Source of the DNA: an uncultured Thiotrichales bacterium
Lineage (GTDB): Bacteria > Pseudomonadota > Gammaproteobacteria > CAIRSR01
Assembly (NCBI GenBank): GCA_903881315.1
Contig: CAIRSR010000219.1
Location: 1-64,000 of the forward strand
Reading direction: 5' to 3'
Length of the DNA: 64,000 bases
The notes below the pieces were generated by a model. That model was not told the DNA's origin. It was given only the letters and a program-made list of their open reading frames with translations, and did no database searches. This document shows positions 1 to 64,000 of the stretch, piece after piece. Both the position numbers and the translations under genes were made by a program. How positions within the stretch are numbered: position 1 is the first letter of the stretch; the number at the start of each line of letters is the position of its first letter.

Positions 1-124
1 CAGAGACCTTGGCGCGGGTGATGTAGTCCTGATAGGCAGGAAGGGCAACAGCAGCCAGGATGCCAATGATAGCAACCACGATCATCAGTTCGATGAGGGT
101 GAAGCCCTTTTGGTTTTGGTACAT
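1..124 (-). CDS. pilA: Type IV major pilin PilA, N-terminal fragment
   Basis: Only the first 41 codons are inside the window; the rest runs off the left edge. The start of the product is a class III prepilin: a short charged leader (MYQNQKG), then the prepilin peptidase site G/FTLIE with the conserved Glu at mature position 5, then a hydrophobic helix ([19 protein letters not shown]) that packs in the pilus core. The product would be cleaved and N-methylated by PilD and assembled into type IV pili. The start is well supported by a GAGGAG Shine-Dalgarno 6 bases before the ATG. A sigma-54 promoter lies about 85 bases upstream (separate entry). Pilin rather than pseudopilin is inferred from the PilA-like leader and the promoter; a minor pilin cannot be excluded because the variable C-terminal part is missing. 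Confidence 0.93.
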
Positions 125-170
125 GAGAATCTCCTCGGTATGGAACGAATAACATTTATGGGTTGAATTC

Positions 171-203
171 TGAGATGGCTGTCATGGTTTGTCAGCCATC
201 TCA
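171..203. repeat. 11-bp perfect inverted repeat in the pilA upstream region
   Basis: TGAGATGGCTG (171-181) and CAGCCATCTCA (193-203) are perfect reverse complements around an 11-base loop. The repeat overlaps the predicted transcription start (about 198), so it would be only partly transcribed as a leader hairpin. It may instead act as a DNA element, or as a hairpin from read-through transcripts. Function unknown. Confidence 0.6.
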
Positions 204-207
204 CCCC

Positions 208-224
208 AAGCACAATGTGTGCCA
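208..224 (-). promoter_or_regulatory. Sigma-54 (-24/-12) promoter of pilA
   Basis: On the minus strand the sequence reads TGGCACACATTGTGCTT, close to the sigma-54 consensus TGGCAC-N5-TTGCW, with the GG (222-223) and GC (210-211) dinucleotides exactly 10 bases apart. The predicted start is near 198, giving a leader of about 75 bases before the pilA ATG. In Pseudomonas and relatives pilA is transcribed by sigma-54 RNA polymerase under PilR, and a PilR/NtrC-type activator is encoded at 47414-48787. Confidence 0.75.
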
Positions 225-290
225 CAAGACCGCATTCAATGCGCAGCAACGATCCCGATAACAGCAACCAGGTTCGTCAATATGCGGTTA

Positions 291-307
291 GTGACCTGTT
301 TGGTCAC
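291..307. repeat. Small inverted repeat between pilA and the rpn-like gene
   Basis: GTGACC (291-296) and GGTCAC (302-307) form a perfect 6-bp stem with loop TGTTT in the divergent intergenic region. It is 68-84 bases upstream of the pilA -24 element, a typical distance for an activator site, but no specific regulator motif is recognised. Confidence 0.35.
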
Positions 308-399
308 AAAGTAACATCGGCGTCTCTGCGCTTGGTAAACGAGCGCCTCTTGTCCCTCGCCATGGCTCGCAATACCTGGCTTGAGGGATAACCCATGGC

Positions 400-405
400 T
401 ATAAT
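400..405 (+). promoter_or_regulatory. Perfect TATAAT -10 box directly before the rpn-like gene
   Basis: TATAAT at 400-405 matches the sigma-70 -10 consensus exactly and ends 6 bases before the ATG at 412, so the predicted start site falls on the initiation codon. There is no Shine-Dalgarno before that ATG. Either the mRNA is leaderless, or the box is fortuitous. No good -35 is present at 16-18 bases. Confidence 0.35.
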
Positions 406-411
406 ATCCTC

Positions 412-1425
412 ATGTCCACCCCCACCAGCCCACACGATCACTTTTTCAAGGAAAGCTTCTCTCGTCCCGATGCGGCGGCTGACTTGTTACAATGCGCCCT
501 GCCAGCCCATGTCATCGGCGCACTCGATCTCGCCACCCTCAGGACAACCAAGGGCAGTTTTGTTACCCCAAACCTCCGTGAACACCATACCGACTTACTC
601 TTCGAGGTGGTCGGGCGCGATGGCTCCCCAGCGTTAATCTATCTGCTGATGGAGTACAAGAGCAGTCCGGAGCGGTGGGTCGCTCTCGATATGCTGCGTT
701 ACGCAAGCGATATCTGGCGCGACTGGCTAAAGAAACAGACAGAACGCGGGGTACCGTGGCCCAAACAACTACCACCGATCATTCCATTGGTGCTGTACCA
801 CGGCACAGATCGCTGGACGGCTCCTGCTGACGTCGCAGAACTGATACACACACCAGCAGCATTAGCGCGTTATCGCCCCCACCTCCGACACGAACTGCTC
901 GATCTCTCCAAAGTTACCGACGAGACACTCCCGGTCGGCATCGTCTCACGAGTGGCGTTACTGGCACTCAAGTACATCTTCCGCCCGGAAATCTCAGAGC
1001 GAGTCGTAGAAATCGTAGCCACCCTGAACAAATTGAACGAATGTCCGGGTAGACTTGCGTACATTCGCACTGTTTTAGATTATCTCATCATCGCGGCCTA
1101 CGAACTCAATGCCGAACGGCTGCGACAGGTGGTAAAAGAAGAATTTCACGAGGGAGACAGGGTCATGCCAACGATCGCCGAACAATGGTTACAACAAGGT
1201 ATTCAGCAGGGCATTCAGACCGGACTGCACCAAGGCAGACACCAGGAGGCAAACCTACTGGTAGAGCGCCTGTTGCGCCGCCGCTTCGGATTGCTCCCGC
1301 AATGGGCGGTGAATCGGCTAGCGATGGCGACAGCAGAGGATCTGGAGCAATACGGAGAGCGTCTCCTGGATGCAACCACCCTAGAGTCAGTATTCCATGA
1401 GAGTGGGACAGCAGTAACCGATTGA
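412..1425 (+). CDS. Rpn family recombination-promoting nuclease / YhgA-type putative transposase
   Basis: The 337-residue product belongs to the Rpn/YhgA (Transposase_31, PD-(D/E)XK) family. The N-terminal nuclease core shows the fold's active-site pattern: Asp61 in HHTDLLFEV, then Glu81-Tyr-Lys83 in LLMEYKSS. The region 85-130 (LDMLRYASDIWRDW) and PLVLYHG match the family. After about residue 250 there is a glutamine/glycine-rich stretch (QQGIQQGIQTGLHQG) followed by a DUF4351-like tail (LLVERLLRRRFGLLP). Rpn proteins of E. coli are DNA endonucleases that stimulate RecA-independent recombination; some are now linked to phage defence. The gene stands alone, divergent from pilA. A second, distinct member is at 13545-14360. 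The ATG at 412 follows the family start closely (SPHDHFFKESFSRPD). Confidence 0.88.
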   Translation: MSTPTSPHDHFFKESFSRPDAAADLLQCALPAHVIGALDLATLRTTKGSFVTPNLREHHTDLLFEVVGRDGSPALIYLLMEYKSSPERWVALDMLRYASDIWRDWLKKQTERGVPWPKQLPPIIPLVLYHGTDRWTAPADVAELIHTPAALARYRPHLRHELLDLSKVTDETLPVGIVSRVALLALKYIFRPEISERVVEIVATLNKLNECPGRLAYIRTVLDYLIIAAYELNAERLRQVVKEEFHEGDRVMPTIAEQWLQQGIQQGIQTGLHQGRHQEANLLVERLLRRRFGLLPQWAVNRLAMATAEDLEQYGERLLDATTLESVFHESGTAVTD

Positions 1426-1533
1426 CGAGCGGGCGTGTTGTCGAACGTAGCCTCTCCCCTGCTCCCCCCGAAAGCCCCCACCCTCACCCGCAAAGAGGGA
1501 GACCCCTCTCGTTACTAGAACATTGATAATATC

Positions 1534-3069
1534 ATGGAATTTCACCCGATCTATTATCGCGAGCGCCTGCAGATCATCAACCAATACGGGGACATCGGCA
1601 TCGCTACCCTATGGACGCCACCAAGCCGAGTGATTGGCCTGCTCGGCAAGCTGGGTATCGATCTGACCCCTGAGACATCGCGCGTCGCAGTCATTGCCAA
1701 CTTCTACGGCAAGGGACTCCCCGAACTCCTCCGCAACCTGCTCTGGAATCCCCAGATCACCCAACTGATAGTGCTCGGCCAAGACCTATCCGGGTCTCGG
1801 GATGATCTGGTAGCCTTTTTTGAGCACGGCATTGAGCCCACCCTATTCGTGGACACCAAGGCCTTTCGTATCAAGGGACGACGCAGGATCATCGATGGGC
1901 TCGTCACCAACGATTGCTTTCTGTCCCCGATTCGGGTCACGGCACTGGGTACGGTCACCGCCCCAGAAACCGCCCTCGCGCTCTCTGACTACTTCGTAAA
2001 CCTAGCGCCACCACCACCCCCACCAGAAGAGGATGAGCGCCTGTATGTTCCCATCCCAGAAAATAAGGTGACCAGGTTTCCCTCCGAGCCGAGAAGCCAC
2101 ACCATTGTACGCGCCTCCCCACTCGAGGCTTGGCTCGAACTCATCTTCCGGCTCTATCGCTTTGGGTACTGGGTAACGCTAGAAAAAGGCCAGCGCAAAG
2201 AATTACAGAATGTTCATGTGGTCGTCACCGAACCCGCCGACGACCCAGCAGAGGCCCTGGCTCGCTTTGGCTTTACCCTAGAGGGCCAGGAAGGCAGCCT
2301 GCGCCGCTACCAAACGGCCATCCTTGACCCAAGCAATCCCGAGGATCCTAGCCCCTTAGATGGGGACACTAGGCCAACCAGGTATTACACCTACGGCCAC
2401 CGGATGCGCGCCTATTTTGGCAAGGATAACCTAGCGGCCATTGTTGCTGAACTAAAGCGCCACCCAGAGAGTCGTCATACCTACCTGACCCTCTGGGACG
2501 CAGTGCGCGACCTCGAGCCTGGCGCAACCTCGCCGTGCCTCGTCTCGCTGTTCTTCCGCAGGTTCGATGACAAACTGACCCTCACTGCCACCTTCCGCAC
2601 CCACAATGCCCGCAATGCCTGGTTGGTGAACCTCTACGGGCTGATGGCGGTGCAGCGCCATGTGGCCTCTCAGGTAGACCTTCCGGTCGGGCCCATCACC
2701 GTGATAAGCCATTCTATCTCTATCCAGCAGGGCGACCTCGAAGAGGCGGCGAGTATCGTGAAGTCGCGGAAATCAGACGATACCCTCTATTTTAAAACGG
2801 GAAAATCTTCTTTGCGGGAGGATCCCAATGGCTATTTTACGGTAGCCATTGATCCGGAAAAGGCCGAGATCATCCTCGAACATATCCATGATGGCATGTC
2901 CTTGGCAAAATACCGTGGTAAAACCGCCAAAGAGATCCATGTCCAGTTAGAACGCGATACGGCCATCTCATTGGTCTCCCATGCGCTTTATATTGGCGAT
3001 CAGCTCGCACGAGCAGAAGCGAGACTACCTACTCGCCCAACCCAGCAACCCCAAGAAGCCGCGTTATGA
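1534..3069 (+). CDS. Thymidylate synthase-like protein with MtrA-like N-terminal region and DUF4346-like tail
   Basis: The 511-residue protein appears to have three parts. Residues about 20-150 resemble the tetrahydromethanopterin S-methyltransferase subunit A-like module (VAVIANFYGKGLPELLRNLL, LIVLGQDLSG). Residues about 320-400 resemble a thymidylate synthase core: SPC at 333-335 aligns with the catalytic Cys of TS, FRTH (354-357) with the phosphate-binding Arg segment, and Asn366 in WLVNLYGLM with the base-recognition Asn. Residues about 410-480 (REDPNGYFTVAIDPEKAEII) resemble DUF4346. TS-fold enzymes transfer a C1 unit from folate to C5 of a pyrimidine nucleotide (dTMP synthases, dCMP/CMP hydroxymethylases). 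The substrate here is unknown. It is the first gene of a trio, overlapping the next by 4 bases. Domain names are from memory of family patterns; the TS match is the most visible. Confidence 0.72.
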   Translation: MEFHPIYYRERLQIINQYGDIGIATLWTPPSRVIGLLGKLGIDLTPETSRVAVIANFYGKGLPELLRNLLWNPQITQLIVLGQDLSGSRDDLVAFFEHGIEPTLFVDTKAFRIKGRRRIIDGLVTNDCFLSPIRVTALGTVTAPETALALSDYFVNLAPPPPPPEEDERLYVPIPENKVTRFPSEPRSHTIVRASPLEAWLELIFRLYRFGYWVTLEKGQRKELQNVHVVVTEPADDPAEALARFGFTLEGQEGSLRRYQTAILDPSNPEDPSPLDGDTRPTRYYTYGHRMRAYFGKDNLAAIVAELKRHPESRHTYLTLWDAVRDLEPGATSPCLVSLFFRRFDDKLTLTATFRTHNARNAWLVNLYGLMAVQRHVASQVDLPVGPITVISHSISIQQGDLEEAASIVKSRKSDDTLYFKTGKSSLREDPNGYFTVAIDPEKAEIILEHIHDGMSLAKYRGKTAKEIHVQLERDTAISLVSHALYIGDQLARAEARLPTRPTQQPQEAAL

Positions 3070-3737
3070 TGGTTTTTCTCGATATTGGCTCAACCCTCCT
3101 CGGTGGCCCAGCACAAGGCCCCGCACAGCGCTTGCGGGAAATGCTGGCCCTTGGCGCAGAACACCTCCCGGCGATTACCAAAACGCTGTTCACCACGCCC
3201 TACACAACCCCTGAAGAACTTGCTGAAATCTTGACAGAACGCCTGCACCTCGCGCCCCCCGCAACACTAGAAGCCGTGGGACAGATATGGCACAATCAAC
3301 TGGCAGAGGCCTATGCCATACCAGGTTCGCAAGCGACTGTAGCAGCGCTTAGAAACGCCAACGTGTCGTGTGCCTACCTCTCGAATATCTGGCCGCCGTT
3401 TTTTGAGGGATTCGCCCGTTATTTCCCAACCGAAGCACACATGAGCCCCTGCTATCTTTCCTATCGCATCGGCCTCACCAAACCGGATCCGCTTTTCTTT
3501 CGTACCGCGCTCACCGAACTCGGCGTTTCACCACAAGACGCAATCATGATCGGCGATACTTACCAGGATGATATTGCCCCGGCTATCGCGCTCGGAATGA
3601 AGACCGTATGGGTTCTAGCCCGCCCAGAAAAAGAGCGAAAGGACATCGTCCGTGTCCTGAATAATACCGCGTCGGCACCGTCCCTCACCATCGCATCGAT
3701 TGGTGACCTTACCCTTGATCACCTAAGTGCACGTTAA
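3066..3737 (+). CDS. HAD superfamily hydrolase with altered motif I
   Basis: This 223-residue protein has the HAD layout: nucleophile Asp6 in VFLDIGST, an alpha-helical cap (about 15-100), motif II Ser in CAYLSNIW, motif III Lys in GLTKPDPLFF, and motif IV GDTYQDD at 163-169. HAD phosphatases carry DxD in motif I; here the second Asp, the general acid, is Gly8 (D-I-G-S-T). That argues against an ordinary phosphatase, although the nucleophile is kept. The gene starts inside the stop of the TS-like gene (ATGA overlap; a second ATG follows directly at 3069) and its stop overlaps the next start by one base. Translational coupling suggests a shared pathway, possibly handling a nucleotide product of its neighbour. 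No specific function is recognised. Confidence 0.82.
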   Translation: MMVFLDIGSTLLGGPAQGPAQRLREMLALGAEHLPAITKTLFTTPYTTPEELAEILTERLHLAPPATLEAVGQIWHNQLAEAYAIPGSQATVAALRNANVSCAYLSNIWPPFFEGFARYFPTEAHMSPCYLSYRIGLTKPDPLFFRTALTELGVSPQDAIMIGDTYQDDIAPAIALGMKTVWVLARPEKERKDIVRVLNNTASAPSLTIASIGDLTLDHLSAR

Positions 3738-4393
3738 TGACCAAACCACAACATCAGAGACTCGTCCGATTCGAGACTATCCCAGAAGCGACCCTGCTCG
3801 CCATGCTGAAGAACACTCGTCTCAAAGGACACGGGCAGCCCAGTATCTACGCCGAGGCAAGTCTCGAATTGGTGCGCATCGATCCGAACCTGTTACGACC
3901 CGCACAAAACTACGTTCTTGCCGAGGATGTCGAGACCATTCTCCAGCTACACGACACCTTCTGGAATCACGATATCGATATCTTTTCTCTACAAGGCGGA
4001 TTACGTTTCTGGCTCCAGGGAGAAGAAGACCATAATACCGAAGGGCCAATCCCGCTCATCCCGCCCATCATTGAAGAATCGATAGAACCCGACGGCACAA
4101 AGATCTTGCTCATCTGTGACGGTATGCACCGCGTCTATGCGGCGCGTGCGCGTGGCTCCCTCATCAATGTCGTGGTGGCGCGTGGCGTTCCCACCCAATA
4201 CCCTTATTACGCATTCGCGGTTCCTGGCGGTTGGGGTGATGTGCAACATCTGCCTTCTCTCCCGGATGGCTTTGTAAAAAAACACTATCGTGACGAACAG
4301 AACTACAAGGCATTATTCCGCGATTTTAATGCACTGTTGCCTGGGGTTCAGAAACAACGCAAGCGAACAAATCCCGGCCATCTGACACCATAA
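3737..4393 (+). CDS. ParB/sulfiredoxin-like domain protein of unknown function
   Basis: A 218-residue soluble protein whose start shares one base with the preceding stop (TAATG). The most telling motif is LLICDGMHRVYAARARG at about residues 126-142, which resembles the DGxHR loop of ParB/Srx-fold proteins, used there for nucleotide (CTP or ATP) binding or hydrolysis. The preceding segment (LRPAQNYVLAEDVETILQL) could be the first part of that domain. The C-terminal half (YPYYAFAVPGGWGDVQHLP, NYKALFRDFN) is not recognised. No signal peptide or membrane segment. As the third member of the TS-like/HAD/ParB-like operon it may bind or transfer a nucleotide in the same pathway; that is inference only. 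Confidence 0.6.
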   Translation: MTKPQHQRLVRFETIPEATLLAMLKNTRLKGHGQPSIYAEASLELVRIDPNLLRPAQNYVLAEDVETILQLHDTFWNHDIDIFSLQGGLRFWLQGEEDHNTEGPIPLIPPIIEESIEPDGTKILLICDGMHRVYAARARGSLINVVVARGVPTQYPYYAFAVPGGWGDVQHLPSLPDGFVKKHYRDEQNYKALFRDFNALLPGVQKQRKRTNPGHLTP

Positions 4394-4402
4394 GATACAA
4401 TT

Positions 4403-6322
4403 ATGCGCAACACACTCACTCGCTATCTAGGAGCTGCAATACTCCTTCTGCTGAGTATGCCCCCGGGCCTTGGCGCGGGAGTAACCTCCCCGTCGTCGCC
4501 CCTATCCGAACCACCAAAGGGAAAATTCTCGGTTCTGAACAACCAACCTGGTGACGATGAACCGCTACCCCCGGAGATTGCCTTCCCCTTTTTGGCGGAG
4601 GCGACCAACGCCACCACGCTAACCGCCAATTGGAATATCACACCGGGTTATTACCTCTATCGGGACAAGATCCACCTACGACTAGTCAATGCCCCAAGCG
4701 GGGTTAGCCTAGACGCGATTGTGTTACCACCCAGCGACACCAAAAAGGACGACGATCTGGGCGTCGTAGAGGTCTACCACACCCCGTTGGCCATACGCTT
4801 GCCTCTCCAGCGTCCGCCGGGTGGAGCCCTCACAGTAACCCTAGAGGCAAAGTTTCAGGGTTGCGCTGAGAATCGCCTGTGTTATCCCCCCCAGACCCGC
4901 TCCATTGCGCTGACCTTACCACCCTTCACCCCCGACCAAGGAAACAGCGCACCACAGACTACCCCTCTTGTCGGAACAGTGCCGTCCTTAGCAACCGATT
5001 CCGAACAGGACAGGATTACCGCATTCCTCGCCAACGGCAACCAATTGTTGGTGCTCGCCTGGTTTTTTGGCATCGGACTATTGCTCGCTTTCACGCCCTG
5101 CATCTTTCCCATGTTCCCGATCCTCTCCAGCATCATTGTGGGACAGGGCAAGGATCTGACGACGGCGCGCGCCTTCTCGCTCTCCCTCGTTTATGTAATC
5201 GCCATGGCCGCCACCTATACCACCGCTGGCGTCGTGGCCGGGCTAGTCGGCACCAACCTCCAGATCCTGTTCCAAGACCCCTGGATTATCGGTGCCTTTA
5301 GCGCCGTATTCGTCGCCCTCGCTTTGTCGATGTTCGGCTTGTTCGAGTTACAACTGCCGCTCCAACTGCAAAACCACATTACGACGCTCTCCAATCACCA
5401 GACCGGAGGCACCTATGTTGGGGTGGCCGTGATGGGATTCCTCTCCGCCCTCGTCGTCGGCCCCTGTATCGCTCCGCCACTCGCTGGGACGCTGCTCTAC
5501 ATCAGCCAAAGCGGTAACGCCGTACAAGGCGGCCTCGCGCTGTTCTCCATGAGCATTGGCATGGGCATCCCCCTCCTCGTCATTGGCACAACCGGAGGAC
5601 GTTGGCTACCCAAGGCGGGCGCATGGATGGACGCAATCAAGGCAATCTTTGGGGTACTCCTGCTAACGGTTGCACTAACCCTACTAGAGCGCATCCTACC
5701 CGCCTCAGTCACCCTGCCCTTGTGGACAACGCTCTTTATTGTATGCGGAACCTACCTCGGTGCCTTGGACGCTCTGCCACTGGGGGCGGCATCCGGTTGG
5801 CGGCGACTATGGAAAGGGTTTGGGGTAGTATTATTGGTTCAAGGTGTCCTGATCTTAGTCGGTGCCGCAAGTGGCAGTGATGACCCTTGGCAACCACTAA
5901 AATGCCTCCGTATGAACCCACCCTTCTCGTCAGCGCATAGTAGCGATACGATCGACACTGACACGGCAGGCACTCTGTCCTTCCAGCGGATAGCGAGTCC
6001 GCTTGAGTTGGATCAGGCCCTGGCTAGCGCCGAGTCTCACCCGGTGTTGCTGGATTTTTATGCCGATTGGTGCGTGGAGTGCAAGCGCATGGAACAGGTC
6101 ACCTTCTCCGACGCAGCCGTGCGTGCAGCCCTCTCTGAGGTGATTCTGCTGCGTGCCGACGTGACCAAAAACACCGAGGCTGACCAGGCGCTGCTCCGTC
6201 GATTCGAACTTTTCGGCCCACCCGCCCTGTTGTTTTTCGACGCGAATGGAAAAGAGCGACGCGATGCGCGGATAATAGGCTTCGCCGATGCCGCGCAACT
6301 TCGTGCCCACCTAGAGCATTGA
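4403..6322 (+). CDS. dsbD: Thiol:disulfide interchange protein DsbD
   Basis: Full-length (639 aa) DsbD, which carries electrons from cytoplasmic thioredoxin across the inner membrane to periplasmic DsbC/DsbG and cytochrome c maturation. A signal peptide ([19 protein letters not shown]) is followed by the periplasmic alpha domain with Cys154 and Cys160 (CAENRLC). The 8-helix membrane domain has Cys233 ([11 protein letters not shown]) and Cys355 ([10 protein letters not shown]). The C-terminal thioredoxin-like gamma domain has C557-V-E-C560 in YADWCVECK. All three redox pairs are therefore intact. The gene begins 9 bases after the ParB-like gene, so it may be co-transcribed with the trio, though no functional link is evident. 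The heme-handling gene ccmC, whose pathway uses DsbD-derived reductant, lies elsewhere in the window (19911-20666). Confidence 0.97.
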
Positions 6323-6365
6323 TACTGCCCGCAGACCACATCACCTCCACCAGAAACTGCCCACA

Positions 6366-7115
6366 ATGACTGAATCCAACGAAACTACCCACTTTGGTTT
6401 CCAGCAAGTCCCGATCAAGGAAAAAGCGAGCCGGGTTGATGCGGTTTTTGACTCCGTTGCGAATCGCTACGACATCATGAACGACCTCATGTCTCTCGGC
6501 ATTCATCGCTTGTGGAAACATTTTACGGTCGATATCGCCGGTGTACGCAACGGCGAGCGCGTATTGGATGTGGCCGGGGGTACTGGCGATCTGACGCTCG
6601 CCTTCGCCAAACAGGTCGGGACACAAGGCATGGTGGTCGCCGCCGACATCAACGCCAGCATGATAGCCGTCGGCAGAGACCGGATTATCGATAGTGGATA
6701 TGCGGACATTGTCTCCTACGTCCAGTGCGACGCCCAAAATCTACCGTTCCCTGACAACTATTTTCATTGCATCACCATTGCCTTTGGGTTACGCAATGTC
6801 ACCCATATCGATCGGGCGCTCTCGTCTATGTTTCGGATTCTACGACCGGGCGGTCGCCTACTGGTGCTAGAATTTTCCAAACCAGCAGAGTTCATCCAAC
6901 CAGCGTATGACCTCTATTCGTTTAAAGTACTGCCCATGCTCGGCAACCTCGTGGTCAACGACGCGGCCAGTTATCGCTACCTTGCCGAATCGATTCGTAT
7001 GCACCCCGACCAAGAAACCCTCAAAGGGATGATGGAAACCGCACATTTTAGGCGTTGTGGATATTTTAATCTCACGGGCGGGATCGCCGCTCTGCACCGT
7101 GGATACAAGCTATGA
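6366..7115 (+). CDS. ubiE: Ubiquinone/menaquinone biosynthesis C-methyltransferase UbiE
   Basis: A 249-residue class I SAM-dependent methyltransferase (E. coli UbiE 251 aa) that methylates the quinone ring carbon in ubiquinone synthesis (and demethylmenaquinone where present). Diagnostic motifs: [20 protein letters not shown] at the N-terminus, the [14 protein letters not shown] helix, the SAM loop [13 protein letters not shown] at about 63-75, the acidic loop [10 protein letters not shown], and [17 protein letters not shown]. The C-terminal [10 protein letters not shown] is the normal end. The downstream RDD gene overlaps its stop by 4 bases and ubiB follows, so this is a ubiquinone operon. 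Confidence 0.98.
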
Positions 7116-7678
7116 GCTTACCTCCAATCGAAGTTGTGGTGGATCTGAAGGTGACGGTATTACCCGATGCCCCGCTGATCGCAGAGACCGACCCAGCACC
7201 ACACACCTGTCATGCTGGCTTCTGGCGTCGATTGGTCGCCGTTTGCATCGACCTTGTTATTTTTATCCCCATACTCGGGTTCTTGCTCTACCTGGTGTAT
7301 GGGGCATCCTATTTCGATGAGATGCTGGGCGCTGCCGTACGCCTCCGCCAAGGGGAGAGCGGCAATAATGACCTCCTCGCCATTCACGGCATTGGTGACG
7401 CGATCATTACCAATCTCCTGCCCGTGCTCTTGGTGGTCTATTTCTGGATGCGTCACCTCGGCACACCCGGAAAATTGCTGCTCGGCTGCCACATCGTTGA
7501 CGCCAACAGTGGTGCCCCGCTTAGTCTGAAGCAATCGCTCCTGCGCAATTTAGGATACGTCTTTTCTCTGTTGGCGTTTGGCTTAGGCTTCCTGTGGATT
7601 GCCTGGGACGTGCGTAAACAGGGACTGCACGATAAAATCGCACGGTCGGTGGTCATCCGACGGCAGTGCAGTCAATAA
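7112..7678 (+). CDS. RDD family membrane protein
   Basis: A 188-residue integral membrane protein of the RDD family. The family pattern is visible: [15 protein letters not shown] (the Arg-Asp helix) at about residues 33-47, a second helix near 90-105 ([16 protein letters not shown]), then [27 protein letters not shown] and [13 protein letters not shown] near the C-terminus. RDD proteins are poorly understood; some are proposed ion exchangers. The gene overlaps ubiE (ATGA) and precedes ubiB, exactly where many gammaproteobacteria carry ubiJ, an SCP2-domain assembly factor. It bears no resemblance to UbiJ, so a role in ubiquinone assembly is only suggested by position. Confidence 0.88.
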
Positions 7679-7732
7679 CTCTATCCGTGCAACCACGCAA
7701 TCTCTCACCGAGACAGCAGCGAAGGGAACCTC

Positions 7733-9403
7733 ATGGCGCTCAGCATTAGCCAGGTGATACGCCTTGCCACCATCCAACGTATCCTGATACGCCATGGGCT
7801 TGACGAGATCATCCTTGCCACACATCTCCTGCGTCCATTGCGTTTTTTGTTATACCTAATGCCTTGGAATTGGTGGCCGCGTGACCGTCTCCCGCGTGCG
7901 GTGCGTCTGCGTTGCGCACTAGAGGAACTCGGCCCGATCTTCGTCAAGCTGGGCCAGATCCTCTCAACCCGCGCTGATCTACTCCCCGACGATATCGCGC
8001 TCGGGCTTGCCCGACTTCAGGATCGTGTCGCCCCATTTCCCAATGAGACGGCGCGTGCCCTCATCGAAAAGTCCTTGGGCGCATCGGTACAGGAATTGTT
8101 TCTGGAGTTCGACGAGAATCCCCTCGCCTCCGCTTCGATCGCCCAGGTTCACGCCGCTCGCCTACGCAACGGACGTGAGGTGGTAGTCAAGGTGTTGCGC
8201 CCGGGTCTGCGCCCGATTATCCGCCGTGACGTGGATCTGCTCTACACCTTGGCAGACCTAGCAGAACGCTACTGGCGCGAGGCAAGCCGCCTACACCCCC
8301 GTGCTGTCGTCGCCGAGTTAGAAAAAACCATTCTAGATGAACTCGACCTCGTCCGCGAAGCGGCCAATGGATCCGCCCTACGACGCAACTTCGGAAACTC
8401 GGAGGTCTTGTATGTCCCGGCTGTTGAATGGGACTATACGCGATCCGATGTGCTGGTCATGGAACGTGTCCACGGCACTTCTGTGAGCGACATTGATGCG
8501 CTGGTGCGCGAAGGGGTGGATCTCAAATTGCTGGCTGAGCGCGGTGTTGAGCTTTTTTTCGTCCAGGTATTCGAACACAATTTTTTCCATGCAGATGCAC
8601 ACCCCGGCAACATATTCATTGACACCAAGGCCTGCCGCTACATTACGGTAGATTTCGGCATCATGGGGAGCCTCTCGGCCCAAGACCAGCGTTACCTTGC
8701 CGAGAACCTGCTGGCCTTCTTCCGCCGAGATTATCGACGGGTAGCCGAGGTACACATCGCCTCCGGCTGGGTAGGCCCAGCAACCCGGGTTGACGAGTTC
8801 GAGGCTGCCATCCGTAGTGTCTGCGAGCCCATCTTTGAGCGCCCCTTCGGCGAGATCTCCTTTGGTAACCTGCTGATGCGTCTGTTTCAGGTCGCCCGAC
8901 GTTTCCACATGGAGGTTCAGCCACAGTTGGTGCTGCTGCAAAAGACCTTGCTGAACATCGAAGGCATGGGACGTAGGCTCTACCCCCAGCTCGATCTGTG
9001 GAGCACCGCCAAGCCCTTCTTAGAACGCTGGATGGCGGCACGTATCGGCCCAAAGGCCTTCTTGAACTCCGTCATCGAGAACGCCCCGCACTGGGGAGAA
9101 CAGCTACCGGCACTGCCACTGCTCACCATGGAGGTACTGAACAAGATCCGCGATGGCCAGATTACGGTACGCACACCGGATCGCGAACTCGCACTACTCA
9201 CACGCGAGGTGCGCCGCACCGGTAATCGCACGGTTCTCGCCGTAGCCGGTGCCGCCGCTATCATCGCCGCCGCCATCCTGCACACCACCAGCAACGCAAC
9301 GGCGGGCCTACTGCTGCTCGGCCTCGTCATCGAGCCTTCGCCGATGTTGTTCGGAAGTCTCGGAACAGTTCTGCTCCTCGCCGCTTGGCTGCGGCGGGAA
9401 TGA
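7733..9403 (+). CDS. ubiB: Ubiquinone biosynthesis accessory protein UbiB (ABC1/ADCK atypical kinase)
   Basis: A 556-residue UbiB (E. coli 546 aa), an atypical kinase-fold ATPase needed for aerobic ubiquinone synthesis, anchored to the inner membrane. It shows the family KxGQ motif in [19 protein letters not shown], the A-rich loop ASIAQVHAA, the Lys of VVVKVLRPG, the catalytic-loop region [12 protein letters not shown] and the metal-binding DFG in ITVDFGIMG. Two C-terminal hydrophobic helices (about 500-550) anchor the protein. It lies 54 bases after the RDD gene in the ubiE-RDD-ubiB operon. Confidence 0.97.
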
Positions 9404-9434
9404 TGACCACCATGGCGCTAACGCAGGGCGTTCG

Positions 9435-9896
9435 ATGAACCAAACCACCATTGCTGTGACCCTCGCGCTGGTAGTCACTCCGGTTGCAACACTCGCCGCA
9501 GACATGCTGCCCGGGCAATGGGAGATAGCCCTCAGCATGGCCACGCCAAGCGCTCCCGGCCAGCGCTTTGGGCCATTCACGCAGAGTTTCTGCCTGTCAT
9601 CGGCGAACGTGGTTGACCCAACCCGGCTCCTCGGCATCGCTGGTGCCACTCCGAGCACCTGCACCTATGGCAAGCAGCAAACGACCGGGAATAGTCTTGG
9701 TTTTGACATTTCCTGCCAGGGTGCAACCCCCATGAACGGCAGCGGCACGGCGACCTGGACGGCAGATACCCTATCCGCCTCCTTTACCATCAACACCCGC
9801 ACGCAGGGAAGTGACACACAGAACGGCGCGACAACGCCGATTGTCCCGCTATCTGCTGAGGTTAGTATCACGGCGCACCGCACTGGCGGCTGTTGA
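9435..9896 (+). CDS. DUF3617 family exported protein
   Basis: A 153-residue protein with an N-terminal signal peptide (MNQTTIAVTLALVVTPVATLAA, likely cleavage after the ALAA-type site). The mature part begins DMLPGQWEIAL and carries four cysteines (FCLSS, CTYGK, ISCQG, TGGC), typical of DUF3617 periplasmic proteins of unknown function. I chose the ATG at 9435 because it places the signal peptide at the N-terminus; an open frame continues upstream but overlaps the end of ubiB. It is probably the last gene of the ubiE operon. Its stop abuts that of the convergent Rap1a/Tai-like gene with no gap. Confidence 0.75.
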   Translation: MNQTTIAVTLALVVTPVATLAADMLPGQWEIALSMATPSAPGQRFGPFTQSFCLSSANVVDPTRLLGIAGATPSTCTYGKQQTTGNSLGFDISCQGATPMNGSGTATWTADTLSASFTINTRTQGSDTQNGATTPIVPLSAEVSITAHRTGGC

Positions 9897-10244
9897 TCAA
9901 TGCCCGCACGGGTACTGATCGCGCAACGCACCGAACACGAGCATTCGGGAATCACCGCGCGGAGAATGGGGATGGCTGTGGATATAGCGGACAACCCGCT
10001 GGATCAACGACTCCATTGAGGCGTTGTCAGGGATACACAAGGCAGTTCCCTCTAGGGCATCCAGTACACCCCGCACGTAACCAAGGAACATCCCCGCCTC
10101 GGTCGCGTTGCCCTCGTAGCCACCCTGAACCTTGAGATATTCGCCCAGATACTCGCGGATCTCTTGGTCGCGCATCGGCTGTGCGCCCACCGCTACCCCA
10201 GGGAGCAGGACAAACAAAAGACTGAAGAACAAGACGCTACGCAT
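9897..10244 (-). CDS. Rap1a/Tai-like exported protein
   Basis: A 115-residue secreted protein with signal peptide (MRSVLFFSLLFVLLPGVAVGA). The mature part matches the Rap1a/Tai pattern: an early YLKVQ...A...G..GYVRGVLDA segment, a Cys-Ile-Pro (LCIPDNAS), then LIQRVVRYIHSHP and a terminal ALRDQYPC. Rap1a and Tai4 are periplasmic immunity proteins against type VI secreted effectors, but the domain is widespread and many copies have no cognate toxin. No effector or T6SS gene is visible nearby. I chose the ATG at 10244 since it gives a clean signal peptide; a longer upstream frame adds an implausible Cys-rich leader. Confidence 0.68.
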   Translation of the reverse strand: MRSVLFFSLLFVLLPGVAVGAQPMRDQEIREYLGEYLKVQGGYEGNATEAGMFLGYVRGVLDALEGTALCIPDNASMESLIQRVVRYIHSHPHSPRGDSRMLVFGALRDQYPCGH

Positions 10245-10368
10245 AGATACCAACGAGCCCTGCGTGCCACGGCGGGCGAAACAAAGCCCACAGAGGCAGG
10301 CCAACCCCCAACCTTATGAGAGAGCCGTCACCACTGTAGGCGAGTAGTACAGAGAACCCAATACCGCG

Positions 10369-10635
10369 TTAATCGCGCACGAATAGGTTGTAAACCCAGG
10401 CGAAGATCGCGCCACAGAAGGCACCATTGGTGAGCCCATAGAGCGCACCCACGACCGCTGCACCCACGCTGCTGTGCGCAAGGGTGAGGTGATAACCTGG
10501 GCACACGGAGGCCACGAGATTCAGGAAGACCTCGCCGTAATTCGGCGACATCACATGCGCAAGGGAGACGACCAGCACCGAGCCACCGAAAAACAACCCA
10601 AACGCCACAGCCAACCCAACGACCGAAAGCTTCAT
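10369..10635 (-). CDS. Small two-helix membrane protein, holin-like
   Basis: An 88-residue protein with two predicted membrane helices: MKLSVVGLAVAFGLFFGGSV with VLVVSLAHV, and a C-terminal helix AAVVGALYGLTNGAFCGAIF. Proteins of this type occur singly in many proteobacterial chromosomes and are often labelled bacteriophage holin, but evidence for lysis activity is thin. No endolysin, spanin or other phage gene is adjacent. It sits 126 bases beyond the 3' end of the tRNA-Leu gene, a common prophage integration site, so a phage remnant is possible. The start at 10635 is preceded by a GAGGGG Shine-Dalgarno. Confidence 0.62.
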   Translation of the reverse strand: MKLSVVGLAVAFGLFFGGSVLVVSLAHVMSPNYGEVFLNLVASVCPGYHLTLAHSSVGAAVVGALYGLTNGAFCGAIFAWVYNLFVRD

Positions 10636-10761
10636 CGTAACCCCTCAATGAACGAAACCGCACCGAAAAGCACACCGCCCTGCCACGGGCCTCACTCACA
10701 CTAACATGGCGCTACTTACCAGCGCCGCTTCAGTGATACACTACGCCCATGTGACACTGCT

Positions 10762-10848
10762 TGGTGCCGAGGAGAGGACTTGAACCTCCACGAAGTTACC
10801 CCCACTAGAACCTGAATCTAGCGCGTCTACCAGTTCCGCCACCTCGGC
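10762..10848 (-). tRNA. tRNA-Leu (anticodon CAG)
   Basis: Read on the minus strand the 87 bases begin GCCGAGG and end CCTCGGC-ACCA, a perfect 7-bp acceptor stem with an encoded CCA. The anticodon loop is TTCAGGT inside a TAGA/TCTA stem, giving CAG, which reads CUG leucine codons. A long variable arm (GGGGGTAACTTCGTG region) makes it a class II tRNA, and the T-loop GTTCAAGTC is normal. It is divergent from rnr. Confidence 0.97.
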
Positions 10849-10904
10849 TTGTCACCGCAACCCCTACACTAGTACAGTGCGCACTCTATCTACCAGGATC
10901 GGTC

Positions 10905-13124
10905 TTGTCAACGATGTCAAAACTAAAATCGGACCCGTTCCAAGCACGGGAAGCGCAAAAATACGAACAACCCATTCCAAGCCGCGAGTTTATCCTAGCG
11001 CACCTAGCCGAGCGTGAGGTACCTCTCACCGAAGAGGTCTTGGCGGGGGAGCTTCGGCTATCTGCCGAACACGAGCGCGAGGCATTGCGCCGTCGGCTGC
11101 GGGCAATGGAGCGCGACGGACAGTTGGTGCGCAATCGACGGAACGGCTACGGTCTTCCAAAAAAGATGGATCTCATCAAGGGACGGGTGAGCGCCCACCA
11201 TGACGGCTTTGGCTTCCTCATCCCCGAAAATGGCGGCACCAACCTCTTTCTGCACGCCCGCCAGATGGCGGCCCTGATGCACGGCGACCGCATCCTGGCG
11301 CGCGTCGTCGGGGCGGATCAGCGCGGACGACTCGAGGGCGCAGTCGTCGAGATCCTCGAGCGTGCCGTCCACAAGGCCGTGGGGCGTTTTTTGATAGAGG
11401 GCGGCATTTCCTTTGTGATGCCAAGCGAAAAACGCTTCCGCCGCGATATCCTGATCCCCGCCGAACATCGCGGCGAGGCAAAGGCAGGCCAGATCGTCGC
11501 CGTCGAGATCATCGAACAACCCACCGCCTATCGTCAGCCCATCGGTCGCGTCACCGAGGTCATGGGCGAACATCTTGCCCCAGGGATGGAGATCGACATC
11601 GCCATCCGCAGTTTTGATCTCCCGAATGAGTGGCCGCCAGCGGTCGATCAAGAGGTTACTGCCTTCTCTTCTCAGGTGCCCCCCGAAGCCGCCGAGGGGC
11701 GCGAGGATCTGCGCACACTCCCCCTCATCACCATCGACGGAGAGGACGCCCGCGACTTTGACGACGCCGTTTTCTGTGAACCCGAAGGCAAGGGCTGGCG
11801 ACTGCTCGTTGCCATCGCAGACGTTTCCGCCTATGTCACGCCAGGTTCCGCCCTCGACCAAGAGGCGTTTAATCGCGGCAATTCGGTCTATTTCCCGGCG
11901 CAGGTCATCCCCATGCTGCCGGAGGTACTCTCTAATGGCTTGTGTTCCCTAAACCCGCAGGTAGACCGCCTGTGCATGGTCTGCGAGCTGCACCTCGGGG
12001 CGCGGGGCAAGGTGCGTGATTTTCGCTTCTTCCCCGCCGTGATGCGCTCCGCCGCACGACTCACCTACACAGTCGTTGCAGCAATCCTAGAGGGCGATAT
12101 CCCACTGCGCCAGCAGTACGCAGCACTGGTGCCGCACATCCAGCACCTCCACACCCTCTATAAAATCTTGAGCAAACGCCGCGAAGGGCGTGGTGCCATC
12201 GATTTTGATAGCGCCGAGACACGCATCGTATTCGGGCCAGAGCGCAAGATCGAGCGCATTGTGCCAGTGGTTCGCAACGACGCCCACCGCCTCATCGAAG
12301 AGTGCATGATTACCGCGAACGTGGCAGCAGCAGAGTTCCTGACCTCGCGTCGCGTACCGCTCCTCTATCGCGTACACGAGGGCCCGGACAAGACCAAACT
12401 CGACCAACTCCGCCAATTCCTCGCCGAACTCGGCCTCTCGCTCGGCGGCGGGGACGAGCCAACCCCTCATGATTTCTCGGGCCTCATCGCACAAACAGCG
12501 ACACGCCTTGATGCCCATCTCATCCAGACGGTTTTGTTACGCAGCCTAAGCCAGGCCATCTACAGCTCGGAGAACAAGGGACATTTTGGGCTTGCGTTCC
12601 GGTCATACGCCCATTTTACCTCGCCCATCCGTCGCTACCCCGATCTGATGGTGCACCGCGCCATTCGCCACGCCCTCGTCGGCGGCTCCCCCCACGAGTT
12701 TGCCTACAACGATAGCGACATGGAACGCATCGGCGAACACTGCTCCACAACCGAGCGACGCGCCGACGAAGCGACCTGGGATGTCATCAATTGGCTGAAA
12801 TGCGAATACATGCTAGACAAGGTCGGCGCAGAGTTCGACGGCGTGGTGAGTTCGGTCACGTCCTTTGGGCTATTCGTCGAACTCGGTGACGTTCACATCG
12901 ATGGCCTCGTACACATCACGAGTCTTGCGAACGACTACTACCACTTCGATCCGGTTCATCACCGCCTGACGGGTGAACACACCAAGCGCATCTTCCGCAT
13001 TGGCGACCCCATCCGCATCCAGGTTGCGGCAGTGAGCCTTGAGACCCGCAAGATAGACTTCCTACCCGCCGACGCAGCATTACGCGGTGAGAAGAAAAAA
13101 CAAAAGGGGAAGCCGCACCGTTGA
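10905..13124 (+). CDS. rnr: Ribonuclease R
   Basis: A 739-residue RNase R, the processive 3'-5' exoribonuclease that degrades structured RNA. Domain order: N-terminal winged helix (FILAHLAEREVPLTEEVLA), two cold-shock OB domains (GRVSAHHDGFGFLIP), the RNB catalytic domain with the metal-binding Asp cluster in DGEDARDFDDAV at about 282-293, and an S1 domain (EFDGVVSSVTSFGLFVEL) ending in a short basic tail (GEKKKQKGKPHR). The start is uncertain: TTG at 10905 has AGGA (10895-10898) at good spacing, while the ATG at 10914 would be 15 bases from it. Both keep the whole protein. The E. coli enzyme is longer mainly because of a bigger basic tail. Confidence 0.96.
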   Translation: MSTMSKLKSDPFQAREAQKYEQPIPSREFILAHLAEREVPLTEEVLAGELRLSAEHEREALRRRLRAMERDGQLVRNRRNGYGLPKKMDLIKGRVSAHHDGFGFLIPENGGTNLFLHARQMAALMHGDRILARVVGADQRGRLEGAVVEILERAVHKAVGRFLIEGGISFVMPSEKRFRRDILIPAEHRGEAKAGQIVAVEIIEQPTAYRQPIGRVTEVMGEHLAPGMEIDIAIRSFDLPNEWPPAVDQEVTAFSSQVPPEAAEGREDLRTLPLITIDGEDARDFDDAVFCEPEGKGWRLLVAIADVSAYVTPGSALDQEAFNRGNSVYFPAQVIPMLPEVLSNGLCSLNPQVDRLCMVCELHLGARGKVRDFRFFPAVMRSAARLTYTVVAAILEGDIPLRQQYAALVPHIQHLHTLYKILSKRREGRGAIDFDSAETRIVFGPERKIERIVPVVRNDAHRLIEECMITANVAAAEFLTSRRVPLLYRVHEGPDKTKLDQLRQFLAELGLSLGGGDEPTPHDFSGLIAQTATRLDAHLIQTVLLRSLSQAIYSSENKGHFGLAFRSYAHFTSPIRRYPDLMVHRAIRHALVGGSPHEFAYNDSDMERIGEHCSTTERRADEATWDVINWLKCEYMLDKVGAEFDGVVSSVTSFGLFVELGDVHIDGLVHITSLANDYYHFDPVHHRLTGEHTKRIFRIGDPIRIQVAAVSLETRKIDFLPADAALRGEKKKQKGKPHR

Positions 13125-13205
13125 GGGCTGTGTTGTGGTAGTCGGCCCCAGGGTGCGCTATCTCTTACCATTCACCTATCGACCCGCTATTGGTAAAACG
13201 ATCCC

Positions 13206-13404
13206 ATGGTATCCGCTACCCTTTCCAACCAGTTCCAGATCGCGATTCCCAAGGCGGTTCGTGATGAGCTTGGCCTTCAGGCTGGCCAGAAGTTCTCTGT
13301 TATCCCAAAGGGATCCGTTATTGAGTTGGTGCCCCTACTCTCCCTAGGATGAGGCGCGTGGGTTACTCAAGGGCGCTGACCCGTCTGGCTACCGCGATCG
13401 GTAG
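13206..13404 (+). pseudogene. Frameshifted AbrB/MazE-type (VapB-like) antitoxin remnant
   Basis: From the ATG at 13206 the frame encodes a SpoVT/AbrB swapped-hairpin domain (VSATLSNQFQIAIPKAVRDE, then GQKFSVIPKGSVIELVP) and stops at TGA 13350-13352 after 48 codons. The usual continuation of this antitoxin family, DEARGLLKGADPSGYRDR, is present in the next frame from 13348 to the TAG at 13402-13404. A single extra base near 13347-13348 (a GG in CTAGGATGAG) therefore breaks an otherwise complete gene of about 66 codons. Antitoxins of this type usually pair with a PIN-domain VapC toxin directly downstream; none is seen. The 48-residue product might still bind DNA. Confidence 0.82.
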
Positions 13405-13544
13405 ATCAGATTCGCAATACGCATAGTCTTCGGCGTACCGTAACGGAAAGTCGGCTCCATTTCTCACAGACTGCGATCGGATGAAAATAACACGCCATCG
13501 CAGGATTATCCTAAAGCCATATAAGGGAGTACAAGCCACCCCAC

Positions 13545-14360
13545 TCAAGGTAGATAATCAACGCCAGCCTGCTTTAACAGCGCCAGAAGGCGCTCCTTCT
13601 CGGCCCGTTCCTGATCCCTTTCGGCCAGCACCTGCTCCTTCTCGGCCAGCATCTGCTCGTATTCCCAGCGAATAGTATTCTGCTCGCGGATAAAGTTCTG
13701 GCGGGCCTGGTAGGCGTGGTAATCGCGTTCTTTCTCGGAGAACTTGCGTAGTGTGCTCATCGCTTGCCTCATCTCTGGGATATTCATCCAATCGGGTAAC
13801 CTGTCATCGTCTAGTTGTCCGCCGTCACGGAAGAACCGCAGCCAGCGCTGCTGTTCAGTCTCGATACATCGCGCCGAGAACTTTTCTAGCTCCAAGAGCC
13901 AGATGCCACCGTGGTTGATCAGCACACCACCCCGTTCGTCACGCATCTTGTAGACGTGACGGTAATCACTATCCGCTGGGATCAGGTTCTCGCCGAACAA
14001 CCAGATGGCGTAGGTAGGCTTCAATAACCGATAGTCATTCCCGCTCTGTAGTTGCTGGCTATAAACATCAGCCCAGTTGTAGAGGATGCGGGTGGGCAGG
14101 TGGCCGTAGCTCCGCAACTGGATCTCGACCTGGTAGATCCGATCGTGGGCATCACGCGCCTTGACATCGACAACGCTGAGCTTATCGTCCAGGAACTCCC
14201 GATCGTTGTACGGGTTCAGGATCTCGACGGTGGTAATCGGCGAACTAAGCTCACCGGCCAAGATGGCGTTCAGAAAGTGAATCAGAAGGTTGCGGTTTTC
14301 CTCTGAGCCGAGTAACGCCTTAAAAACACAGTCAATCTTCGGGTCGATACGGTGTTTCAT
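13545..14360 (-). CDS. Rpn family recombination-promoting nuclease / putative transposase (PDDEXK_2)
   Basis: A 271-residue PD-(D/E)XK_2 protein. The N-terminus RIDPKIDCVFKALLGSEEN and LIHFLNAIL are typical; active-site candidates are Asp65 (SVVDVKA) and Glu79-Ile-Gln81 (YQVEIQLR), followed by LPTRILYNWADVYSQQL. From about residue 215 the protein becomes a highly charged coiled coil (EKEQVLAERDQERAEKERLL), encoded by near-repeats of CTTCTCGGCC visible at 13592-13655. These proteins are nucleases related to RpnA-E and are usually annotated as transposases although they are not flanked by terminal repeats; none is seen here. It differs from the first copy (412-1425) in sequence and subfamily. 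Confidence 0.9.
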   Translation of the reverse strand: MKHRIDPKIDCVFKALLGSEENRNLLIHFLNAILAGELSSPITTVEILNPYNDREFLDDKLSVVDVKARDAHDRIYQVEIQLRSYGHLPTRILYNWADVYSQQLQSGNDYRLLKPTYAIWLFGENLIPADSDYRHVYKMRDERGGVLINHGGIWLLELEKFSARCIETEQQRWLRFFRDGGQLDDDRLPDWMNIPEMRQAMSTLRKFSEKERDYHAYQARQNFIREQNTIRWEYEQMLAEKEQVLAERDQERAEKERLLALLKQAGVDYLP

Positions 14361-14495
14361 CGCCTCCCCCTCGACTGCATCGCTTCACCTACCTGCGGCA
14401 CAACAGATTCTGCTGACAACCTTGGCTGCTTCTGCACGGACACGCCCGGCAAAAAACAGCGGCACCCTTGCCATGATGAACAACCAAAGGATCAC

Positions 14496-14520
14496 CCCTT
14501 CCCCATTCATGGGAAAGGGC
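14496..14520. repeat. Imperfect inverted repeat downstream of the PfkB-family gene
   Basis: A CCCTTCCCCAT / ATGGGAAAGGG type stem with one mismatch and a very short loop (TC) lies in the gap between two minus-strand genes. It has no U-tract on either strand, so it is not a classical terminator; it could protect the 3' end of the upstream mRNA. Confidence 0.35.
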
Positions 14521-14551
14521 TTTAATCCAAAGGCAGACAGAACCCCCTCAC

Positions 14552-15484
14552 TCAAAAATCACACCCAAACGCACTGCGGAACCGCTCATGGATCTCCGCC
14601 AGGGTAATGCGGTGATTCTGGGGGCCTTGGCACTCCACCTTGATCGCCCCCATCAACGAGGCAATGCGCAAGGTCGTCTCCCAACCCAAGCCCTTCATCA
14701 GACCATAGAGCAGCCCACCACGAAAGGCATCCCCACAGCCAGTAGGATCGGCAACCGTTCGCACCGGAGCCGCCGGAACCTCGATCATTGTATCCTTAAG
14801 ATACACACAACAACCCTGCGCGCCACGGGTGACAATCAGGCCATCGACACGTTCTGCTAACTCGGGGAGCGACCTTCCGGTACGCTCTTTTAATAGCTCC
14901 GCCTCGTAATCGTTAAAGGTCGCCCAGGTCGCGAGATCGAGAAAGGCAAGCAGATCCGCGCCATCGAACATCGGCATCCCCTGCCCGGGGTCGAACACAA
15001 AGGGAATCTTCGCGCTCGCCAATTGGCGCGCATGTTCGATCATCCCCTCGCGGCCATCCGGCGAGACAATCGCAATCTGTACCCCCGCGACCTCATCCGC
15101 CCGATTCTGGTGAGAAAAGGACATCGCCCCCGGATGAAACGCAGTAATCTGATTGTCGTCTTGATCGGTGGTGATAAACGCCTGGGCCGTGTAGGTCTTC
15201 GGCACCATCTTGATGTGACTGCGGTTCACGCCTACGCTGTCCATCCACGCGGCGTAGGGGGCAAAATCCTCACCCACCGTCGCCATCGGCAAGGCTACCC
15301 CGCCGAGTAGGTGCAGATTGTAGGCAATGTTGCCCGCACACCCCCCGAACTCACGCCGAAGGTCAGGCACCAGAAAGGAGACATTCAGCATGTGCACCTT
15401 GTCTGGCAAAATGTGATTCTTGAAACGATCGGGGAATACCATAACGGTATCGTAGGCAATAGAGCCACAGATAAGAGCGGACAT
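14552..15484 (-). CDS. PfkB-family carbohydrate kinase, probable adenosine kinase
   Basis: A 310-residue ribokinase-like sugar kinase. Family signatures are the N-terminal ALICGSIAYDTVM, the glycine segment REFGGCAGNIAYNLHLLGG (about 43-61) and the C-terminal anion hole/catalytic motif VADPTGCGDAFRGGLLYG, with Asp of CGDAF as the base. In gammaproteobacteria this subgroup is usually labelled adenosine kinase (adenosine + ATP to AMP + ADP), which fits the sequence (DRFKNHILPDKVHMLNVSF), but related members phosphorylate other nucleosides or sugars. It is followed upstream in the same direction by gcvPB with a gap of 59 bases, so it may be co-transcribed. Confidence 0.87.
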   Translation of the reverse strand: MSALICGSIAYDTVMVFPDRFKNHILPDKVHMLNVSFLVPDLRREFGGCAGNIAYNLHLLGGVALPMATVGEDFAPYAAWMDSVGVNRSHIKMVPKTYTAQAFITTDQDDNQITAFHPGAMSFSHQNRADEVAGVQIAIVSPDGREGMIEHARQLASAKIPFVFDPGQGMPMFDGADLLAFLDLATWATFNDYEAELLKERTGRSLPELAERVDGLIVTRGAQGCCVYLKDTMIEVPAAPVRTVADPTGCGDAFRGGLLYGLMKGLGWETTLRIASLMGAIKVECQGPQNHRITLAEIHERFRSAFGCDF

Positions 15485-15543
15485 AGCGAAGGACTGCCTC
15501 GGGGTCGTGGAGGGATAGGTTCAGTAAGCGTTATACAAAGACA

Positions 15544-17004
15544 TCAGCGCACATTTTGCGCCTCAGGCTGCCAGCGCAGGTTTAAGTCCCGAGCGGCCTT
15601 TACATCATCTAGGCGGCGCACCGGCAAACGATGTGGGGCGCTGTTCAGGCGCTCGGGGTTGGTGCGCGCCTCTTCCAGGATGGCCGCCATCGCCGTGACA
15701 AAGGCATCCAGTTCTTCCTTGGCCTCGGTCTCGGTCGGTTCAATGAGCAGGCATTCAGGTATCAACAGCGGGAAATAGGTGGTGGGGGCATGGAACCCAT
15801 AATCGAGCAGACGCTTGGCAAAATCCATCGCACTGGTGTGATACTCCGCAGCCTGGCGGCGTAGGGTCAGGGCCAGCTCGTGGCTTGCGCGGCGCTCGGG
15901 GAAGGCGGGCTCAAACCCAGCCGCAGCAAGTCGCGCCAGCAGATAATTGGCGTTGAGAGTCGCGTACTCAGCAACCCGCTCCATCCCTTCTCGCCCAAGC
16001 ATACGGATATAGGCATAGGCCCGCAGCAGGATGCCCGCATTCCCCGCATGAGCCGACAACCGACCGATGGTATGCGGCCTCTCGTCCTCGGTAAGCCAGC
16101 GGTACTGGTCGCCGTCGTAGCCCACCATCGGCACCGGCAGGAACTCCGCCAACCGCTCACCTGCCGCAACCGGCCCGGCACCCGGCCCACCACCACCGTG
16201 CGGTGTTGAAAAGGTCTTGTGTAGGTTGATGTGCATCACATCAAAACCCATCTCGCCTGGCTTTACCTTACCGAGAATGGCGTTAAAGTTGGCCCCGTCG
16301 TAGAACAACAGACCGCCCACCCGATGCACGATGCTCGCAATCTCTTGGATGCGGCGCTCAAAAACCCCCACCGTGGAGGGATTGGTGAGCATGATACCCG
16401 CCGTCTTCTGACTTACGGCCTTCTCCAACATGGCAAGGTCAACATCGCCTTGTTTGTCGGTCGGGATCTCGCGCACCGTAAAACCACACATCGCCGCCGT
16501 GGCCGGATTGGTGCCGTGCGCCGCATCGGGAACCAGGATCTCGGTACGCGCCGTGTCGCCCCGCGCTCGGTGATAGGCGCGGATCATGGCAACACCGGCC
16601 AACTCGCCCTGTGCGCCCGCCATCGGCGTCAGCGACACCTCGCGCATCCCAGTAACCTCTTTTAAAAGGTGCTGGAGGTCGTACAGGCAACCCATAAACC
16701 CTTGCCCCAGGGAAGCGTGGCTGTCGGGGTGACGCGCCAAAAACCCGGGCAGCAAAGCCGCAGCATTCGCGCCGCGTGGGTTGTACTTCATGGTGCAAGA
16801 ACCGAGCGGGTAAAATTGGGTGTCAATAGAAAAATTGCGCTGCGAAAGCCGCGTGTAATGACGCACCACCTGTAACTCAGAAAGTTCCGGCAGGGCTGGC
16901 CGCGTTTTACGCCGCAGTCCCGCAGGGATATCGTCGTTGGCTAACACCGAGGGGCCGTGAAGTGCACCAACCCGCCCTGGGCGGGAACTCTCAAACACTA
17001 ACAT
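15544..17004 (-). CDS. gcvPB: Glycine dehydrogenase (decarboxylating) subunit 2
   Basis: The 486-residue C-terminal half of the split P protein. With GcvPA it forms the PLP-dependent glycine decarboxylase that passes an aminomethyl group to lipoyl-GcvH. The PLP lysine lies in [21 protein letters not shown] (quoted around Lys at about 259), with the phosphate-binding [10 protein letters not shown] and substrate region [13 protein letters not shown]. Length and N-terminus ([11 protein letters not shown]) match free-standing GcvPB proteins. The other subunit and gcvH/gcvT are not in the window: the expected upstream neighbour position holds a response regulator. Confidence 0.96.
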
Positions 17005-17044
17005 GACGTAAACTCACTCATCGCTTAGGGCCACCACGCTATGC

Positions 17045-18001
17045 TCACACAACGGTCAGCAACCGCGCCAGGGCGTCATTTTTCTTGGGATCCTCATCCA
17101 CAAAACGCAGTGTGATCCGCACAAAACGGTTCTCACTGCGCGACTCTATTACCTCAACAGCATTAACAACCGCGTTTAAGTCTTTCACATGGATGGGCGG
17201 AGATTCGAGGACTAACGCGAACACGGCCTGATCCATCACCGCCGGGCAGCCTACCTCTTGCGGAATGACCACCACTGCACCGATGAGATCGAGCCGCTGC
17301 ACGAGACAACGCGCCGCCCGTCCACCAAAACGCAGTTGCGCCGTCACCCGCGCCAAGATGCTCCGCCCCCGTTCGGTTTTCACATCTCCTGCCGTACGAT
17401 CCTGTTTCGGCGGAGACTCCTTAACCGTCGGCACCGCTTTAGCGTCCGGCGACTCCTTCGGTTCCCTCTTGTAGTTCGCCGTTAAGATAGCCACCGACTC
17501 GCTTTTAGATTCCGGCGACTCCTTCGGTTCCCTCTTGTAGTTCGCGGTCAAGATAGCCACGGCATCGGAGCCCGGCATATCGGATGAAGTGGCCGACTTG
17601 GAGGTCGGCGTCATACTCTTGCCTCGCCGCGACAAGGCCTCGTGCATCTTCGCAATCAGGCTATCGATGCTAAAGGGTTTCACCACGTAGCCATCAATAC
17701 CCGCTTGCACCGCCGTGACTACATGACTCTTCTCGCCACGACTGGTCACCATGATAAAGGGGAGGTTCTGAAACCGATCGTCACTGCGCACCCACGACAG
17801 GAGTTCGTGCCCATCGACCTCGGGCATCTCCCAATCACATAAAATGATGTCAACCGGCTTACTCGCCAGGATGTCTTGGGCGTGACGGCCATTCACCGCC
17901 TCCAGCACAGCCACATGCGGGATGGTCGTCGTCAGCCCACGGCGCACGAATTCACGAATAAAATTGGCGTCATCGACCACAAGCACATTAAACTTGGCCA
18001 T
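17045..18001 (-). CDS. CheY-like response regulator with repeat-containing linker and unassigned C-terminal domain
   Basis: Residues 1-125 are a canonical receiver: acidic pair in VLVVDDANFIREFV, phospho-acceptor Asp in IILCDWEMPEVDG at about 57, Thr in PFIMVTSRG and Lys in GYVVKPFS. Residues about 135-205 are a polar linker in which VAILTANYKREPKESP occurs twice, 22 residues apart. The last 110 residues (ARVTAQLRFGGRAARCLV, GAVVVIPQEV, NRFVRITLRFVDED) are a beta-rich domain that may be a diverged PilZ fold, but the RxxxR and D/NxSxxG c-di-GMP motifs are absent. No kinase is adjacent; 33 bases separate it from rng upstream and 40 from gcvPB downstream. Confidence 0.85.
   Translation of the reverse strand: MAKFNVLVVDDANFIREFVRRGLTTTIPHVAVLEAVNGRHAQDILASKPVDIILCDWEMPEVDGHELLSWVRSDDRFQNLPFIMVTSRGEKSHVVTAVQAGIDGYVVKPFSIDSLIAKMHEALSRRGKSMTPTSKSATSSDMPGSDAVAILTANYKREPKESPESKSESVAILTANYKREPKESPDAKAVPTVKESPPKQDRTAGDVKTERGRSILARVTAQLRFGGRAARCLVQRLDLIGAVVVIPQEVGCPAVMDQAVFALVLESPPIHVKDLNAVVNAVEVIESRSENRFVRITLRFVDEDPKKNDALARLLTVV
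17445..17560. repeat. 50-bp tandem duplication inside the response-regulator gene
   Basis: Two 50-base copies, 17445-17494 and 17511-17560, differ at only two positions (within TTCGCCGTTAAG versus TTCGCGGTCAAG); the period is 66 bases, an exact multiple of three. Both differences are silent for the repeated peptide, so the duplication kept the reading frame and the peptide has been preserved. Confidence 0.95.
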
Positions 18002-18034
18002 CTAAAGCACCCATTCTTCTGTGTGATTTTCTGT

Positions 18035-19501
18035 CTACATCAACACCACGTCGAACTGCTCTTGGGTATAGAAGGATTCTACCTGGAGTTTGATCGGTTT
18101 ACCGACAAAAGCCATCAACTCCGCCAAACCGGTCGCCTCATCACCTTGGAGCAGATCCACCACCTCTTGGGACGCAAGGACGAGGAACTGCTCAGGGTCG
18201 AATTGACGCGCCTCGCGGACAATCTCCCGAAAGATCTCATACACCATGGTCTCAGCAGCCTTGACGAAACCTCGCCCATGACAGCTTGGGCACGGCTCAC
18301 ACAAGATGTGAGCAAGGCTCTCGCGGGTGCGCTTGCGGGTCATTTCCACGAGCCCCAGGGAGGATACATCACCCACATAGCTCTTGGCGTGATCGCGCTC
18401 CATCGCCTTTTCGAGAACACGCAACACCTGGCGTTTGTGATCTTCCTCGATCATATCGATAAAGTCGATAATGATGATGCCACCTAAATTACGCAACCGC
18501 AGTTGACGCGCAATCGTCACCGCCGCCTCTAGGTTGGTTTTGAAGATGGTTTCCTCTAAGTTGCGATACCCAACGAACGCACCGGTATTGACATCGATAG
18601 TGGTCAGCGCCTCCGTTTGATCGATGATCACGTATCCACCCGACTTGAGTTGCACCTTGCGCTCCAGCGCCTTTTGGATCTCGGTTTCCACCCCGTACAG
18701 ATCAAAGAGCGGAAGTTCTCCGAGGTAGTGCTCAATACGTTCTGCTATCTCGGGTATCAACTGCTCGACAAAACGGCACACGCGCTGGTAGGTTTCCCGA
18801 GAGTCAACGAGCACCCTGCTCACCGTCTCTCCCACCAGGTCGCGCAAACAACGCACCGTCAACGGCAGGTCTTCGTAGAGGATGGCTGTCGCAGGTTCGG
18901 TGCGAGCGCGCTCACCGATCGAGTCCCACAGTCGATGCAAAAACTCGAGTTCGCGGTGCAGGGCCACATCACCCACCCCCTCGGCAGCCGTGCGGACGAT
19001 AACGCCCCCTTTCCTACATTCCGCGCTGTGCACCAATTCTCGGAGACGAGTACGCTCAGCCTCGCTTTCTATCCGTTGCGATACACCAACGTACTCCACA
19101 CTCGGAATGAGCACCAGATACCGTGAAGGAAGGGAGATGTTCGTGGTGAGCCTCGCCCCTTTGGTGCCGAGCGGGTCTTTCACCACCTGCACGAGCAGCT
19201 CTTGGCCCTCGCAACACAGGGCGGATATCCCGTCCTCCTGACGGGGCTCGGCAGTTGGCGCATTACCACCAGGGGATTGGATATCTGACGCATGGAGAAA
19301 GGCCGCCCGTTCCAGACCAATGTCCACAAAGGCGGCCTGCATCCCCGGTAGGACGCGAGAGACGCGCCCCTTGTAGATATTTCCGACAAGCCCCCGTTTA
19401 CTCGCCCGTTCTACAAAAATCTCCTGAAGAACACCATTTTCTACCACGGCTACCCGGGTCTCTCGGGGGGTAACATTGATCAGAATCTCCTCACCACTCA
19501 T
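18035..19501 (-). CDS. rng: Ribonuclease G
   Basis: A 488-residue RNase G (E. coli 489 aa), the endoribonuclease that matures the 5' end of 16S rRNA and cleaves some mRNAs. It has the N-terminal S1 domain (LVGNIYKGRVSRVLPGMQAAF), the RNase H-like and 5'-sensor regions (GVIVRTAAEGV), the catalytic Asp residues in TTIDVNTGAFVG and IIIIDFIDM, and the zinc-link CPSC in EPCPSCHGRG. It lacks the long C-terminal scaffold of RNase E. Start ATG is preceded by GGAAGCCGGA. It is often found beside maf; here the next upstream gene is ccmC, 409 bases away. Confidence 0.97.
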   Translation of the reverse strand: MSGEEILINVTPRETRVAVVENGVLQEIFVERASKRGLVGNIYKGRVSRVLPGMQAAFVDIGLERAAFLHASDIQSPGGNAPTAEPRQEDGISALCCEGQELLVQVVKDPLGTKGARLTTNISLPSRYLVLIPSVEYVGVSQRIESEAERTRLRELVHSAECRKGGVIVRTAAEGVGDVALHRELEFLHRLWDSIGERARTEPATAILYEDLPLTVRCLRDLVGETVSRVLVDSRETYQRVCRFVEQLIPEIAERIEHYLGELPLFDLYGVETEIQKALERKVQLKSGGYVIIDQTEALTTIDVNTGAFVGYRNLEETIFKTNLEAAVTIARQLRLRNLGGIIIIDFIDMIEEDHKRQVLRVLEKAMERDHAKSYVGDVSSLGLVEMTRKRTRESLAHILCEPCPSCHGRGFVKAAETMVYEIFREIVREARQFDPEQFLVLASQEVVDLLQGDEATGLAELMAFVGKPIKLQVESFYTQEQFDVVLM

Positions 19502-19910
19502 TCCGGCTTCCTACATTGAGATAGGCTCACGCACGACCACGGCCTCGCCGTCTAACCGGACAAAGCGGAGTCACACCACACGCAGGGATTCTGACGGTTC
19601 TTGTTCCGCAAACCACCGTGTCGGCGAGATTCTGCGTCATATTGAACCGAAGCCAACGCGACCAGCCGAGCCCAAAACCGTGCCGAATTACACACCAGCA
19701 CAACCTCAACACTCACGGCGCGACCAAGAATATCATGGTTTCCGCTGGCGGTGGGAAGTCGCGCACTACACAGACAGGGGGCGTGGGTACATCTCTCGCA
19801 TAGTGCGGCAGATATCGCCGACATGCAGCACACCAGGGCAGCCAGCGTGGCACCGCCCGTAACAAGCAGCGCACTGCGCAAACAAAAGGGCTGATGATCT
19901 GCGCCGTCTA
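19502..19910. other. Intergenic region between ccmC and rng, no convincing gene
   Basis: These 409 bases presumably carry the rng promoter on the minus strand. A minus-strand open frame here encodes one hydrophobic helix followed by a Cys-rich stretch, but it overlaps the end of ccmC, has no Shine-Dalgarno and resembles neither CcmD nor any family I know. No hairpin with a U-tract is seen. Confidence 0.5.
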
Positions 19911-20666
19911 TCAGCCTCGTTCCATAACAATGGCCTGCACCCATGCCGTATTCTTCTCGCGCTCCAGGATCTCAGGGCGGGCACGCAACAGCACAGCAGT
20001 CATGTAGTACAGCGTAAAGGCGAGCGCCATCACCAGTAATGGCCAGAGGATACTCGGATGAATCGCGGGTTTGCCCATGCGCAGGATAGAGGAAGGCTGG
20101 TGTAAGGTATTCCACCACTCCACCGAAAAATGAATAATGGGGATATTAACCACCCCGACGAGGGCCAACACGGCTCCTGCCCGCGCCCCGGACTGCCGGT
20201 CTGGTATAGCCGACTGTAAGGCAATGAAACCCAGATACAAGAAGAGCAAGATAAGTTCCGAGGTAAGACGCGCATCCCACACCCACCAGGTACCCCACAT
20301 GGGTTTCCCCCAAAGGGATCCGCTGACCAACGCCAAGAAGGTGAACCACGCACCCAACGGTGCCGAACTGGCCGCCATCACCTCGGCAAGCCGGAGCCTC
20401 CACACCAGTCCAACCGCCGCCGCCACGGCCATCACCACATAGATAAACAGGGACAGCCACGCAGCAGGAACGTGGATATACATAATCCTCATGCTTTCCC
20501 CCTGATACCTATCGGGGGGGGCTATCACCAAACCCCAGAAAAGCCCAACCGAGAGAACAATGGCAGTAGCTAAACCCAACCAAGGTATCCACCGCCCTGC
20601 CGCCGCATAGAAGCAGGGGGGAGAAGCAAGCTTGTGGAACCAACGTCGTAGGGAAACCCATAACAT
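19911..20666 (-). CDS. ccmC: Heme exporter protein CcmC
   Basis: A 251-residue membrane protein with six predicted helices, the heme-handling component of system I cytochrome c maturation that loads heme on CcmE. The tryptophan-rich WWD motif is present (GKPMWGTWWVWDARLTSELI), with the flanking histidines in MYIHVPAAW and IIHFSVEWWNTLHQ. I chose ATG 20666 (MLWVSLRRWFHKL) since it gives the usual length; an upstream extension has no membrane or family signal. ccmC normally sits in a ccmABCDEFGH cluster, but neither ccmB nor ccmD/E is adjacent here. Confidence 0.94.
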   Translation of the reverse strand: MLWVSLRRWFHKLASPPCFYAAAGRWIPWLGLATAIVLSVGLFWGLVIAPPDRYQGESMRIMYIHVPAAWLSLFIYVVMAVAAAVGLVWRLRLAEVMAASSAPLGAWFTFLALVSGSLWGKPMWGTWWVWDARLTSELILLFLYLGFIALQSAIPDRQSGARAGAVLALVGVVNIPIIHFSVEWWNTLHQPSSILRMGKPAIHPSILWPLLVMALAFTLYYMTAVLLRARPEILEREKNTAWVQAIVMERG

Positions 20667-21095
20667 AGCGACTGTACTCAACGTGACACACCCCGCAGGT
20701 ATTGTACCCAATTCGGGCCGATACTGGTGGGCAGCGCAAGCGCAGAGACCAGTCGCCACTGGTCGAGACCGCCACCCTTCATCTAGGGTAGGACTCAAGC
20801 CGCAGTGCTTTTACGAAAAGAAAAGAGACAGCACCTCGCTCAACCCAGGGTGCGCCATCGAAACCATCGACGTGAGAGGATAAGAGCCGGGAAACAGCTA
20901 CCCTGCAGACCAGGGCACAGCGAGAAACGAGACAACATCGCAATATCTAAGACACACTGCAGGGGAACGTTGGGCAACCTCGACAAGTGGCTATCTCACT
21001 GTAGCCTTTCGGACATCAACACCTGCCTGGCCTTTCCAACGCTCCCCACGCCCAACCTCAGACATCTTTTCGCGTCGACTCGTACTGAACCATCG
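20667..21095. other. Intergenic region between hns and ccmC, no gene seen
   Basis: These 429 bases carry no open frame with family resemblance or Shine-Dalgarno support. The one notable structure is a perfect inverted repeat, GACCAGT (20747-20753) and ACTGGTC (20758-20764) with loop CGCC, 81 bases upstream of the ccmC start. It could be an operator for ccmC or an mRNA hairpin; no U-tract follows on either strand. Confidence 0.5.
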
Positions 21096-21473
21096 TTAGG
21101 ACGGGATTACCATTGTATCCAATGAATCACCACGTTCAAGCGCACTCAGTAACCAACCTGGCTTACGCCCCTTCCCAGTCCAAGTCTGCGTATGATCAGC
21201 GGGGTTACGATACTTTGGCGGGGACTTGCTTGCACTCTTGCGCCCTTCACCCTTTGCAGCACGCTTTGCGCGGCTAACCTGCAACTCATCTACAGTGAGC
21301 TTATGTACGCTCATCAACTCACGAACCTTCTTCATCACCTCGCGACGTTCCTCGCGTTCTTTCTTGTGGCTATCCTTTTCTTTCTGGATCTCCTTGGCCT
21401 TGAGTTCGCGGGCCAGACGTTTGCTTAACTCTTGTAATTCATCAACAGACAAGTTGTTCAGTTCGATACCCAT
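21096..21473 (-). CDS. H-NS family nucleoid-associated protein
   Basis: A 125-residue H-NS homologue. The N-terminal half is a charged coiled coil for oligomerisation (LSKRLARELKAKEIQKEKD, continuing to about 60). The C-terminal DNA-binding domain is canonical: KYRNPADHTQTWTGKGRKPGW contains the AT-hook-like TWTGKGRKP loop that reads the minor groove of AT-rich DNA. Such proteins silence horizontally acquired genes, which is relevant because two AT-rich accessory modules lie in this window. The ATG at 21473 is preceded by GAGGAAG at about 10 bases. The gene is monocistronic and divergent from the permease pair. Confidence 0.95.
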   Translation of the reverse strand: MGIELNNLSVDELQELSKRLARELKAKEIQKEKDSHKKEREERREVMKKVRELMSVHKLTVDELQVSRAKRAAKGEGRKSASKSPPKYRNPADHTQTWTGKGRKPGWLLSALERGDSLDTMVIPS

Positions 21474-21661
21474 GGTTGCTGCTTCCTCGTGAAGGGTGTT
21501 TGGTGGTTAGATGTAACCAGTGTTTTTATTCTAATCGACTTCTAGGATAATATGCAATATCGTGAATCGTGAATCGCATCTCTCCCGATTGTATCAAACC
21601 GAACGGAAGATAGCATCGTTTGGCACCCCCAGGTAGGACGTAATACCATGCCCAAAAAACC

Positions 21662-22591
21662 ATGATCCATTTCCTCGCATCCCGCCTCGCCAGCGCTCTC
21701 ATTGTCCTCTTTGGCGTTTCCTGCGTAGTCTTTCTGTTCATCCACATGGTTCCTGGGGATCCAGTGGAAGTGATGCTTGGAGAATCAGCGGGTTCGAGTG
21801 AGCGGGAAGCGCTGCGTACAAGTTTAGGATTGGATCAACCATTGGTTAGCCAATTCCGGCACTATTTTACCGCAATCAGCCATGGCGACCTTGGCACCTC
21901 GCTGCATTCCCAACGTCCAGTTGTTGAATTACTTGTTTTACGATTCCCAGCAACCGCCGAACTCGCTGCAGCGGCATTGTGCATAGCGCTGGTATTGGCA
22001 CTACCATTGGGAGTAACGGCGGCCTTACATCGGGGTTCAGGCTGGGATCGTGGAACAATGGCGCTAGCACTGCTCGGAATGTCAGTACCGAGCTTCTGGC
22101 TCGGGCCTTTACTGGCCCTGTTTTTTGCTGTGGGATTAGGGTTACTACCAGTCAGTGGACGGGAAGGACTCACCTCAATTATCCTGCCAGCACTAACGCT
22201 CGGGATTGGGATGGCGGCCATTCTAGCCCGAATGTTGCGCGCAAGCCTACTCGAAATACTTTCTCTGGATTATATACGCACCGCTTATGCCAAAGGACTC
22301 CCCACTACCAGAGTAATCTGGCTACACGCACTGCCGAACGCAGCTCTGCCGGTTATCACGCTGCTCGGCCTACAACTTGGCGGTCTATTAAGCGGGGCGG
22401 TAATCACCGAAACAATCTTCTCTTGGCCAGGGATAGGAAGCTTGATGGTAGAAGCGATTAATCGCCGCGACTACCCGGTGGTGCAGGGTTGTGTACTCCT
22501 TATCAGTCTCACCTATGTAGGCGTCAACACGCTCACTGATCTGGCGTGTGCCGCATTGGATCCACGAATACGCCTCGGAGCCAACCAGTGA
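21662..22591 (+). CDS. ABC transporter permease, DppB/OppB type
   Basis: A 309-residue inner-membrane permease of the peptide/nickel ABC class. The N-terminal helix (FLASRLASALIVLFGVSCVVF) leads into the family LIHMVPGDPVEVMLGE segment. The EAA cytoplasmic loop that docks the ATPase is near residues 200-230 (LDYIRTAYAKGLPTTRVIW), and the C-terminal SWPGIGSLMVEAINRRDYPV is diagnostic. It overlaps the dppC-type gene by 4 bases. No substrate-binding protein or ATPase subunit is nearby, so the substrate (oligopeptide, dipeptide, nickel) cannot be assigned. Confidence 0.92.
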   Translation: MIHFLASRLASALIVLFGVSCVVFLFIHMVPGDPVEVMLGESAGSSEREALRTSLGLDQPLVSQFRHYFTAISHGDLGTSLHSQRPVVELLVLRFPATAELAAAALCIALVLALPLGVTAALHRGSGWDRGTMALALLGMSVPSFWLGPLLALFFAVGLGLLPVSGREGLTSIILPALTLGIGMAAILARMLRASLLEILSLDYIRTAYAKGLPTTRVIWLHALPNAALPVITLLGLQLGGLLSGAVITETIFSWPGIGSLMVEAINRRDYPVVQGCVLLISLTYVGVNTLTDLACAALDPRIRLGANQ

Positions 22592-23418
22592 AGGGAACCG
22601 CCCTCGCCAGCATCGTGCTCTGCCTGTGGACGCTGCTCGCATTGACAGCGCCTTGGTTACCACTTGATCCAGCACGGATAGACCTCACCCACATCCTAGC
22701 CCCACCCGCATTACACAACTGGCTCGGTTGGGACGACCTCGGTCGACCGGTGTGGGAAAGACTCATCATGGGGGCACACGTTTCGTTTCTGGTCGCGGTG
22801 GGAGTAGTCGCTTTATCGTCCACATTAGGAGTCATTTTCGGTGCCACCACCGCCTATTTAGGTGGATGGTGGGATCGTCTGGCGGTACGCATTATCGATG
22901 TCTTCCTGGCCTTTCCCGGCATCTTGCTCACCATCACCTTGGCAGGCCTATTGGGGCCAGGCATCGGCAATGTCATCATCGCGCTCGGAACGGTGGGATG
23001 GGTAAGTTACGCACGCATCACACGCGCCCAGGTACTGTCTATTAAGCATCGCGATCACGTACGCGCAGCCCAATCATTGGGGGTACACGAGATGCGGATC
23101 ATCTTCCGACACCTGCTGCCACTCATCCTCTCCCCCCTCATCATAGAGACCACCGCCGGCATTGCGAGCGTCATCACCGTAGAGGCAGGGTTATCCTTTT
23201 TGGGGCTAGGCGTGCAACCCCCAGCCGCTTCTTGGGGTAGCATGATCCGAGACGGGACGCGCTACCTCCTGGTCGCACCCCATCTGGTAATTGCCCCAGG
23301 GATTGCCCTAGCGACCGTTGTCCTGGCAGTGAATCTACTGGGAGACGCCCTACGCGATCATCTGGATGTGCAGAAGAATAGAACGCAGACGAGCCCAATC
23401 ACCCGCAAGCATCGCTAG
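22588..23418 (+). CDS. ABC transporter permease, DppC/OppC type
   Basis: A 276-residue partner permease. Typical features: HNWLGWDDLGRPVWERLIMGA (the DxxGRD-like segment, here DDLGRPV), FLAFPGILLTITLAGLLGPG, the EAA loop around HRDHVRAAQSLGVHEMRIIF, and FLGLGVQPPAASWGSMIRDG near the C-terminus. I take GTG 22588 as start, since it overlaps the dppB-type stop as GTGA, a common coupling arrangement; an upstream ATG at 22546 would overlap more and adds an unlikely hydrophilic leader. Together with the preceding gene it forms the membrane core of a DppBC importer. Confidence 0.92.
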   Translation: MKGTALASIVLCLWTLLALTAPWLPLDPARIDLTHILAPPALHNWLGWDDLGRPVWERLIMGAHVSFLVAVGVVALSSTLGVIFGATTAYLGGWWDRLAVRIIDVFLAFPGILLTITLAGLLGPGIGNVIIALGTVGWVSYARITRAQVLSIKHRDHVRAAQSLGVHEMRIIFRHLLPLILSPLIIETTAGIASVITVEAGLSFLGLGVQPPAASWGSMIRDGTRYLLVAPHLVIAPGIALATVVLAVNLLGDALRDHLDVQKNRTQTSPITRKHR

Positions 23419-23444
23419 GAGCAATAGCAACACAGCCCGCAATC

Positions 23445-24035
23445 TCAGAGGATCTTCGCAAAAGAGGCAAAGGATGGACGCGGGCTGCGCGGAAAAAGCT
23501 TGCTGTCATCACCGTACCCGAGGTTCACCAAAAAGTTTGACCTAATATCGGTACCAGCGAAGAATTCTTTATCCACCCCGACGTTATCAAAACCAGACAT
23601 CGGCCCGGTATCCAGCCCAAGTGAGCGCGCCGCAAGGATAAGATAGGCCCCTTGCAAGGTTCCGTTGCGCATTGCCGTGGTATTGATGAGATCAGTATTG
23701 CCGACAAACCACGCCTTTGCATCTGCGTGGGGGAAAAACTCGGGCAAATGTTCGTAGAAGGAATAATCAGTGCCAACGATTACGGTTACCGGCGCACTCA
23801 GCGTCTTGTCCAGGTTGCCTGGTGCCAGAAACGGTTTCAGACGCGCCTTGGCGGCAGCGCCCTTCACGAACACGAAACGCCCGGGCTGTGAGTTGGCAGA
23901 GGTCGGCCCCATCACGGTCAGTTCGTAGAGCTGCTTTAGCTGCCCGTCACTCACTGGCTTGTCTAACCAGCCATTGTGGGTACGTGCTTCTAAGAAAAGT
24001 TGTTCTAATACGGAATCACTAACGACGGTACGCAT
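23445..24035 (-). CDS. Nitroreductase family protein, RutE-like (malonic semialdehyde reductase)
   Basis: A 196-residue flavin-dependent nitroreductase. It follows RutE closely: [35 protein letters not shown] (quoted up to the FMN-binding TSAN), [32 protein letters not shown] and [12 protein letters not shown]. RutE reduces malonic semialdehyde to 3-hydroxypropionate in uracil degradation, but family members reduce various nitro and quinone substrates. No other rut genes are present, so a general detoxification role is equally likely. Start chosen at ATG 24035 with GGGGGA at good spacing; ATG 24041 is an alternative in the same frame. Confidence 0.9.
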
Positions 24036-24133
24036 GTCCATCCCCCATGGAATTACACCCCAACCCGACGGGTTGCCCACGGCATTATGACGTTGTGGCT
24101 CAGAAAACAACAGGGCGCGATGGCATTCCCGCT

Positions 24134-24598
24134 TTACCCGGCAGACAAACGGCCCTTTACCAGCCCCCCCAATTTCCCCATATCCGCCCTACCGAGGACA
24201 TCCGTCCGTAAAACCGCCATCACCTTCCCCATATCCTTGACGGAACAAGCCCCAGTTTGTTGTATGGCAGCCTCGATGAGGGTCGCCAACTCCTCTTCTG
24301 TTAGCGGTTGGGGCAGGTAACCCTGGATTAACTGGATCTCGTAGCGCTCCTGCTCGGCCAGATCCTCGCGTCCACCGCTTTGGTACTGAGCGACGGAATC
24401 AGCACGCTGCTTTAGCATCTTCTCAAGGATACCCAGCAAAGCAACATCATCGACGACCACCCGCTCGTCCACCTCGCGCTGCTTGACCGCTGCCATAATC
24501 AAACGCAACGTCCCCAATCGGCGTTTGTCCTGGGCACGCATCGCGACCTTGACATCATCGCTGATACGCTCCTTCAGGCTGGTAGAAGTACCGCTCAT
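24134..24598 (-). CDS. yqeY: GatB/YqeY domain protein
   Basis: A 154-residue protein that is entirely a YqeY domain (family pattern [57 protein letters not shown]), related to the tRNA-binding tail of GatB. It is presumed to act in tRNA or translation quality control; the exact role is unknown. It is 136 bases downstream of rpsU in the conserved rpsU-yqeY order. The dnaG and rpoD genes that usually follow are absent; a nitroreductase gene takes that place. Confidence 0.95.
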
Positions 24599-24734
24599 GG
24601 AAACCCCCAGTTAGACCACGGGACAGAGCACCGCAACATCGAACAGCCAGCGCCATCCGCGCCCATACCCTCGCGCACGACGACCGACATCGACACAGCA
24701 ATGCTCGACACGGAAAGAGGAGACTACCGAGAAC

Positions 24735-24950
24735 TCAGTAGAGGCGCTGGCGACGGGTTACATCACGCATGGACTTCTTGATCTGACGCTTCACGGCGGC
24801 GGCGGCCTTGCGCTTACGGATCGAGGTAGGCTTTTCGTAGAACTCGCGACGACGCAACTCAGACAGGACACCAGCTTTTTCGCAGGAACGCTTGAAACGG
24901 CGCAAAGCAACCTCAAAGGGTTCATTCTCTTTCACATTGACGGCAGGCAT
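24735..24950 (-). CDS. rpsU: 30S ribosomal protein S21
   Basis: A 71-residue S21, identical in length to the E. coli protein: [20 protein letters not shown], the [20 protein letters not shown] helix and a basic C-terminus ([17 protein letters not shown]). S21 assists base pairing of the Shine-Dalgarno with the 16S 3' end. GAGGA lies 7 bases before the ATG. It is divergent from tsaD, an arrangement conserved across many proteobacteria. Confidence 0.98.
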
Positions 24951-25097
24951 GCAATTCCTCAGCTATACGATAAAGTGTGGGTAAAATAACACAACGCACA
25001 TCCCCTGGAGCGGCGGTACCCGCCCGATTTTACCAAGACCCGACATTCTAATAGTATTTGGCGTATCGTGCCAGTCTAAATTCTACAGGAGAGCACA

Positions 25098-26153
25098 TTG
25101 GTTGACGATCTGTGTGTGTTGGGCATTGAGACCTCTTGCGACGAGACCGGCGTTGCCCTCTACCACGGTAGGCAGGGGCTTCTTGCAGAGGCACTGCACA
25201 GCCAGGTAGAGCTACACGCTGCCTACGGCGGGGTCGTGCCCGAGATTGCCTCACGCGACCATGTAAGGCGCGTCCTGCCCCTCGTCCAGCAGGTGATGGC
25301 GCAGGCTGGCGTCACGGCCAGAGACATCCATGGGGTGGCCTACACGGCGGGCCCGGGGCTCATCGGGGCGCTACTGGTTGGTGCCGCGATAGGGCGCAGC
25401 CTCGCCTTCGGCTGGAACGTCCCGGCGGTCGCCGTGCATCACATGGAGGGCCATCTCCTCGCGCCACTACTCGAGCAAGACCCGCCCTCGTTCCCCCTGT
25501 TGGCGCTACTTGTCTCTGGGGGGCACACCCTGCTCATCGACGTAGCGGGGGTGGGGCGCTACCGGATCCTCGGAGAATCCCTAGACGACGCGGTTGGCGA
25601 GGCCTTCGACAAGACCGCGAAACTCCTAGGCCTCGGCTATCCAGGCGGCCCGGCGCTCGCTGCCCTGGCCGAGCAAGGCTCCCCCACTCGGTTTACCTTT
25701 CCTCGCCCGATGACCGATCGACCTGGGCTTGATTTTAGTTTTAGCGGCCTAAAAACCTGCGCCATTACCACCCTCCAGCGAGCAGAAAACAGCCCACAAA
25801 CACGCGCCGACATCGCCTACTCCTTTCAGGAGGCGGTCGTGGATACCCTAGCCATCAAGTGTCGGCGTGCGTTGCGCGAAACCGGTCGGCGCTGCCTCAT
25901 CGTTGCGGGCGGCGTCGGCGCGAATCGCGCCCTACGCGAACGCTTACAAGAGGTGGCCGCACAAGAAGGCTGCCGCGTCCATTACCCGCGACCCGCATTC
26001 TGCACCGACAACGGTGCCATGATCGCACTCGTCGGCTGGCTGCGTCTCCGTGCGGGTATCCACGAACCACTCAGCATCAAGGCCACGGCACGCTGGCCAG
26101 TAGACAGCTTGTCCGCCTGTGACGAGTATTGCAGCACAGCCCAAGCGCGTTAG
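25098..26153 (+). CDS. tsaD: tRNA N6-adenosine threonylcarbamoyltransferase TsaD
   Basis: A 351-residue TsaD (YgjD/Gcp, E. coli 337 aa), which with TsaB/TsaE transfers the threonylcarbamoyl group to A37 of ANN-decoding tRNAs. Motifs: [15 protein letters not shown], the metal-binding HMEGH (about 115-119), [18 protein letters not shown] and [16 protein letters not shown]. Start is TTG at 25098, with AGGAGA 6 bases upstream; starting there places LGIETS at the usual distance from the N-terminus. Its stop overlaps that of the convergent phoR by 4 bases. Confidence 0.96.
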
Positions 26154-27553
26154 GACGACAAACCTGCCGCACCCGCTCCGCTGCCTTCTGCTTGCCCAGG
26201 CTCCTCGGCGTGATAGCGCGCCCGCCGATAGACAATGGCCGCCGGAAAGCGGCAGGTAAAGCGACTACCCCGCCCAAGTTCGCTGTATACCTCAAGCTCA
26301 GCTCGGTGGCGGGTGATGATGCGTTTGACGATAGAAAGCCCAAGTCCGGTGCCACCACGCGCCCGCGAACGCGCCTTATCCACCCGATAGAAGCGCTCGG
26401 TGAGGCGTGGCAAATGGCGATCGGGGATACCTTCGCCATCGTCAGCAACCGTAAGCACAGCGCCATTCTCCACAACTTGTCCAGAGGACTCATCCCCCAC
26501 GAACCGCCAAACCACGCTAACCCGACTACCCGCCGGCGTGTGTTGTACCGCATTGAAGATCAAATTAGAGAAAGCACTCCGCAACTCTTCGGCGCTACCC
26601 CGTAACCACAGCTCTGGATTTACCTCTAGGGTAAAGACATGACCACCCTCCCCAGAGAGCATCCGCGCATCCTGGATAATCCCGACGAGCATCTCTGGCA
26701 CTGGCACCGGCTCAAGCCCCGGCCCAGGATCGCCAGGCACCTCTAGCTCTAAACGCGAGAGCATCAACAGATCGTTGACGATACGCTCCATGCGCGACGC
26801 CTGCTGGCTCATCAACTCAATCGAACGCGACCAGTCAGGACAATCCAGCGCGGCATCATCCCCCATGGTCTCGAGAAATCCGCGCAACACCGTGATCGGA
26901 GTGCGTAATTCATGGGAGACATTCGCCACAAAATCGCGCCGCACACTATCGAGCAAATGGCTCCGGGTTACATCCCGGGCTATCAACAAGCGCTGGTGTT
27001 TCTTACCAATCGGGTTGATCTGACAAGACAGAAGACGAGATTCGTCAACCGGCGCGGGGATCTCGATGGGCTGGCTGTAGTCGCCAGCCTCTAGATATTG
27101 GGTAAGCGCCGGATGACGCACCAGATGTGTGAAATAATGCCCTGCCACCCGTCCGGCCCCCAACCCTAACAGGTGGCGCGCCGCCGGATTACACCACTCA
27201 ATCTCGCCAAACCGCCCGAGGATCAGCGCTGCGTCGGGCAATGCGGCGGCGGCCTCTTGGAAACGCCGCAGGAAGCGACTCATCTTGCGCTTGCGTTTGC
27301 GGGCACGAACGCGCAGGGCAATGAGATACCCCAACAGATCGTCCCACACCCCATGCAGGACGGGCGGCTCAGCGTGCATCCCATCCGCGAGCCAACGCAA
27401 CAATCGAACCATGCTGCGCAGATGCCAGCCGATATAGGCGAAAAGCCCCACCAGCAAGGACAGCACGAGATGACCAGAGAGCAGCCCAACAACCACAACC
27501 ACCAACAAGGCAGCTACTGTCCCACTCACATCATGGCGCCAAGAAAATCTCAA
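26150..27553 (-). CDS. phoR: Phosphate regulon sensor histidine kinase PhoR
   Basis: An inner-membrane kinase that controls PhoB according to phosphate supply through the Pst-PhoU complex. Two N-terminal helices ([20 protein letters not shown] and a second up to about residue 50) are followed by a charged linker, a PAS domain ([24 protein letters not shown]), the HisKA phospho-histidine in [14 protein letters not shown], and HATPase boxes ([32 protein letters not shown]). Start is uncertain: I chose TTG 27553, with GGGA of the phoB stop region as Shine-Dalgarno, giving 467 residues; GTG 27529 is an alternative. The frame stays open upstream into phoB. It follows phoB almost without gap. Confidence 0.94.
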
Positions 27554-27555
27554 GG

Positions 27556-28245
27556 TTAGTCCCGCACTGACAAACGATAACCCGTGCCGCGCACCGTCTG
27601 AATGAGCTGATCGCAACCAACCGGTTCTAGCGCCTTGCGCAAACGCCGGATATGCACATCCACCGTCCGCTCCTCCACGTAGACATTGCTACCCCAGACC
27701 AGATCCAATAACTGACAACGGGAATAAACCCGCTCTGGGTGGGTCATAAAAAAATGGAGCAACCGGAACTCAGTCGGCCCGGTCTCTACCGTCACGCCCT
27801 CGGCGGTAATCCGATGACTGCTCGGGTCAAGCCGCAGCCCACGCGCCTCTACCAGGTTGTCCGTGGCCATCGGGGCAACACGGCGTAACACGGCCTTGAT
27901 ACGCGCCACCAGCTCCCGTGGCGAAAACGGCTTGGTCACGTAGTCGTCTGACCCCGCCTCGAGTCCACGCACCCGATCCTCTTCTTCACCACGCGCGGTG
28001 AGCATGATGATCGGCAATTCACGGGTGCTGCGATCCTGCTTGATGCGGCGGGCAAGTTCAATGCCCGACATACCCGGCAACATCCAGTCCAACAGCACCA
28101 GATCAGGCGGCTGCTCGACGAGATACGCAGACGCCCGCTCGGCATCTGCGGCCTCTAGGCACTCATAGCCCGCCCGCCGTAGCGCAAGCCCGATCATCTC
28201 TCGAATGGGAAGTTCATCATCAACAACAAGAATTCTGCCCAGCAT
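27556..28245 (-). CDS. phoB: Phosphate regulon response regulator PhoB
   Basis: A 229-residue OmpR-class regulator, same length as E. coli PhoB. Receiver: acidic residues in [15 protein letters not shown], phospho-Asp in [13 protein letters not shown] at about 54, Lys in [13 protein letters not shown]. The C-terminal winged helix has the PhoB recognition region ([30 protein letters not shown], quoted in parts). ATG 28245 has GGAG at 5 bases. A Pho box precedes the gene, so autoregulation is predicted. Confidence 0.97.
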
Positions 28246-28284
28246 AAGCGCTCCATGATACGTTGCGAAACCAGGCTAGCGCGG

Positions 28285-28306
28285 ATATGTTACAGATTCA
28301 TGAAAA
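28285..28306 (-). promoter_or_regulatory. Pho box upstream of phoB
   Basis: On the minus strand two 11-base half-sites follow each other: TTTTCATGAAT then CTGTAACATAT, matching the PhoB consensus (CTGTCATAAAT repeated). The second half-site is followed after 6 bases by TAGCCT (28273-28278), a weak -10, which is the spacing of PhoB-activated promoters where the box replaces the -35. It implies positive autoregulation of phoBR. Confidence 0.78.
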
Positions 28307-28522
28307 ACGATGATTGTCTATCACACCCCCTTTGGCGATTTTCTCCGTAACGGACAAGGAATGCTAGCCCAAGCACACCAAGAACCAACGGCAAAGGTGG
28401 ACACCGTGCAACTTTACGCCATAATGCGTATCTCGTAGCGTCCGTTTTTCATCCGTTCCCCCATAAGCACATGCTGTACGGGGCACGCCCCTCACCACAC
28501 ACCCAGTAGCATCACTTCGCCC

Positions 28523-29329
28523 ATGTTGATCTATCCAGCCATCGATCCCGTTGCCGTCCGACTCGGCCCACTCAGCATCCATTGGTATGGCCTAATGTAC
28601 ATCGTTGGGTTTGGATGCGCCTGGTGGTTAGGACGCAAACACGCCACTCGCTCCGGCATCCAACTCACCCACGAGCAAGTCGCCGATGTGATCTTTTGGG
28701 GTGCCATCGGCGCAATCCTTGGCGGGCGTCTTGGGTATATCCTTTTCTACGATCTGCCCATCTATCTTGCTGACCCCATCTCTATGATCCAGGTGTGGCG
28801 CGGAGGCATGTCGTTCCATGGCGGGCTTTTGGGAGTTTTACTGGCGATATGGTTCTACCAGCATCGCCACCAGATCGGCTTCTTCCGCCTCACCGACTTC
28901 ATTGCACCCCTCGTACCCATTGGGCTTGGGGCGGGACGCATCGGCAATTTTATCAATGGGGAACTGTTCGGCAGACCAACCGACCTCCCTTGGGCCATGG
29001 CCTTTCCCCACGGCGGCCCCCTACCCCGCCACCCCTCCCAACTCTACGAGGCCACCCTAGAGGGCTTGGTCTTGTTCGCGATCCTCTGGTTCTATTCACG
29101 GAAACCCCGCCCGGTCATGGCTGTTTCTGGCATGTTCCTCGCGTGGTATGGGATATTTCGCTTTTCCGTTGAACTGGTGCGCGAACCCGATCCACAGCTT
29201 GGCTACCTCGCCTGGAACTGGCTCACCATGGGCCAAGTCCTCTCGTTACCCATGGCCCTTGTCGGCATAGGCATGTTGTGGTGGGCGTACCATCGCCTCC
29301 CGCAGTCTGCTAGCGCAAGTACACCTTAA
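28523..29329 (+). CDS. lgt: Prolipoprotein diacylglyceryl transferase
   Basis: A 268-residue Lgt with about seven membrane helices, the first enzyme of lipoprotein maturation: it moves a diacylglyceryl group from phosphatidylglycerol to the lipobox cysteine. Conserved features: [26 protein letters not shown] (with the catalytic His region), the signature [19 protein letters not shown], and [13 protein letters not shown]. It is divergent from phoB across a 277-base gap and upstream of metH. It would modify, among others, the small lipoprotein at 45863-46204. Confidence 0.97.
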
Positions 29330-29334
29330 GGTGT

Positions 29335-29366
29335 CCTGATCTCGGGTATTCCTGATCTCTAGTATT
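29335..29366. repeat. 16-bp tandem repeat upstream of metH
   Basis: CCTGATCTCGGGTATT (29335-29350) is followed directly by CCTGATCTCTAGTATT (29351-29366), two mismatches in 16. It lies 26 bases before the metH start. It does not match MetJ or MetR boxes, nor a SAM, SAH or cobalamin riboswitch; it may be a simple duplication or an unknown operator. Confidence 0.55.
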
Positions 29367-29391
29367 ACGGCATTGATTAACTCGGTGGCTT

Positions 29392-31944
29392 ATGACACAA
29401 ACATTTGTTGATGCACTGAAATGTCGCGTGCTGCTCTGTGACGGTGGCACAGGCACCCTCATCCAGGCGCGGACATGGGACTTGGATCGCGATTTCTTGG
29501 GGCTTGAGAACTGCTCTGAGGTGTTGGTGCTCACTCGACCAGATTTCATCGAAGAGGTGCATCGCGCCTACCTAGAGGCCGGAGCCGATTGCGTTGAGAC
29601 CAACACCTTCGGGGCGAATCGCGTCGTGCTTGCCGAATTCGGTCTTGAGCAGCGGAGTTATGAGATCAATCATCGCGCCGCCTCGATTGCTCGCACCCTC
29701 GCGGATCAATTCTCTACCTCCACACGCCCGCGCTTTGTGCTGGGTTCGATAGGCCCGGGCACCAAACTGCCAAGCCTTGGCCACATCGACTACGACACCC
29801 TAGAAACCTCCTATGCCGAACAAGCGCGGGGACTGCTGGATGGCGGCGTCGATGCGCTACTCATGGAAACCCACCAAGACCTGCTAACCCTCAAGGCAGC
29901 CATCAATGGCTGTCGCGAGGCGCGGCGACTAACGGGGCGAGAGGATGTCGCCCTCCTCGCCCAAGTCACCGTCGAGACCACCGGCACCCTGCTGGTTGGC
30001 TCCGACCTTAGTGCTGCGATCATCACCCTCGCCGCCATGGGGGTAGATGGCATTGGCCTCAACTGTGCAACCGGCCCCGCCGAAATGGCCGAACACGTCA
30101 AGACCCTCGGCGAGACCTGGCCCGGCTTCATCTCGGTGATGCCCAATGCTGGCCTACCCCTACTCGTCGATGGCCAGACCGAGTACCCACTCGGCCCCGC
30201 CGAACTCGCCTATTGGCAGAGCCGTTTTGTCGAAGAAGACGGCGTCAACCTCATCGGCGGTTGCTGCGGCACAACCCCGGCACACATTGCGGCCCTGCGC
30301 GCAATGCTGGATGGTCGCGCTGATGGTGCGCCCAAAACACGCACCGTGAGCTTGACCCCATCGGTTGCGTCTCTGTACACGGCAGTGCCGCTACGCCAAG
30401 AGAACGCCATTTTTGCCATCGGTGAGCGCTCCAACGCTAACGGCTCAAAAAAGTTCCGCGAGCTGCTGAACCTTGAGGATTGGGACGCATTAACCGCCCT
30501 TGGTCGTGACCAGGTCAAGGAGGGCTCCCACGCCCTGGATGTGTGCGTGGCCTACGTGGGCCGCCCCGAGATTGCCGACATGCAGCAGGTCATCACCCGC
30601 TACCGCAGCCAGGTTACGGTGCCGCTCATGATCGATTCCACCGAGATCGGGGTGCTCGAAAGTGCGCTTAAGCTCATCGGCGGCAAACCCATCATCAATT
30701 CCATCAACTTCGAGGATGGCGAAGAAAAGGCGGCGCACGTCCTACAACTGGCTCGGCGCTTCGGCGCTGCCGTGGTGGCGCTCACCATCGACGAACAAGG
30801 GATGGCAAAGGAGACCGAACACAAACTCGCCATTGCGCGTCGTCTCTATGATTTCGCTGTCAACCGCCACGGCCTGCCCGCGAGCGATCTCCTCTTTGAC
30901 CCGCTAACCTTTACCATCTGTACCGGTGTCGAGGAAGACCGCCGCCATGCGCTCAGCACACTCGACGCGATTGCCGCCATCCGCGCAGAGATGCCGGATT
31001 GTCAGATCATGCTTGGCCTCTCCAACGTCTCTTTTGGCCTGAAACCCGCAGCCCGCGCCGTGCTGAATTCCGTCTTTCTGCACCACGCCACGGTGCGCGG
31101 GATGACCTCCGCGATTATCCATGTCTCCAAGATCGAACCGCTCCACCGTATCGATCCTGTGCAGCGCGAGGCAGCCGAGGCGCTGATCTTCGACAAGCGC
31201 ACAGGCGGCGCTGACCCACTGTTACACTTCATTGGACTGTTCAAAGAGGTTGGCGCAAAAGAGGTGCGGCGCTCGACCTCGACCAAGATCGAAGAGGTGC
31301 TAAAACAGCGCATCGTCGATGGCAATCGTAAAGGATTGGATCAGGATCTCTCCCGCGCCCTCGAGAAATATTCGCCGCTGGAGATAATCAATACCCTGCT
31401 CCTCGACGGGATGCGTGTCGTCGGAGAACTCTTTGGATCGGGTCAGATGCAATTGCCCTTTGTACTGCAATCCGCCGAAACCATGAAGGCCGCCGTGGCC
31501 TTTCTCGATAAGTTTATGGAAAAGGCCGCAGGCACGACAAAAGGCACCTTAATCATCGCAACCGTCAAAGGCGATGTCCATGACATTGGCAAAAACCTAG
31601 TGGACATTATCCTTACCAACAATGGCTACCGGGTCATCAATCTTGGCATTAAACAACCGCTCCATACCATCCTTGAGGCCTACAACGAACACCGCGCCGA
31701 CGCCATCGGCATGTCGGGCCTGCTCGTTAAATCTACCGTGATCATGAAGGAAAACTTAAGCGAAATGGCCCGCCTTGGTCTCGATGTGCCGGTATTATTG
31801 GGAGGAGCCGCCTTAACCCGTCGCTATGTCGAGCAAGATTGTCGTGCAGCCTATGCACGCGCCGACGCAGTTCACTACGCAAAGGACGCCTTTGCCGGTC
31901 TGCACCTCATGGATTCGATTATGGCCGCGAAGACCGTACAATAA
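29392..31944 (+). CDS. metH: Cobalamin-dependent methionine synthase, form lacking the reactivation domain
   Basis: An 850-residue MetH, which transfers methyl from methyl-tetrahydrofolate to homocysteine through cobalamin. Domains: homocysteine/zinc domain 1-300 with ligands Cys225 (NCATGP) and Cys291-Cys292 (GGCCGTTP); pterin domain about 330-590 (FAIGERSNANGSKKF, INSINFEDGEEKA); cobalamin cap and domain about 620-850 with lower-ligand motif DVHDIGKN (His730). The protein ends right after the B12 domain (HLMDSIMAAK). The AdoMet-binding activation domain of E. coli MetH (1227 aa) is missing, and the next gene is unrelated. Reactivation must come from a separate protein, or proceed differently. 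Confidence 0.95.
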   Translation: MTQTFVDALKCRVLLCDGGTGTLIQARTWDLDRDFLGLENCSEVLVLTRPDFIEEVHRAYLEAGADCVETNTFGANRVVLAEFGLEQRSYEINHRAASIARTLADQFSTSTRPRFVLGSIGPGTKLPSLGHIDYDTLETSYAEQARGLLDGGVDALLMETHQDLLTLKAAINGCREARRLTGREDVALLAQVTVETTGTLLVGSDLSAAIITLAAMGVDGIGLNCATGPAEMAEHVKTLGETWPGFISVMPNAGLPLLVDGQTEYPLGPAELAYWQSRFVEEDGVNLIGGCCGTTPAHIAALRAMLDGRADGAPKTRTVSLTPSVASLYTAVPLRQENAIFAIGERSNANGSKKFRELLNLEDWDALTALGRDQVKEGSHALDVCVAYVGRPEIADMQQVITRYRSQVTVPLMIDSTEIGVLESALKLIGGKPIINSINFEDGEEKAAHVLQLARRFGAAVVALTIDEQGMAKETEHKLAIARRLYDFAVNRHGLPASDLLFDPLTFTICTGVEEDRRHALSTLDAIAAIRAEMPDCQIMLGLSNVSFGLKPAARAVLNSVFLHHATVRGMTSAIIHVSKIEPLHRIDPVQREAAEALIFDKRTGGADPLLHFIGLFKEVGAKEVRRSTSTKIEEVLKQRIVDGNRKGLDQDLSRALEKYSPLEIINTLLLDGMRVVGELFGSGQMQLPFVLQSAETMKAAVAFLDKFMEKAAGTTKGTLIIATVKGDVHDIGKNLVDIILTNNGYRVINLGIKQPLHTILEAYNEHRADAIGMSGLLVKSTVIMKENLSEMARLGLDVPVLLGGAALTRRYVEQDCRAAYARADAVHYAKDAFAGLHLMDSIMAAKTVQ

Positions 31945-31953
31945 GCCGAAAGC

Positions 31954-32763
31954 ATGTTCGGTCGGACACCAAAGGCAGGGCCACGCCTCAAGCTCGATCG
32001 CTTGGTATACGATGCCCTCTACCTGTCCGATCTACACTTCATACCCGAAGCGGCGAAATACGGTCAGAATAACCAGCGTGCGCTCACCACGCTGCTTCAG
32101 TCCCTTAAAGAACAGGGCTTTAGATTTGACAAACTGTTCATCGTTGGCGATGGGCTAGAGAACTGGTTTGTCTCCTCCGAAACGGAATTCTTAAACAACC
32201 CGGGCGCTTATAATAATCTGTTCAAGGCGCTTGAGGGCGTATCAAGAAAGCGGTTCTATATCATCGGCAACCACTGTACCCGATCGTTGACCATGCGCCT
32301 ACCCAGGGTCATTCGCTCGTATCTCCGGAAAAGAGGCTGGCGGGTGCTGCACGAGTACATGGATGATAAGGTGCTCGTCCTTCATGGGCATCAGGCACAA
32401 TATGGCCGCGTCCAGTGGGCTCTCCTGATCCAAATGGCCTATTTGATGTACGCTCTACTTCGTCTCATCCCGGGTGGGCTTAAACTCTACGAGAGGTTCG
32501 TCCTGTCGGTTATTGATTACGACAAGACCGCATCCGAGAAATCGCACATCCACTACCAGATGCAACTGCTGAGTAAAATCAATCGCGGTGGTCGGTGGTT
32601 GGTCGCCGGGCACACCCACCGCCCCATCCACTTCAAGAAACTAAAGATTGTGAATACCGGCGACTGGTCAATCAATAAAACCTTCGCGACCCAACGCGGC
32701 GTTGATTTTAGGCTGTGGGAATACGACGAGCGCACAGGGGTGCGATTGATTCCGCCGATTTGA
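31954..32763 (+). CDS. Calcineurin-like metallophosphoesterase
   Basis: A 269-residue metallophosphoesterase with the dinuclear-metal motifs in order: DLHF (LYLSDLHFIPEA), GDGLENW, GNHCTRS, HGHQAQ and GHTHRP. The GDxxxxW and layout recall LpxH (UDP-2,3-diacylglucosamine hydrolase), but other regions (IPGGLKLYERFVLSV) differ, so a lipid A role is not assured. No membrane segment or signal is evident. It starts 9 bases after metH and is probably co-transcribed with it. Confidence 0.87.
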   Translation: MFGRTPKAGPRLKLDRLVYDALYLSDLHFIPEAAKYGQNNQRALTTLLQSLKEQGFRFDKLFIVGDGLENWFVSSETEFLNNPGAYNNLFKALEGVSRKRFYIIGNHCTRSLTMRLPRVIRSYLRKRGWRVLHEYMDDKVLVLHGHQAQYGRVQWALLIQMAYLMYALLRLIPGGLKLYERFVLSVIDYDKTASEKSHIHYQMQLLSKINRGGRWLVAGHTHRPIHFKKLKIVNTGDWSINKTFATQRGVDFRLWEYDERTGVRLIPPI

Positions 32764-32968
32764 TGGCGCTATTATAACGAAGGGATACCAACAACAAACA
32801 GTTGGCTATCAAATAGTGTTGATAAATGATTGAACCCATTGTGCTTGGTATGCGAATCTGTCAGTCTCATCATCAGGGATCGTGCGTACTCTGGATTCCC
32901 CGGCACACTCTAGTCGACTGCACACACACCCTAGACATCCCACCAACTACTGATTACTAGGGGCATAA

Positions 32969-34084
32969 ATGACAACCTTGCACACCGTAAGCAACACACC
33001 AGTACCTATCCTTGAGAAAGTAGATAGCGAGGAGGAGGACTTCAACAGTTCACCAGCGCACTACGAAATAGTGACGTATCCTGCTGACTACACATTGGAA
33101 GGATTAGTTCACAAATACCAACGTAACCAAATCAAGATCCCCGGCTTTCAGAGAAAGTTTGTATGGAAAATCCAGCAAGCAAGTAAACTGATCGAGTCAT
33201 TCTTACTCGGGTTGCCAGTACCAGCAATATTTGTATACACCAATCCGGATGATAATACCCTTGACGTGATTGATGGACAACAACGACTACTAAGTATCGT
33301 ATACTACTTTGAGGGGTATTTTGGCCCTTCGGAGAACGAGAAACGAACTGTCTTTTCGTTAAGAGGGCTACACGAAGACAGCCCATATAAGGATAAGACT
33401 TACGCGGAAATTAAGGTAGCAGATCCATCAGCCTGGAATCGTCTCAATGATGCTGTCTTACGCGCTTTCGTGGTCAAACAGCTTAATCCAGCAAACCACA
33501 CTAGCGTTTACCACGTATTTGAACGCCTTAATACAGGCGGAACGCACCTTACAGGCCAGGAGATACGCAATTGCGTTTACTCAGGATCCTTCAATGATTT
33601 ATTGCAGGAGCTAAATAAAAACAACAACTGGAGAAAAATATTTGGCTCTGACAAAGCAGACGTTCGCCAACGGGATATTGAGTTAATATTGAGATTCTTT
33701 GCTCTTTCCAACAACAGCAACACATATAAGAAACCAATGAAAGACTTCCTATCCGAGTTTATGTCTGACCAGAGAAGAATATCGAAAGAGAAACTAGAAT
33801 CTTATAAAAAGACCTTTAGAGCAGTCACAAAAGACATCATCGACCATCTTGGCCCGAAACCGTTTCATATCCGTTCAGGCCTGAATGCAGCAGTTTTTGA
33901 TTCTGTCATGGTTGCCTTCGCACACAACCATGACAGCGGAATACCAGAAAACATAAAATTACGGTATCAAACCCTTACGGAGCAAACAGATTTCCTCAAA
34001 TGCATCAGCAACTCTACCACAGATGACACCATTGTGGCAGAGAGACTTTCTCTCGCCAACAAATATTTATTTGACGCGAGGTAA
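32969..34084 (+). CDS. DUF262 (GmrS-type) domain protein, putative defence component
   Basis: A 371-residue protein whose first 200 residues form a DUF262 domain: YTLEGLVHKYQRNQIKIPGF, then QRKFVWKIQQASKLIESFLL, LPVPAIFVY, and the ParB-like nucleotide motif IDGQQRLLS (Asp102-Arg106). DUF262 domains are NTP-dependent modules of the GmrSD type IV restriction enzymes and related systems; the DUF1524 HNH nuclease found fused in GmrSD is absent here, as the C-terminal part is helical. A HEPN protein starts 3 bases after its stop, so the pair is a likely two-component system. The stretch is visibly more AT-rich than its neighbours, consistent with horizontal transfer. Confidence 0.9.
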   Translation: MTTLHTVSNTPVPILEKVDSEEEDFNSSPAHYEIVTYPADYTLEGLVHKYQRNQIKIPGFQRKFVWKIQQASKLIESFLLGLPVPAIFVYTNPDDNTLDVIDGQQRLLSIVYYFEGYFGPSENEKRTVFSLRGLHEDSPYKDKTYAEIKVADPSAWNRLNDAVLRAFVVKQLNPANHTSVYHVFERLNTGGTHLTGQEIRNCVYSGSFNDLLQELNKNNNWRKIFGSDKADVRQRDIELILRFFALSNNSNTYKKPMKDFLSEFMSDQRRISKEKLESYKKTFRAVTKDIIDHLGPKPFHIRSGLNAAVFDSVMVAFAHNHDSGIPENIKLRYQTLTEQTDFLKCISNSTTDDTIVAERLSLANKYLFDAR

Positions 34085-34087
34085 CAC

Positions 34088-34606
34088 ATGCCCACCCGCA
34101 GAATTGAGCATTCCATTTCTTGCTGTGGACAGTATATTCGTTCTTCCGACAATGGAGATCCAAATATATCAGAGATTCATTCACATCTAGTGTCATCAGT
34201 TGTGCTCACGATAACTTCTGAATATGAGGAACTTATTGAAAAGATATTTACTGATCGAGCAAATAGGTGCGGCGACACATATGTAACGAATTACGTAAAG
34301 AGACAACTGCATGATAAATTCAAAAGCCCTGATTTAGGAAAGATACATAATACCTTGCTGTATCTTAGCGAGGACTACCGTGAAACATTCATGTCCGCCA
34401 CAAACGACAATGAGTTCAGCGCAGCGTGGAACAACATAATGAAGGCGCGACACGCGGTCGTTCATAAGCAGGGAACATGCAATCTTACCTTCGATGAGTT
34501 AAAGAATTCCTACCAGAAAACGAAGAAAGTACTTACTGAATTAGTCAAGGTGTTAGGTCTTGCGGAAACCATAGAAATATACCTAGACACCGTACCACCA
34601 CGTTAA
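34088..34606 (+). CDS. HEPN-domain protein (MAE_28990/RiboL-PSP type), putative ribonuclease partner
   Basis: A 172-residue alpha-helical protein with the HEPN RNase signature R-x4-H (Arg121-His126 in KARHAVVHKQG). The surrounding pattern, LVSSVVLTITSEYEELIEKI, LYLSEDYRETFM and NEFSAAWNNIMKARH, matches the RiboL-PSP-HEPN group. HEPN ribonucleases act as toxins or abortive-infection effectors that cut RNA. Members of this group are known to occur beside DUF262 proteins, as here (3-base gap). The pair is inserted between a metallophosphoesterase gene and uvrC. AT-rich composition and atypical codon use suggest recent acquisition. Confidence 0.86.
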   Translation: MPTRRIEHSISCCGQYIRSSDNGDPNISEIHSHLVSSVVLTITSEYEELIEKIFTDRANRCGDTYVTNYVKRQLHDKFKSPDLGKIHNTLLYLSEDYRETFMSATNDNEFSAAWNNIMKARHAVVHKQGTCNLTFDELKNSYQKTKKVLTELVKVLGLAETIEIYLDTVPPR

Positions 34607-34673
34607 ATAATGTTTGTTCCGTAACAATTCAATTCACACAGCGTCCTGGAGAAATCGGATCGTAGCTTAGCCC

Positions 34674-36527
34674 ATGACCTCAGCAAAGATTTCTCCCGAT
34701 AACTCCGCCACAATCCGCTTTGACCCCACCATCCTGCTCAAGGAAATGCCGAATCAGCCCGGCGTCTATCGGATGCTGGATGCAGCGGGTACGGTGCTCT
34801 ATGTCGGCAAGGCGCGTAACCTGAAACGCCGGGTAGCGAGCTATTTTCGTGCTAATGTAGATTCTATCAAGACCCGCGCACTGGTCGAGCGCATTACCAA
34901 CGTCGAGGTCACTGTCACCCGCAACGAAATCGAGGCGCTGGTCTTAGAAAATCAACTCATCAAGTCCCATCAGCCGCGCTACAATCTGCTGCTGCGTGAC
35001 GACAAGGGTTATCTCTATATCTGCCTATCAACCCAACAGGAATTCCCCCGCATCGCCTTCCATCGTGGCGCAAAACGGACAAAGGAGCGCTGCTTTGGGC
35101 CCTACTCCAGCGGTTCCGCCGTCCGCGACACCATCGCCACCCTCCAGCGATTGTTCCGGTTACGCCCTTGCGAGGACAGCGTTTTCGCGCATCGTAGCCG
35201 CCCGTGCCTACAACACCAGATTGGCCGCTGTACCGCACCCTGCGTCGGCCTGATAGACCAAGCGAGCTACGCCCGCGATATTCGCGACACCTTGTTATTC
35301 CTAGAGGGAAAGGATTCGCAGGTTACCGAAGAGTTGGTAGGGCGCATGGAAGAGGCCTCGCGACGCCTCGAATTTGAACAAGCGGCCATCTATCGCGACC
35401 GTATCGCCCACCTCCGCCAGATCCAGAACCAACGACTCAGCGACGGGAAAGGCGCAGACGTCGATGTCGTTGCCTGCGTGGTGCGCTCGGGTGTTGCCTG
35501 CGTCGTGGTATTTTGTCTGCGCGGTGGGTATCACCGAGGACACAAAAGCCATTTTCCGCGCATCCCAACCGAATTAGAACCCGCCAAGATCCTCGCCGCA
35601 TTTCTGCCACAATACTACCTAAACCGTGCGGATCTCCCGCAAGAGATCTGGCTGAGTCACCCGATAAACGGCGCGGAGACCTTGGCGCAACTCCTCTCTG
35701 CCAATAAGGGCCAGCGCGTCACCATCGTAGCGCGGCCCGGGCATACCAGGGCGCAAGCGCTCGCGATGGCCACCACCAACGCCGAACACGCGCTCTCGCT
35801 CCACCTGGCCACTCGCTCTACCCTTGAGGTGCGCTTCCGCGCCCTAGAAGAGGCCCTGACCCTGCCCACGCCCCCCACCCGACTAGAGTGCTTCGATGTG
35901 AGCCATACCCAGGGCGAGGCCACTACCGTGTCTTGCGTGGTATTCGGCCGGAAGGGGCCACTAAAAACGGACTACCGCCGCTTTAACATTGAGGGGATCG
36001 TCGCCGGAGACGACTATGCCGCCCTGTATAACGCCCTCACCAGACGTTACCAACGCATCGAACGAAACGAAGTCGTGCGCCCCCAGGTACTCTTTATCGA
36101 TGGCGGCAAGGGCCAACTCGCCCAGGCCGAACGGGTATTGACCGAGCTTGGCATCGACGGGATAACGCTCGTCGGCGTTGCCAAAGACGCCAATCGCACC
36201 CCCGGGCGAGAGACCCTCTTCGTCTCCGGTCGGCAAGACGCCATCCAGCTACCCGCCAACTCTCCGGCGATGCACCTTGTCCAACAGATCCGCGACGAGG
36301 CCCACCGCTTCGCGATCACCGGCCACCGTAAGCGCCGCGCCAAGACCAGAACCAGCTCAGTACTCGAGGGCATTCCCGCCATTGGCCCGGTACGCAGAAA
36401 AAAGATCCTTAACCATTTCGGCGGGTTACAAGAGGTGCTCGGCGCTGGCATTGACGATCTAGCACGCACGCCCGGCATCAGCCAGGCACTCGCCGAGCAG
36501 ATCTACAATGCCCTCCACGCCAAGTAG
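34674..36527 (+). CDS. uvrC: Excinuclease ABC subunit C
   Basis: A 617-residue UvrC (E. coli 610 aa), which makes both incisions in nucleotide excision repair. It has the GIY-YIG nuclease domain (PNQPGVYRMLDAAGTVLYVGK, quoted around GVYR/YVGKA), the Cys cluster RPCLQHQIGRCTAPCVG, the UVR motif that binds UvrB (DSQVTEELVGRMEEASRRLE), the RNase H-like 5' nuclease domain (LECFDVSHTQGEATTVSCV) and the terminal helix-hairpin-helix (IPAIGPVRRKKILNHFGG). Complete and intact. It begins 67 bases after the HEPN gene. Confidence 0.98.
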   Translation: MTSAKISPDNSATIRFDPTILLKEMPNQPGVYRMLDAAGTVLYVGKARNLKRRVASYFRANVDSIKTRALVERITNVEVTVTRNEIEALVLENQLIKSHQPRYNLLLRDDKGYLYICLSTQQEFPRIAFHRGAKRTKERCFGPYSSGSAVRDTIATLQRLFRLRPCEDSVFAHRSRPCLQHQIGRCTAPCVGLIDQASYARDIRDTLLFLEGKDSQVTEELVGRMEEASRRLEFEQAAIYRDRIAHLRQIQNQRLSDGKGADVDVVACVVRSGVACVVVFCLRGGYHRGHKSHFPRIPTELEPAKILAAFLPQYYLNRADLPQEIWLSHPINGAETLAQLLSANKGQRVTIVARPGHTRAQALAMATTNAEHALSLHLATRSTLEVRFRALEEALTLPTPPTRLECFDVSHTQGEATTVSCVVFGRKGPLKTDYRRFNIEGIVAGDDYAALYNALTRRYQRIERNEVVRPQVLFIDGGKGQLAQAERVLTELGIDGITLVGVAKDANRTPGRETLFVSGRQDAIQLPANSPAMHLVQQIRDEAHRFAITGHRKRRAKTRTSSVLEGIPAIGPVRRKKILNHFGGLQEVLGAGIDDLARTPGISQALAEQIYNALHAK

Positions 36528-36725
36528 ACGCCGCACACCTATCGCACCACCCACCCGACTACCGCACCCCAGCATTACCATCACCTTTCAGCATTTCAAC
36601 ACACCGTCATAACATCTACTACCCACAACGGGATAGCATCCAGACCACCACGATGGGGTATTATCCTTCCCATAAGGCCAGACATCCGAACGGCCACGAT
36701 AGACCAGCCATGCTGGTGGTGTGAT

Positions 36726-38012
36726 ATGTCAACCGACCCTGCCCGCTTCGACAAAGTATTGGCCGAGCCGCCTACGAAAGGCTACCGGGGTCTGTTGCCT
36801 CTGCGTGAACCGCAGAAACAACCCACTCCCGAGACAGACCAAGCGCTGCCGCTGGCACCCTCAACCTACCGACAGCGCATTGAGGCGTTATTGACGGTGC
36901 GCGCCCGTACGTCGGTACAGTCGATCCTAGACGCCTGCGCCGACCCTCACGTCTGTGTCAACAACGAGGGCTGGTTCACCCTGGTAAATGCGGCTGCGTG
37001 TCGCCTACTGCGCTGTCAGACCGAGGAACTCATCGGACAGAACGCACGCGAGATCCTAAACTACTCGCACCCAGACGGCACACCCTATTCCGCCGCAGAG
37101 TGCCCCATAACCGCCGCTTTACACAGTGGCCGACAAAGCCAGATTGACCGCGTCACTTTCTGGCGTACCGATGGATATCCCCTCTCGGTAACATGCACCA
37201 CCCGCCCCATCGTGGAGGGAGGCCGGGTAGTTGGCGCTGTGGTGGGCTTCCGCGATATATCCGATCGCCTCGCCACAGAAGCGTCTCAGGCCAAGGATCT
37301 CACCGAGGCCCAGCTACTCGCAAAGGCGCACAGCGAATCGCTGGCCTACGTAAGCCACGAGATCCGCACCTCACTCAATGCGGTTCTTGGACTCGCCAGC
37401 TTCGGCGCAGAGACAACCGCAGAGGCAACCACCCGAGAGACCTTCGCACACATCATGGATGCGGGTCAGGTCCTACTCGATATCCTCAACAACGTCCTCG
37501 ATCTTGCCAAGATCGAGGTCGGCAAGCTCTCTATTAGTCGCGTGAGCTTCAACCCCGCCTGGTTGGTCGAGAGGGCAGCAGAGCTTATCTCGGCGCAGGT
37601 TAGCGCAAAGGGGCTCACCCTCCGCGCAGAAAAAGATCAACATCTACCCACCACCTACCTTGGTGATGACTCACGTCTGCTCCAGGTATTGAGTAACCTA
37701 CTGAACAATGCCGTAAAGTTCACATCTAACGGCACCATAACGCTGTGGGCCGGATGGGAAAATGGCCTGGTACTGCGGGTGAGCGATACTGGTATTGGGA
37801 TCGCGGAAACACAAATAGCACGGTTGTTCCTGCCCTTTGAACAGGCAAGCGACCTCACCCAGCGCTACTTCGGCGGCAGCGGGCTTGGTCTCACCATCAC
37901 CAAAAAATTGGTCGACATGATGGGTGGGGAGATACGAGTACAGAGCAGTCTCGGACAGGGCAGCACCTTCGAGATCCGCCTGCCACCCACCCCAGTACTG
38001 ACAACGAGATAA
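36726..38012 (+). CDS. Soluble PAS-domain sensor histidine kinase
   Basis: A 428-residue cytoplasmic kinase without membrane segments. Residues about 60-185 are a PAS domain (PHVCVNNEGWFTLVNAAACRLL and HPDGTPYSAAECPITAALHSG) ending in the PAC motif GAVVGFRDISDR. The HisKA segment YVSHEIRTSLNAVLGLASF holds the phospho-His; HATPase boxes are NLLNNAVKFTSNG, VSDTGIGI and FGGSGLGLTITKKLVDMMGG. The final SLGQGSTFEIRLP is the usual end, and no receiver follows. No response regulator is adjacent, so the partner is unknown. The 198-base gap upstream of it shows no clear promoter. Confidence 0.93.
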   Translation: MSTDPARFDKVLAEPPTKGYRGLLPLREPQKQPTPETDQALPLAPSTYRQRIEALLTVRARTSVQSILDACADPHVCVNNEGWFTLVNAAACRLLRCQTEELIGQNAREILNYSHPDGTPYSAAECPITAALHSGRQSQIDRVTFWRTDGYPLSVTCTTRPIVEGGRVVGAVVGFRDISDRLATEASQAKDLTEAQLLAKAHSESLAYVSHEIRTSLNAVLGLASFGAETTAEATTRETFAHIMDAGQVLLDILNNVLDLAKIEVGKLSISRVSFNPAWLVERAAELISAQVSAKGLTLRAEKDQHLPTTYLGDDSRLLQVLSNLLNNAVKFTSNGTITLWAGWENGLVLRVSDTGIGIAETQIARLFLPFEQASDLTQRYFGGSGLGLTITKKLVDMMGGEIRVQSSLGQGSTFEIRLPPTPVLTTR

Positions 38013-38042
38013 CAAAAACCATCCACCACACAACGGTGAATA

Positions 38043-39086
38043 ATGAATAGGCAGTGGCAAGAATTTTTGGCAAGGGAAGGTGCGGTGATCCAAAACGGCA
38101 TCGTGACGGATTTCGGCAACCCCGCCGAGGAGCGTAACACCGTCGGGCGCGACAACGTCATCGCCTCTCTCTCTCATGAGGGACTGATTGGGGTAACCGG
38201 CCCCGACGCCGCGAAATTTCTGCAGGGGCAACTGACCTGCAACCTAAACGAGGTAGCACCAAACGCGAGTCGCCTCGGCGCTTGGTGTAGCGCCAAGGGG
38301 CGGGTGCGCATCACGTTTCGACTATTTCAGTGGGACGGTGGGTTTTACCTGGCGCTGCCTCTGGAATGCCTGGACTATGCCATTACCCAATTACAGAAAT
38401 ACATCCTTCGCTCTAAGGTTTCGCTCCGCGACGCAAGTGATGAGCGCCTGCGCCTAGGGTGTGCTGGGCCCTCCATCGAGGAAGGACTGCGCGAGATCTT
38501 CAAGGCCCTGCCCCAAGCGCCCGACCAGGTTGTACAAGAAGGGGCAACCACGATCATCCGGCTCAGCGATAGCGCTAGTCCCTGCTTTGAAGTCGTGGGG
38601 ACAATTGACACCCTGTCAGCGGTATGGAACACCCTCCGCGCCCGCGCCACCGCCGTTGGCAGAGAGGCGTGGACTGCGTTACACATCCTCGCAGGTGTAC
38701 CGGTTATCACGCCACCACTCACAGAGGCGTTCGTTCCCCACATGCTGAACCTTCCCGAGATAGGCGCGGTCAGCTTCCAGAAGGGTTGTTATACCGGCCA
38801 AGAGATCGTCGCAAGAACCCAGTACCTCGGAAAAAGCAAACGACACCTCCACCTCGCCTGGATCCCCGCAGGCGAGCCGCCCAAGGCAGGCGACGCCCTC
38901 TGGATAGCAGCAGAAACAGAACACCCCGGACAGATAGTCAACAGCGCCCCCGCTCCGGAAGGCGGGTTCCTGGTCTTGGCAGTCGTGGCAAGCGCTGATG
39001 TCAAAAAAGGCGGGGTTCGCCTACGAGACCAAGCAGGTGCCGAGCTAGCCTTCCGCGCCCTGCCCTACCCAATCGCATCAGAGTAA
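38043..39086 (+). CDS. ygfZ: Folate-binding protein YgfZ
   Basis: A 347-residue member of the YgfZ/IBA57 family, tetrahydrofolate-binding relatives of GcvT that help build or repair iron-sulfur enzymes such as MiaB. The diagnostic motif KGCYTGQE is present (SFQKGCYTGQEIVAR, about 238-252). N-terminal features: LIGVTGPDAAKFLQGQLTCN and GAWCSAKGRVRITFRL. It starts 31 bases after the histidine kinase gene. Another iron-sulfur factor in the window is Mrp (43588-44679). Confidence 0.95.
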   Translation: MNRQWQEFLAREGAVIQNGIVTDFGNPAEERNTVGRDNVIASLSHEGLIGVTGPDAAKFLQGQLTCNLNEVAPNASRLGAWCSAKGRVRITFRLFQWDGGFYLALPLECLDYAITQLQKYILRSKVSLRDASDERLRLGCAGPSIEEGLREIFKALPQAPDQVVQEGATTIIRLSDSASPCFEVVGTIDTLSAVWNTLRARATAVGREAWTALHILAGVPVITPPLTEAFVPHMLNLPEIGAVSFQKGCYTGQEIVARTQYLGKSKRHLHLAWIPAGEPPKAGDALWIAAETEHPGQIVNSAPAPEGGFLVLAVVASADVKKGGVRLRDQAGAELAFRALPYPIASE

Positions 39087-39118
39087 TCCCCCCTCTGCGA
39101 CAGCCCCAAGCCGCTACC

Positions 39119-39487
39119 TCAATAGCGGTCGTGTTCGCGTTTTTCCATGCTGATCTCGGCGTTCAACCGACCAAGCGCACGGTGGATCCGCCCCTGCTCC
39201 TCGTAGTCGAGAGGGCCATCCTCCCTCATGCGCACAAACGTCTCTTCAATCCCACGCAACTCCTCCCGAAACCGATGGGCGTCGCGGTGCGATAACCTCC
39301 CCTGTTCGACGCCCCGCTCGATCCTCTCTTGGGCCTCATGAATGCGGGCACGAATCCCGCTGTGCCAACCGCCCCCTTCGCCATGCGGCGCACCACCATA
39401 GCCATATCGTTCGTCACGATCGGCATTGGCGACCGTCGTCCCCAACACCATCCCTGCGCAGACCAGCGCCAATAGCACCTTCTTCAT
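39119..39487 (-). CDS. Small exported charged protein of unknown function
   Basis: A 122-residue protein with a signal peptide (MKKVLLALVCAGMVLGTTVANA). The mature part starts with a Gly/Tyr/His-rich stretch (DERYGYGGAPHGEGGGWH) and then forms helices rich in Arg and Glu (IHEAQERIERGVEQGRLSHRD, in two parts). The pattern resembles small periplasmic proteins with repeated E(R/Q)I..G...G.L...E segments seen in gammaproteobacteria; no function is known. The ATG at 39487 is chosen because it begins the signal peptide; a start at 39508 would put MGLGGCV before it. Confidence 0.72.
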   Translation of the reverse strand: MKKVLLALVCAGMVLGTTVANADRDERYGYGGAPHGEGGGWHSGIRARIHEAQERIERGVEQGRLSHRDAHRFREELRGIEETFVRMREDGPLDYEEQGRIHRALGRLNAEISMEKREHDRY

Positions 39488-39606
39488 GACACAGCCCCCA
39501 AGACCCATCGCGACGATACGACTCGGGCCATTGCCAGTGCAACCGCAAAACGAGAGGAGAGGCAGAAGAAAGTGGACAACCGTTCACTCCCTTCTGACGA
39601 GACAGG

Positions 39607-39819
39607 CTACGCCGCCTTTTTCACCCACTTACCAAAATCGCCCGTATTACGCGCCTTACCATCACCGTAACCCGCATCGTAGGCGTCGTTCACGCGCTGC
39701 TCCTCGCGCGTGGGATGCAACCAATAGCCATTCTGCCAACCCAGGAGGTACTCAGGATCCACCCCCATCTTCTCCATGGTGGTGCACGCTTCGTGGTAAC
39801 CCATTACTTTGTCAGTCAT
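39607..39819 (-). CDS. Conserved small protein of unknown function
   Basis: A 70-residue soluble protein starting MTDKVMGYHEACTTMEKMG and containing LLGWQNGYWLHPTREEQR and AYDAGYGDGKARNTG. I believe similar proteins occur in sulfur-oxidising gammaproteobacteria, but no function is known. The ATG at 39819 is preceded by GGGGAA; the frame stays open upstream. The conserved Trp/Gly/Asp pattern and good Shine-Dalgarno support a real gene. Confidence 0.65.
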   Translation of the reverse strand: MTDKVMGYHEACTTMEKMGVDPEYLLGWQNGYWLHPTREEQRVNDAYDAGYGDGKARNTGDFGKWVKKAA

Positions 39820-39934
39820 TATGTTCCCCGTTACAGGCTCATCGCCGGATTTTGAGTGAGACCCTAGTATATTATTAGGCCATCGTGAATTTGCAATACT
39901 TGACACAACAAACTTTTTCGCCTTCTTCTACCTA

Positions 39935-41812
39935 TCATCTTTCTGAGACGCCCGCTACGACACAACCACATTGTACTCCTTCCTGCCCAGGCAGAAGGAT
40001 CTGTGAGATCTTGGTATGCCCTAAATGGATGAGACGATCATGGAACGGGCCAAGGTCGGTGCGAGAACCAATGCAGATCACCGAAGCCACCGGCAACTCC
40101 TGCAGCAGGATCCGCATCATTGCCGCTTCCTCGGTCGAGTCAAGGGCGTTGGTGGCCTCTTGGATGAAGATCCAACGAGGTTTATGCAGCAAGATCCGCG
40201 CAAACCCCAGCCGCCATAACTCACTGCGGGTCAGCAATTGATCCCACGGGGCGCTATCATCAAAGCGTTGCGCCAACGGCCCCAAACCAACCCGCTCTAG
40301 TGCAGCAGCCAAGGCCACGTCGTCAATGCTGCGCGAGGGAGTAGGGTAGCTCACCACCGCACGCAAACTTCCCTTTGGTACATACGGTTTCCGCGGCAAG
40401 AAGAAGATCTTCTCATGCACGGGCAGCTCCACACGTCCAATGCCCCAAGGCCACTGCCGCCCCACGACCTTGAAGACCTTTTCCACCGCCTCGTCATCAC
40501 CAGAGATCAACACCCGCTCCCCCTGTTGGATCTCCTCATTCAGATTGGCCAAGACCGCCCGCCCATCCGGCATGGCAATGCACACATGGCGAAAGGCCAA
40601 CACCGGACGATCTGATTCAGCGACCACAATCTTGCTGCTCGGGTCAGCCTTGTATTGGCGGAGATTCTCAAGCGCATCATGGAGCCCCAACACCCGCTCC
40701 CCATAACCACGCCACTCCGCAACCTTGGTGGAATTGTCAACCGGCCAAGAAAGCGCCTGGATCATCTGCTGGAACGCCTGCGCCGTTTGCATAAGAGAAC
40801 CAAGCGACAGCGCCCCGCTAATATAGCGAGGTGCTGCCACCAAGAGCGGAACAGCGGTAGAAATCACGGAATAACCAGAGAGGAACATCAACATCTTGGT
40901 CAGCGCCCAACTCTGCGCCCTCCATACGATCCCCACGCCACGAAACAGACTCCTGAAGCGCCGCCGTTCATTCGGCTCGCCATGTAGCAAGGCAATCGTC
41001 TCGGAATTCTCACGGGCGCGTCCGAGTTCAAAGCGAAACTTGGCCTCCGTCGCCTGCCTGCGGGTAGCCGCAACGACCAACGGACGCGAAAACCACAATG
41101 CCAAAGACGAAAACACAACCGAGTACAGCAGCGCGATGAAAACAAGATGTCCGTACACCGTGAACGAGACACCAGCAACAGTGACCGCTACCTCACCAGA
41201 AAGCGACCAGAGGATCTGGGTAAAACCAATCAAGAGCAGCGTCGAATAAAACAACGAATGCGCAAGTTCGATCGCAACCTCAGTAACATTCCGAATGTCC
41301 TCGGCGATGCGTCCATCCGGGTTGTCGTGCTCCCCGGGGAGGTAGTTCACCTGCTGTTGATGGCCATCGGACAACCAATCCCCCAACATCCGATCGGTGA
41401 GCCAAGTCCTCCACCCTATCTGAAGCTCACGCTTGAACCACATGTGCGCGGAGGTGATGGCCACATTGGCCCCCATGATGGCAAAGAGCACCTCCACCTC
41501 GGCAATAAAATTCGTCCAGGAGCGTTTCTCCAGGGCATTAAAGAAATCAGCATTCCATTGATTGATCCATATCGGCATGAACACCTGGGAGACAGTGAGC
41601 GCCACCAACGCCGCAAGCCTAGCATGAATCTTCAGTTTTTCTTTACGAGTTTCCCCCGAGACCCAGTAGGGGCCCGCCAAACGGGCAAACCGTCGGATGA
41701 AGATCAACAACGATCGCGCCTCTCCGAAGACGCTAGACGAAGCGCTTACTTCGGGCATGGGCGGAAGCTCAGGGGTAGGGGCTGATGCAGCACCAGGGGT
41801 GGTCATAGGCAT
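39935..41812 (-). CDS. SbmA/BacA-YddA type ABC transporter with degenerate ATPase domain
   Basis: A 625-residue fusion of an ABC_membrane_2 domain (about 30-370; SLLIFIRRFARLAGPYW, ALEKRSWTNFIAEVEVLF, HMWFKRELQIGWRTWLTDRM, DNPDGRIAEDIRN) and an ATP-binding domain (about 410-600). Family members (YddA, BclA, Rv1819c) are inner-membrane importers of peptides or cobalamin. Here the ATPase site is destroyed: the Walker A position reads GDDEAVEKV (438-446), lacking the Gly, Lys and Ser/Thr residues; the signature is LTRSELWRL instead of LSxGE; and Walker B is WIFIQEATNALD with Gln551 replacing Asp. The rest of the fold is kept (RLGFARILLHKPRWIF), so the gene is under selection but probably does not hydrolyse ATP. 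Confidence 0.88.
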   Translation of the reverse strand: MPMTTPGAASAPTPELPPMPEVSASSSVFGEARSLLIFIRRFARLAGPYWVSGETRKEKLKIHARLAALVALTVSQVFMPIWINQWNADFFNALEKRSWTNFIAEVEVLFAIMGANVAITSAHMWFKRELQIGWRTWLTDRMLGDWLSDGHQQQVNYLPGEHDNPDGRIAEDIRNVTEVAIELAHSLFYSTLLLIGFTQILWSLSGEVAVTVAGVSFTVYGHLVFIALLYSVVFSSLALWFSRPLVVAATRRQATEAKFRFELGRARENSETIALLHGEPNERRRFRSLFRGVGIVWRAQSWALTKMLMFLSGYSVISTAVPLLVAAPRYISGALSLGSLMQTAQAFQQMIQALSWPVDNSTKVAEWRGYGERVLGLHDALENLRQYKADPSSKIVVAESDRPVLAFRHVCIAMPDGRAVLANLNEEIQQGERVLISGDDEAVEKVFKVVGRQWPWGIGRVELPVHEKIFFLPRKPYVPKGSLRAVVSYPTPSRSIDDVALAAALERVGLGPLAQRFDDSAPWDQLLTRSELWRLGFARILLHKPRWIFIQEATNALDSTEEAAMMRILLQELPVASVICIGSRTDLGPFHDRLIHLGHTKISQILLPGQEGVQCGCVVAGVSER

Positions 41813-41860
41813 TCTGTGGCGAACACAAGAAGTACGGTGGGCACTGCGCCGTGTCCAATA

Positions 41861-42586
41861 CTACCCATTGTGTGGCCGTTCAGCAATCACACCGGTAGAG
41901 AGGACGGCGCACAATTCTCTGGGGAGAGCCGCCTGCAAGCGTGTCGCTACGGGTTGCTCATGGGGCGGCAGCAGAGCCAGGGGATACACCGCTTGCCCCA
42001 ACCAACGACTGAGATCAGCGGCATTGTCCATCTCGGGCACCGGACTTGCCCCGCAACGGTTGAGCACCACCGCCGCCATCCGCAAACCGCGAGCGGTAAT
42101 GGCCTCTGCGGTGAGCATGGCATGGTTCAAGCAACCCAAACGATCGGGCACAACCAGCAGTATCGGCAGCCCGAGGGCAACCGCAAGCTCCGCATTACGC
42201 ACCCCAGACGCGAGTGGACTGAAGAACCCCCCCGCACCCTCGACCAACAGGACATCGTTATCCCCAACCCCCGCCCTACAAGCCACCGTGAGCGCGTCAA
42301 GACTTAGCTGTAACCCCACCGCCTGCGCAGCCCGCTCGGGAGAGAGAGGAAGCGCCAATGGCCACGGACAGATCTGCGGCAGCCGCTCGAGATTACCCGC
42401 CGCCCGCTGCAGCACAAGCGCATCGGCAGGCAAGAGGCCCGTCGGACTACACGCGCAACCCGACTCCACCGGCTTCCGTACCCGCACCACCCGGCCCATG
42501 CCCCTAAAATACTGAGCGAGCGCCGCCCCTACCACAGTCTTGCCAACCCCAGTGTCCGTAGCCGCGATAAAGAGACCTTTAAACAA
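41861..42586 (-). CDS. bioD: Dethiobiotin synthetase
   Basis: A 241-residue BioD (E. coli 225 aa), the ATP-dependent enzyme that closes the ureido ring of biotin from diaminopelargonic acid and CO2. P-loop: FIAATDTGVGKTVVGAAL (residues 6-23); the KPVESGC segment binds substrate; LLVEGAGGFFSPL is the Mg/Walker B region. No other bio genes are in the window, so the rest of the pathway must be elsewhere. It lies 12 bases after the TauE-type gene in the same direction. Confidence 0.96.
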   Translation of the reverse strand: MFKGLFIAATDTGVGKTVVGAALAQYFRGMGRVVRVRKPVESGCACSPTGLLPADALVLQRAAGNLERLPQICPWPLALPLSPERAAQAVGLQLSLDALTVACRAGVGDNDVLLVEGAGGFFSPLASGVRNAELAVALGLPILLVVPDRLGCLNHAMLTAEAITARGLRMAAVVLNRCGASPVPEMDNAADLSRWLGQAVYPLALLPPHEQPVATRLQAALPRELCAVLSTGVIAERPHNG

Positions 42587-42598
42587 ATGGTTACCCCC

Positions 42599-43399
42599 TC
42601 ATCGGGCCGACAACAGCATCTGTATTCCAAGCGCGCACAGAAACACCGCGAAGAACCGAGTCAGCAAGGTCGTCGGCAACCGATGGGTAAGTTTTGCGCC
42701 GAAAGGGGCGGTCAACATACTGGCCATAGTCACTCCAATCAGTGCCGGCCAGTAGACATAGCCAGTGCTAAGGGGCGGCAACGCAGCCACCGCCCAGCCT
42801 GCGACAACAAAACCAATGCTGCCCGAAAGCGCAATCGGTACGCCACAGGCGGCAGAGGTCGCCACAGCATTACGGATAGAGACATTACACCACGCGAGGA
42901 AGGGTACCGTCAGGATCCCCCCCCCAATGCCAACAGTCCCCGAGACAAAGCCAATCAGCGCCCCAACCCCAGTCATACCGGTCTGCCCAGGCAACCGATG
43001 TTGAGAACTCGGACGCAGCCCCATTCCAATCTTGACGGCTACCACAAGCTCAAACAAACCGAAGATGATCTTAAGCGCCGCTGTCGGCAATCGATGCACC
43101 AGCTCAGCACCCATCCCCGCACCCACCACTATCCCCGGGGTGAGCAACCACACCACGCGCCACAAAACGGCACCATGACGGTGATGCACCACGACCGAAG
43201 ACACGCCAGTCACCACAATAGTGGCCAAGGACGTACCAATGGCCAGGTGGACAACCACCACCTGGTCGATCCCTTGGGCTTGGAACAGAAACGCCAATAC
43301 TGGCACAATCACCAGACCTCCGCCCACCCCGAGGAGACCGGCCAACACCCCGGCAAATGCCCCGAGCACAGCGTAGGCAAACATCACCTCGGTCGTCAT
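42599..43399 (-). CDS. TauE/SafE family sulfite exporter-like permease
   Basis: A 266-residue membrane protein with about eight helices. The family glycine motif appears twice: AGVLAGLLGVGGGLVIVPVL near the N-terminus and GFVSGTVGIGGGILTVPFL in the middle, reflecting the internal duplication. TauE/SafE proteins move sulfite, sulfoacetate or other small anions; sulfite export would suit a sulfur oxidiser, but the substrate is not shown. I chose ATG 43399 (MTTEVMFAYAVLG); GTG 43411 is an in-frame alternative. It is divergent from mrp across about 190 bases. Confidence 0.9.
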   Translation of the reverse strand: MTTEVMFAYAVLGAFAGVLAGLLGVGGGLVIVPVLAFLFQAQGIDQVVVVHLAIGTSLATIVVTGVSSVVVHHRHGAVLWRVVWLLTPGIVVGAGMGAELVHRLPTAALKIIFGLFELVVAVKIGMGLRPSSQHRLPGQTGMTGVGALIGFVSGTVGIGGGILTVPFLAWCNVSIRNAVATSAACGVPIALSGSIGFVVAGWAVAALPPLSTGYVYWPALIGVTMASMLTAPFGAKLTHRLPTTLLTRFFAVFLCALGIQMLLSAR

Positions 43400-43587
43400 A
43401 GACAGACGCACCAGGGCGCACAGCGCGTTGCCGCGAGGAACAGAACCGATGACACAGCACCGAGGAGGCAGTTCATATCTTTTCTCTAGAGTAACTGTAA
43501 ACTATACGCTACGTTAATCACCCTTGGCCATTTAGACAAGCGCGTTCCATCCCGACCGGGTTCGGGGTCACGCCGGAGTGTGTAAGA

Positions 43588-44679
43588 ATGTCTGACCTTC
43601 AGAAATCCCAAATAGAAACCGCACTAGCGGGCTATATCGACCCCTATCTCGGTAAGGATTTAGTATCCGCCAAGGCGATTCGGGAGATAACGATCACCGG
43701 CGACGCGGTAAAGCTCGCGGTGGTGCTTGGTTTTCCCGCCCTTGGTTACCACGCAACCCTCACAGAACACCTCACCCGCTGCGTCAAAACCATCGCGGGC
43801 GTTGCAACCGTAGACGTGGAGATTGTCACCAGCATCGTGGCGCACCGCGTTCAGAAGGGCGTCAATGCCATCAAGGGGGTCAAGAACATCATTGCCGTTG
43901 CCTCCGGTAAAGGCGGCGTCGGAAAATCGACCACAGCCGTCAATCTAGCGCTCGCCCTTGCCGCAGAAGGCGCAACTGTGGGCATCCTGGACGCAGACAT
44001 CTACGGCCCAAGCCAGCCGCGTATGCTAGGCACCAAGACCCGCCCAGAGTCACAGGATGGCAAAACCCTAGAACCCGTAATGAGCTATAACCTCCAGTCG
44101 ATGTCCATTGGCTATCTTATCGACGAGGAAACCCCCATGATCTGGCGCGGCCCGATGGTGACCCAAGCCCTAGAGCAGCTCCTCAAGGACACCAACTGGC
44201 ACGACCTGGACTATCTCGTGGTGGATCTACCCCCGGGCACTGGCGACACCCAACTCACCCTTGCCCAAAAGGTTCCGGTATCCGGCGCTATCATCGTCAC
44301 AACCCCGCAAGACATCGCCCTACTCGATGCCCGCAAGGGGCTCAAGATGTTCGAGAAGGTGGAGGTGCCGGTGCTCGGTATCGTCGAGAACATGAGCACA
44401 TACCTCTGCAGCCAGTGTGGCCATGAGGAGCACATCTTCGGCGAGGGGGGTGGTAAGCGCATGTCGGAGCAACACGGCGTAGATTTTATGGGGGCGCTAC
44501 CCTTGGACATCCGCATCCGTGAAGACGCTGACAGCGGCCATCCCACCATGGCGTCACAGCCCGATGGCCGCATCGCCGAGATCTACCGCGACATTGCTCG
44601 CCGCGCTGCCGCCAAGCTTTCCCTACAAGCGAAGAGCTATGCGGCCAAGTTCCCGAGTATCGTTATCCAAAACACCTAA
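43588..44679 (+). CDS. mrp: Iron-sulfur cluster carrier protein Mrp/ApbC
   Basis: A 363-residue Mrp/NBP35-type P-loop ATPase that binds and transfers a [4Fe-4S] cluster. N-terminal DUF59/MIP18-like domain (QIETALAGYIDPYLGKDL, quoted in part), deviant Walker A GKGGVGKSTTAVN at about 110-122, Switch I GILDADIYGPSQP, Walker B-like VVDLPPGTGDTQLTL, and the cluster-binding CxxC in YLCSQCGHEE. Complete. aroG follows 36 bases later. Confidence 0.97.
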   Translation: MSDLQKSQIETALAGYIDPYLGKDLVSAKAIREITITGDAVKLAVVLGFPALGYHATLTEHLTRCVKTIAGVATVDVEIVTSIVAHRVQKGVNAIKGVKNIIAVASGKGGVGKSTTAVNLALALAAEGATVGILDADIYGPSQPRMLGTKTRPESQDGKTLEPVMSYNLQSMSIGYLIDEETPMIWRGPMVTQALEQLLKDTNWHDLDYLVVDLPPGTGDTQLTLAQKVPVSGAIIVTTPQDIALLDARKGLKMFEKVEVPVLGIVENMSTYLCSQCGHEEHIFGEGGGKRMSEQHGVDFMGALPLDIRIREDADSGHPTMASQPDGRIAEIYRDIARRAAAKLSLQAKSYAAKFPSIVIQNT

Positions 44680-44715
44680 ACGACCGCCATAGACCCTATC
44701 CAGCCTACACAAGCC

Positions 44716-45789
44716 ATGCTCTACAAGACAGACGATTTGCGCATAAAATCGATCCAGGAGGTGATCCCTCCTGCCGTGCTTCACAAGGAATACCCGGTCT
44801 CCGAGAGGGCATCAGAGGTTGTCTACGGGACTCGTAGCGCCATCCATGCCGTATTGCAAGAAACCGATGACCGAATGGTGGTAATCACCGGGCCATGCTC
44901 GATTCACGACCCCGTTGCGGCACGAGATTATGCGAACCGACTCAAGGAATACGTTGAGTCGCTACGCCAAGATCTCATCATCGTGATGCGCGTCTATTTT
45001 GAGAAACCACGTACTACGGTAGGCTGGAAGGGACTCATCAATGACCCCTACCTGGACGGCAGTTTCCGCATTAACGATGGTCTGCGCCTCGCCCGTCGGC
45101 TCCTTTGCGACTTAGCAGAGCTTGGGGTGCCCGCTGCCACGGAGTACCTAGACCTCATCAGCCCCCAATACGTCGCTGATCTGATTAGTTGGGGGGCCAT
45201 CGGCGCACGCACGACAGAAAGCCAGGCGCATCGCGAACTGGCCTCAGGACTGTCCTGTCCGGTGGGCTTTAAGAATGGCACGAACGGCGACCTGCAGATT
45301 GCCATTGATGCGATCTGCTCAGCGACCCGGGCCCACTCCTTTATGTCCCTCACCAAAGAAGGACACTCGGCCATCTTCGCCACAGCCGGCAATAACGACT
45401 GCCACCTCATCTTGCGTGGCGGAAAACTCCCCAATTACGACGACGCCAGTATTCAACAGGCCGCCGAGGGATTACGCAAGGCGCAGTTACCGGTTCGGAT
45501 TATGGTCGATTGCAGCCACGCCAATAGCGCCAAACAACCCGCTCGTCAGCGGGATGTATGCAGGGACGTAGCCCGTCAGGTGGCACACGGCAATCGCGGC
45601 ATCTTCGGCGTGATGCTAGAGAGCCATCTGGTGGAGGGCCGCCAGAATCAACACCCCGATCAACCCCTGGTGTACGGCCAGAGTATTACCGATGCCTGCC
45701 TCGCGTGGCACGACACAACCGAATTGCTAGAAGAACTTGCCGCTGCGGTACGCGCCCGTCGCACGAAGATCAAGCCAAATGCCCAATAG
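44716..45789 (+). CDS. 3-deoxy-7-phosphoheptulonate synthase (class I DAHP synthase)
   Basis: A 357-residue AroFGH-type DAHP synthase, the first enzyme of the shikimate pathway (PEP + erythrose 4-phosphate). Motifs: ITGPCSIHDPVAA (PEP-binding), MRVYFEKPRTTVGWKGLIND, EYLDLISPQY, IGARTTESQAHRELASGLS, GFKNGTNGDLQ and CSHANSAKQP with metal-binding residues. Which of the AroF/G/H isozymes (Tyr, Phe or Trp regulated) cannot be told from sequence by eye, so no symbol is given. Confidence 0.96.
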   Translation: MLYKTDDLRIKSIQEVIPPAVLHKEYPVSERASEVVYGTRSAIHAVLQETDDRMVVITGPCSIHDPVAARDYANRLKEYVESLRQDLIIVMRVYFEKPRTTVGWKGLINDPYLDGSFRINDGLRLARRLLCDLAELGVPAATEYLDLISPQYVADLISWGAIGARTTESQAHRELASGLSCPVGFKNGTNGDLQIAIDAICSATRAHSFMSLTKEGHSAIFATAGNNDCHLILRGGKLPNYDDASIQQAAEGLRKAQLPVRIMVDCSHANSAKQPARQRDVCRDVARQVAHGNRGIFGVMLESHLVEGRQNQHPDQPLVYGQSITDACLAWHDTTELLEELAAAVRARRTKIKPNAQ

Positions 45790-45862
45790 CCACCAACGTA
45801 AACCAACTCCCCCAACGGGGTAGGAGCCATCACGAACGCATCCCACCCGTGGAGACATACCC

Positions 45863-46204
45863 GTGCGGTTTTTAATAGCGATAATGGTCTCGTTCTGGCT
45901 CGCGGCCTGTGCCTCGGATATTGGCAACGGCACAGACAACACAGAGCCCCAAACCAATGCGGTCTGCACCACCAACACGACCTGGTTTGATTTTGATAAG
46001 AGCGTACACTTTCTTGGAACCGCACTGGTGGGTGGGGCCATCGCCGCCTATAGCAGCAACTTCTTGGTTGGCGTTGGCGCAGGCATTGCGGTTGGTGCCG
46101 CACGGGAGATATGGAAAGTCTACTACGGTGGGCAATGCGAATTATCGAGTATTACCCTCGATATTGTCGGAACCCTCGTCGGTGCATCCCTCGGAGCGCA
46201 CTAG
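45863..46204 (+). CDS. Small predicted lipoprotein with glycine-rich helices
   Basis: A 113-residue protein with a lipoprotein signal: MRFLIAIMVSFWLAACASD, lipobox LAAC at residues 13-16. The mature part has a hydrophobic Gly/Ala-rich region (HFLGTALVGGAIAAYSSNFL, then VGVGAGIAVGAAREIWK) that resembles the DUF2279/YfiM-like pattern of small lipoproteins, but I am not certain of the family. It would be lipidated by Lgt (28523-29329). Confidence 0.7.
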   Translation: MRFLIAIMVSFWLAACASDIGNGTDNTEPQTNAVCTTNTTWFDFDKSVHFLGTALVGGAIAAYSSNFLVGVGAGIAVGAAREIWKVYYGGQCELSSITLDIVGTLVGASLGAH

Positions 46205-46505
46205 TCTTGCGCGGTGGCATCTTCCGCCATTACCAAGATGAGCCTCCCAATCCGCTTGACGACGATCAGGCGGGAAGAAGCGTTCAATCGGCGAGCCAGC
46301 AACAACGGTTCTGCGATTCACGCCACTTCGCCCAAACAATAATTTCACTTGTCAGCGGCATGTTCTTCCACAAGACCTCACCATGCCCAATCGGGGAAAT
46401 AGCAATGATCGACACTAGGTCGATCGTCTCGTTGATGAGATACCGACAACGCATAGTGCGTCAATCGGAACCAGACATCTATCCAAGAGCACCCAAAAGG
46501 CCCAC
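46205..46505. other. Intergenic region without a convincing gene, contains a perfect inverted repeat
   Basis: About 300 bases with no frame that shows family resemblance. GATCGAC (46407-46413) and GTCGATC (46419-46425) form a perfect 7-bp stem with loop ACTAG, 81 bases before the next start. Open frames on both strands are arginine-rich shadows without Shine-Dalgarno sites. Confidence 0.5.
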
Positions 46506-46715
46506 ATGACCAACCACCCGAAGGTAGACCACTGCGTTGAGGCCCTGTGCAGACACGGTTGCCGTGCGGTACGGGGCTACATTGCCGCGTTACAGACGGG
46601 GCAGGAACTACCAGAAGCCTCCCGCCTAGATGCCCAGGAACGCATCCTGCTACAACAAGAGCTTCAGGCAATTATGGCGGTATACGAGGGTGCCAATTCG
46701 TCATGCCCGTTGTGA
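46506..46715 (+). CDS. Conserved small cytoplasmic protein of unknown function
   Basis: A 69-residue protein (MTNHPKVDHCVEALCRHGC, GYIAALQTGQELPE, LLQQELQAIMAVYEG) with four Cys residues. The pattern VDHCVEALCxxGCxxV is familiar from small proteins of Chromatiales-type genomes, but no function is known. It could bind metal through the C-x4-C-x3-C cluster (Cys10, Cys15, Cys19). It is convergent with sixA with a gap of 26 bases. Confidence 0.68.
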   Translation: MTNHPKVDHCVEALCRHGCRAVRGYIAALQTGQELPEASRLDAQERILLQQELQAIMAVYEGANSSCPL

Positions 46716-46741
46716 ATCAGCGCACAACCTCAATAGCCAAC

Positions 46742-47242
46742 CTACACCACAACCAACAGATCATCGGGCCGATAGAAGAATTCCAGCGTACCCTCCCCCG
46801 GACGAGGAATGCTCGGGAACGACACGCTGAGCAAAGCCCCCTTACGAAACCTCACCGCAGCGCCTACCGTAGTCCCAAGGAACAACCCGGCCAACAACCC
46901 CAGATCTGGCGCGTGACCCACCAACATCACCACCTCACTCGGGGAAGACGTGGCCAGCAATTCCAGCACAGCCTCGGGAGAATAACCAACACCTAGGGCG
47001 TTGCTATGCACCAATACCCTCTCGCAGCCCAATGCAACAGCGGTAATCTCGGCGGTTTGACGCGCCCGCACACGGGGACTGGTGATGATCCGATCGGGGC
47101 GCACTCCCATCGCGTAGAATGCCTTGGCAACCTTGCGCTGCCGCTTAATCCCTATATCCGTGAGCGGACGCTTATCATCATCAGGATAGACCAGTGGATC
47201 CGGTTTTTCCGCTTGGGCATGACGTAGTAACAGTAGATTCAT
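46742..47242 (-). CDS. sixA: Phosphohistidine phosphatase SixA
   Basis: A 166-residue histidine phosphatase-family protein. It has the RHG-type motif LLLLRHAQAEKPDP with catalytic His, the RPDRIITSPRVRARQTAEI segment and VVMLVGHAPDLGLLAGLF with the second active-site His. SixA removes phosphate from phosphohistidine, e.g. in HPt domains such as ArcB or the PTS. The window contains several histidine kinases that could be targets. Starts with ATG at 47242, divergent from the sigma-54 activator gene. Confidence 0.92.
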   Translation of the reverse strand: MNLLLLRHAQAEKPDPLVYPDDDKRPLTDIGIKRQRKVAKAFYAMGVRPDRIITSPRVRARQTAEITAVALGCERVLVHSNALGVGYSPEAVLELLATSSPSEVVMLVGHAPDLGLLAGLFLGTTVGAAVRFRKGALLSVSFPSIPRPGEGTLEFFYRPDDLLVVV

Positions 47243-47413
47243 AGTATTCTGCGCCTTTACTGTTTATGCTATTGTTTAGGTATTGGTTTCGTTTACCCTA
47301 TAAGACGTTGCCTTTCCCAAAAACCATTCCACAGCATCATAACGCACAGCACATCCACGCTCTTCCTACCGTGTAGGCAGCCCCTCCCGAACCGACATGC
47401 GATTGATTCTATC

Positions 47414-48787
47414 ATGACGGATAAACCTCTAGCGCTCGTCGTCGATGACGAGCCGGACATCCTTGAGCTGCTGGAAATCACCCTAGAACGCATGGGCATA
47501 GAGACCTGCACCGCCACCAACCTGAGTACAGCCAAGGCAACCCTTGGGCGCCGTGCAGTAGACCTCTGCATTACCGATCTCCGTCTGCCGGATGGTGATG
47601 GTACAGAGCTGGTAGAACATATCCAGCGACTCTATCCAACTATCCCGGTGGCGGTCATCACCGCCCACGGCAATATGGAAACTGCGATACGTGCTCTCAA
47701 GGGCGGTGCCTTCGATTTCGTTTCCAAACCCCTTGACCTCCAGATCTTGCGCAATCTGGTGACCACCGCACTACAGACCTCAAAGCGCCCCGTCGGAGAA
47801 CAACCGCGAACCCGCTACCTACTACTGGGCGACTCCAGCGCCATGCGGATAGTGCGCGCCATGATTACCAAGGTTGCACGCAGCCAAGCCCCGGTACATA
47901 TCAGCGGGGAGTCTGGCACTGGCAAAGAACTGGTGGCGCGTCGCATCCACGAACAGGGGCCTCGCAATGAGCACCCGTTTGTGCCCGTCAATTGCGGCGC
48001 GATCCCCGCCGAACTCATGGAAAGCGAGTTATTCGGTCATCGCAAAGGTGCCTTCAGCGGCGCTGTCACCGAACACGCAGGGTTATTCCAAGCCGCTGCC
48101 GGCGGGACGCTCTTCTTAGACGAGATAGCCGATCTCCCGCTCGCCATGCAGGTCAAACTGTTGCGCGCCATCCAAGAGAAGGCGATCCGTCCGGTCGGCG
48201 CATCCCGCGAGATACCAGTGGATGTGCGCATTCTTTCCGCAACCCACAAGGATCTCGCCGCGCTGGTGCAAACCGGCAGCTTCCGCAAAGATCTCTACTA
48301 TCGGGTCAATGTCATCGAACTAAACGTCCCACCCCTGCGCGAACGGCGTGAAGACATCCCCATGCTGGTAGAGCATTGCCTCGATCGATGTGCCGCAATG
48401 TCAGGACTCACTGTACCACGGATCTCCAACGCCGCACTCAATACCCTATTACATTACTCTTTCCAAGGGAATGTGCGTGAACTTGAGAATATCCTAGAGC
48501 GTGCGCTAACCCTGTGCGAAGGGGACAGTATCAAACCAAGTGATCTCTTGTTGCCAGAAACAACAGACACACCACGCGCGTCCCTCCCCACCGAGAACAC
48601 CACGCCAATCACAGCAGCACCAGCCGCAACCGAGGGTTCGCTCGACCCACTCCTCGACACCATCGAACGAGAGACCATCCTGAAGGCGCTGGAACAAACC
48701 CGCTGGAATCGCACTGCCGCAGCAAAGTCACTCGGCATCAGTTTTCGCGCCCTGCGCTACCGCCTAAAGAAGCTCGGCTTAGAATAA
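47414..48787 (+). CDS. Sigma-54-dependent response regulator, PilR/NtrC type
   Basis: A 457-residue enhancer-binding protein. Receiver: LVVDDEPDILELLEI, phospho-Asp in LCITDLRLPDGDG at about 55, Lys in FDFVSKPLD. AAA+ domain: Walker A GESGTGKELVARRIH, the sigma-54 contact motif GAFSGA in HRKGAFSGAVTEH, Walker B GGTLFLDEIADLP, and arginine-finger region. C-terminal Fis-type HTH: WNRTAAAKSLGISFRALRYR. The overall layout and the QTSKRPVGEQPRTRYLLLGD linker are PilR-like, and pilA in this window has a sigma-54 promoter. No PilS-type membrane kinase lies upstream, where it is usually found, so the assignment to pilus control is inference. Confidence 0.92.
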   Translation: MTDKPLALVVDDEPDILELLEITLERMGIETCTATNLSTAKATLGRRAVDLCITDLRLPDGDGTELVEHIQRLYPTIPVAVITAHGNMETAIRALKGGAFDFVSKPLDLQILRNLVTTALQTSKRPVGEQPRTRYLLLGDSSAMRIVRAMITKVARSQAPVHISGESGTGKELVARRIHEQGPRNEHPFVPVNCGAIPAELMESELFGHRKGAFSGAVTEHAGLFQAAAGGTLFLDEIADLPLAMQVKLLRAIQEKAIRPVGASREIPVDVRILSATHKDLAALVQTGSFRKDLYYRVNVIELNVPPLRERREDIPMLVEHCLDRCAAMSGLTVPRISNAALNTLLHYSFQGNVRELENILERALTLCEGDSIKPSDLLLPETTDTPRASLPTENTTPITAAPAATEGSLDPLLDTIERETILKALEQTRWNRTAAAKSLGISFRALRYRLKKLGLE

Positions 48788-48910
48788 TCCACAATCCGTT
48801 CTCCCAATACGACAGGAAATTGACCGCATCCATTCCAATCTCCTCTAACTTCCCATAGAATGGACGACCTTCACCGTTCTTTTCGCTTAGATAAGGGTTC
48901 AAGATTAGAG

Positions 48911-49177
48911 ATGGTTACTATCCGTTTTTCTCGTACTGGAATGCTCAAACGCCCGTTTTATCATATCGTTGTCACCGACAGCCGGAACCGTCGTGATGGC
49001 CGCTACATTGAGCGCGTAGGGTTTTTCAACCCCATCGCGGTCGGTGCAGACGTGCCTGTCTCGGTAAAGCTCGACCGTGTGGACTACTGGCTATCTAAGG
49101 GAGCACAGACCTCAGCAGCCGTCTATAACCTGCTGAAGGACTACCGCAAACTGCAAGCTGGTAGTATGGCTGCCTGA
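48911..49177 (+). CDS. rpsP: 30S ribosomal protein S16
   Basis: An 88-residue S16 (E. coli 82 aa): [52 protein letters not shown] chose the ATG at 48911 because it aligns with the family N-terminus; the frame is open for 17 more codons upstream. First gene of the conserved rpsP-rimM-trmD-rplS operon. Confidence 0.97.
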
Positions 49178-49192
49178 TCTTGCCCCCCAAGC

Positions 49193-49705
49193 ATGGGTAA
49201 CGAGGGTGAGCAGCATGTCGTGGTAGGGCGCGTTGTCGGCGTCTTTGGGGTACGTGGCTGGGTCAAGGTGCAATCCTATACCCAACCCCGAGAGAATCTC
49301 CTGAACTACCAACCCTGGCTGCTGGTCAGCCCCGGTTTCGCCCATGAGCGGGCGTTGTTGGCCAGTCGGTTTAGCAATAAGGGGCTCTTGGCGTTGCTCG
49401 CTGGTTGCAGCGACCCCACAACGGCGCTTCCTTTGGTCGGTTGCGAAATCGCTGTGCCGCGTGGGGTATTTCCCGCCCCCGAGGCAGGCGAGTACTACTG
49501 GACTGACTTAGTAGGGCTGCAGGTCGTCACCTTGCAGGGCGTGGCACTCGGGCAGGTGGTGAATCTTCTGGAAACTGGGGCCAATGACGTACTGGTCGTC
49601 CAGGGTGAGCGGGAGCGGCTCATCCCCTACCTCCCAGAACAGGTGGTGCATGAAGTCGATCTGGCTGGTGGGCGTCTCGTGGTAGATTGGGATCCGGAGT
49701 TTTAA
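49193..49705 (+). CDS. rimM: Ribosome maturation factor RimM
   Basis: A 170-residue RimM, which binds S19 and helps mature the 30S head. N-terminal domain: [21 protein letters not shown] (quoted around the GxxGxxGxxV pattern); PRC-barrel domain: [47 protein letters not shown]. It starts 15 bases after rpsP. Confidence 0.96.
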
Positions 49706-49709
49706 TGCT

Positions 49710-50429
49710 GTGCATCTCAGTGTCGTCACTCTCTTCCCCGAGATGTTTGATGCCTTACACTACGGTATCACCGGGCGGGCGTTGCGCACAGAGGCATTGT
49801 CTCTTGACCTCTGGAACCCACGCGACTACACCTCCGACCGCCACCGTACGGTAGACGACCGTCCCTACGGCGGCGGCCCAGGCATGGTCATGAAGATACA
49901 ACCCCTTGCGGACGCCGTATGCGCTGCACGGGTAGCGATGGGCGGCACGGCTCCGGTGGTATATCTCTCACCCCAGGGGCGACCACTAACCCAAGCCCTA
50001 TTGGCTGGACTCGCCGCGCAACCGACGCTTATCTTGATCGCGGGTCGCTACGAGGGCGTGGACGAGCGTTTTATTGAGGCAGAGGTAGATTGGGAATTGT
50101 CGATCGGTGACTATGTGCTGAGTGGCGGTGAACTGGCGGCAATGGTGGTGATCGATGGCCTAACACGCCTCCTCCCAGGCGTCTTAGGTCACCCAGCGTC
50201 GGCGGCGCAAGACTCTTTTGTGCATGGTCTACTCGATCATCCCCACTACACTCGCCCAGAGGTATACGCCGGGCAACCGGTACCGAGCATCCTGCTGTCG
50301 GGCGACCATGAGGCGATCCGACGCTGGCGTCTTAGCCGTGCGCTGTACCGAACTCGCGAGCGCCGCCCGGATCTGTGGGCCGAGCTTGAGTTGAGTAACG
50401 AACAACGAGCCTTATTAGAAAACACTTAA
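49710..50429 (+). CDS. trmD: tRNA (guanine-N1)-methyltransferase TrmD
   Basis: A 239-residue SPOUT methyltransferase that makes m1G37 in CCN/CUN/CGG tRNAs, preventing +1 frameshifts. Knotted SAM site: [11 protein letters not shown] and [14 protein letters not shown], then [20 protein letters not shown]-terminal [20 protein letters not shown]. Start is GTG 49710, only 4 bases after the rimM stop. It reads the same CUG-class tRNAs as the tRNA-Leu(CAG) gene in this window. Confidence 0.97.
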
Positions 50430-50459
50430 ATTCCTATACCCATTGTGATGGAGCTTCAA

Positions 50460-50804
50460 ATGAGTACTCTTCTACAACAAGTCGAAGCCGAGCAGATGAC
50501 GCGCCCTATCCCTGATTTTCGCCCGGGCGATACGGTGGTCGTCCAAACCCGCGTCAAGGAAGGTGAACGCGAGCGTTTGCAGGCCTTCGAGGGCGTGGTC
50601 ATTGCCCGCCGCAATCGCGGCCTTGGCTCTTCCTTCATCGTGCGCAAGATGTCTCACGGCGAGGGCGTAGAGCGCACCTTCCAGACCTACAGCCCCACCA
50701 CCGCCGAGATCCTCATCAAGCGCCGTGGTGCGGTGCGTCGCGCCAAGCTCTATTATCTGCGCGAGCGGAGTGGTAAGTCGGCCCGTATCAAGGAAAAGCT
50801 GTAA
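50460..50804 (+). CDS. rplS: 50S ribosomal protein L19
   Basis: A 114-residue L19 (E. coli 115 aa): [74 protein letters not shown]. The ATG at 50460 has GGAG at 6 bases and matches the family start; upstream GTG/ATG codons at 50445-50448 lie in the same frame. Last gene of the ribosomal operon. Confidence 0.97.
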
Positions 50805-50813
50805 GAAGACGCC

Positions 50814-50859
50814 CGCCCGTTCCTCCCTTGCGATCACAAGACGATGGCGAGGACGGGCG
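50814..50859. repeat. Large imperfect hairpin between rplS and rpfE
   Basis: CGCCCGTTCCTC (50814-50825) pairs with GAGGACGGGCG (50849-50859) with one bulged T; the loop itself contains a CTTG/CAAG mini-stem. It begins 10 bases after the rplS stop. There is no U-tract, so it may be a processing or stability element ending the ribosomal operon mRNA rather than an intrinsic terminator. Confidence 0.55.
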
Positions 50860-50876
50860 CGACCGAGACCAGGGCT

Positions 50877-51932
50877 ATGCCCGTCACTAACCTGACGTTG
50901 GTGGTTCCGGAACTGCTGCGCGAGACTTCTGTCCGCCTTCCCGCCCTAGAGCGCCTCCTGGCTCGCTCGGATCCACTCCCCTGCGCCGTCGCGGAGGGGG
51001 GTGTCGTCCCCCTGCTCTTCCAGATCTTTGGGATTGCATCGGATCCGCTGCCGATCGCGGCGGTTACTCGTGCCTTTGATAGCCAAGACCCGACACCGGG
51101 CTGGTGGCTGCGCGCCGACCCGGTTCATCTACAGATCAACCAGTCCACGGTGCGGCTGTTCGACCAGCGGGTACTCCGCCTCGCAGCCAACGAGGCCGAG
51201 CGCCTCGCGGCAGAGGTCTCGGCAACAGACCATCCTCCGCCCTCTTCACAACAAGATTTTCGTTTGGAAGCGCTTCACCCCACGCGCTGGTACCTGCCAC
51301 TCGCAACACCCGCCCACATCCAAACGTCGCGTTTGGCCACAGTGCATGGCCAGGACATCCGCCACTATCTACCCGAAGGCAAAGACGGCAAGGCCTGGCA
51401 GCGGTGGTTGAATCACTGCCAGATCCTCCTGCACAACAGCCCCGTCAACGCGGAACGCGAGGCCCGAGGTGAAGCGCCGATAAACAGCGTGTGGCTCTGG
51501 GGCGAGGGGGAGACCCCGAACGTCATCAAGGGCACATTCAGCCACGTCTGGAGCGATGAACCCCTAGCGCTAGGACTGGCCCTCCTCGCGAAGACCCCCT
51601 ACGACGCACAGCCCGAGAACGCAGAGGATTGGCTTTATCAAACCAGCCGTCGTTCGACCGGAAAAGACCTGGTCGTATTACAAGATCTGCTGGATCTGTC
51701 CGAGGCCGCACCGTCCATCAACCCCGCCGAGGATTGGCAAAGCGCACTGAACCGCCTTGAGCAAACGTGGTTCGCCCCCTTGCTCGCCGCCCTGCAAACG
51801 GAAACACTGGCGAGCCTGACCCTGTATCCCTGCCCTGCCCCACCACGCACCATCACCGGGACACAGCTCCGGCGGCGCTGGTGGCGTCGTGGTCGAGCAT
51901 TGGGGGGTTATGTGGTAAAGGTTGCCCTATAG
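50877..51932 (+). CDS. RpfE-type regulatory protein (phosphoglycerate mutase-like, COG4255)
   Basis: A 351-residue protein of the family annotated as RpfE in Xanthomonas (within the rpf quorum region) and loosely related to cofactor-independent phosphoglycerate mutases. Recognisable segments: LTLVVPELLRETSVRLPALE, PGWWLRADPVHLQ, RWYLPL, GKAWQRWLNHCQILLHNSPVN, SVWLWGEG and CPAPPRTITGTQLRRRWWRR. Molecular function is unknown. The ATG at 50877 begins the conserved part; an ATG at 50844 lies inside the hairpin arm. Its TAG stop is one half of a CTATAG palindrome whose other half is the stop of the convergent gene. Confidence 0.82.
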   Translation: MPVTNLTLVVPELLRETSVRLPALERLLARSDPLPCAVAEGGVVPLLFQIFGIASDPLPIAAVTRAFDSQDPTPGWWLRADPVHLQINQSTVRLFDQRVLRLAANEAERLAAEVSATDHPPPSSQQDFRLEALHPTRWYLPLATPAHIQTSRLATVHGQDIRHYLPEGKDGKAWQRWLNHCQILLHNSPVNAEREARGEAPINSVWLWGEGETPNVIKGTFSHVWSDEPLALGLALLAKTPYDAQPENAEDWLYQTSRRSTGKDLVVLQDLLDLSEAAPSINPAEDWQSALNRLEQTWFAPLLAALQTETLASLTLYPCPAPPRTITGTQLRRRWWRRGRALGGYVVKVAL

Positions 51933-54272
51933 AATCCGATCTTCCGCCAGCTTTTTTAGGAACCAGAATCGTTCCGCGTCGTATCTCATGACACTATGAA
52001 GATCAATATTCTTCTGACTCAGCCACTCAAGTACATCCTTTCTCGCAGCATTCTTTCTTCCCTGATCCTTCGCTAGAAGGAGGGTTCCAATCTTCCGAAT
52101 AGTCTCAACACAAAAAGATGGAACAAGACCGCCGCCGATCCGCAAAATATTGTCCTCTAAGGCTCCTAAATAAACCGCGCAATCTGTTATTGGTAGTGGC
52201 ATATCCTCATCTGTGAAACGCAACAAGACGGTCATGTACCAGCTGGTCAATAAACTTCTCTCGATAGAGAGAACCACGTTTTCACGTTCCTCGCTTGTCC
52301 TGAGAATATCGATCGCTTCAACAAGCTTACCCTGGATGCTTCCAAGCGACGGAATCGAATCTGGAATCCTGGCTTTTAGCATCGTACGATGTAGATGGTA
52401 AGTAATGAAAAGCGCCAAACGCTCCGCATTAAAACGACACGGCGCTGCTTTCAGTGGTGCATAGTTGGCGCGATCCCGCTCATAGGCAGCCTCAGCCTGA
52501 TCCAAAAGTTTCACAATGGCCGACAGGTCAGTCACACTACGAGCACTATGGCGCAATGCCACCGCCCGCAGGAAGGCCGCTTCTCTCCCGGAAACACGCT
52601 CCGGCTTATCTCGCTCTGCAATGGCAAGGGCCCGACTAGCAAGGATTGCAGATACCCGCCATCTGTTGTCAGCTGCGAAAAAGAAACCCAACCCCAGAAA
52701 GAACGCATACCCTGAACTATCTTCCTTGTTCAACTGCCTCAATGCCTCATCCCATTGCGCAGCGGTCAGACCTCCCGCTTTAAATCCCCTAAGCACCTGC
52801 TCTATAAAGTTACTCGTTGCGCTGAGACGGTCAAATACCAGCATTGGTGGAGTACGCGAGGGAATATCGTCGGTTGACGATGCCCTGTTCAATCTGGCGC
52901 TGAGCAGACTATAACCACCCTCTGCAGCCACGCTGAAACAATCTTCCCAAGTCTCACGTATGCGTGTATCTATTGCTTCCTTTAACTGCTCAATCACTTT
53001 TACATATTCCTCAACGACACCGCGCTCTCTGGCTGTTGTTAGCTGAATTGCAATAGACGATTGCTGGCGATCTAACACAAGGTTCCTGGTGTAGCTCGAC
53101 CATGCTTGTGTAAGTTTCGCTTTTATATGTGGCCGACTATGTATTAGCGGCGCGACCCACTCTTCTAATTCTCGTTCGGATTTATTCAATAGTTTATCTA
53201 ACGAACCTCCAAAGTCATCTGTCCCTGGATTTAGTTCCCCCAACCAAGTATCGAGCCACTGATCGAATTGAGTATCCACAGAAGTACTAGGCCACATTTG
53301 GTCTGCATCTTCTGGTGGGGCCAAGACGCCAGGTTCCGCCAAATAAGCCCTAGGGTGACGTAAGAATAATTCAGCAAAGCTATGTTCCGATCTCCCCCAA
53401 CACACTTCTTCGGCAGCTGCATACATGGCATGATCGCCGGTAATCAACACAACACGGTGCGTCGCCCCCTTTTCAGCTTCGGATAGAATCAGTTTAGAAT
53501 TGATCCATTCGAGACGAGCGAGAACCTGTGCATCAGATTCTATTAATACCGTATCGTGAGGCATACCTTTTTTCTTACGCAACCTATCAAACCATGCTTC
53601 ACGCAGCAAACGGAATCGTAGACGATCTGCCAAATCAGTCGGGGGCTCCAGGGCGACGCGCAAAACTGTGTCATCTACCATACGATTGTCGATAAGGTAC
53701 TCCGGCGGAGCAATCCTGGCTTCCCGTAACAACAACCCGAATCGGCGAAGCTCAGCATTAGCGCCTTTCTGTCCAAGAAGAAAAAGAGAAATTTGACTGG
53801 CATGCTCTGCAAGCATTTCCGCTGCTTTCGCCGGATCAGTATCAGACATGCTGACGGACTGATGAACTAGCCCCTTGAAGGCATCAAACCCCTCAAGAAC
53901 TTTGACTACTTCCTGTTCCGCATCACGGGACACCGCCGTAAATACATCGTCAACCTCCTCACCCATTGGCGGCAAAATCACCAATGGTAGGTCACCACTT
54001 AACTGATGAAATATAAATTTTGCGAGGGCCTCACCAAGAGCAATAACTATTTGGGGATCTTCATCCGGGAAAATCTCCGCATAACCCTTTCTACGTTTCG
54101 TGTTAGGAGCCACCACCCACGGGTTTGTGTATAACTTCACAATATCCGTATCAATCGCATGGAGCAACGCACCTCCCCGCGCCACAAGAATTCGGTCTCG
54201 ACGACGCGGGATCAGCCATCGCCGCTGCTCTGCAGCGGAACGAACATAGGATGCGAGATCATTTTGGGTCAT
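51927..54272 (-). CDS. Large protein with PIN-like N-terminal signature, unknown function
   Basis: A 781-residue soluble protein I do not recognise as a whole. The N-terminal third has features of a PIN-type nuclease: HAIDTDIVKLYTNPW at about 38-52 (first Asp cluster, cf. hhDTNhh), an internal LIESDAQVLARLEW, and RVVLITGDHAMYAAAEEV (cf. hhTxDxxh), with an insertion between. The rest is helical; residues about 530-680 look TPR-like (FFFAADNRWRVSAILASRALAIAE). No membrane segment. It is the last gene of a three-gene operon, each overlapping the next by ATGA. The region is AT-richer than flanking core genes, suggesting transfer. Possible role: RNA- or DNA-cleaving effector of a defence or stress system; this is inference. 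Confidence 0.7.
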   Translation of the reverse strand: MTQNDLASYVRSAAEQRRWLIPRRRDRILVARGGALLHAIDTDIVKLYTNPWVVAPNTKRRKGYAEIFPDEDPQIVIALGEALAKFIFHQLSGDLPLVILPPMGEEVDDVFTAVSRDAEQEVVKVLEGFDAFKGLVHQSVSMSDTDPAKAAEMLAEHASQISLFLLGQKGANAELRRFGLLLREARIAPPEYLIDNRMVDDTVLRVALEPPTDLADRLRFRLLREAWFDRLRKKKGMPHDTVLIESDAQVLARLEWINSKLILSEAEKGATHRVVLITGDHAMYAAAEEVCWGRSEHSFAELFLRHPRAYLAEPGVLAPPEDADQMWPSTSVDTQFDQWLDTWLGELNPGTDDFGGSLDKLLNKSERELEEWVAPLIHSRPHIKAKLTQAWSSYTRNLVLDRQQSSIAIQLTTARERGVVEEYVKVIEQLKEAIDTRIRETWEDCFSVAAEGGYSLLSARLNRASSTDDIPSRTPPMLVFDRLSATSNFIEQVLRGFKAGGLTAAQWDEALRQLNKEDSSGYAFFLGLGFFFAADNRWRVSAILASRALAIAERDKPERVSGREAAFLRAVALRHSARSVTDLSAIVKLLDQAEAAYERDRANYAPLKAAPCRFNAERLALFITYHLHRTMLKARIPDSIPSLGSIQGKLVEAIDILRTSEERENVVLSIERSLLTSWYMTVLLRFTDEDMPLPITDCAVYLGALEDNILRIGGGLVPSFCVETIRKIGTLLLAKDQGRKNAARKDVLEWLSQKNIDLHSVMRYDAERFWFLKKLAEDRIL

Positions 54273-55297
54273 AGCGTCACATTCTGTCCTGAGTGGGATG
54301 TTCTTTTAAATACATTACTCATGTATCCTTTAATCTCCTGCTCCAATTCTATGATTGACATGTCAGCCACTGCATGTTCATAGACTGGCAATTTTGCAGG
54401 ACGAGTAAAATCAGGACGATGCAGTTTACTTGCCTGTTCCTTGACGACAATAAACTCACCCGGGTTACTACGAAGACTGATCACAACCTCTACGCCTTTG
54501 TTCTCAAGCCTTAACGGGCTATCCGGTGAAAACAACAGTGCGTCAATTAACGAGTCATCAGGGGATGTTTTCGTAGCTGAGGCATAGGGACTAAGCATAT
54601 CCAGATCGTGCAGAGCAGATTCTAGATTAATGAATCCGATGATTGCAAAAATCCTATGCGCAACACGCATCCTCACCGTACCATCTTTGTCGTAACGAAT
54701 GAATTGTTCAATCAGTTTCTTCCGTAATCCAGGAAGCGCGAGATGCGCCACTAAACCGGCACTATCCACCTGGCACAAAGCAATGAGAGCAGTGCTCGCA
54801 TGTGCCGACTTGAAATTCGCACTACCAACCAACGCTTGAAGACAACGCTTAGCATCCTGTCTACCTGGGGTAGAAAGCCTGGCCACAGTGTACAGTGTCA
54901 GTGCAAACAACCCATCCCTTCCTTCAGGATCTGACTGACCAAAAAAACCATTCCCAATCTTAGCAGCCAACACGTTGAGAACTGGATAGGCCGAAATGGA
55001 TACAGCAATGGTAAGCAATTGCTCAGCGACCAGAACGTAGCGTACCTGCGGTTCCAGCGAAGACAACACCTGCGCCACCGCCAATTTTAGGTTGTCCCTG
55101 TGATAAGCATTTACGCCATCGGCAAAAGCGCGTAGACCTAAGGCCAATGATCCAGTGCGCAGTATGAGGTGAGCGGCCTCAGGAAAAGCAGCCGGACCAG
55201 CATCTTCCAAAACGTACGACTCGACACCAACCCGCACCCAGCGCTCAAACTGCGCAAGATCCCACATAACTTTCTTCGTTGCTTTAGAATCGTTCAT
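54269..55297 (-). CDS. Helical protein of unknown function, second gene of the PIN-like operon
   Basis: A 342-residue soluble protein, mostly alpha-helical with a leucine/alanine pattern like HEAT or TPR arrays (AAHLILRTGSLALGLRAFAD, VAQVLSSLEPQVRYVLVAEQ, LIALCQVDSAGLVAHLALPG). The last 90 residues change character (VEVVISLRSNPGEFIVVKEQ, IIELEQEIKGYM). No catalytic motif is seen. It begins within the stop of the upstream gene and ends within the start of the PIN-like gene (both ATGA), so the three products are very likely made together. A scaffold or sensor role is a guess. I know of no named family. Confidence 0.68.
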   Translation of the reverse strand: MNDSKATKKVMWDLAQFERWVRVGVESYVLEDAGPAAFPEAAHLILRTGSLALGLRAFADGVNAYHRDNLKLAVAQVLSSLEPQVRYVLVAEQLLTIAVSISAYPVLNVLAAKIGNGFFGQSDPEGRDGLFALTLYTVARLSTPGRQDAKRCLQALVGSANFKSAHASTALIALCQVDSAGLVAHLALPGLRKKLIEQFIRYDKDGTVRMRVAHRIFAIIGFINLESALHDLDMLSPYASATKTSPDDSLIDALLFSPDSPLRLENKGVEVVISLRSNPGEFIVVKEQASKLHRPDFTRPAKLPVYEHAVADMSIIELEQEIKGYMSNVFKRTSHSGQNVTL

Positions 55298-56301
55298 GTT
55301 ACTAATCCAAGTATAGCGCTTCTCAAAAAAACCTTATCCCTTCCCCTAGCAAGACGGTCGGAGAATTTAGTATCATCTGTCAACTCTTTGCGGGAACGCA
55401 CCGTTCGTCCGACTGGGTGAACATTAATATCCTTAATGGAATTAATGGCTATAGAATGACATACCCGTTCAACCCCACCATCAATGACTGCCTCTCCTTT
55501 CTCCAGTTTTGCCAAATCTGTAGCGCACCCCCATGCAGCGTGGCGTTTCCTACCGTCGTCCGGACTCGCCTTGAACCTACGATGCCCCCCTGCATCAATA
55601 GCTGTCGGGCGCCCAGCCAATACAGAAGCCAATACGGAGACATCAAATTCCAGCGCCAGCAGATCCACACCCTCGTCGATATGAATCAATCCAAGCCAAT
55701 CACAAATCCCATCGGCATCACGCTCATGAATAAGCTCACGAATTGAATCACATGTTGTATACCAAAACACTCCGCCGGGACGTCCCAAATGCACACCGCC
55801 CTTAAGACGAGCGGCACGAGCAGATGTTGGTATACCACCAATCATTGTGCGTAACGCGACCCCATCCGAGGTTGTATCGAGTGTAACCGTCCCCAAAAGG
55901 TCGTCTCTCTGGTCTGCCCCGAGAACACTAAAGAAAACCTCTGCACCAACCGTGGTCAGCATGCATCCATCCCCGCCAGAGACTTCATCATCCGTACCCC
56001 ACTTGCAAAGAACACGAAATTCAGGTTTTATACCTAATGATTCGAGATCGGGATAGGAGATGCACAGCTTCGCCCAGTAATCAGGATCCAACTTCAATAG
56101 ATCTAATGTTGCAAACAGCGGATCCGGATCCACCAGAATCGGTGGCGTGTTTTCCACAATGGGTAGCGCATTACGCCACCACAAAAAGAACTCACGGATC
56201 TCATCTCGCTTCAAGAGCGAGTCTTCATGACAATCCACAAAATTCCACAACACGATATGTCCGCGTGGATCGGAAAAAAGGCGATCGATCAGTTCGTGCA
56301 T
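55294..56301 (-). CDS. Protein of unknown function, first gene of the PIN-like operon
   Basis: A 335-residue soluble mixed alpha/beta protein. Distinctive segments: HIVLWNFVDCHEDSLLKRDE, GGVHLGRPGGVFWYTTCDS, WLGLIHIDEGVDLLALEFDV and SPDDGRKRHAAWGCATDLAK. No family match comes to mind. I chose the ATG at 56301 because AGGA lies 6 bases upstream; a longer frame starts at 56379 without a good Shine-Dalgarno. It opens the operon and lies 284 bases from the divergent folC gene, so its promoter is presumably in that gap. Confidence 0.66.
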   Translation of the reverse strand: MHELIDRLFSDPRGHIVLWNFVDCHEDSLLKRDEIREFFLWWRNALPIVENTPPILVDPDPLFATLDLLKLDPDYWAKLCISYPDLESLGIKPEFRVLCKWGTDDEVSGGDGCMLTTVGAEVFFSVLGADQRDDLLGTVTLDTTSDGVALRTMIGGIPTSARAARLKGGVHLGRPGGVFWYTTCDSIRELIHERDADGICDWLGLIHIDEGVDLLALEFDVSVLASVLAGRPTAIDAGGHRRFKASPDDGRKRHAAWGCATDLAKLEKGEAVIDGGVERVCHSIAINSIKDINVHPVGRTVRSRKELTDDTKFSDRLARGRDKVFLRSAILGLVT

Positions 56302-56434
56302 GCGATATCCTATCAATCTGTGCGTCGATTGGGTGCTTCGTGGCATTATCACCCCATGAAGCGCCACATCATGGCTCATTCATGGGGCACCACGACAGAC
56401 TACCAGCCTAGACTACACACCACAGCCCTCGCAA

Positions 56435-56480
56435 CCCCCCCCCGTGTGTCAAAAAACCTGACACCCACAACTATCCCTAT
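56435..56480. other. C9 tract and two small inverted repeats between the PIN-like operon and folC
   Basis: Nine consecutive C residues (56435-56443) are followed by GTGTCA/TGACAC (56446-56451, 56459-56464). TATCCC/GGGATA with loop TATC comes next, at about 56472-56487. The homopolymer could vary in length by slippage and alter promoter spacing for either divergent gene. No regulator is recognised. Confidence 0.4.
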
Positions 56481-56585
56481 CGGGATATGTGAAATGATTG
56501 AAGTGGCCGCAGGGGACAAAAACAATAGACAGTACCCGCAGAAGTGACCGACATAATGTTGAACACCAGAGGAAACTGCAAAACA

Positions 56586-57956
56586 ATGACAAGCAACACC
56601 AGCCTCAATACCATCCTTGCGAAACTCAACACCCTAGCCAGTTTTGAGAAAACGGCAAACCTACTAGACCTAAGCCCACTCGCGAGCATGAAACAATTGC
56701 TACGCGCCCTCGGTAATCCAGAACAACGCTACAAGATTATTCACATTGCTGGCACCAATGGCAAGGGACAAACCGCCGCGATCATCTCAAGGCTATTAAC
56801 CGAAGCAGGATTTCGGGTTGGCCTTTACACCTCACCGACTGTCCTTGATGTGCGGGAAGGGATCCAGATAGACAACGAGTTTATTCGAGAGGACGCCTTC
56901 GTGGCTGGCGGAGAAGCGGTTCTTAATACAATCGAGGAACATCAAGAAGATTTCTGCCCATCCTACTTCGATACCATGACCGCGATTGCCTTCTATGCCT
57001 TCTATCAACAACAGGTAGACTGGGCGGTTATCGAGACCGGAATGGGAGGGACAACCGACTCAACCAATACCGCACCAAAAGAGATCGCGGTCATCACCCC
57101 GATCAGCCACGACCACAGCGCATTTCTCGGCGAATCACTAGAGGATATCGCAGAGAGTAAGCTCGGCATTGTGACGCATGCCATGCCGGTCATCCTCGCA
57201 AGCCAGCAGATTGATATAAAGCAATATATTATCAAGAAACTGCAAGAGCGGGGATGCACCCCCATCGACAGCGATCGTATCACGATAACGCCCCACTACC
57301 CAGAAGATCGCTACACGTTTGTCTTCATCGGGGGCGAGACATTTTCTCTTAGCTCACCCGAGAGAAGGATTCCAAGGCCAACTTTAGAGTGTATCAAAAC
57401 GGCGCTCACCACCATCTCTCTTATCAAAGAAACGACGTTGGATGAACGAAGGCGCTATGCACAGGCTGCCCTTGCGGTTTCCCTACCCGGCAGATTGCAA
57501 CTCTGCCACGAGATAAAATACAAACCGAGCGGGGCAATCCTCCCAACCGTCCTATTTGATGGCGGGCACAATGCAGCAGCGCTCCAGGCACTGCACGAAC
57601 ACCTCCACGTTCTAGGAATAAAAGACTATAGCCTCGTGTTGGGAATGGCGCAGGATAAATTATTAGAACACATCAACGCCCCTTTGCGCACACTCTGCGC
57701 CGAGGCAGGCCGGATTATTCTCTGCCAAGCCTCCTCGGCACGGGCAGCCAGCACCGATGCCTTGCAGCATTTCATCCTCGCACTTTCCCGAGAATCAGAA
57801 AAAAAGATCATCAAAGCGGAATCCGTCCAGGATGCGCTGCACCTGGTCGCTACGGAGCAAGTAGGCGCGGTAATCATCGCCGGATCATTTTATCTACTCC
57901 AAGAGGCTTTTCCCTGGTTTGAACTCCCTCACTCCGTGCCACGGCCAAATTGTTGA
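56586..57956 (+). CDS. folC: FolC-type Mur ligase (dihydrofolate synthase/folylpolyglutamate synthase family)
   Basis: A 456-residue FolC-family ligase: P-loop HIAGTNGKGQTAAII at about residues 50-64, the ligand loop VGLYTSPTVLDVREGIQID, DWAVIETGMGGTTDSTN, PISHDHSAFLGESLEDIAESK and the C-terminal FDGGHNAAALQAL. It adds glutamate to dihydropteroate and/or folates. The sequence is rather diverged from E. coli FolC (e.g. TMTAIAFYAF), so it could be a specialised paralogue. ATG 56586 is chosen with AGAGGA about 10 bases upstream; an in-frame ATG exists at 56544. The 3' end overlaps the convergent deacetylase-like gene by 28 bases. Confidence 0.88.
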   Translation: MTSNTSLNTILAKLNTLASFEKTANLLDLSPLASMKQLLRALGNPEQRYKIIHIAGTNGKGQTAAIISRLLTEAGFRVGLYTSPTVLDVREGIQIDNEFIREDAFVAGGEAVLNTIEEHQEDFCPSYFDTMTAIAFYAFYQQQVDWAVIETGMGGTTDSTNTAPKEIAVITPISHDHSAFLGESLEDIAESKLGIVTHAMPVILASQQIDIKQYIIKKLQERGCTPIDSDRITITPHYPEDRYTFVFIGGETFSLSSPERRIPRPTLECIKTALTTISLIKETTLDERRRYAQAALAVSLPGRLQLCHEIKYKPSGAILPTVLFDGGHNAAALQALHEHLHVLGIKDYSLVLGMAQDKLLEHINAPLRTLCAEAGRIILCQASSARAASTDALQHFILALSRESEKKIIKAESVQDALHLVATEQVGAVIIAGSFYLLQEAFPWFELPHSVPRPNC

Positions 57957-59023
57957 TCGTAGCGCAGAGTATCCCCGGGCTGACTCTCGTAACACGCCTC
58001 GGCAGCGACTGGCTGCCCCGCAAACAACAACTCGCTCACCGTCACAAAACGATAACCGCGCCGCTGCAGTTCTGGGATCAGCGCCGTCAGCGCCTCGGCT
58101 ATGTGCCAACCGCGACCATTGGCATGGGCCACCACGATAGACCCAGGCCGGATCTGGCTTAGAATGGCGCGGACAATCCGCCCGGCGTTCTGATCACGCG
58201 CTGGGTCACCGGCAATGACGTTCCACTGGATGGGGTAGAGCCCCTCGCCAGCCACCGCTGCGAGCGCCTTCTCATCACACGCCCCGTACGGGAAACGAAA
58301 GACTACCGGCAGCGACGGTATGCGTGTCGCAGCCTCCGCGCCCGTCGTGGCAGCACAGGGTAGCGCCAATAGACGTTCGCGCAGCAACTCGTACTCGGCC
58401 TGCGTCCATTGCACCTGATCCAACAGCTCGGTATCGCGCAATACCCGCAGGTTACCGTACGACCAAGCGTTATTGCCTATCTCAAAGAGCGGGTCGGCAA
58501 TGAGTTGCATCGCCTTTTCCTGGTGGGTGCGCAGCCATTTTCCCCCCGCAAAAAAGGTTGCCTTAACGTGCCGTGTACGCAGAACATTGACGAGTGCTGC
58601 GTCGTAACCAGTAACCTCAGTGGCCTTCTCGGACAGGTCGAAGGTAAGCGCAACGAGCTTCTCGTCGCCGCGTGGAGCAACATAGCGTATGGATCGGGCA
58701 AACCCCTCGGGCAGGGCTTGAGACGGGTGACTCGGTTTGGTACGCACCGGTGGTGTATAAACGGCGGGGAGGTCGATATAGATGGTGCGGTCGTGCGGCG
58801 TCCCACGCAAGGCCTCCGGCCCCCAACAGGCCTCTAGCAGGGAACGGGCACCGGGACGCGGCACAGACGCCGGGGGCGCTGAGTAGGCAGGGGTTGCTGC
58901 CTCGTCTAAGGCAAACTCAGTCGCCCCTTCTGCCAATACGTTGCCCGCCAGCAACAAGGCCATGCCTCCCACGATAACTGCGGCCCCCATCAGGCTCCAC
59001 CAACGTACCGCACAAAACACCAT
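57929..59023 (-). CDS. Polysaccharide deacetylase (NodB)-family exported protein lacking metal ligands
   Basis: A 364-residue exported protein with an N-terminal signal anchor (WWSLMGAAVIVGGMALLLAG) and a proline-rich linker, then a NodB-homology domain from about residue 120. The usual subgroup motifs are altered: motif 1 reads TFDLSEKATEVTGYD (Asp129 kept; the second Asp is Leu130), and motif 2, usually GNHAWTHGN, reads GNNAWSYGN with Asn185 and Tyr189 replacing both zinc-binding His residues. Later motifs look intact (VVFRFPYGACDEKAL, SIVVAHANGRGWH). It probably binds rather than deacetylates sugars, unless it works without that metal site. Confidence 0.85.
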   Translation of the reverse strand: MVFCAVRWWSLMGAAVIVGGMALLLAGNVLAEGATEFALDEAATPAYSAPPASVPRPGARSLLEACWGPEALRGTPHDRTIYIDLPAVYTPPVRTKPSHPSQALPEGFARSIRYVAPRGDEKLVALTFDLSEKATEVTGYDAALVNVLRTRHVKATFFAGGKWLRTHQEKAMQLIADPLFEIGNNAWSYGNLRVLRDTELLDQVQWTQAEYELLRERLLALPCAATTGAEAATRIPSLPVVFRFPYGACDEKALAAVAGEGLYPIQWNVIAGDPARDQNAGRIVRAILSQIRPGSIVVAHANGRGWHIAEALTALIPELQRRGYRFVTVSELLFAGQPVAAEACYESQPGDTLRYDQQFGRGTE

Positions 59024-59126
59024 AACCTACCCTCCTCTCGTTGTGTGAAGCGTTATACTCGCTTCTCTTGTCGCCAGTCCATACAAGCCGTAAGCCTGTT
59101 CGGGCCAGCACCAACCGAACGAGACC

Positions 59127-60167
59127 ATGATGATGAATTATAAACAAATAGGTAACAGCGATTTGCGTGTATCCGAATTGGCTCTCGGCACGATGACCTT
59201 CGGTGAGCAGAACACCGAGGCAGAGGCCCACGCCGAACTCGATCTTGCCATATCACACGGGGTTAATTTCATTGACACCGCCGAGATGTATCCCATCCCG
59301 CCGCGTGCAGAAACGGTTCATCGCACCGAAAACTATGTGGGTAGCTGGCTCGCGCACCAATCACGCGACAAACTTATCGTCGCCACCAAGATCGTCGGCC
59401 CAGGCCGTGGATTCCACTGGATACGCAACGGCCCACGCATCCATCGTCCGCAGATACACGCTGCGCTGAACGACAGTCTGCGCCGCCTCCAAACCGACTA
59501 CATCGACCTCTACCAGATCCACTGGCCGGATCGTTACGTGCCCATGTTCGGCGCAACCAGTTACGACGTAACCAATGAACGCGACAGCATCCCCATCGCA
59601 GAACAACTGCAGGCGCTCGCAGAATTGGTCAGCGCTGGCAAGATACGCTACATTGGGCTTAGCAACGAAACCCCATGGGGCATTGTTGAATTCACGCGCA
59701 CAGCAACAGAACTGGGCCTACCAAAGATTGTCAGTGTGCAAAACGCCTACAGCCTACTCAACCGCACCTTTGAGAATGGCCTCGCCGAGGTTTGCCGCCA
59801 TCTCAATGTTGGTCTGCTTGCTTATAGTCCGCTGGCATTCGGCTGCCTCACTGGGAAATATATTACCGATCCGCAGACCAGAGGCCGGATAACCAATTTC
59901 CCCAACTTCGGTCAGCGCTATAGTAAACCCAATGTCGTCGCCGCCACGAAAGAATATGTACGCATCGCCACAGAGGCCCGACTAACGCCCACCACCCTGG
60001 CGCTCGCCTATGTGCGTACCCGCTGGTTTACCAATAGCGTTATCCTCGGCGCAACCAGCGTACAACAATTAGCGGAGAATCTAAACAGTTGCAACGTAAC
60101 GCTGTCATCAGAAACGATTGGACAGATTGAAGCGGTTCATCAACGATTCCCTAGTCCTGCACCTTGA
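59127..60167 (+). CDS. tas: NADP(H)-dependent aldo/keto reductase, Tas family
   Basis: A 346-residue (beta/alpha)8 aldo/keto reductase. N-terminal IGNSDLRVSELALGTMTFGEQ and the catalytic tetrad residues: Asp in FIDTAEMYPIP with Tyr, Lys in VATKIVGPG, and His in IDLYQIHWPDR. The ETVHRTENYVGSWL segment and SVQNAYSLLNRTFENGLAE match E. coli Tas (346 aa). Physiological substrate is unknown. Up to three in-frame Met codons at the start (MMMNYKQ); the first is listed. Confidence 0.92.
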   Translation: MMMNYKQIGNSDLRVSELALGTMTFGEQNTEAEAHAELDLAISHGVNFIDTAEMYPIPPRAETVHRTENYVGSWLAHQSRDKLIVATKIVGPGRGFHWIRNGPRIHRPQIHAALNDSLRRLQTDYIDLYQIHWPDRYVPMFGATSYDVTNERDSIPIAEQLQALAELVSAGKIRYIGLSNETPWGIVEFTRTATELGLPKIVSVQNAYSLLNRTFENGLAEVCRHLNVGLLAYSPLAFGCLTGKYITDPQTRGRITNFPNFGQRYSKPNVVAATKEYVRIATEARLTPTTLALAYVRTRWFTNSVILGATSVQQLAENLNSCNVTLSSETIGQIEAVHQRFPSPAP

Positions 60168-60202
60168 TCGTTTGCGGATAAACTAAAAGCCAGGGGTCAT
60201 CC

Positions 60203-63200
60203 ATGCCAAGTACAGAAGAGAAAGGCCATGAGCACCGAGCCTACCCACGCTACCAGTGCGATATTCCCATCAAGGTCAGCACCGCAGACAACGCATTTGA
60301 TGGGATCGTACTGAACATCAGCCTGTGCGGTGCGCTCATCCTCATGGATCAGGATAACCTTTCTGCATGTGGGATCGTCGTGCAGTTACGCTTCCGGCTT
60401 CCTGGCATGACCGCTGACGTGGAAGTAGATGCCTACCTCCACCGGAATAATGAAAGCATCCTCGGCGTTAAATTCCTCAACCTAAAAGACGATGACGTCT
60501 GTTGGTTTGATCAGTTTCTGCAGACCAGCAGCCACCTAGAAACAACCTTGGCGACCCTAAATAAGATCGGCATCGCGTTGTCGTCCATTCTATCGCTTGA
60601 TCATTTGTTAGAGATGATCGTCGTCTACGCCAAGGAATTGACCCATGCAGATGGCGGCAGCCTGTATCTTGTCATTGATCAACGCTGCCTGCGCTTCGAG
60701 ATCTTCCGTAACGATTCTCTCGGCATCGCCCTAGGCGGTATCTCCGGAGACCGCTGCTCGTTCCCGCTCATTCCCCTTTATCTGGAGAACGGATCGCCAG
60801 ACTTTCGCACCATGGTATCGTCCAGCATCCTACGGAAGAGGATTATCCGCGTTGATGACGTCTACGACACCAAACGGTACGATTTTTCTAAGACCCACGA
60901 ATTCGACAAGAGAAATAACTATCGTTCTCAGTCATGCCTGACGGTGCCGCTGATGTTCCATGGCGAGGCCCCAATCGGCGCGATCCAGTTAGTGAACGCA
61001 ATCGACGAAGAGACCAACCAGATTATCCCATTTACAAAAGACAATGAGAATCTGGTTGAATCCCTTGCCTCTCAGGCAGTGAGCGCCATTAGTAACCATA
61101 AACTCAACACGGAACTTAAGGAACAGTTAAATTTTCATCATGGCCTTATCGAGGTCAACAACCTGATTACCAGCGACAACCCCTGGGAAGAGAAACTCAC
61201 CGGTATTTTTGAGCAGATAGCCACCACTTTTCATTATATCTCGCGCATTGCCGGTGGCATTTTCCTCACCCGTCGGGAGGAGGCAAATGACAAGGACGGC
61301 ATTTTAGAATTTACCAAGGGACTCAGCACACCACAAGCAGAGTTTTGTCGGCAATGGTCTATTGCTGCAAAAGGCGTCAATGCGCAGAATCGCCCACTGC
61401 TACCATCCGGCCACAGTGTCGTTGCAATAGAATACGAGTCTGGCTACTTTGGGGCAATACACATCCTGCTAGAAGAGCCCATCGCCTCGCCCCAACGACT
61501 CGTTGACTTCTTAAACGACGCCGGACGTATGCTGGCCGGAGTATTGTATTGTGAACGCAGCAAGGCGGTCATTGCCGAAAGCGAGCACTACCTAGAAGCG
61601 ATTCTCGACAATGCTCTGGATGGCATCCTCGTCATTGATGACGCTGGGCATGTGCTAAAGTTCAACGCAGCCGTAGTGGATATGTTTGGCTATTCTCGGG
61701 ATGACTGGCAATGGATCAATCTCAACCACATCATCACCACCCCAGAAATTATCCCATCGTTCTCTGCTGTGTTAGATAGCCACGACGAAGAGATTCGGGA
61801 ATATCATGACAGAAACCAGCAGAAGCGACTCCGCTGTAACGGCAGGCGTGCTGACGGAAAAATGATCGATATAGACATCGGCATGGTAGCCTCTCGGTGG
61901 TGGGACGAAAGTAGGATCACCGTATTTCTCCGCGATGTCACGTCAGAGCAACTTCTGCTAAAGTCACTCAAGGACACGCTCGGCGCAGCAGAAGAAGCGA
62001 GCAAGATGAAAAGCGCCTTTCTCGCAAATATGAGCCACGAGATCCGCAGCCCCCTCAATGCCATCATTGGTATGACCGACCTCGTTCTGACCGGTTCGCT
62101 CCCACGCGAAGAAGAAGTCAGCAACCTGCAAATGGTGCTAAACGCTGGTCTCTCGCTCCTGGATCTCATCAACGATATCCTGGATCTTTCCAAGATTGAA
62201 GCCGGTCATTTTGCACTGGAGCGCATACCCTTTGATCTATGCGGTCGGGTAGAAGACGCCTGCACTACCATGGCGATCAAGGCCCATCAAAAGTCACTGG
62301 ATCTATTTTGTGACGTAGACTGGAGCCTACCAGAGACACTGGCAGGCGATCCCATGCGTCTGAAACAGATCCTGATTAATCTTATCAATAACGCCATTAA
62401 ATTTACCTCTTCTGGGTTTGTCGCGGTGCGCGTTGCCGAGGCCACGATAAAACCCCGAGAAAGTGGCGAGTGTATCCTGCACGTTTCCGTCACAGATACC
62501 GGTCTCGGTATTCCGGCAAACAAGATAGAAATGATCTTCGGTGATTTCACCCAGGTCGATGATTCTACATCGCGTAAATATGGCGGCACTGGGCTTGGCC
62601 TAAGCATCTGCCAACACCTAGTCAAGATGATGGGTGGTGATATCTGGGTTGAGAGCACCATGGAGAAAGGCAGCACGTTTCATTTTACCGCCAGGTTTGG
62701 CATTAGCCACCGACACCATGAACGCAACGCACGACCAGAAAAGGAAGAGCGCAACACCACGAGCGACACATCACTAGAATCGCTCGTCGGGATTCGTATA
62801 TTACTCGGGGGAGGACACAACACCAACCGCTTGATACTGAGTAAAATGATCAGCGGCTTTGGCGGAACCTTTGAGGAATTCTCGGACGGACAGAGCTTGC
62901 TCTCTGCTCTGGAAGGGGCAAAGAACCGCAACCTCCCCTTCGACGTAATCGTAGTAGATGAGATATTACTGCGGGAAGAATTGCCCGACCCAGAGGCGCT
63001 GTATGCTGGCGTCGGCTATCTGAACCCCCCAATTGTCATGCTCCCAACCAACATGAGTATTGCCTCCATTACCAAGCACGGTTGGTTGCAGCACGCCTCG
63101 TCTCTTAAGAAGCCAATACGGCGCTTTCAATTCATTAACCGCGTGAATCAGGCGCTCGGTCGCATCGCCAGCAAACAGCAAACACATGCCGAGTCTGTGA

Positions 63201-63928
63201 TACAACCAAGGACTGACACCCTACCGATGCAGATCCTCCTGGTCGAGGATCTGGTCACCAACCAACGCTTGGCAACTAGCATTCTCCGTCAGGCCGGGCA
63301 CTCAGTTGTTTTGGCAAATCATGGTGGCGAGGCATTAGCGATTCTAAAAGAAAAGAAGATCGCTTTTGATCTGATACTCATGGATCTACAGATGCCAACA
63401 ATGGACGGTTTCGAGACGACTATGCACATCCGTGAGTGCTCTACCGCCGAAATTATCGATCCCAAGATCCCGATCGTCGCGGTAACCGCCTGCGCCATGA
63501 TCTCGGAAGAGGAACAGTGCCGCAAGATTGGTATGGATGGTTACCTCAGGAAACCCTATCGCCCTAACGAATTGATCCAGAAGATCGAGCCCTATTTGAA
63601 GACCAAGAAACAACCGATACAAAAGGCCCTTCTAGAGGCGGTTGACGCCGATGCAGAAACCTTGAGTCGTTCCAAAGCCGCCTTTCAGGAGGCCGCCCCA
63701 AAAAGCATTCAGACATTGCACAATGCCTTAGATAACAAACGATCGACCCAGGCAGTACAAGAGATCGGCAAACTCACCCTCCTCGCCAATAGCATCGGGG
63801 CAACCCGCATCAATACCCAGGCACTCCGGATTAAAGGTTACGTAGAGGTCGGTGATTGGGAGGAGGCAACCGCTTCCTTAGAGAAACTCAATGCACACCT
63901 TGCCCACGCCATAGAACAATTACAATAG
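60203..63928 (+). CDS. PilZ-GAF-PAS hybrid histidine kinase with two receivers and HPt-like tail
   Basis: A 1241-residue cytoplasmic signalling protein. Order: PilZ domain with intact c-di-GMP motifs RAYPR (12-16) and NISLCG (38-43); GAF (about 110-300, SLDHLLEMIVVYAKELTHADG, GAIQLVNAIDEET); a second less clear sensory region; PAS (about 465-580); HisKA with His612 (NMSHEIRSPLNAIIG); HATPase ([32 protein letters not shown]); receiver 1 (about 855-990) that has lost its acidic pocket (RILLGGGHNTNR); receiver 2 with Asp1061 (LILMDLQMPTMDGF); and an HPt-like domain in which Lys1190 stands where His is expected (EIGKLTLLANSIGA). It links c-di-GMP binding to a phosphorelay. Starts 35 bases after tas. 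Confidence 0.93.
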   Translation: MPSTEEKGHEHRAYPRYQCDIPIKVSTADNAFDGIVLNISLCGALILMDQDNLSACGIVVQLRFRLPGMTADVEVDAYLHRNNESILGVKFLNLKDDDVCWFDQFLQTSSHLETTLATLNKIGIALSSILSLDHLLEMIVVYAKELTHADGGSLYLVIDQRCLRFEIFRNDSLGIALGGISGDRCSFPLIPLYLENGSPDFRTMVSSSILRKRIIRVDDVYDTKRYDFSKTHEFDKRNNYRSQSCLTVPLMFHGEAPIGAIQLVNAIDEETNQIIPFTKDNENLVESLASQAVSAISNHKLNTELKEQLNFHHGLIEVNNLITSDNPWEEKLTGIFEQIATTFHYISRIAGGIFLTRREEANDKDGILEFTKGLSTPQAEFCRQWSIAAKGVNAQNRPLLPSGHSVVAIEYESGYFGAIHILLEEPIASPQRLVDFLNDAGRMLAGVLYCERSKAVIAESEHYLEAILDNALDGILVIDDAGHVLKFNAAVVDMFGYSRDDWQWINLNHIITTPEIIPSFSAVLDSHDEEIREYHDRNQQKRLRCNGRRADGKMIDIDIGMVASRWWDESRITVFLRDVTSEQLLLKSLKDTLGAAEEASKMKSAFLANMSHEIRSPLNAIIGMTDLVLTGSLPREEEVSNLQMVLNAGLSLLDLINDILDLSKIEAGHFALERIPFDLCGRVEDACTTMAIKAHQKSLDLFCDVDWSLPETLAGDPMRLKQILINLINNAIKFTSSGFVAVRVAEATIKPRESGECILHVSVTDTGLGIPANKIEMIFGDFTQVDDSTSRKYGGTGLGLSICQHLVKMMGGDIWVESTMEKGSTFHFTARFGISHRHHERNARPEKEERNTTSDTSLESLVGIRILLGGGHNTNRLILSKMISGFGGTFEEFSDGQSLLSALEGAKNRNLPFDVIVVDEILLREELPDPEALYAGVGYLNPPIVMLPTNMSIASITKHGWLQHASSLKKPIRRFQFINRVNQALGRIASKQQTHAESVIQPRTDTLPMQILLVEDLVTNQRLATSILRQAGHSVVLANHGGEALAILKEKKIAFDLILMDLQMPTMDGFETTMHIRECSTAEIIDPKIPIVAVTACAMISEEEQCRKIGMDGYLRKPYRPNELIQKIEPYLKTKKQPIQKALLEAVDADAETLSRSKAAFQEAAPKSIQTLHNALDNKRSTQAVQEIGKLTLLANSIGATRINTQALRIKGYVEVGDWEEATASLEKLNAHLAHAIEQLQ

Positions 63929-64000
63929 CCACAGCGCAAGAATTGTAGTCATCCGGCACAACGGCAAGCAACCTACCTCCACACCATCTATTCTAGCGAA

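Follow-up and report, generated by a model that had tools for sequence, protein, structure and literature searches.

The first gene of an overlapping three-gene unit in an uncultured Thiotrichales bacterium probably encodes a variant thymidylate synthase (TS) that makes dTMP from dUMP and serves as the sole dTMP synthase of its bacterium; we estimate the probability of this reading at roughly 75%. The unit lies near the start of the window, that is, the whole 64,000-nucleotide stretch of DNA that was analysed. The reading relies on the architecture of the 511-aa protein, its invariant active-site residues, the distribution of known thymidylate synthases and of dihydrofolate reductase (FolA) among the genomes that carry the gene, and the conservation of its neighbours.

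Architecture of the fusion protein and its locus

Judged from its sequence, the 511-aa protein consists of the two halves of a bacterial MtrA-like/DUF4346 protein and, inserted between them, a TS domain of the archaeal type (Table 1). Residues 1-160 align with methanogen MtrA and with free-standing proteobacterial MtrA-DUF4346 proteins, and the C-terminus of the latter aligns with residues 429-498 of the fusion, where PterinBD-DUF4346 (PF14251) scores 56.5 bits against a gathering cut-off of 29.6. Most of the class-wide matches to PF14251 span only about positions 58-86, and these were not counted as relatives. A PDB sequence search with the N-terminal 159 aa yielded no significant match. The MtrA-like N-terminus noticed in the initial annotation is genuine, and the MtrA-type C-terminal DUF4346, which had gone unmentioned there, is also present after the TS domain; the proposal of an unusual pterin module in a pyrimidine-nucleotide context is supported.

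Table 1. Features of the three-gene unit (window positions)
Feature	Position	Strand	Length	Remark
TS-fusion ORF	1534-3069	+	511 aa	Proposed thymidylate synthase
MtrA-type Rossmann-like domain, residues 1-160	1534-2013	+		Corrinoid ligands absent
TS domain, residues about 186-411	2089-2766	+		Nearest archaeal type
Cys335 codon	2536-2538	+		Counterpart of E. coli ThyA Cys146
Asn358 codon	2605-2607	+		Counterpart of E. coli Asp169; Asn in 64/68, Asp in four deep-branching members
Asn366 codon	2629-2631	+		Counterpart of E. coli Asn177; 68/68
PterinBD-DUF4346, residues 429-498	2818-3027	+		C-terminal half of MtrA-DUF4346 proteins
HAD-family ORF	3066-3737	+	223 aa	Pfam HAD hydrolase, about 49 bits
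Parb-CE ORF	3737-4393	+	218 aa	Pfam Parb-CE (PF24392), 124.8 bits

The central domain matches Pfam Thymidylat_synt (PF00303) at residues 286-410 with 30 bits (cut-off 24.3) and, over residues 198-404, the NCBIfam model of archaeal-type TS (TIGR03283) with 103.7 bits, which does not reach the curated cut-off of that model (174.55). No Pfam match to the ThyX family (PF02511) was found in the protein. The best full-domain similarity is to the archaeal, or methanogen-type, enzymes, with which the fusion has the motifs YTYGxRxRxYF, KELQN and PCL in common.

The TS and HAD reading frames overlap by 4 bases and the HAD and ParB-like ones by 1 base, and the trio reported in the initial annotation is confirmed. 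In a congener (G001) we observed the identical trio with identical overlaps, the TS being 75% identical to that of the window, and in both genomes the trio is followed by DsbD-UbiE-RDD-UbiB genes. The same TS-HAD-ParB trio is found again in Magnetococcales, Acidobacteriota and Actinomycetota. The congener copy and this recurrence across three phyla exclude a chance association, and the trio may be regarded as a conserved unit, as had been supposed. Immediately upstream of the TS gene the window has an Rpn-family (transposase_31) ORF (412-1425), which is missing from the corresponding position in the congener; a lipoprotein-like gene precedes the TS gene there instead. Promoter and terminator scans gave results at chance level.

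Both partners have well-conserved motifs. Motif I of the HAD protein is D6-x-G8-x-T10, that is, DxGxT as opposed to DxDxT, with the second Asp replaced by Gly in all 34 sequences compared; it thus departs from the phosphatase motif I DxDx[TV], while the Lys and acidic motifs (K139, D164/D169) are conserved. Given this replacement, the HAD protein may not be an ordinary phosphatase. The match of the third protein to Parb-CE is to be compared with a gathering cut-off of 23 bits, and its DGxHR motif is invariant in 51 of 51 sequences (D128, G129, H131 and R132, 100% each); a PDB sequence search with this protein produced no significant match.

Active site and predicted fold

Residue conservation was assessed in an alignment of 68 homologues belonging to many phyla. 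Five residues, C335, R314, R355, N366 and Y287, are invariant (68/68) and correspond, in this order, to Cys146, Arg126, Arg166, Asn177 and Tyr94 in the E. coli ThyA; the pair P334-C335, likewise present in all 68, is aligned to the catalytic Pro-Cys (PC146) of solved thymidylate synthases. The suggestion of a TS-like enzyme with Cys335 in its active site is borne out by this alignment. In E. coli ThyA, Cys146 is the catalytic residue, Arg166 and Arg126 bind the phosphate, and Asn177 recognizes uracil; Asp169 contacts the pterin of the folate, and the His207-x-Tyr209 pair (HIY) the 3'-OH of dUMP.

The last two features are both retained only by the deep-branching members L167, L169, L170 and L171, whereas the other 64 have lost both, SISIDP standing in place of HIY in this derived clade. 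Such a pattern suggests a single remodelling of the active site across the 64 members. With Asp169 and His207-x-Tyr209 lost, the contacts to the sugar and to the pterin would differ from those in ThyA, and another uracil nucleotide is a possible substrate. The archaeal TS member of our set (L172), unlike the fusion, is a stand-alone protein of about 210 aa that keeps Asp169 and HIY.

The titles of two PDB entries (6l18, T4 dCMP hydroxymethylase D179N with dTMP; 1njc, L. casei TS N229D with dCMP) show a switch in which Asp accompanies a cytosine ligand and Asn a uracil one. Hence Asn366 marks a predicted uracil, rather than cytosine, substrate.

The AlphaFold2 model built with the 68 sequences, which replaced an earlier 17-sequence model (pTM 0.50), has a pLDDT of 93.4 and a pTM of 0.85. 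Its best PDB matches are TS-fold enzymes, with target TM up to 0.79; AfhB, a phage FAD-dependent dCMP hydroxylase, is matched at 0.75-0.79, and MilA and many TS were matched as well. The comparison with TS and MilA proposed in the initial annotation was thus run, and the predicted fold matches both. MilA, T4 gp42 and AfhB share the TS fold with the window protein and are among its nearest structural matches (target TM 0.57-0.79), but they use cytosine nucleotides, whereas the window protein has Asn at the discriminating residue.

Thymidylate synthases, FolA and gene neighbours in the carriers

The recognised de novo thymidylate synthases fall into two kinds, ThyA and ThyX. In the window genome (94% complete) the fusion ORF is the sole PF00303 match, and a genome search revealed no ThyX and no other ThyA; neither was found in the genome of the congener (98% complete). 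The sister genus G002 has an ordinary ThyA (E=2.4e-120) and no fusion. In the tree, the window and congener genes group with those of Acidobacteriota, Magnetococcia, Actinomycetota and Thiotrichaceae, but apart from the Thiotrichaceae members. This placement, together with ThyA in the sister genus, fits a horizontal gain followed by the loss of thyA, the genus still carrying folA in both species. Another sister-genus genome (G003, 98% complete) has FolA and no match to ThyA, ThyX or MtrA-TS.

A homologue scan of 84,980 species resulted in 78 loci, in Magnetococcales, Acidobacteriota, Thiotrichaceae, Desulfacinum, Synergistaceae, Myxococcota, Actinomycetota, Roizmanbacteria, Woese-/Pacearchaeota and others; within the phylum, full-length homologues were found in other classes, most of them in Magnetococcales. 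All 18 further carriers that were tested, mostly Magnetococcales, lack another ThyA, ThyX and FolA. A ThyX search and a ThyA and DHFR profile search, in the latter of which the positive controls worked, were applied to 38 further genomes (39 entries, one being a duplicate of G469): 30 of them have neither ThyA nor ThyX, ThyA is present in eight (six Actinomycetota, two Roizmanbacteria), and ThyX was seen once, in Actinokineospora. Altogether, neither synthase was found in 50 of the 58 fusion genomes, many of the carriers being incomplete metagenome bins; strain Smac51, one of the 50, is a complete chromosome. ThyA or ThyX is present in 14/14 control genomes.

The initial annotation had interpreted the locus as a small uncharacterised modification pathway. 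The TS-like enzyme and the conserved unit stand, but since a second thymidylate synthase is usually missing from the carriers, a modification pathway is less likely than a housekeeping dTMP step. Genomes without TS have been attributed to thymidine salvage (PMC5954106), and salvage could feed some of the carriers.

As ThyA converts tetrahydrofolate to dihydrofolate, it depends on FolA (PMC9931769). A ThyA-like functional coupling to FolA is not seen for the fusion, although both species of the window's genus that carry it keep FolA. Among the 50 carriers without ThyA and ThyX, which belong to several phyla, FolA is absent or unclear in 48: it is absent in 18/18 of one set and not clearly present in 30/30 of the other non-ThyA carriers, three Desulfacinum having a weak half-length DHFR-like match. 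On the other hand, FolA is present in all six Actinomycetota carriers that have ThyA. Two control methanogens have a PF00303 TS and no FolA. Thus, FolA tracks ThyA rather than the fusion gene, which suggests that the fusion enzyme leaves no dihydrofolate for FolA; an unrelated reductase could serve instead. FolA-free dTMP production would be a property in common with ThyX, which has another fold and no sequence similarity to the fusion.

The Parb-CE gene is the most widespread partner of the TS gene, being found upstream or downstream of it at 52 of the 78 loci, and the HAD gene accompanies the two in Gammaproteobacteria, Magnetococcales, Acidobacteriota and Actinomycetota. A dCTP deaminase gene, and sometimes Maf, comes after the trio in Magnetococcales, and a ComEB-type dCMP deaminase is encoded near the fusion gene in Desulfacinum, Synergistaceae and termite-gut Myxococcia; both deaminases lead towards the supply of dUMP, in separate lineages. 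The Actinomycetota loci also contain genes for divergent ThyA, FolA, deaminase-like, HIT and cytidylyltransferase-like proteins, and given these nucleotide-related neighbours the role of the fusion in Actinomycetota may differ. At four of these loci (L134, L137, L138, L142) MtrA-TS is found together with divergent ThyA, HIT and deaminase-like proteins, and with FolA in three of the four.

PADLOC reported nothing, and a role in defence was dropped. No match to the fusion was found in plasmids or viral contigs; a phage origin was rejected as well, the phage matches covering mainly the TS domain and none of them 80% of the protein.

Proposed reaction and alternatives

For the dTMP synthase that we propose, we infer the following reaction. 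As in ThyA, Cys335 would attack the uracil at C6, and C5 would receive a one-carbon unit supplied by a tetrahydropterin. On either side of the TS domain, the MtrA-type Rossmann half and DUF4346 probably serve to bind the pterin or some other cofactor. Reduction of the methylene would follow, with a hydride from a source other than the tetrahydropterin ring, or else the dihydropterin would be reduced again without FolA; either variant would account for the lack of FolA in most carriers. The ParB-like and HAD proteins are probably accessory. In its strictest form, this scheme would constitute a third mechanistic class of TS, scaffolded by MtrA/DUF4346, which would methylate dUMP with the carbon of a C1-tetrahydropterin and a hydride from an external source, do without FolA and need a ParB-type partner for its activity; we advance it tentatively, its odds being a little short of even.

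The fusion could also make dTMP just as ThyA does, methylene-tetrahydrofolate supplying the carbon and the hydride alike, with a reductase unrelated to FolA acting on the dihydrofolate and with flanking domains of a regulatory nature. The fusion indeed resembles ThyA (EC 2.1.1.45, PF00303) in the fold, the catalytic Pro-Cys, the phosphate arginines, the uracil-specific Asn and the counterpart of Tyr94, and the window's genus has retained FolA. However, it differs from ThyA in being inserted in an MtrA/DUF4346 protein and, in the derived clade, in the absence of the His-x-Tyr pair; the change of the pterin contact Asp169 to Asn in 64/68 homologues and the 48 carriers in several phyla with FolA absent or unclear make ordinary chemistry rather unlikely.

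Another possibility is that the product is a different C5-substituted uracil nucleotide, such as 5-hydroxymethyl-dUMP or a ribonucleotide, dTMP being obtained by salvage or from an unknown synthase. The loss of the pair contacting the 3'-OH is consistent with this, as are the top structural matches to MilA and the phage TS-fold dCMP enzymes and, in Actinomycetota, the adjacency of the fusion to ThyA, FolA and nucleotidyltransferase-like genes; in addition, according to a review, the TS-less species of the COG set carry tdk (PMC5954106). But 50 carriers in many phyla would then have to live without any known de novo route to dTMP, and the dCTP or dCMP deaminase genes adjoin the gene in separate lineages, so we consider such a product improbable.

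An MtrA-like half also raises the question of a corrinoid, which the initial annotation had mentioned. MtrA (tetrahydromethanopterin S-methyltransferase subunit A) holds cobalamin via His84 and Glu54 (PMC4915002). In the alignment with the 5laa chain, YGxGLP replaces HTENLG in the TS fusion and the His84 loop has lost its GH, while the GAIPF..EN segment is missing from the aligned TS-fusion members; the stand-alone MtrA-DUF4346 relatives retain HTENLG and GHLPGQS. Hence, a corrinoid in the TS fusion is unlikely, both cobalamin determinants of MtrA being lost. A corrinoid-dependent methyl transfer to uracil via this half would agree with the alignment of both halves, around the TS insert, with MtrA and MtrA-DUF4346 proteins, but the window protein differs from these in its missing ligands and its inserted domain, and we regard such a transfer as very improbable, the more so as free-standing proteobacterial relatives kept His84 and Glu54.

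Four of these free-standing proteins were found in gammaproteobacteria (L034, 8194-9414, minus strand; L035, 7883-9013, plus; L036, 8569-9696, minus; L037, 2354-3544, minus). They have an N-terminal CWRCGCFQ motif and keep His84 and Glu54 despite their non-methanogen hosts; judged from reading the sequences, their neighbours encode ArsR-like regulators and small multidrug-type transporters and, in L034, also a P-type ATPase.

The hydroxymethylation of dCMP or CMP by an enzyme of the MilA or T4 gp42 type, also envisaged in the initial annotation, would agree with the common fold and with MilA among the top structural matches, but is barely credible with Asn, which the 6l18 and 1njc titles pair with uracil, at position 366 in 68/68 homologues where the cytosine-using relatives have Asp.

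In the open-access literature we found no description of MtrA with TS, of ParB with TS, of DUF4346, or of a third thymidylate synthase. The absence of both ThyA and ThyX from about 50 genomes of several phyla could be explained by this one gene, and a role in one-carbon metabolism is suggested for both DUF4346 and a ParB-fold protein. FolA is the target of trimethoprim, and if the dTMP synthase reading is true, it predicts indifference to this drug and explains the origin of thymidylate in Magnetococcales. The experimental study of archaeal-type thymidylate synthases has been described as scarce (PMC9931769), and the fusion would then provide a bacterial handle on these enzymes.

Follow-up and report, generated by a model that had tools for sequence, protein, structure and literature searches.

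The window analysed here, a stretch of 64,000 nucleotides, harbours three consecutive minus-strand genes that a preliminary description could not name as any system, and the question raised by this locus is what such an operon does and whether, as that description proposed, it is directed against phages. The gene coordinates and overlaps given there were confirmed. Gene A, the first of the operon (55294..56301, minus strand), encodes 335 residues, gene B (54269..55297, minus strand) 342 residues and gene C (51927..54272, minus strand) 781 residues, with ATGA at both the A/B and the B/C junction creating 4-bp overlaps. As the longest ORF in shuffled operon segments did not exceed 164 aa, none of the three is a product of chance. 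An alternative ATG for A lies upstream at 56379 and would yield a protein of 361 aa; no ribosome-binding site is visible there. Judged by sequence, the 335-aa start is the better choice, because AGGA, a plausible ribosome-binding site (56308..56311, minus strand), precedes it with a 6-base spacer and because the A homologue at locus L028 has the same start.

The operon is set apart from its surroundings by composition. Its GC content is 0.491 compared to 0.561 for the window, lower than in every 4450-bp stretch sampled there, and its genes have a GC3 of 0.45–0.46 against 0.57–0.71 for five neighbouring genes, so the earlier remark that the block is AT-richer than its flanks holds. An H-NS-like gene is indeed encoded in the window (21096-21473). 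The neighbours of the operon are ordinary genes, with no defence island around it, and no tRNA, Rfam RNA, terminator or flanking direct repeat was found at the operon as a mark of an insertion site. Its reported position between the core genes rpfE and folC is correct with a reservation about the latter. The FolC-like Mur ligase at 56544-57956 has its best counterpart (52% identical) in a congener, where the neighbourhood is different, and the congener genome carries a second FolC-like gene besides this counterpart; the flanking gene may be a paralogue and not the canonical folC.

No convincing match to Pfam, NCBIfam, PADLOC or PDB sequences was obtained for A, B or C, either with single sequences or with alignments, in keeping with the initial failure to name a system. 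Matches of the triad proteins to Cas8g (E 0.005), lantibiotic dehydratase and CAP repeats were within noise and were dismissed as chance. A description of the A-B-C triad was likewise not found in the open-licence papers searched.

The N-terminal domain of C (residues 33-300; 53373..54176, minus strand) can be assigned as a PIN domain with high confidence. Among 17 homologues of C, reaching down to ~15–20% identity, ten positions are invariant, including D41, E106 and D247, and the patterns around these acids and D280 (hhhYxVDT[DN]V, P.....E, DA..LA and R.VLhTgD) represent PIN motifs I–IV. Counts at the individual motifs were made on these 17 homologues plus three added later. D41 in motif I (codon 54150..54152, minus strand) is Asp in all 19 homologues that cover it and aligns with the Asp of the VapC ‘DTN’; distant members read VDTN or CDAN at this point, a hydrophobic strand ending in Asp. 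E106 in motif II (53955..53957, minus strand) is Glu in 20/20, and hhalign pairs it with the Glu in motif II of VapC; D247 in motif III (53532..53534, minus strand) is Asp in 20/20, within the DA..LA context. The motif IV position, D280 (53433..53435, minus strand), is variable, with Asp in 12/20, Asn in one and Ser or Ala in the others. Of the two Asp clusters that had been put forward as PIN marks, HAIDTDIVKL therefore contains an invariant acid (D41), whereas the Asp of VLITGD (D280) is conserved in only 12/20, and the other two invariant acids, E106 and D247, lie outside both clusters.

Profile comparison and modelling agree with this assignment. When the profile of the C N-terminal region was aligned by hhalign to that of 26 VapC-type PIN proteins taken from related genomes, the score was 25.7, compared to at most 13.0 for 50 column shuffles and 9.8 for the reversed profile. 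The full-region alignment placed D41 and E106 on VapC motifs I and II unprompted; with the second half of the region alone D280 landed on motif IV, but the score was at shuffle level. The AF2 model of C (pLDDT 75, pTM 0.53) has the element order beta-alpha-alpha-beta-alpha...alpha-beta-alpha, which is the PIN order, with a core pLDDT mostly of 70-90; motifs II and III are predicted to be separated by a helical insertion of ~120 residues. The C-terminal part (residues 504-780; 51933..52763, minus strand) is modelled as a TPR-like helical body, in which most helix blocks reach a pLDDT of ~70-95 and W538, E564, R613 and E617 are invariant. Foldseek searches of the model against PDB and BFVD returned mainly TPR-type helical-repeat proteins, the best at E 4.5e-3 and none at E<0.001; no PIN protein was among the matches listed, the TPR part being dominant. 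The earlier proposal, in which a PIN nuclease is attached to a TPR body, is supported by the invariant acids, the hhalign result against VapC, the AF2 order and the Foldseek TPR matches, and a structure lacking the PIN fold, which would have spoken against it, is not what the model, the profile alignment and the invariant acids favour. We consider the predicted nuclease activity of C likely.

Gene B has no recognised domain. Its product appears, to judge by its sequence, HEAT-like and helical, its homologues occupy the same position in the triad, and we regard it as probably a helical adaptor, close to the helical scaffold first envisaged. The A family retains an invariant set of residues consisting of N46, W206, LGL, PT, R268, WG, DG and E304 (361-aa numbering), and conservation of this strength suggests that A carries a pocket or active site. 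The protein may act as a sensor or regulator. AF2 modelling, proposed earlier as a check on all three proteins, was informative for C, where it gave the PIN element order, and gave for A a model too poor for use (pLDDT 42).

Co-conserved homologues of the three genes were found, and they reveal the triad as one unit. A-B-C is complete at 15 loci, A having homologues at each of these, and the order is identical everywhere; at the A/B junction the genes overlap at 12 loci, touch at two and are separated by a 45 bp gap at one. A, B and C have diverged in step with one another (Mantel r 0.914, 0.930 and 0.959; 0/2000 permutations). Of 399 Pseudomonadota genomes, 12 contain C and 13 contain A; the two occur together in 10, compared to ~0.4 expected, and the 10 include one genome (G036) in which A ends one contig and B-C begin another. 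Two genomes hold reduced forms. In G002 only the C-terminal half of C is left, the PIN half being missing, and G065 (locus L130) has A together with a B of increased size, but C is not found nearby. At the latter locus (L130:7014-9710) B reaches 521 aa through an extra C-terminal part, and either the nuclease was lost or a replacement effector has been fused to B.

The distribution of the operon is sparse and crosses phyla. The 15 complete loci belong to Pseudomonadota (many of them Magnetococcales), Nitrospirota and one acidobacterial MAG, and GTDB contigs with C homologues came from an acidobacterial MAG, Magnetobacterium casense and a zetaproteobacterial MAG. Homologues of C occur in 9/48 genomes of the class that includes Magnetococcales, a class label inferred via identical contigs, and in 2/369 genomes of the window's own class; around genome G377 they occur in 4/385 genomes of its class and 6/299 of its order. 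One further weak match, in G1190 (L082), was rejected as false. For A, B and C alike the closest relative is the acidobacterial MAG (L028), which is of another phylum, and one genome (G057) carries two divergent copies. The searched plasmids, phages and viral contigs contained no homologue. Vertical inheritance at the same locus, which would have marked a housekeeping role, was not observed: the operon is missing in all three sampled members of the family, one of them of the same genus, and the trmD/rpfE regions of these three run into other genes wherever the contig is long enough to show it. Their lack of the operon implies that it is mobile and not housekeeping. A-B-C is a horizontally mobile, conserved and uncatalogued three-gene module.

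Whether the module serves defence can be approached through its neighbourhoods and through the partners of C. Distant C homologues at L024 and L052 follow an FMO-like protein whose first ~260 residues match the Lamassu protein LmuA (E ~1e-47), which indicates partner exchange. In these loci (L024:1387-6610 and L052:6291-11370) the LmuA/FMO-like protein, a middle protein and then the C homologue form a sister three-gene arrangement, which suggests a second branch of systems built on the same PIN-TPR core. The middle protein may be trypsin-like and possibly degenerate, as read from a GDAG-type motif in L024, with no Pfam support. The L024 island also contains an integrase, a resolvase, a PDC-S31 protein and an SMC-like ATPase. 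At L055 (island at L055:201-13506) the triad is flanked by two TIR-DnaB genes and TIR-GmrSD on one side and by a Macro/TIR-like gene on the other; the latter lies upstream of the A homologue at a distance of 25 bp and is possibly a fourth operon gene at this locus. The joining of TIR to a DnaB-type helicase is unusual in itself.

Most of the triad loci found have ordinary neighbours, however, and a PADLOC scan at E<=1e-10 detected 51 families in 102 neighbour proteins from 18 loci compared to 41 in 101 proteins of random regions, a control that was drawn largely from the same genomes and also contained Cas9 and DarTG. A clear excess of defence genes near C over random regions was thus not seen at these 18 loci. 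With random regions about as rich in defence genes, the neighbourhood argument remains anecdotal at this sample size and is no proof. The expected clustering with defence genes accordingly finds support in the islands at L024 and L055 and no clear support in the overall counts. Taking together the sparse mobile spread, the predicted toxic nuclease with dedicated partners, the partner exchange and these two islands, we judge that A-B-C probably serves defence, with considerable room for doubt. From the preliminary interpretation, the unrecognised mobile three-gene unit, the PIN-TPR protein and a probably helical B stand, whereas phage defence is not established.

Comparison with described systems shows the operon to resemble several of them, with differences from each. 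The PIN domain is the classic VapC toxin fold, and C resembles VapC in its PIN motifs, I and II being aligned by profile and IV being placed by it at a shuffle-level score. It differs from VapBC in that C comprises 781 aa, including a helical insertion and a TPR body, in an operon of three genes (335, 342 and 781 aa), and no VapB-type or other DNA-binding antitoxin family was matched by A, B or C in Pfam, NCBIfam or PADLOC. A likeness to Lamassu of the LmuA-FMO type is given by the sibling loci L024 and L052, which pair the C homologue with an LmuA-matching N-terminal region; there, however, the LmuA-like protein occupies the place that A-B has in the window, and PADLOC matched neither LmuA nor the SMC-like LmuB in the window operon. 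MoxR-vWA ternary systems (Kaur et al. 2020, PMC7159879) share a three-component conflict logic with exchangeable parts; A, B and C lack any Pfam match to a MoxR AAA+ ATPase or a vWA domain and are in this unlike them. With their defining features missing from A-B-C, identity with VapBC, Lamassu and MoxR-vWA systems was rejected.

Among published concepts the nearest is the TPR-GreA/B-C-PIN protein (Kaur et al. 2021, eLife, PMC8195603), in which variable effector, TPR, GreA/B-C and PIN follow one another and which has only a few conserved genes next to it. It shares with A-B-C a large protein of TPR and divergent PIN, a predicted counter-invader role and exchangeable partners or effectors. In gene C, by contrast, the PIN domain is N-terminal (33-300) and the TPR body C-terminal (504-780), which reverses the order, and the window has a fixed three-gene operon with two dedicated partner genes. 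No GreA/B-C domain was matched in Pfam at E<=1 in A, B, C or the scanned homologues. Given the lack of a GreA/B-C match, the reversed domain order and the three-gene unit, this identity was rejected as well. Experiments on two phage-defence systems, DS-3 and DS-5 (DefensePredictor, Science 2026, PMC13092281), demonstrate that PIN ribonucleases can serve in defence, and protection requires the PIN catalytic residues; DS-3 is a single protein with the PIN domain split between its ends, and DS-5 combines PIN with a DUF5830/AcrIF4-like partner. These descriptions set both apart from the architecture of A-B-C. The operon works like a PIN-nuclease conflict system, yet we assign it to none of the systems compared.

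As to how it might work, the existence of the operon, the joint conservation of its genes, their scattered occurrence and the PIN motifs are directly supported, and on this basis we lean slightly towards a horizontally mobile, self-contained conflict operon that acts against invaders, most likely phages, by the following mechanism. C would be the effector, a metal-dependent PIN ribonuclease with D41, E106 and D247, plus D280 or a substitute, mounted on a TPR body; B would be a helical adaptor binding this body, and A a regulator or sensor. Produced together through translational coupling, the three proteins would assemble into a single complex that keeps the nuclease inactive. We infer that an infection cue, relayed via A-B, could free the nuclease to cut RNA, leading to growth arrest in the manner of abortive infection.

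The same components could be read as an addiction (toxin-antitoxin-like) or selfish maintenance module, in which a PIN toxin, C, is restrained by A and B and its loss is made costly, with no dedicated phage sensing. This would suit the VapC-type fold of C, and the loci with A and an extended B without C (G065, L130) or without the PIN half (G002) look as if the toxic part had been lost first. An addiction module of three genes encoding large proteins, with no recognisable DNA-binding antitoxin and no plasmid copies, would nevertheless be atypical, and we hold this reading to be rather unlikely, noting that the line between it and abortive infection is partly semantic. Unlikely, too, is an accessory function outside defence, such as regulated RNA processing or a stress response, that is useful to sediment or magnetotactic bacteria and has spread horizontally. 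The many matches in Magnetococcales and Magnetobacterium, the ordinary neighbours at most triad loci and the PADLOC counts of 51 versus 41 families speak for it. Against it stand the very sparse spread, the absence from near relatives, the genome that carries two divergent copies, and the relatives that have FMO/LmuA-like proteins or TIR effectors as companions.

That C is no nuclease, its PIN-like N-terminal fold serving for binding and its acids being structural, seems very improbable: replacement of D280 in 8/20 homologues would fit this reading, whereas motifs I, II and III remain invariant even at the ~15-20% identity of these proteins. Variation at the fourth site is also known among active PIN nucleases. 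Returning to the conflict operon proposed above, we suggest tentatively, and with slightly more doubt than belief, that it belongs to an undescribed class of immune systems, which spans at least three phyla and is common among magnetotactic bacteria, and in which a PIN-TPR core is combined with two exchangeable upstream partners, being either A-B or an FMO/LmuA-like protein and a possibly trypsin-like protein. The implication, if this is true, is that current catalogues have entirely missed a multi-gene immune family, whose three parts form a complex, whose catalytic site can be named, and which has a sister branch with an FMO-like effector in the place of the partners. The A family, through its conserved residues, may be a new sensor or enzyme.

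Several arrangements near A-like or C-like genes are recorded here as observations in their own right. The draG-like gene adjoining A in L020 was not taken as part of the system; with a nifH-like gene in the same locus, it appears to be part of a nitrogenase region close by. Two unrelated genomes have a common pair of small genes near C loci (L015:10021-11567 and L052:1567-3021), one of them 38% identical and the other with a GSGGHN motif, perhaps mobile-element cargo. At L132:131-2625 a weak A-like protein (E ~3e-9) precedes a protein of 535 aa that is helical/TPR-like and lacks PIN motifs; this may be a different variant. Lastly, L081:7384-12460 encodes a 545-aa HTH-type protein and then a 1145-aa C-like protein, perhaps one more variant, in which the partner is a different one.
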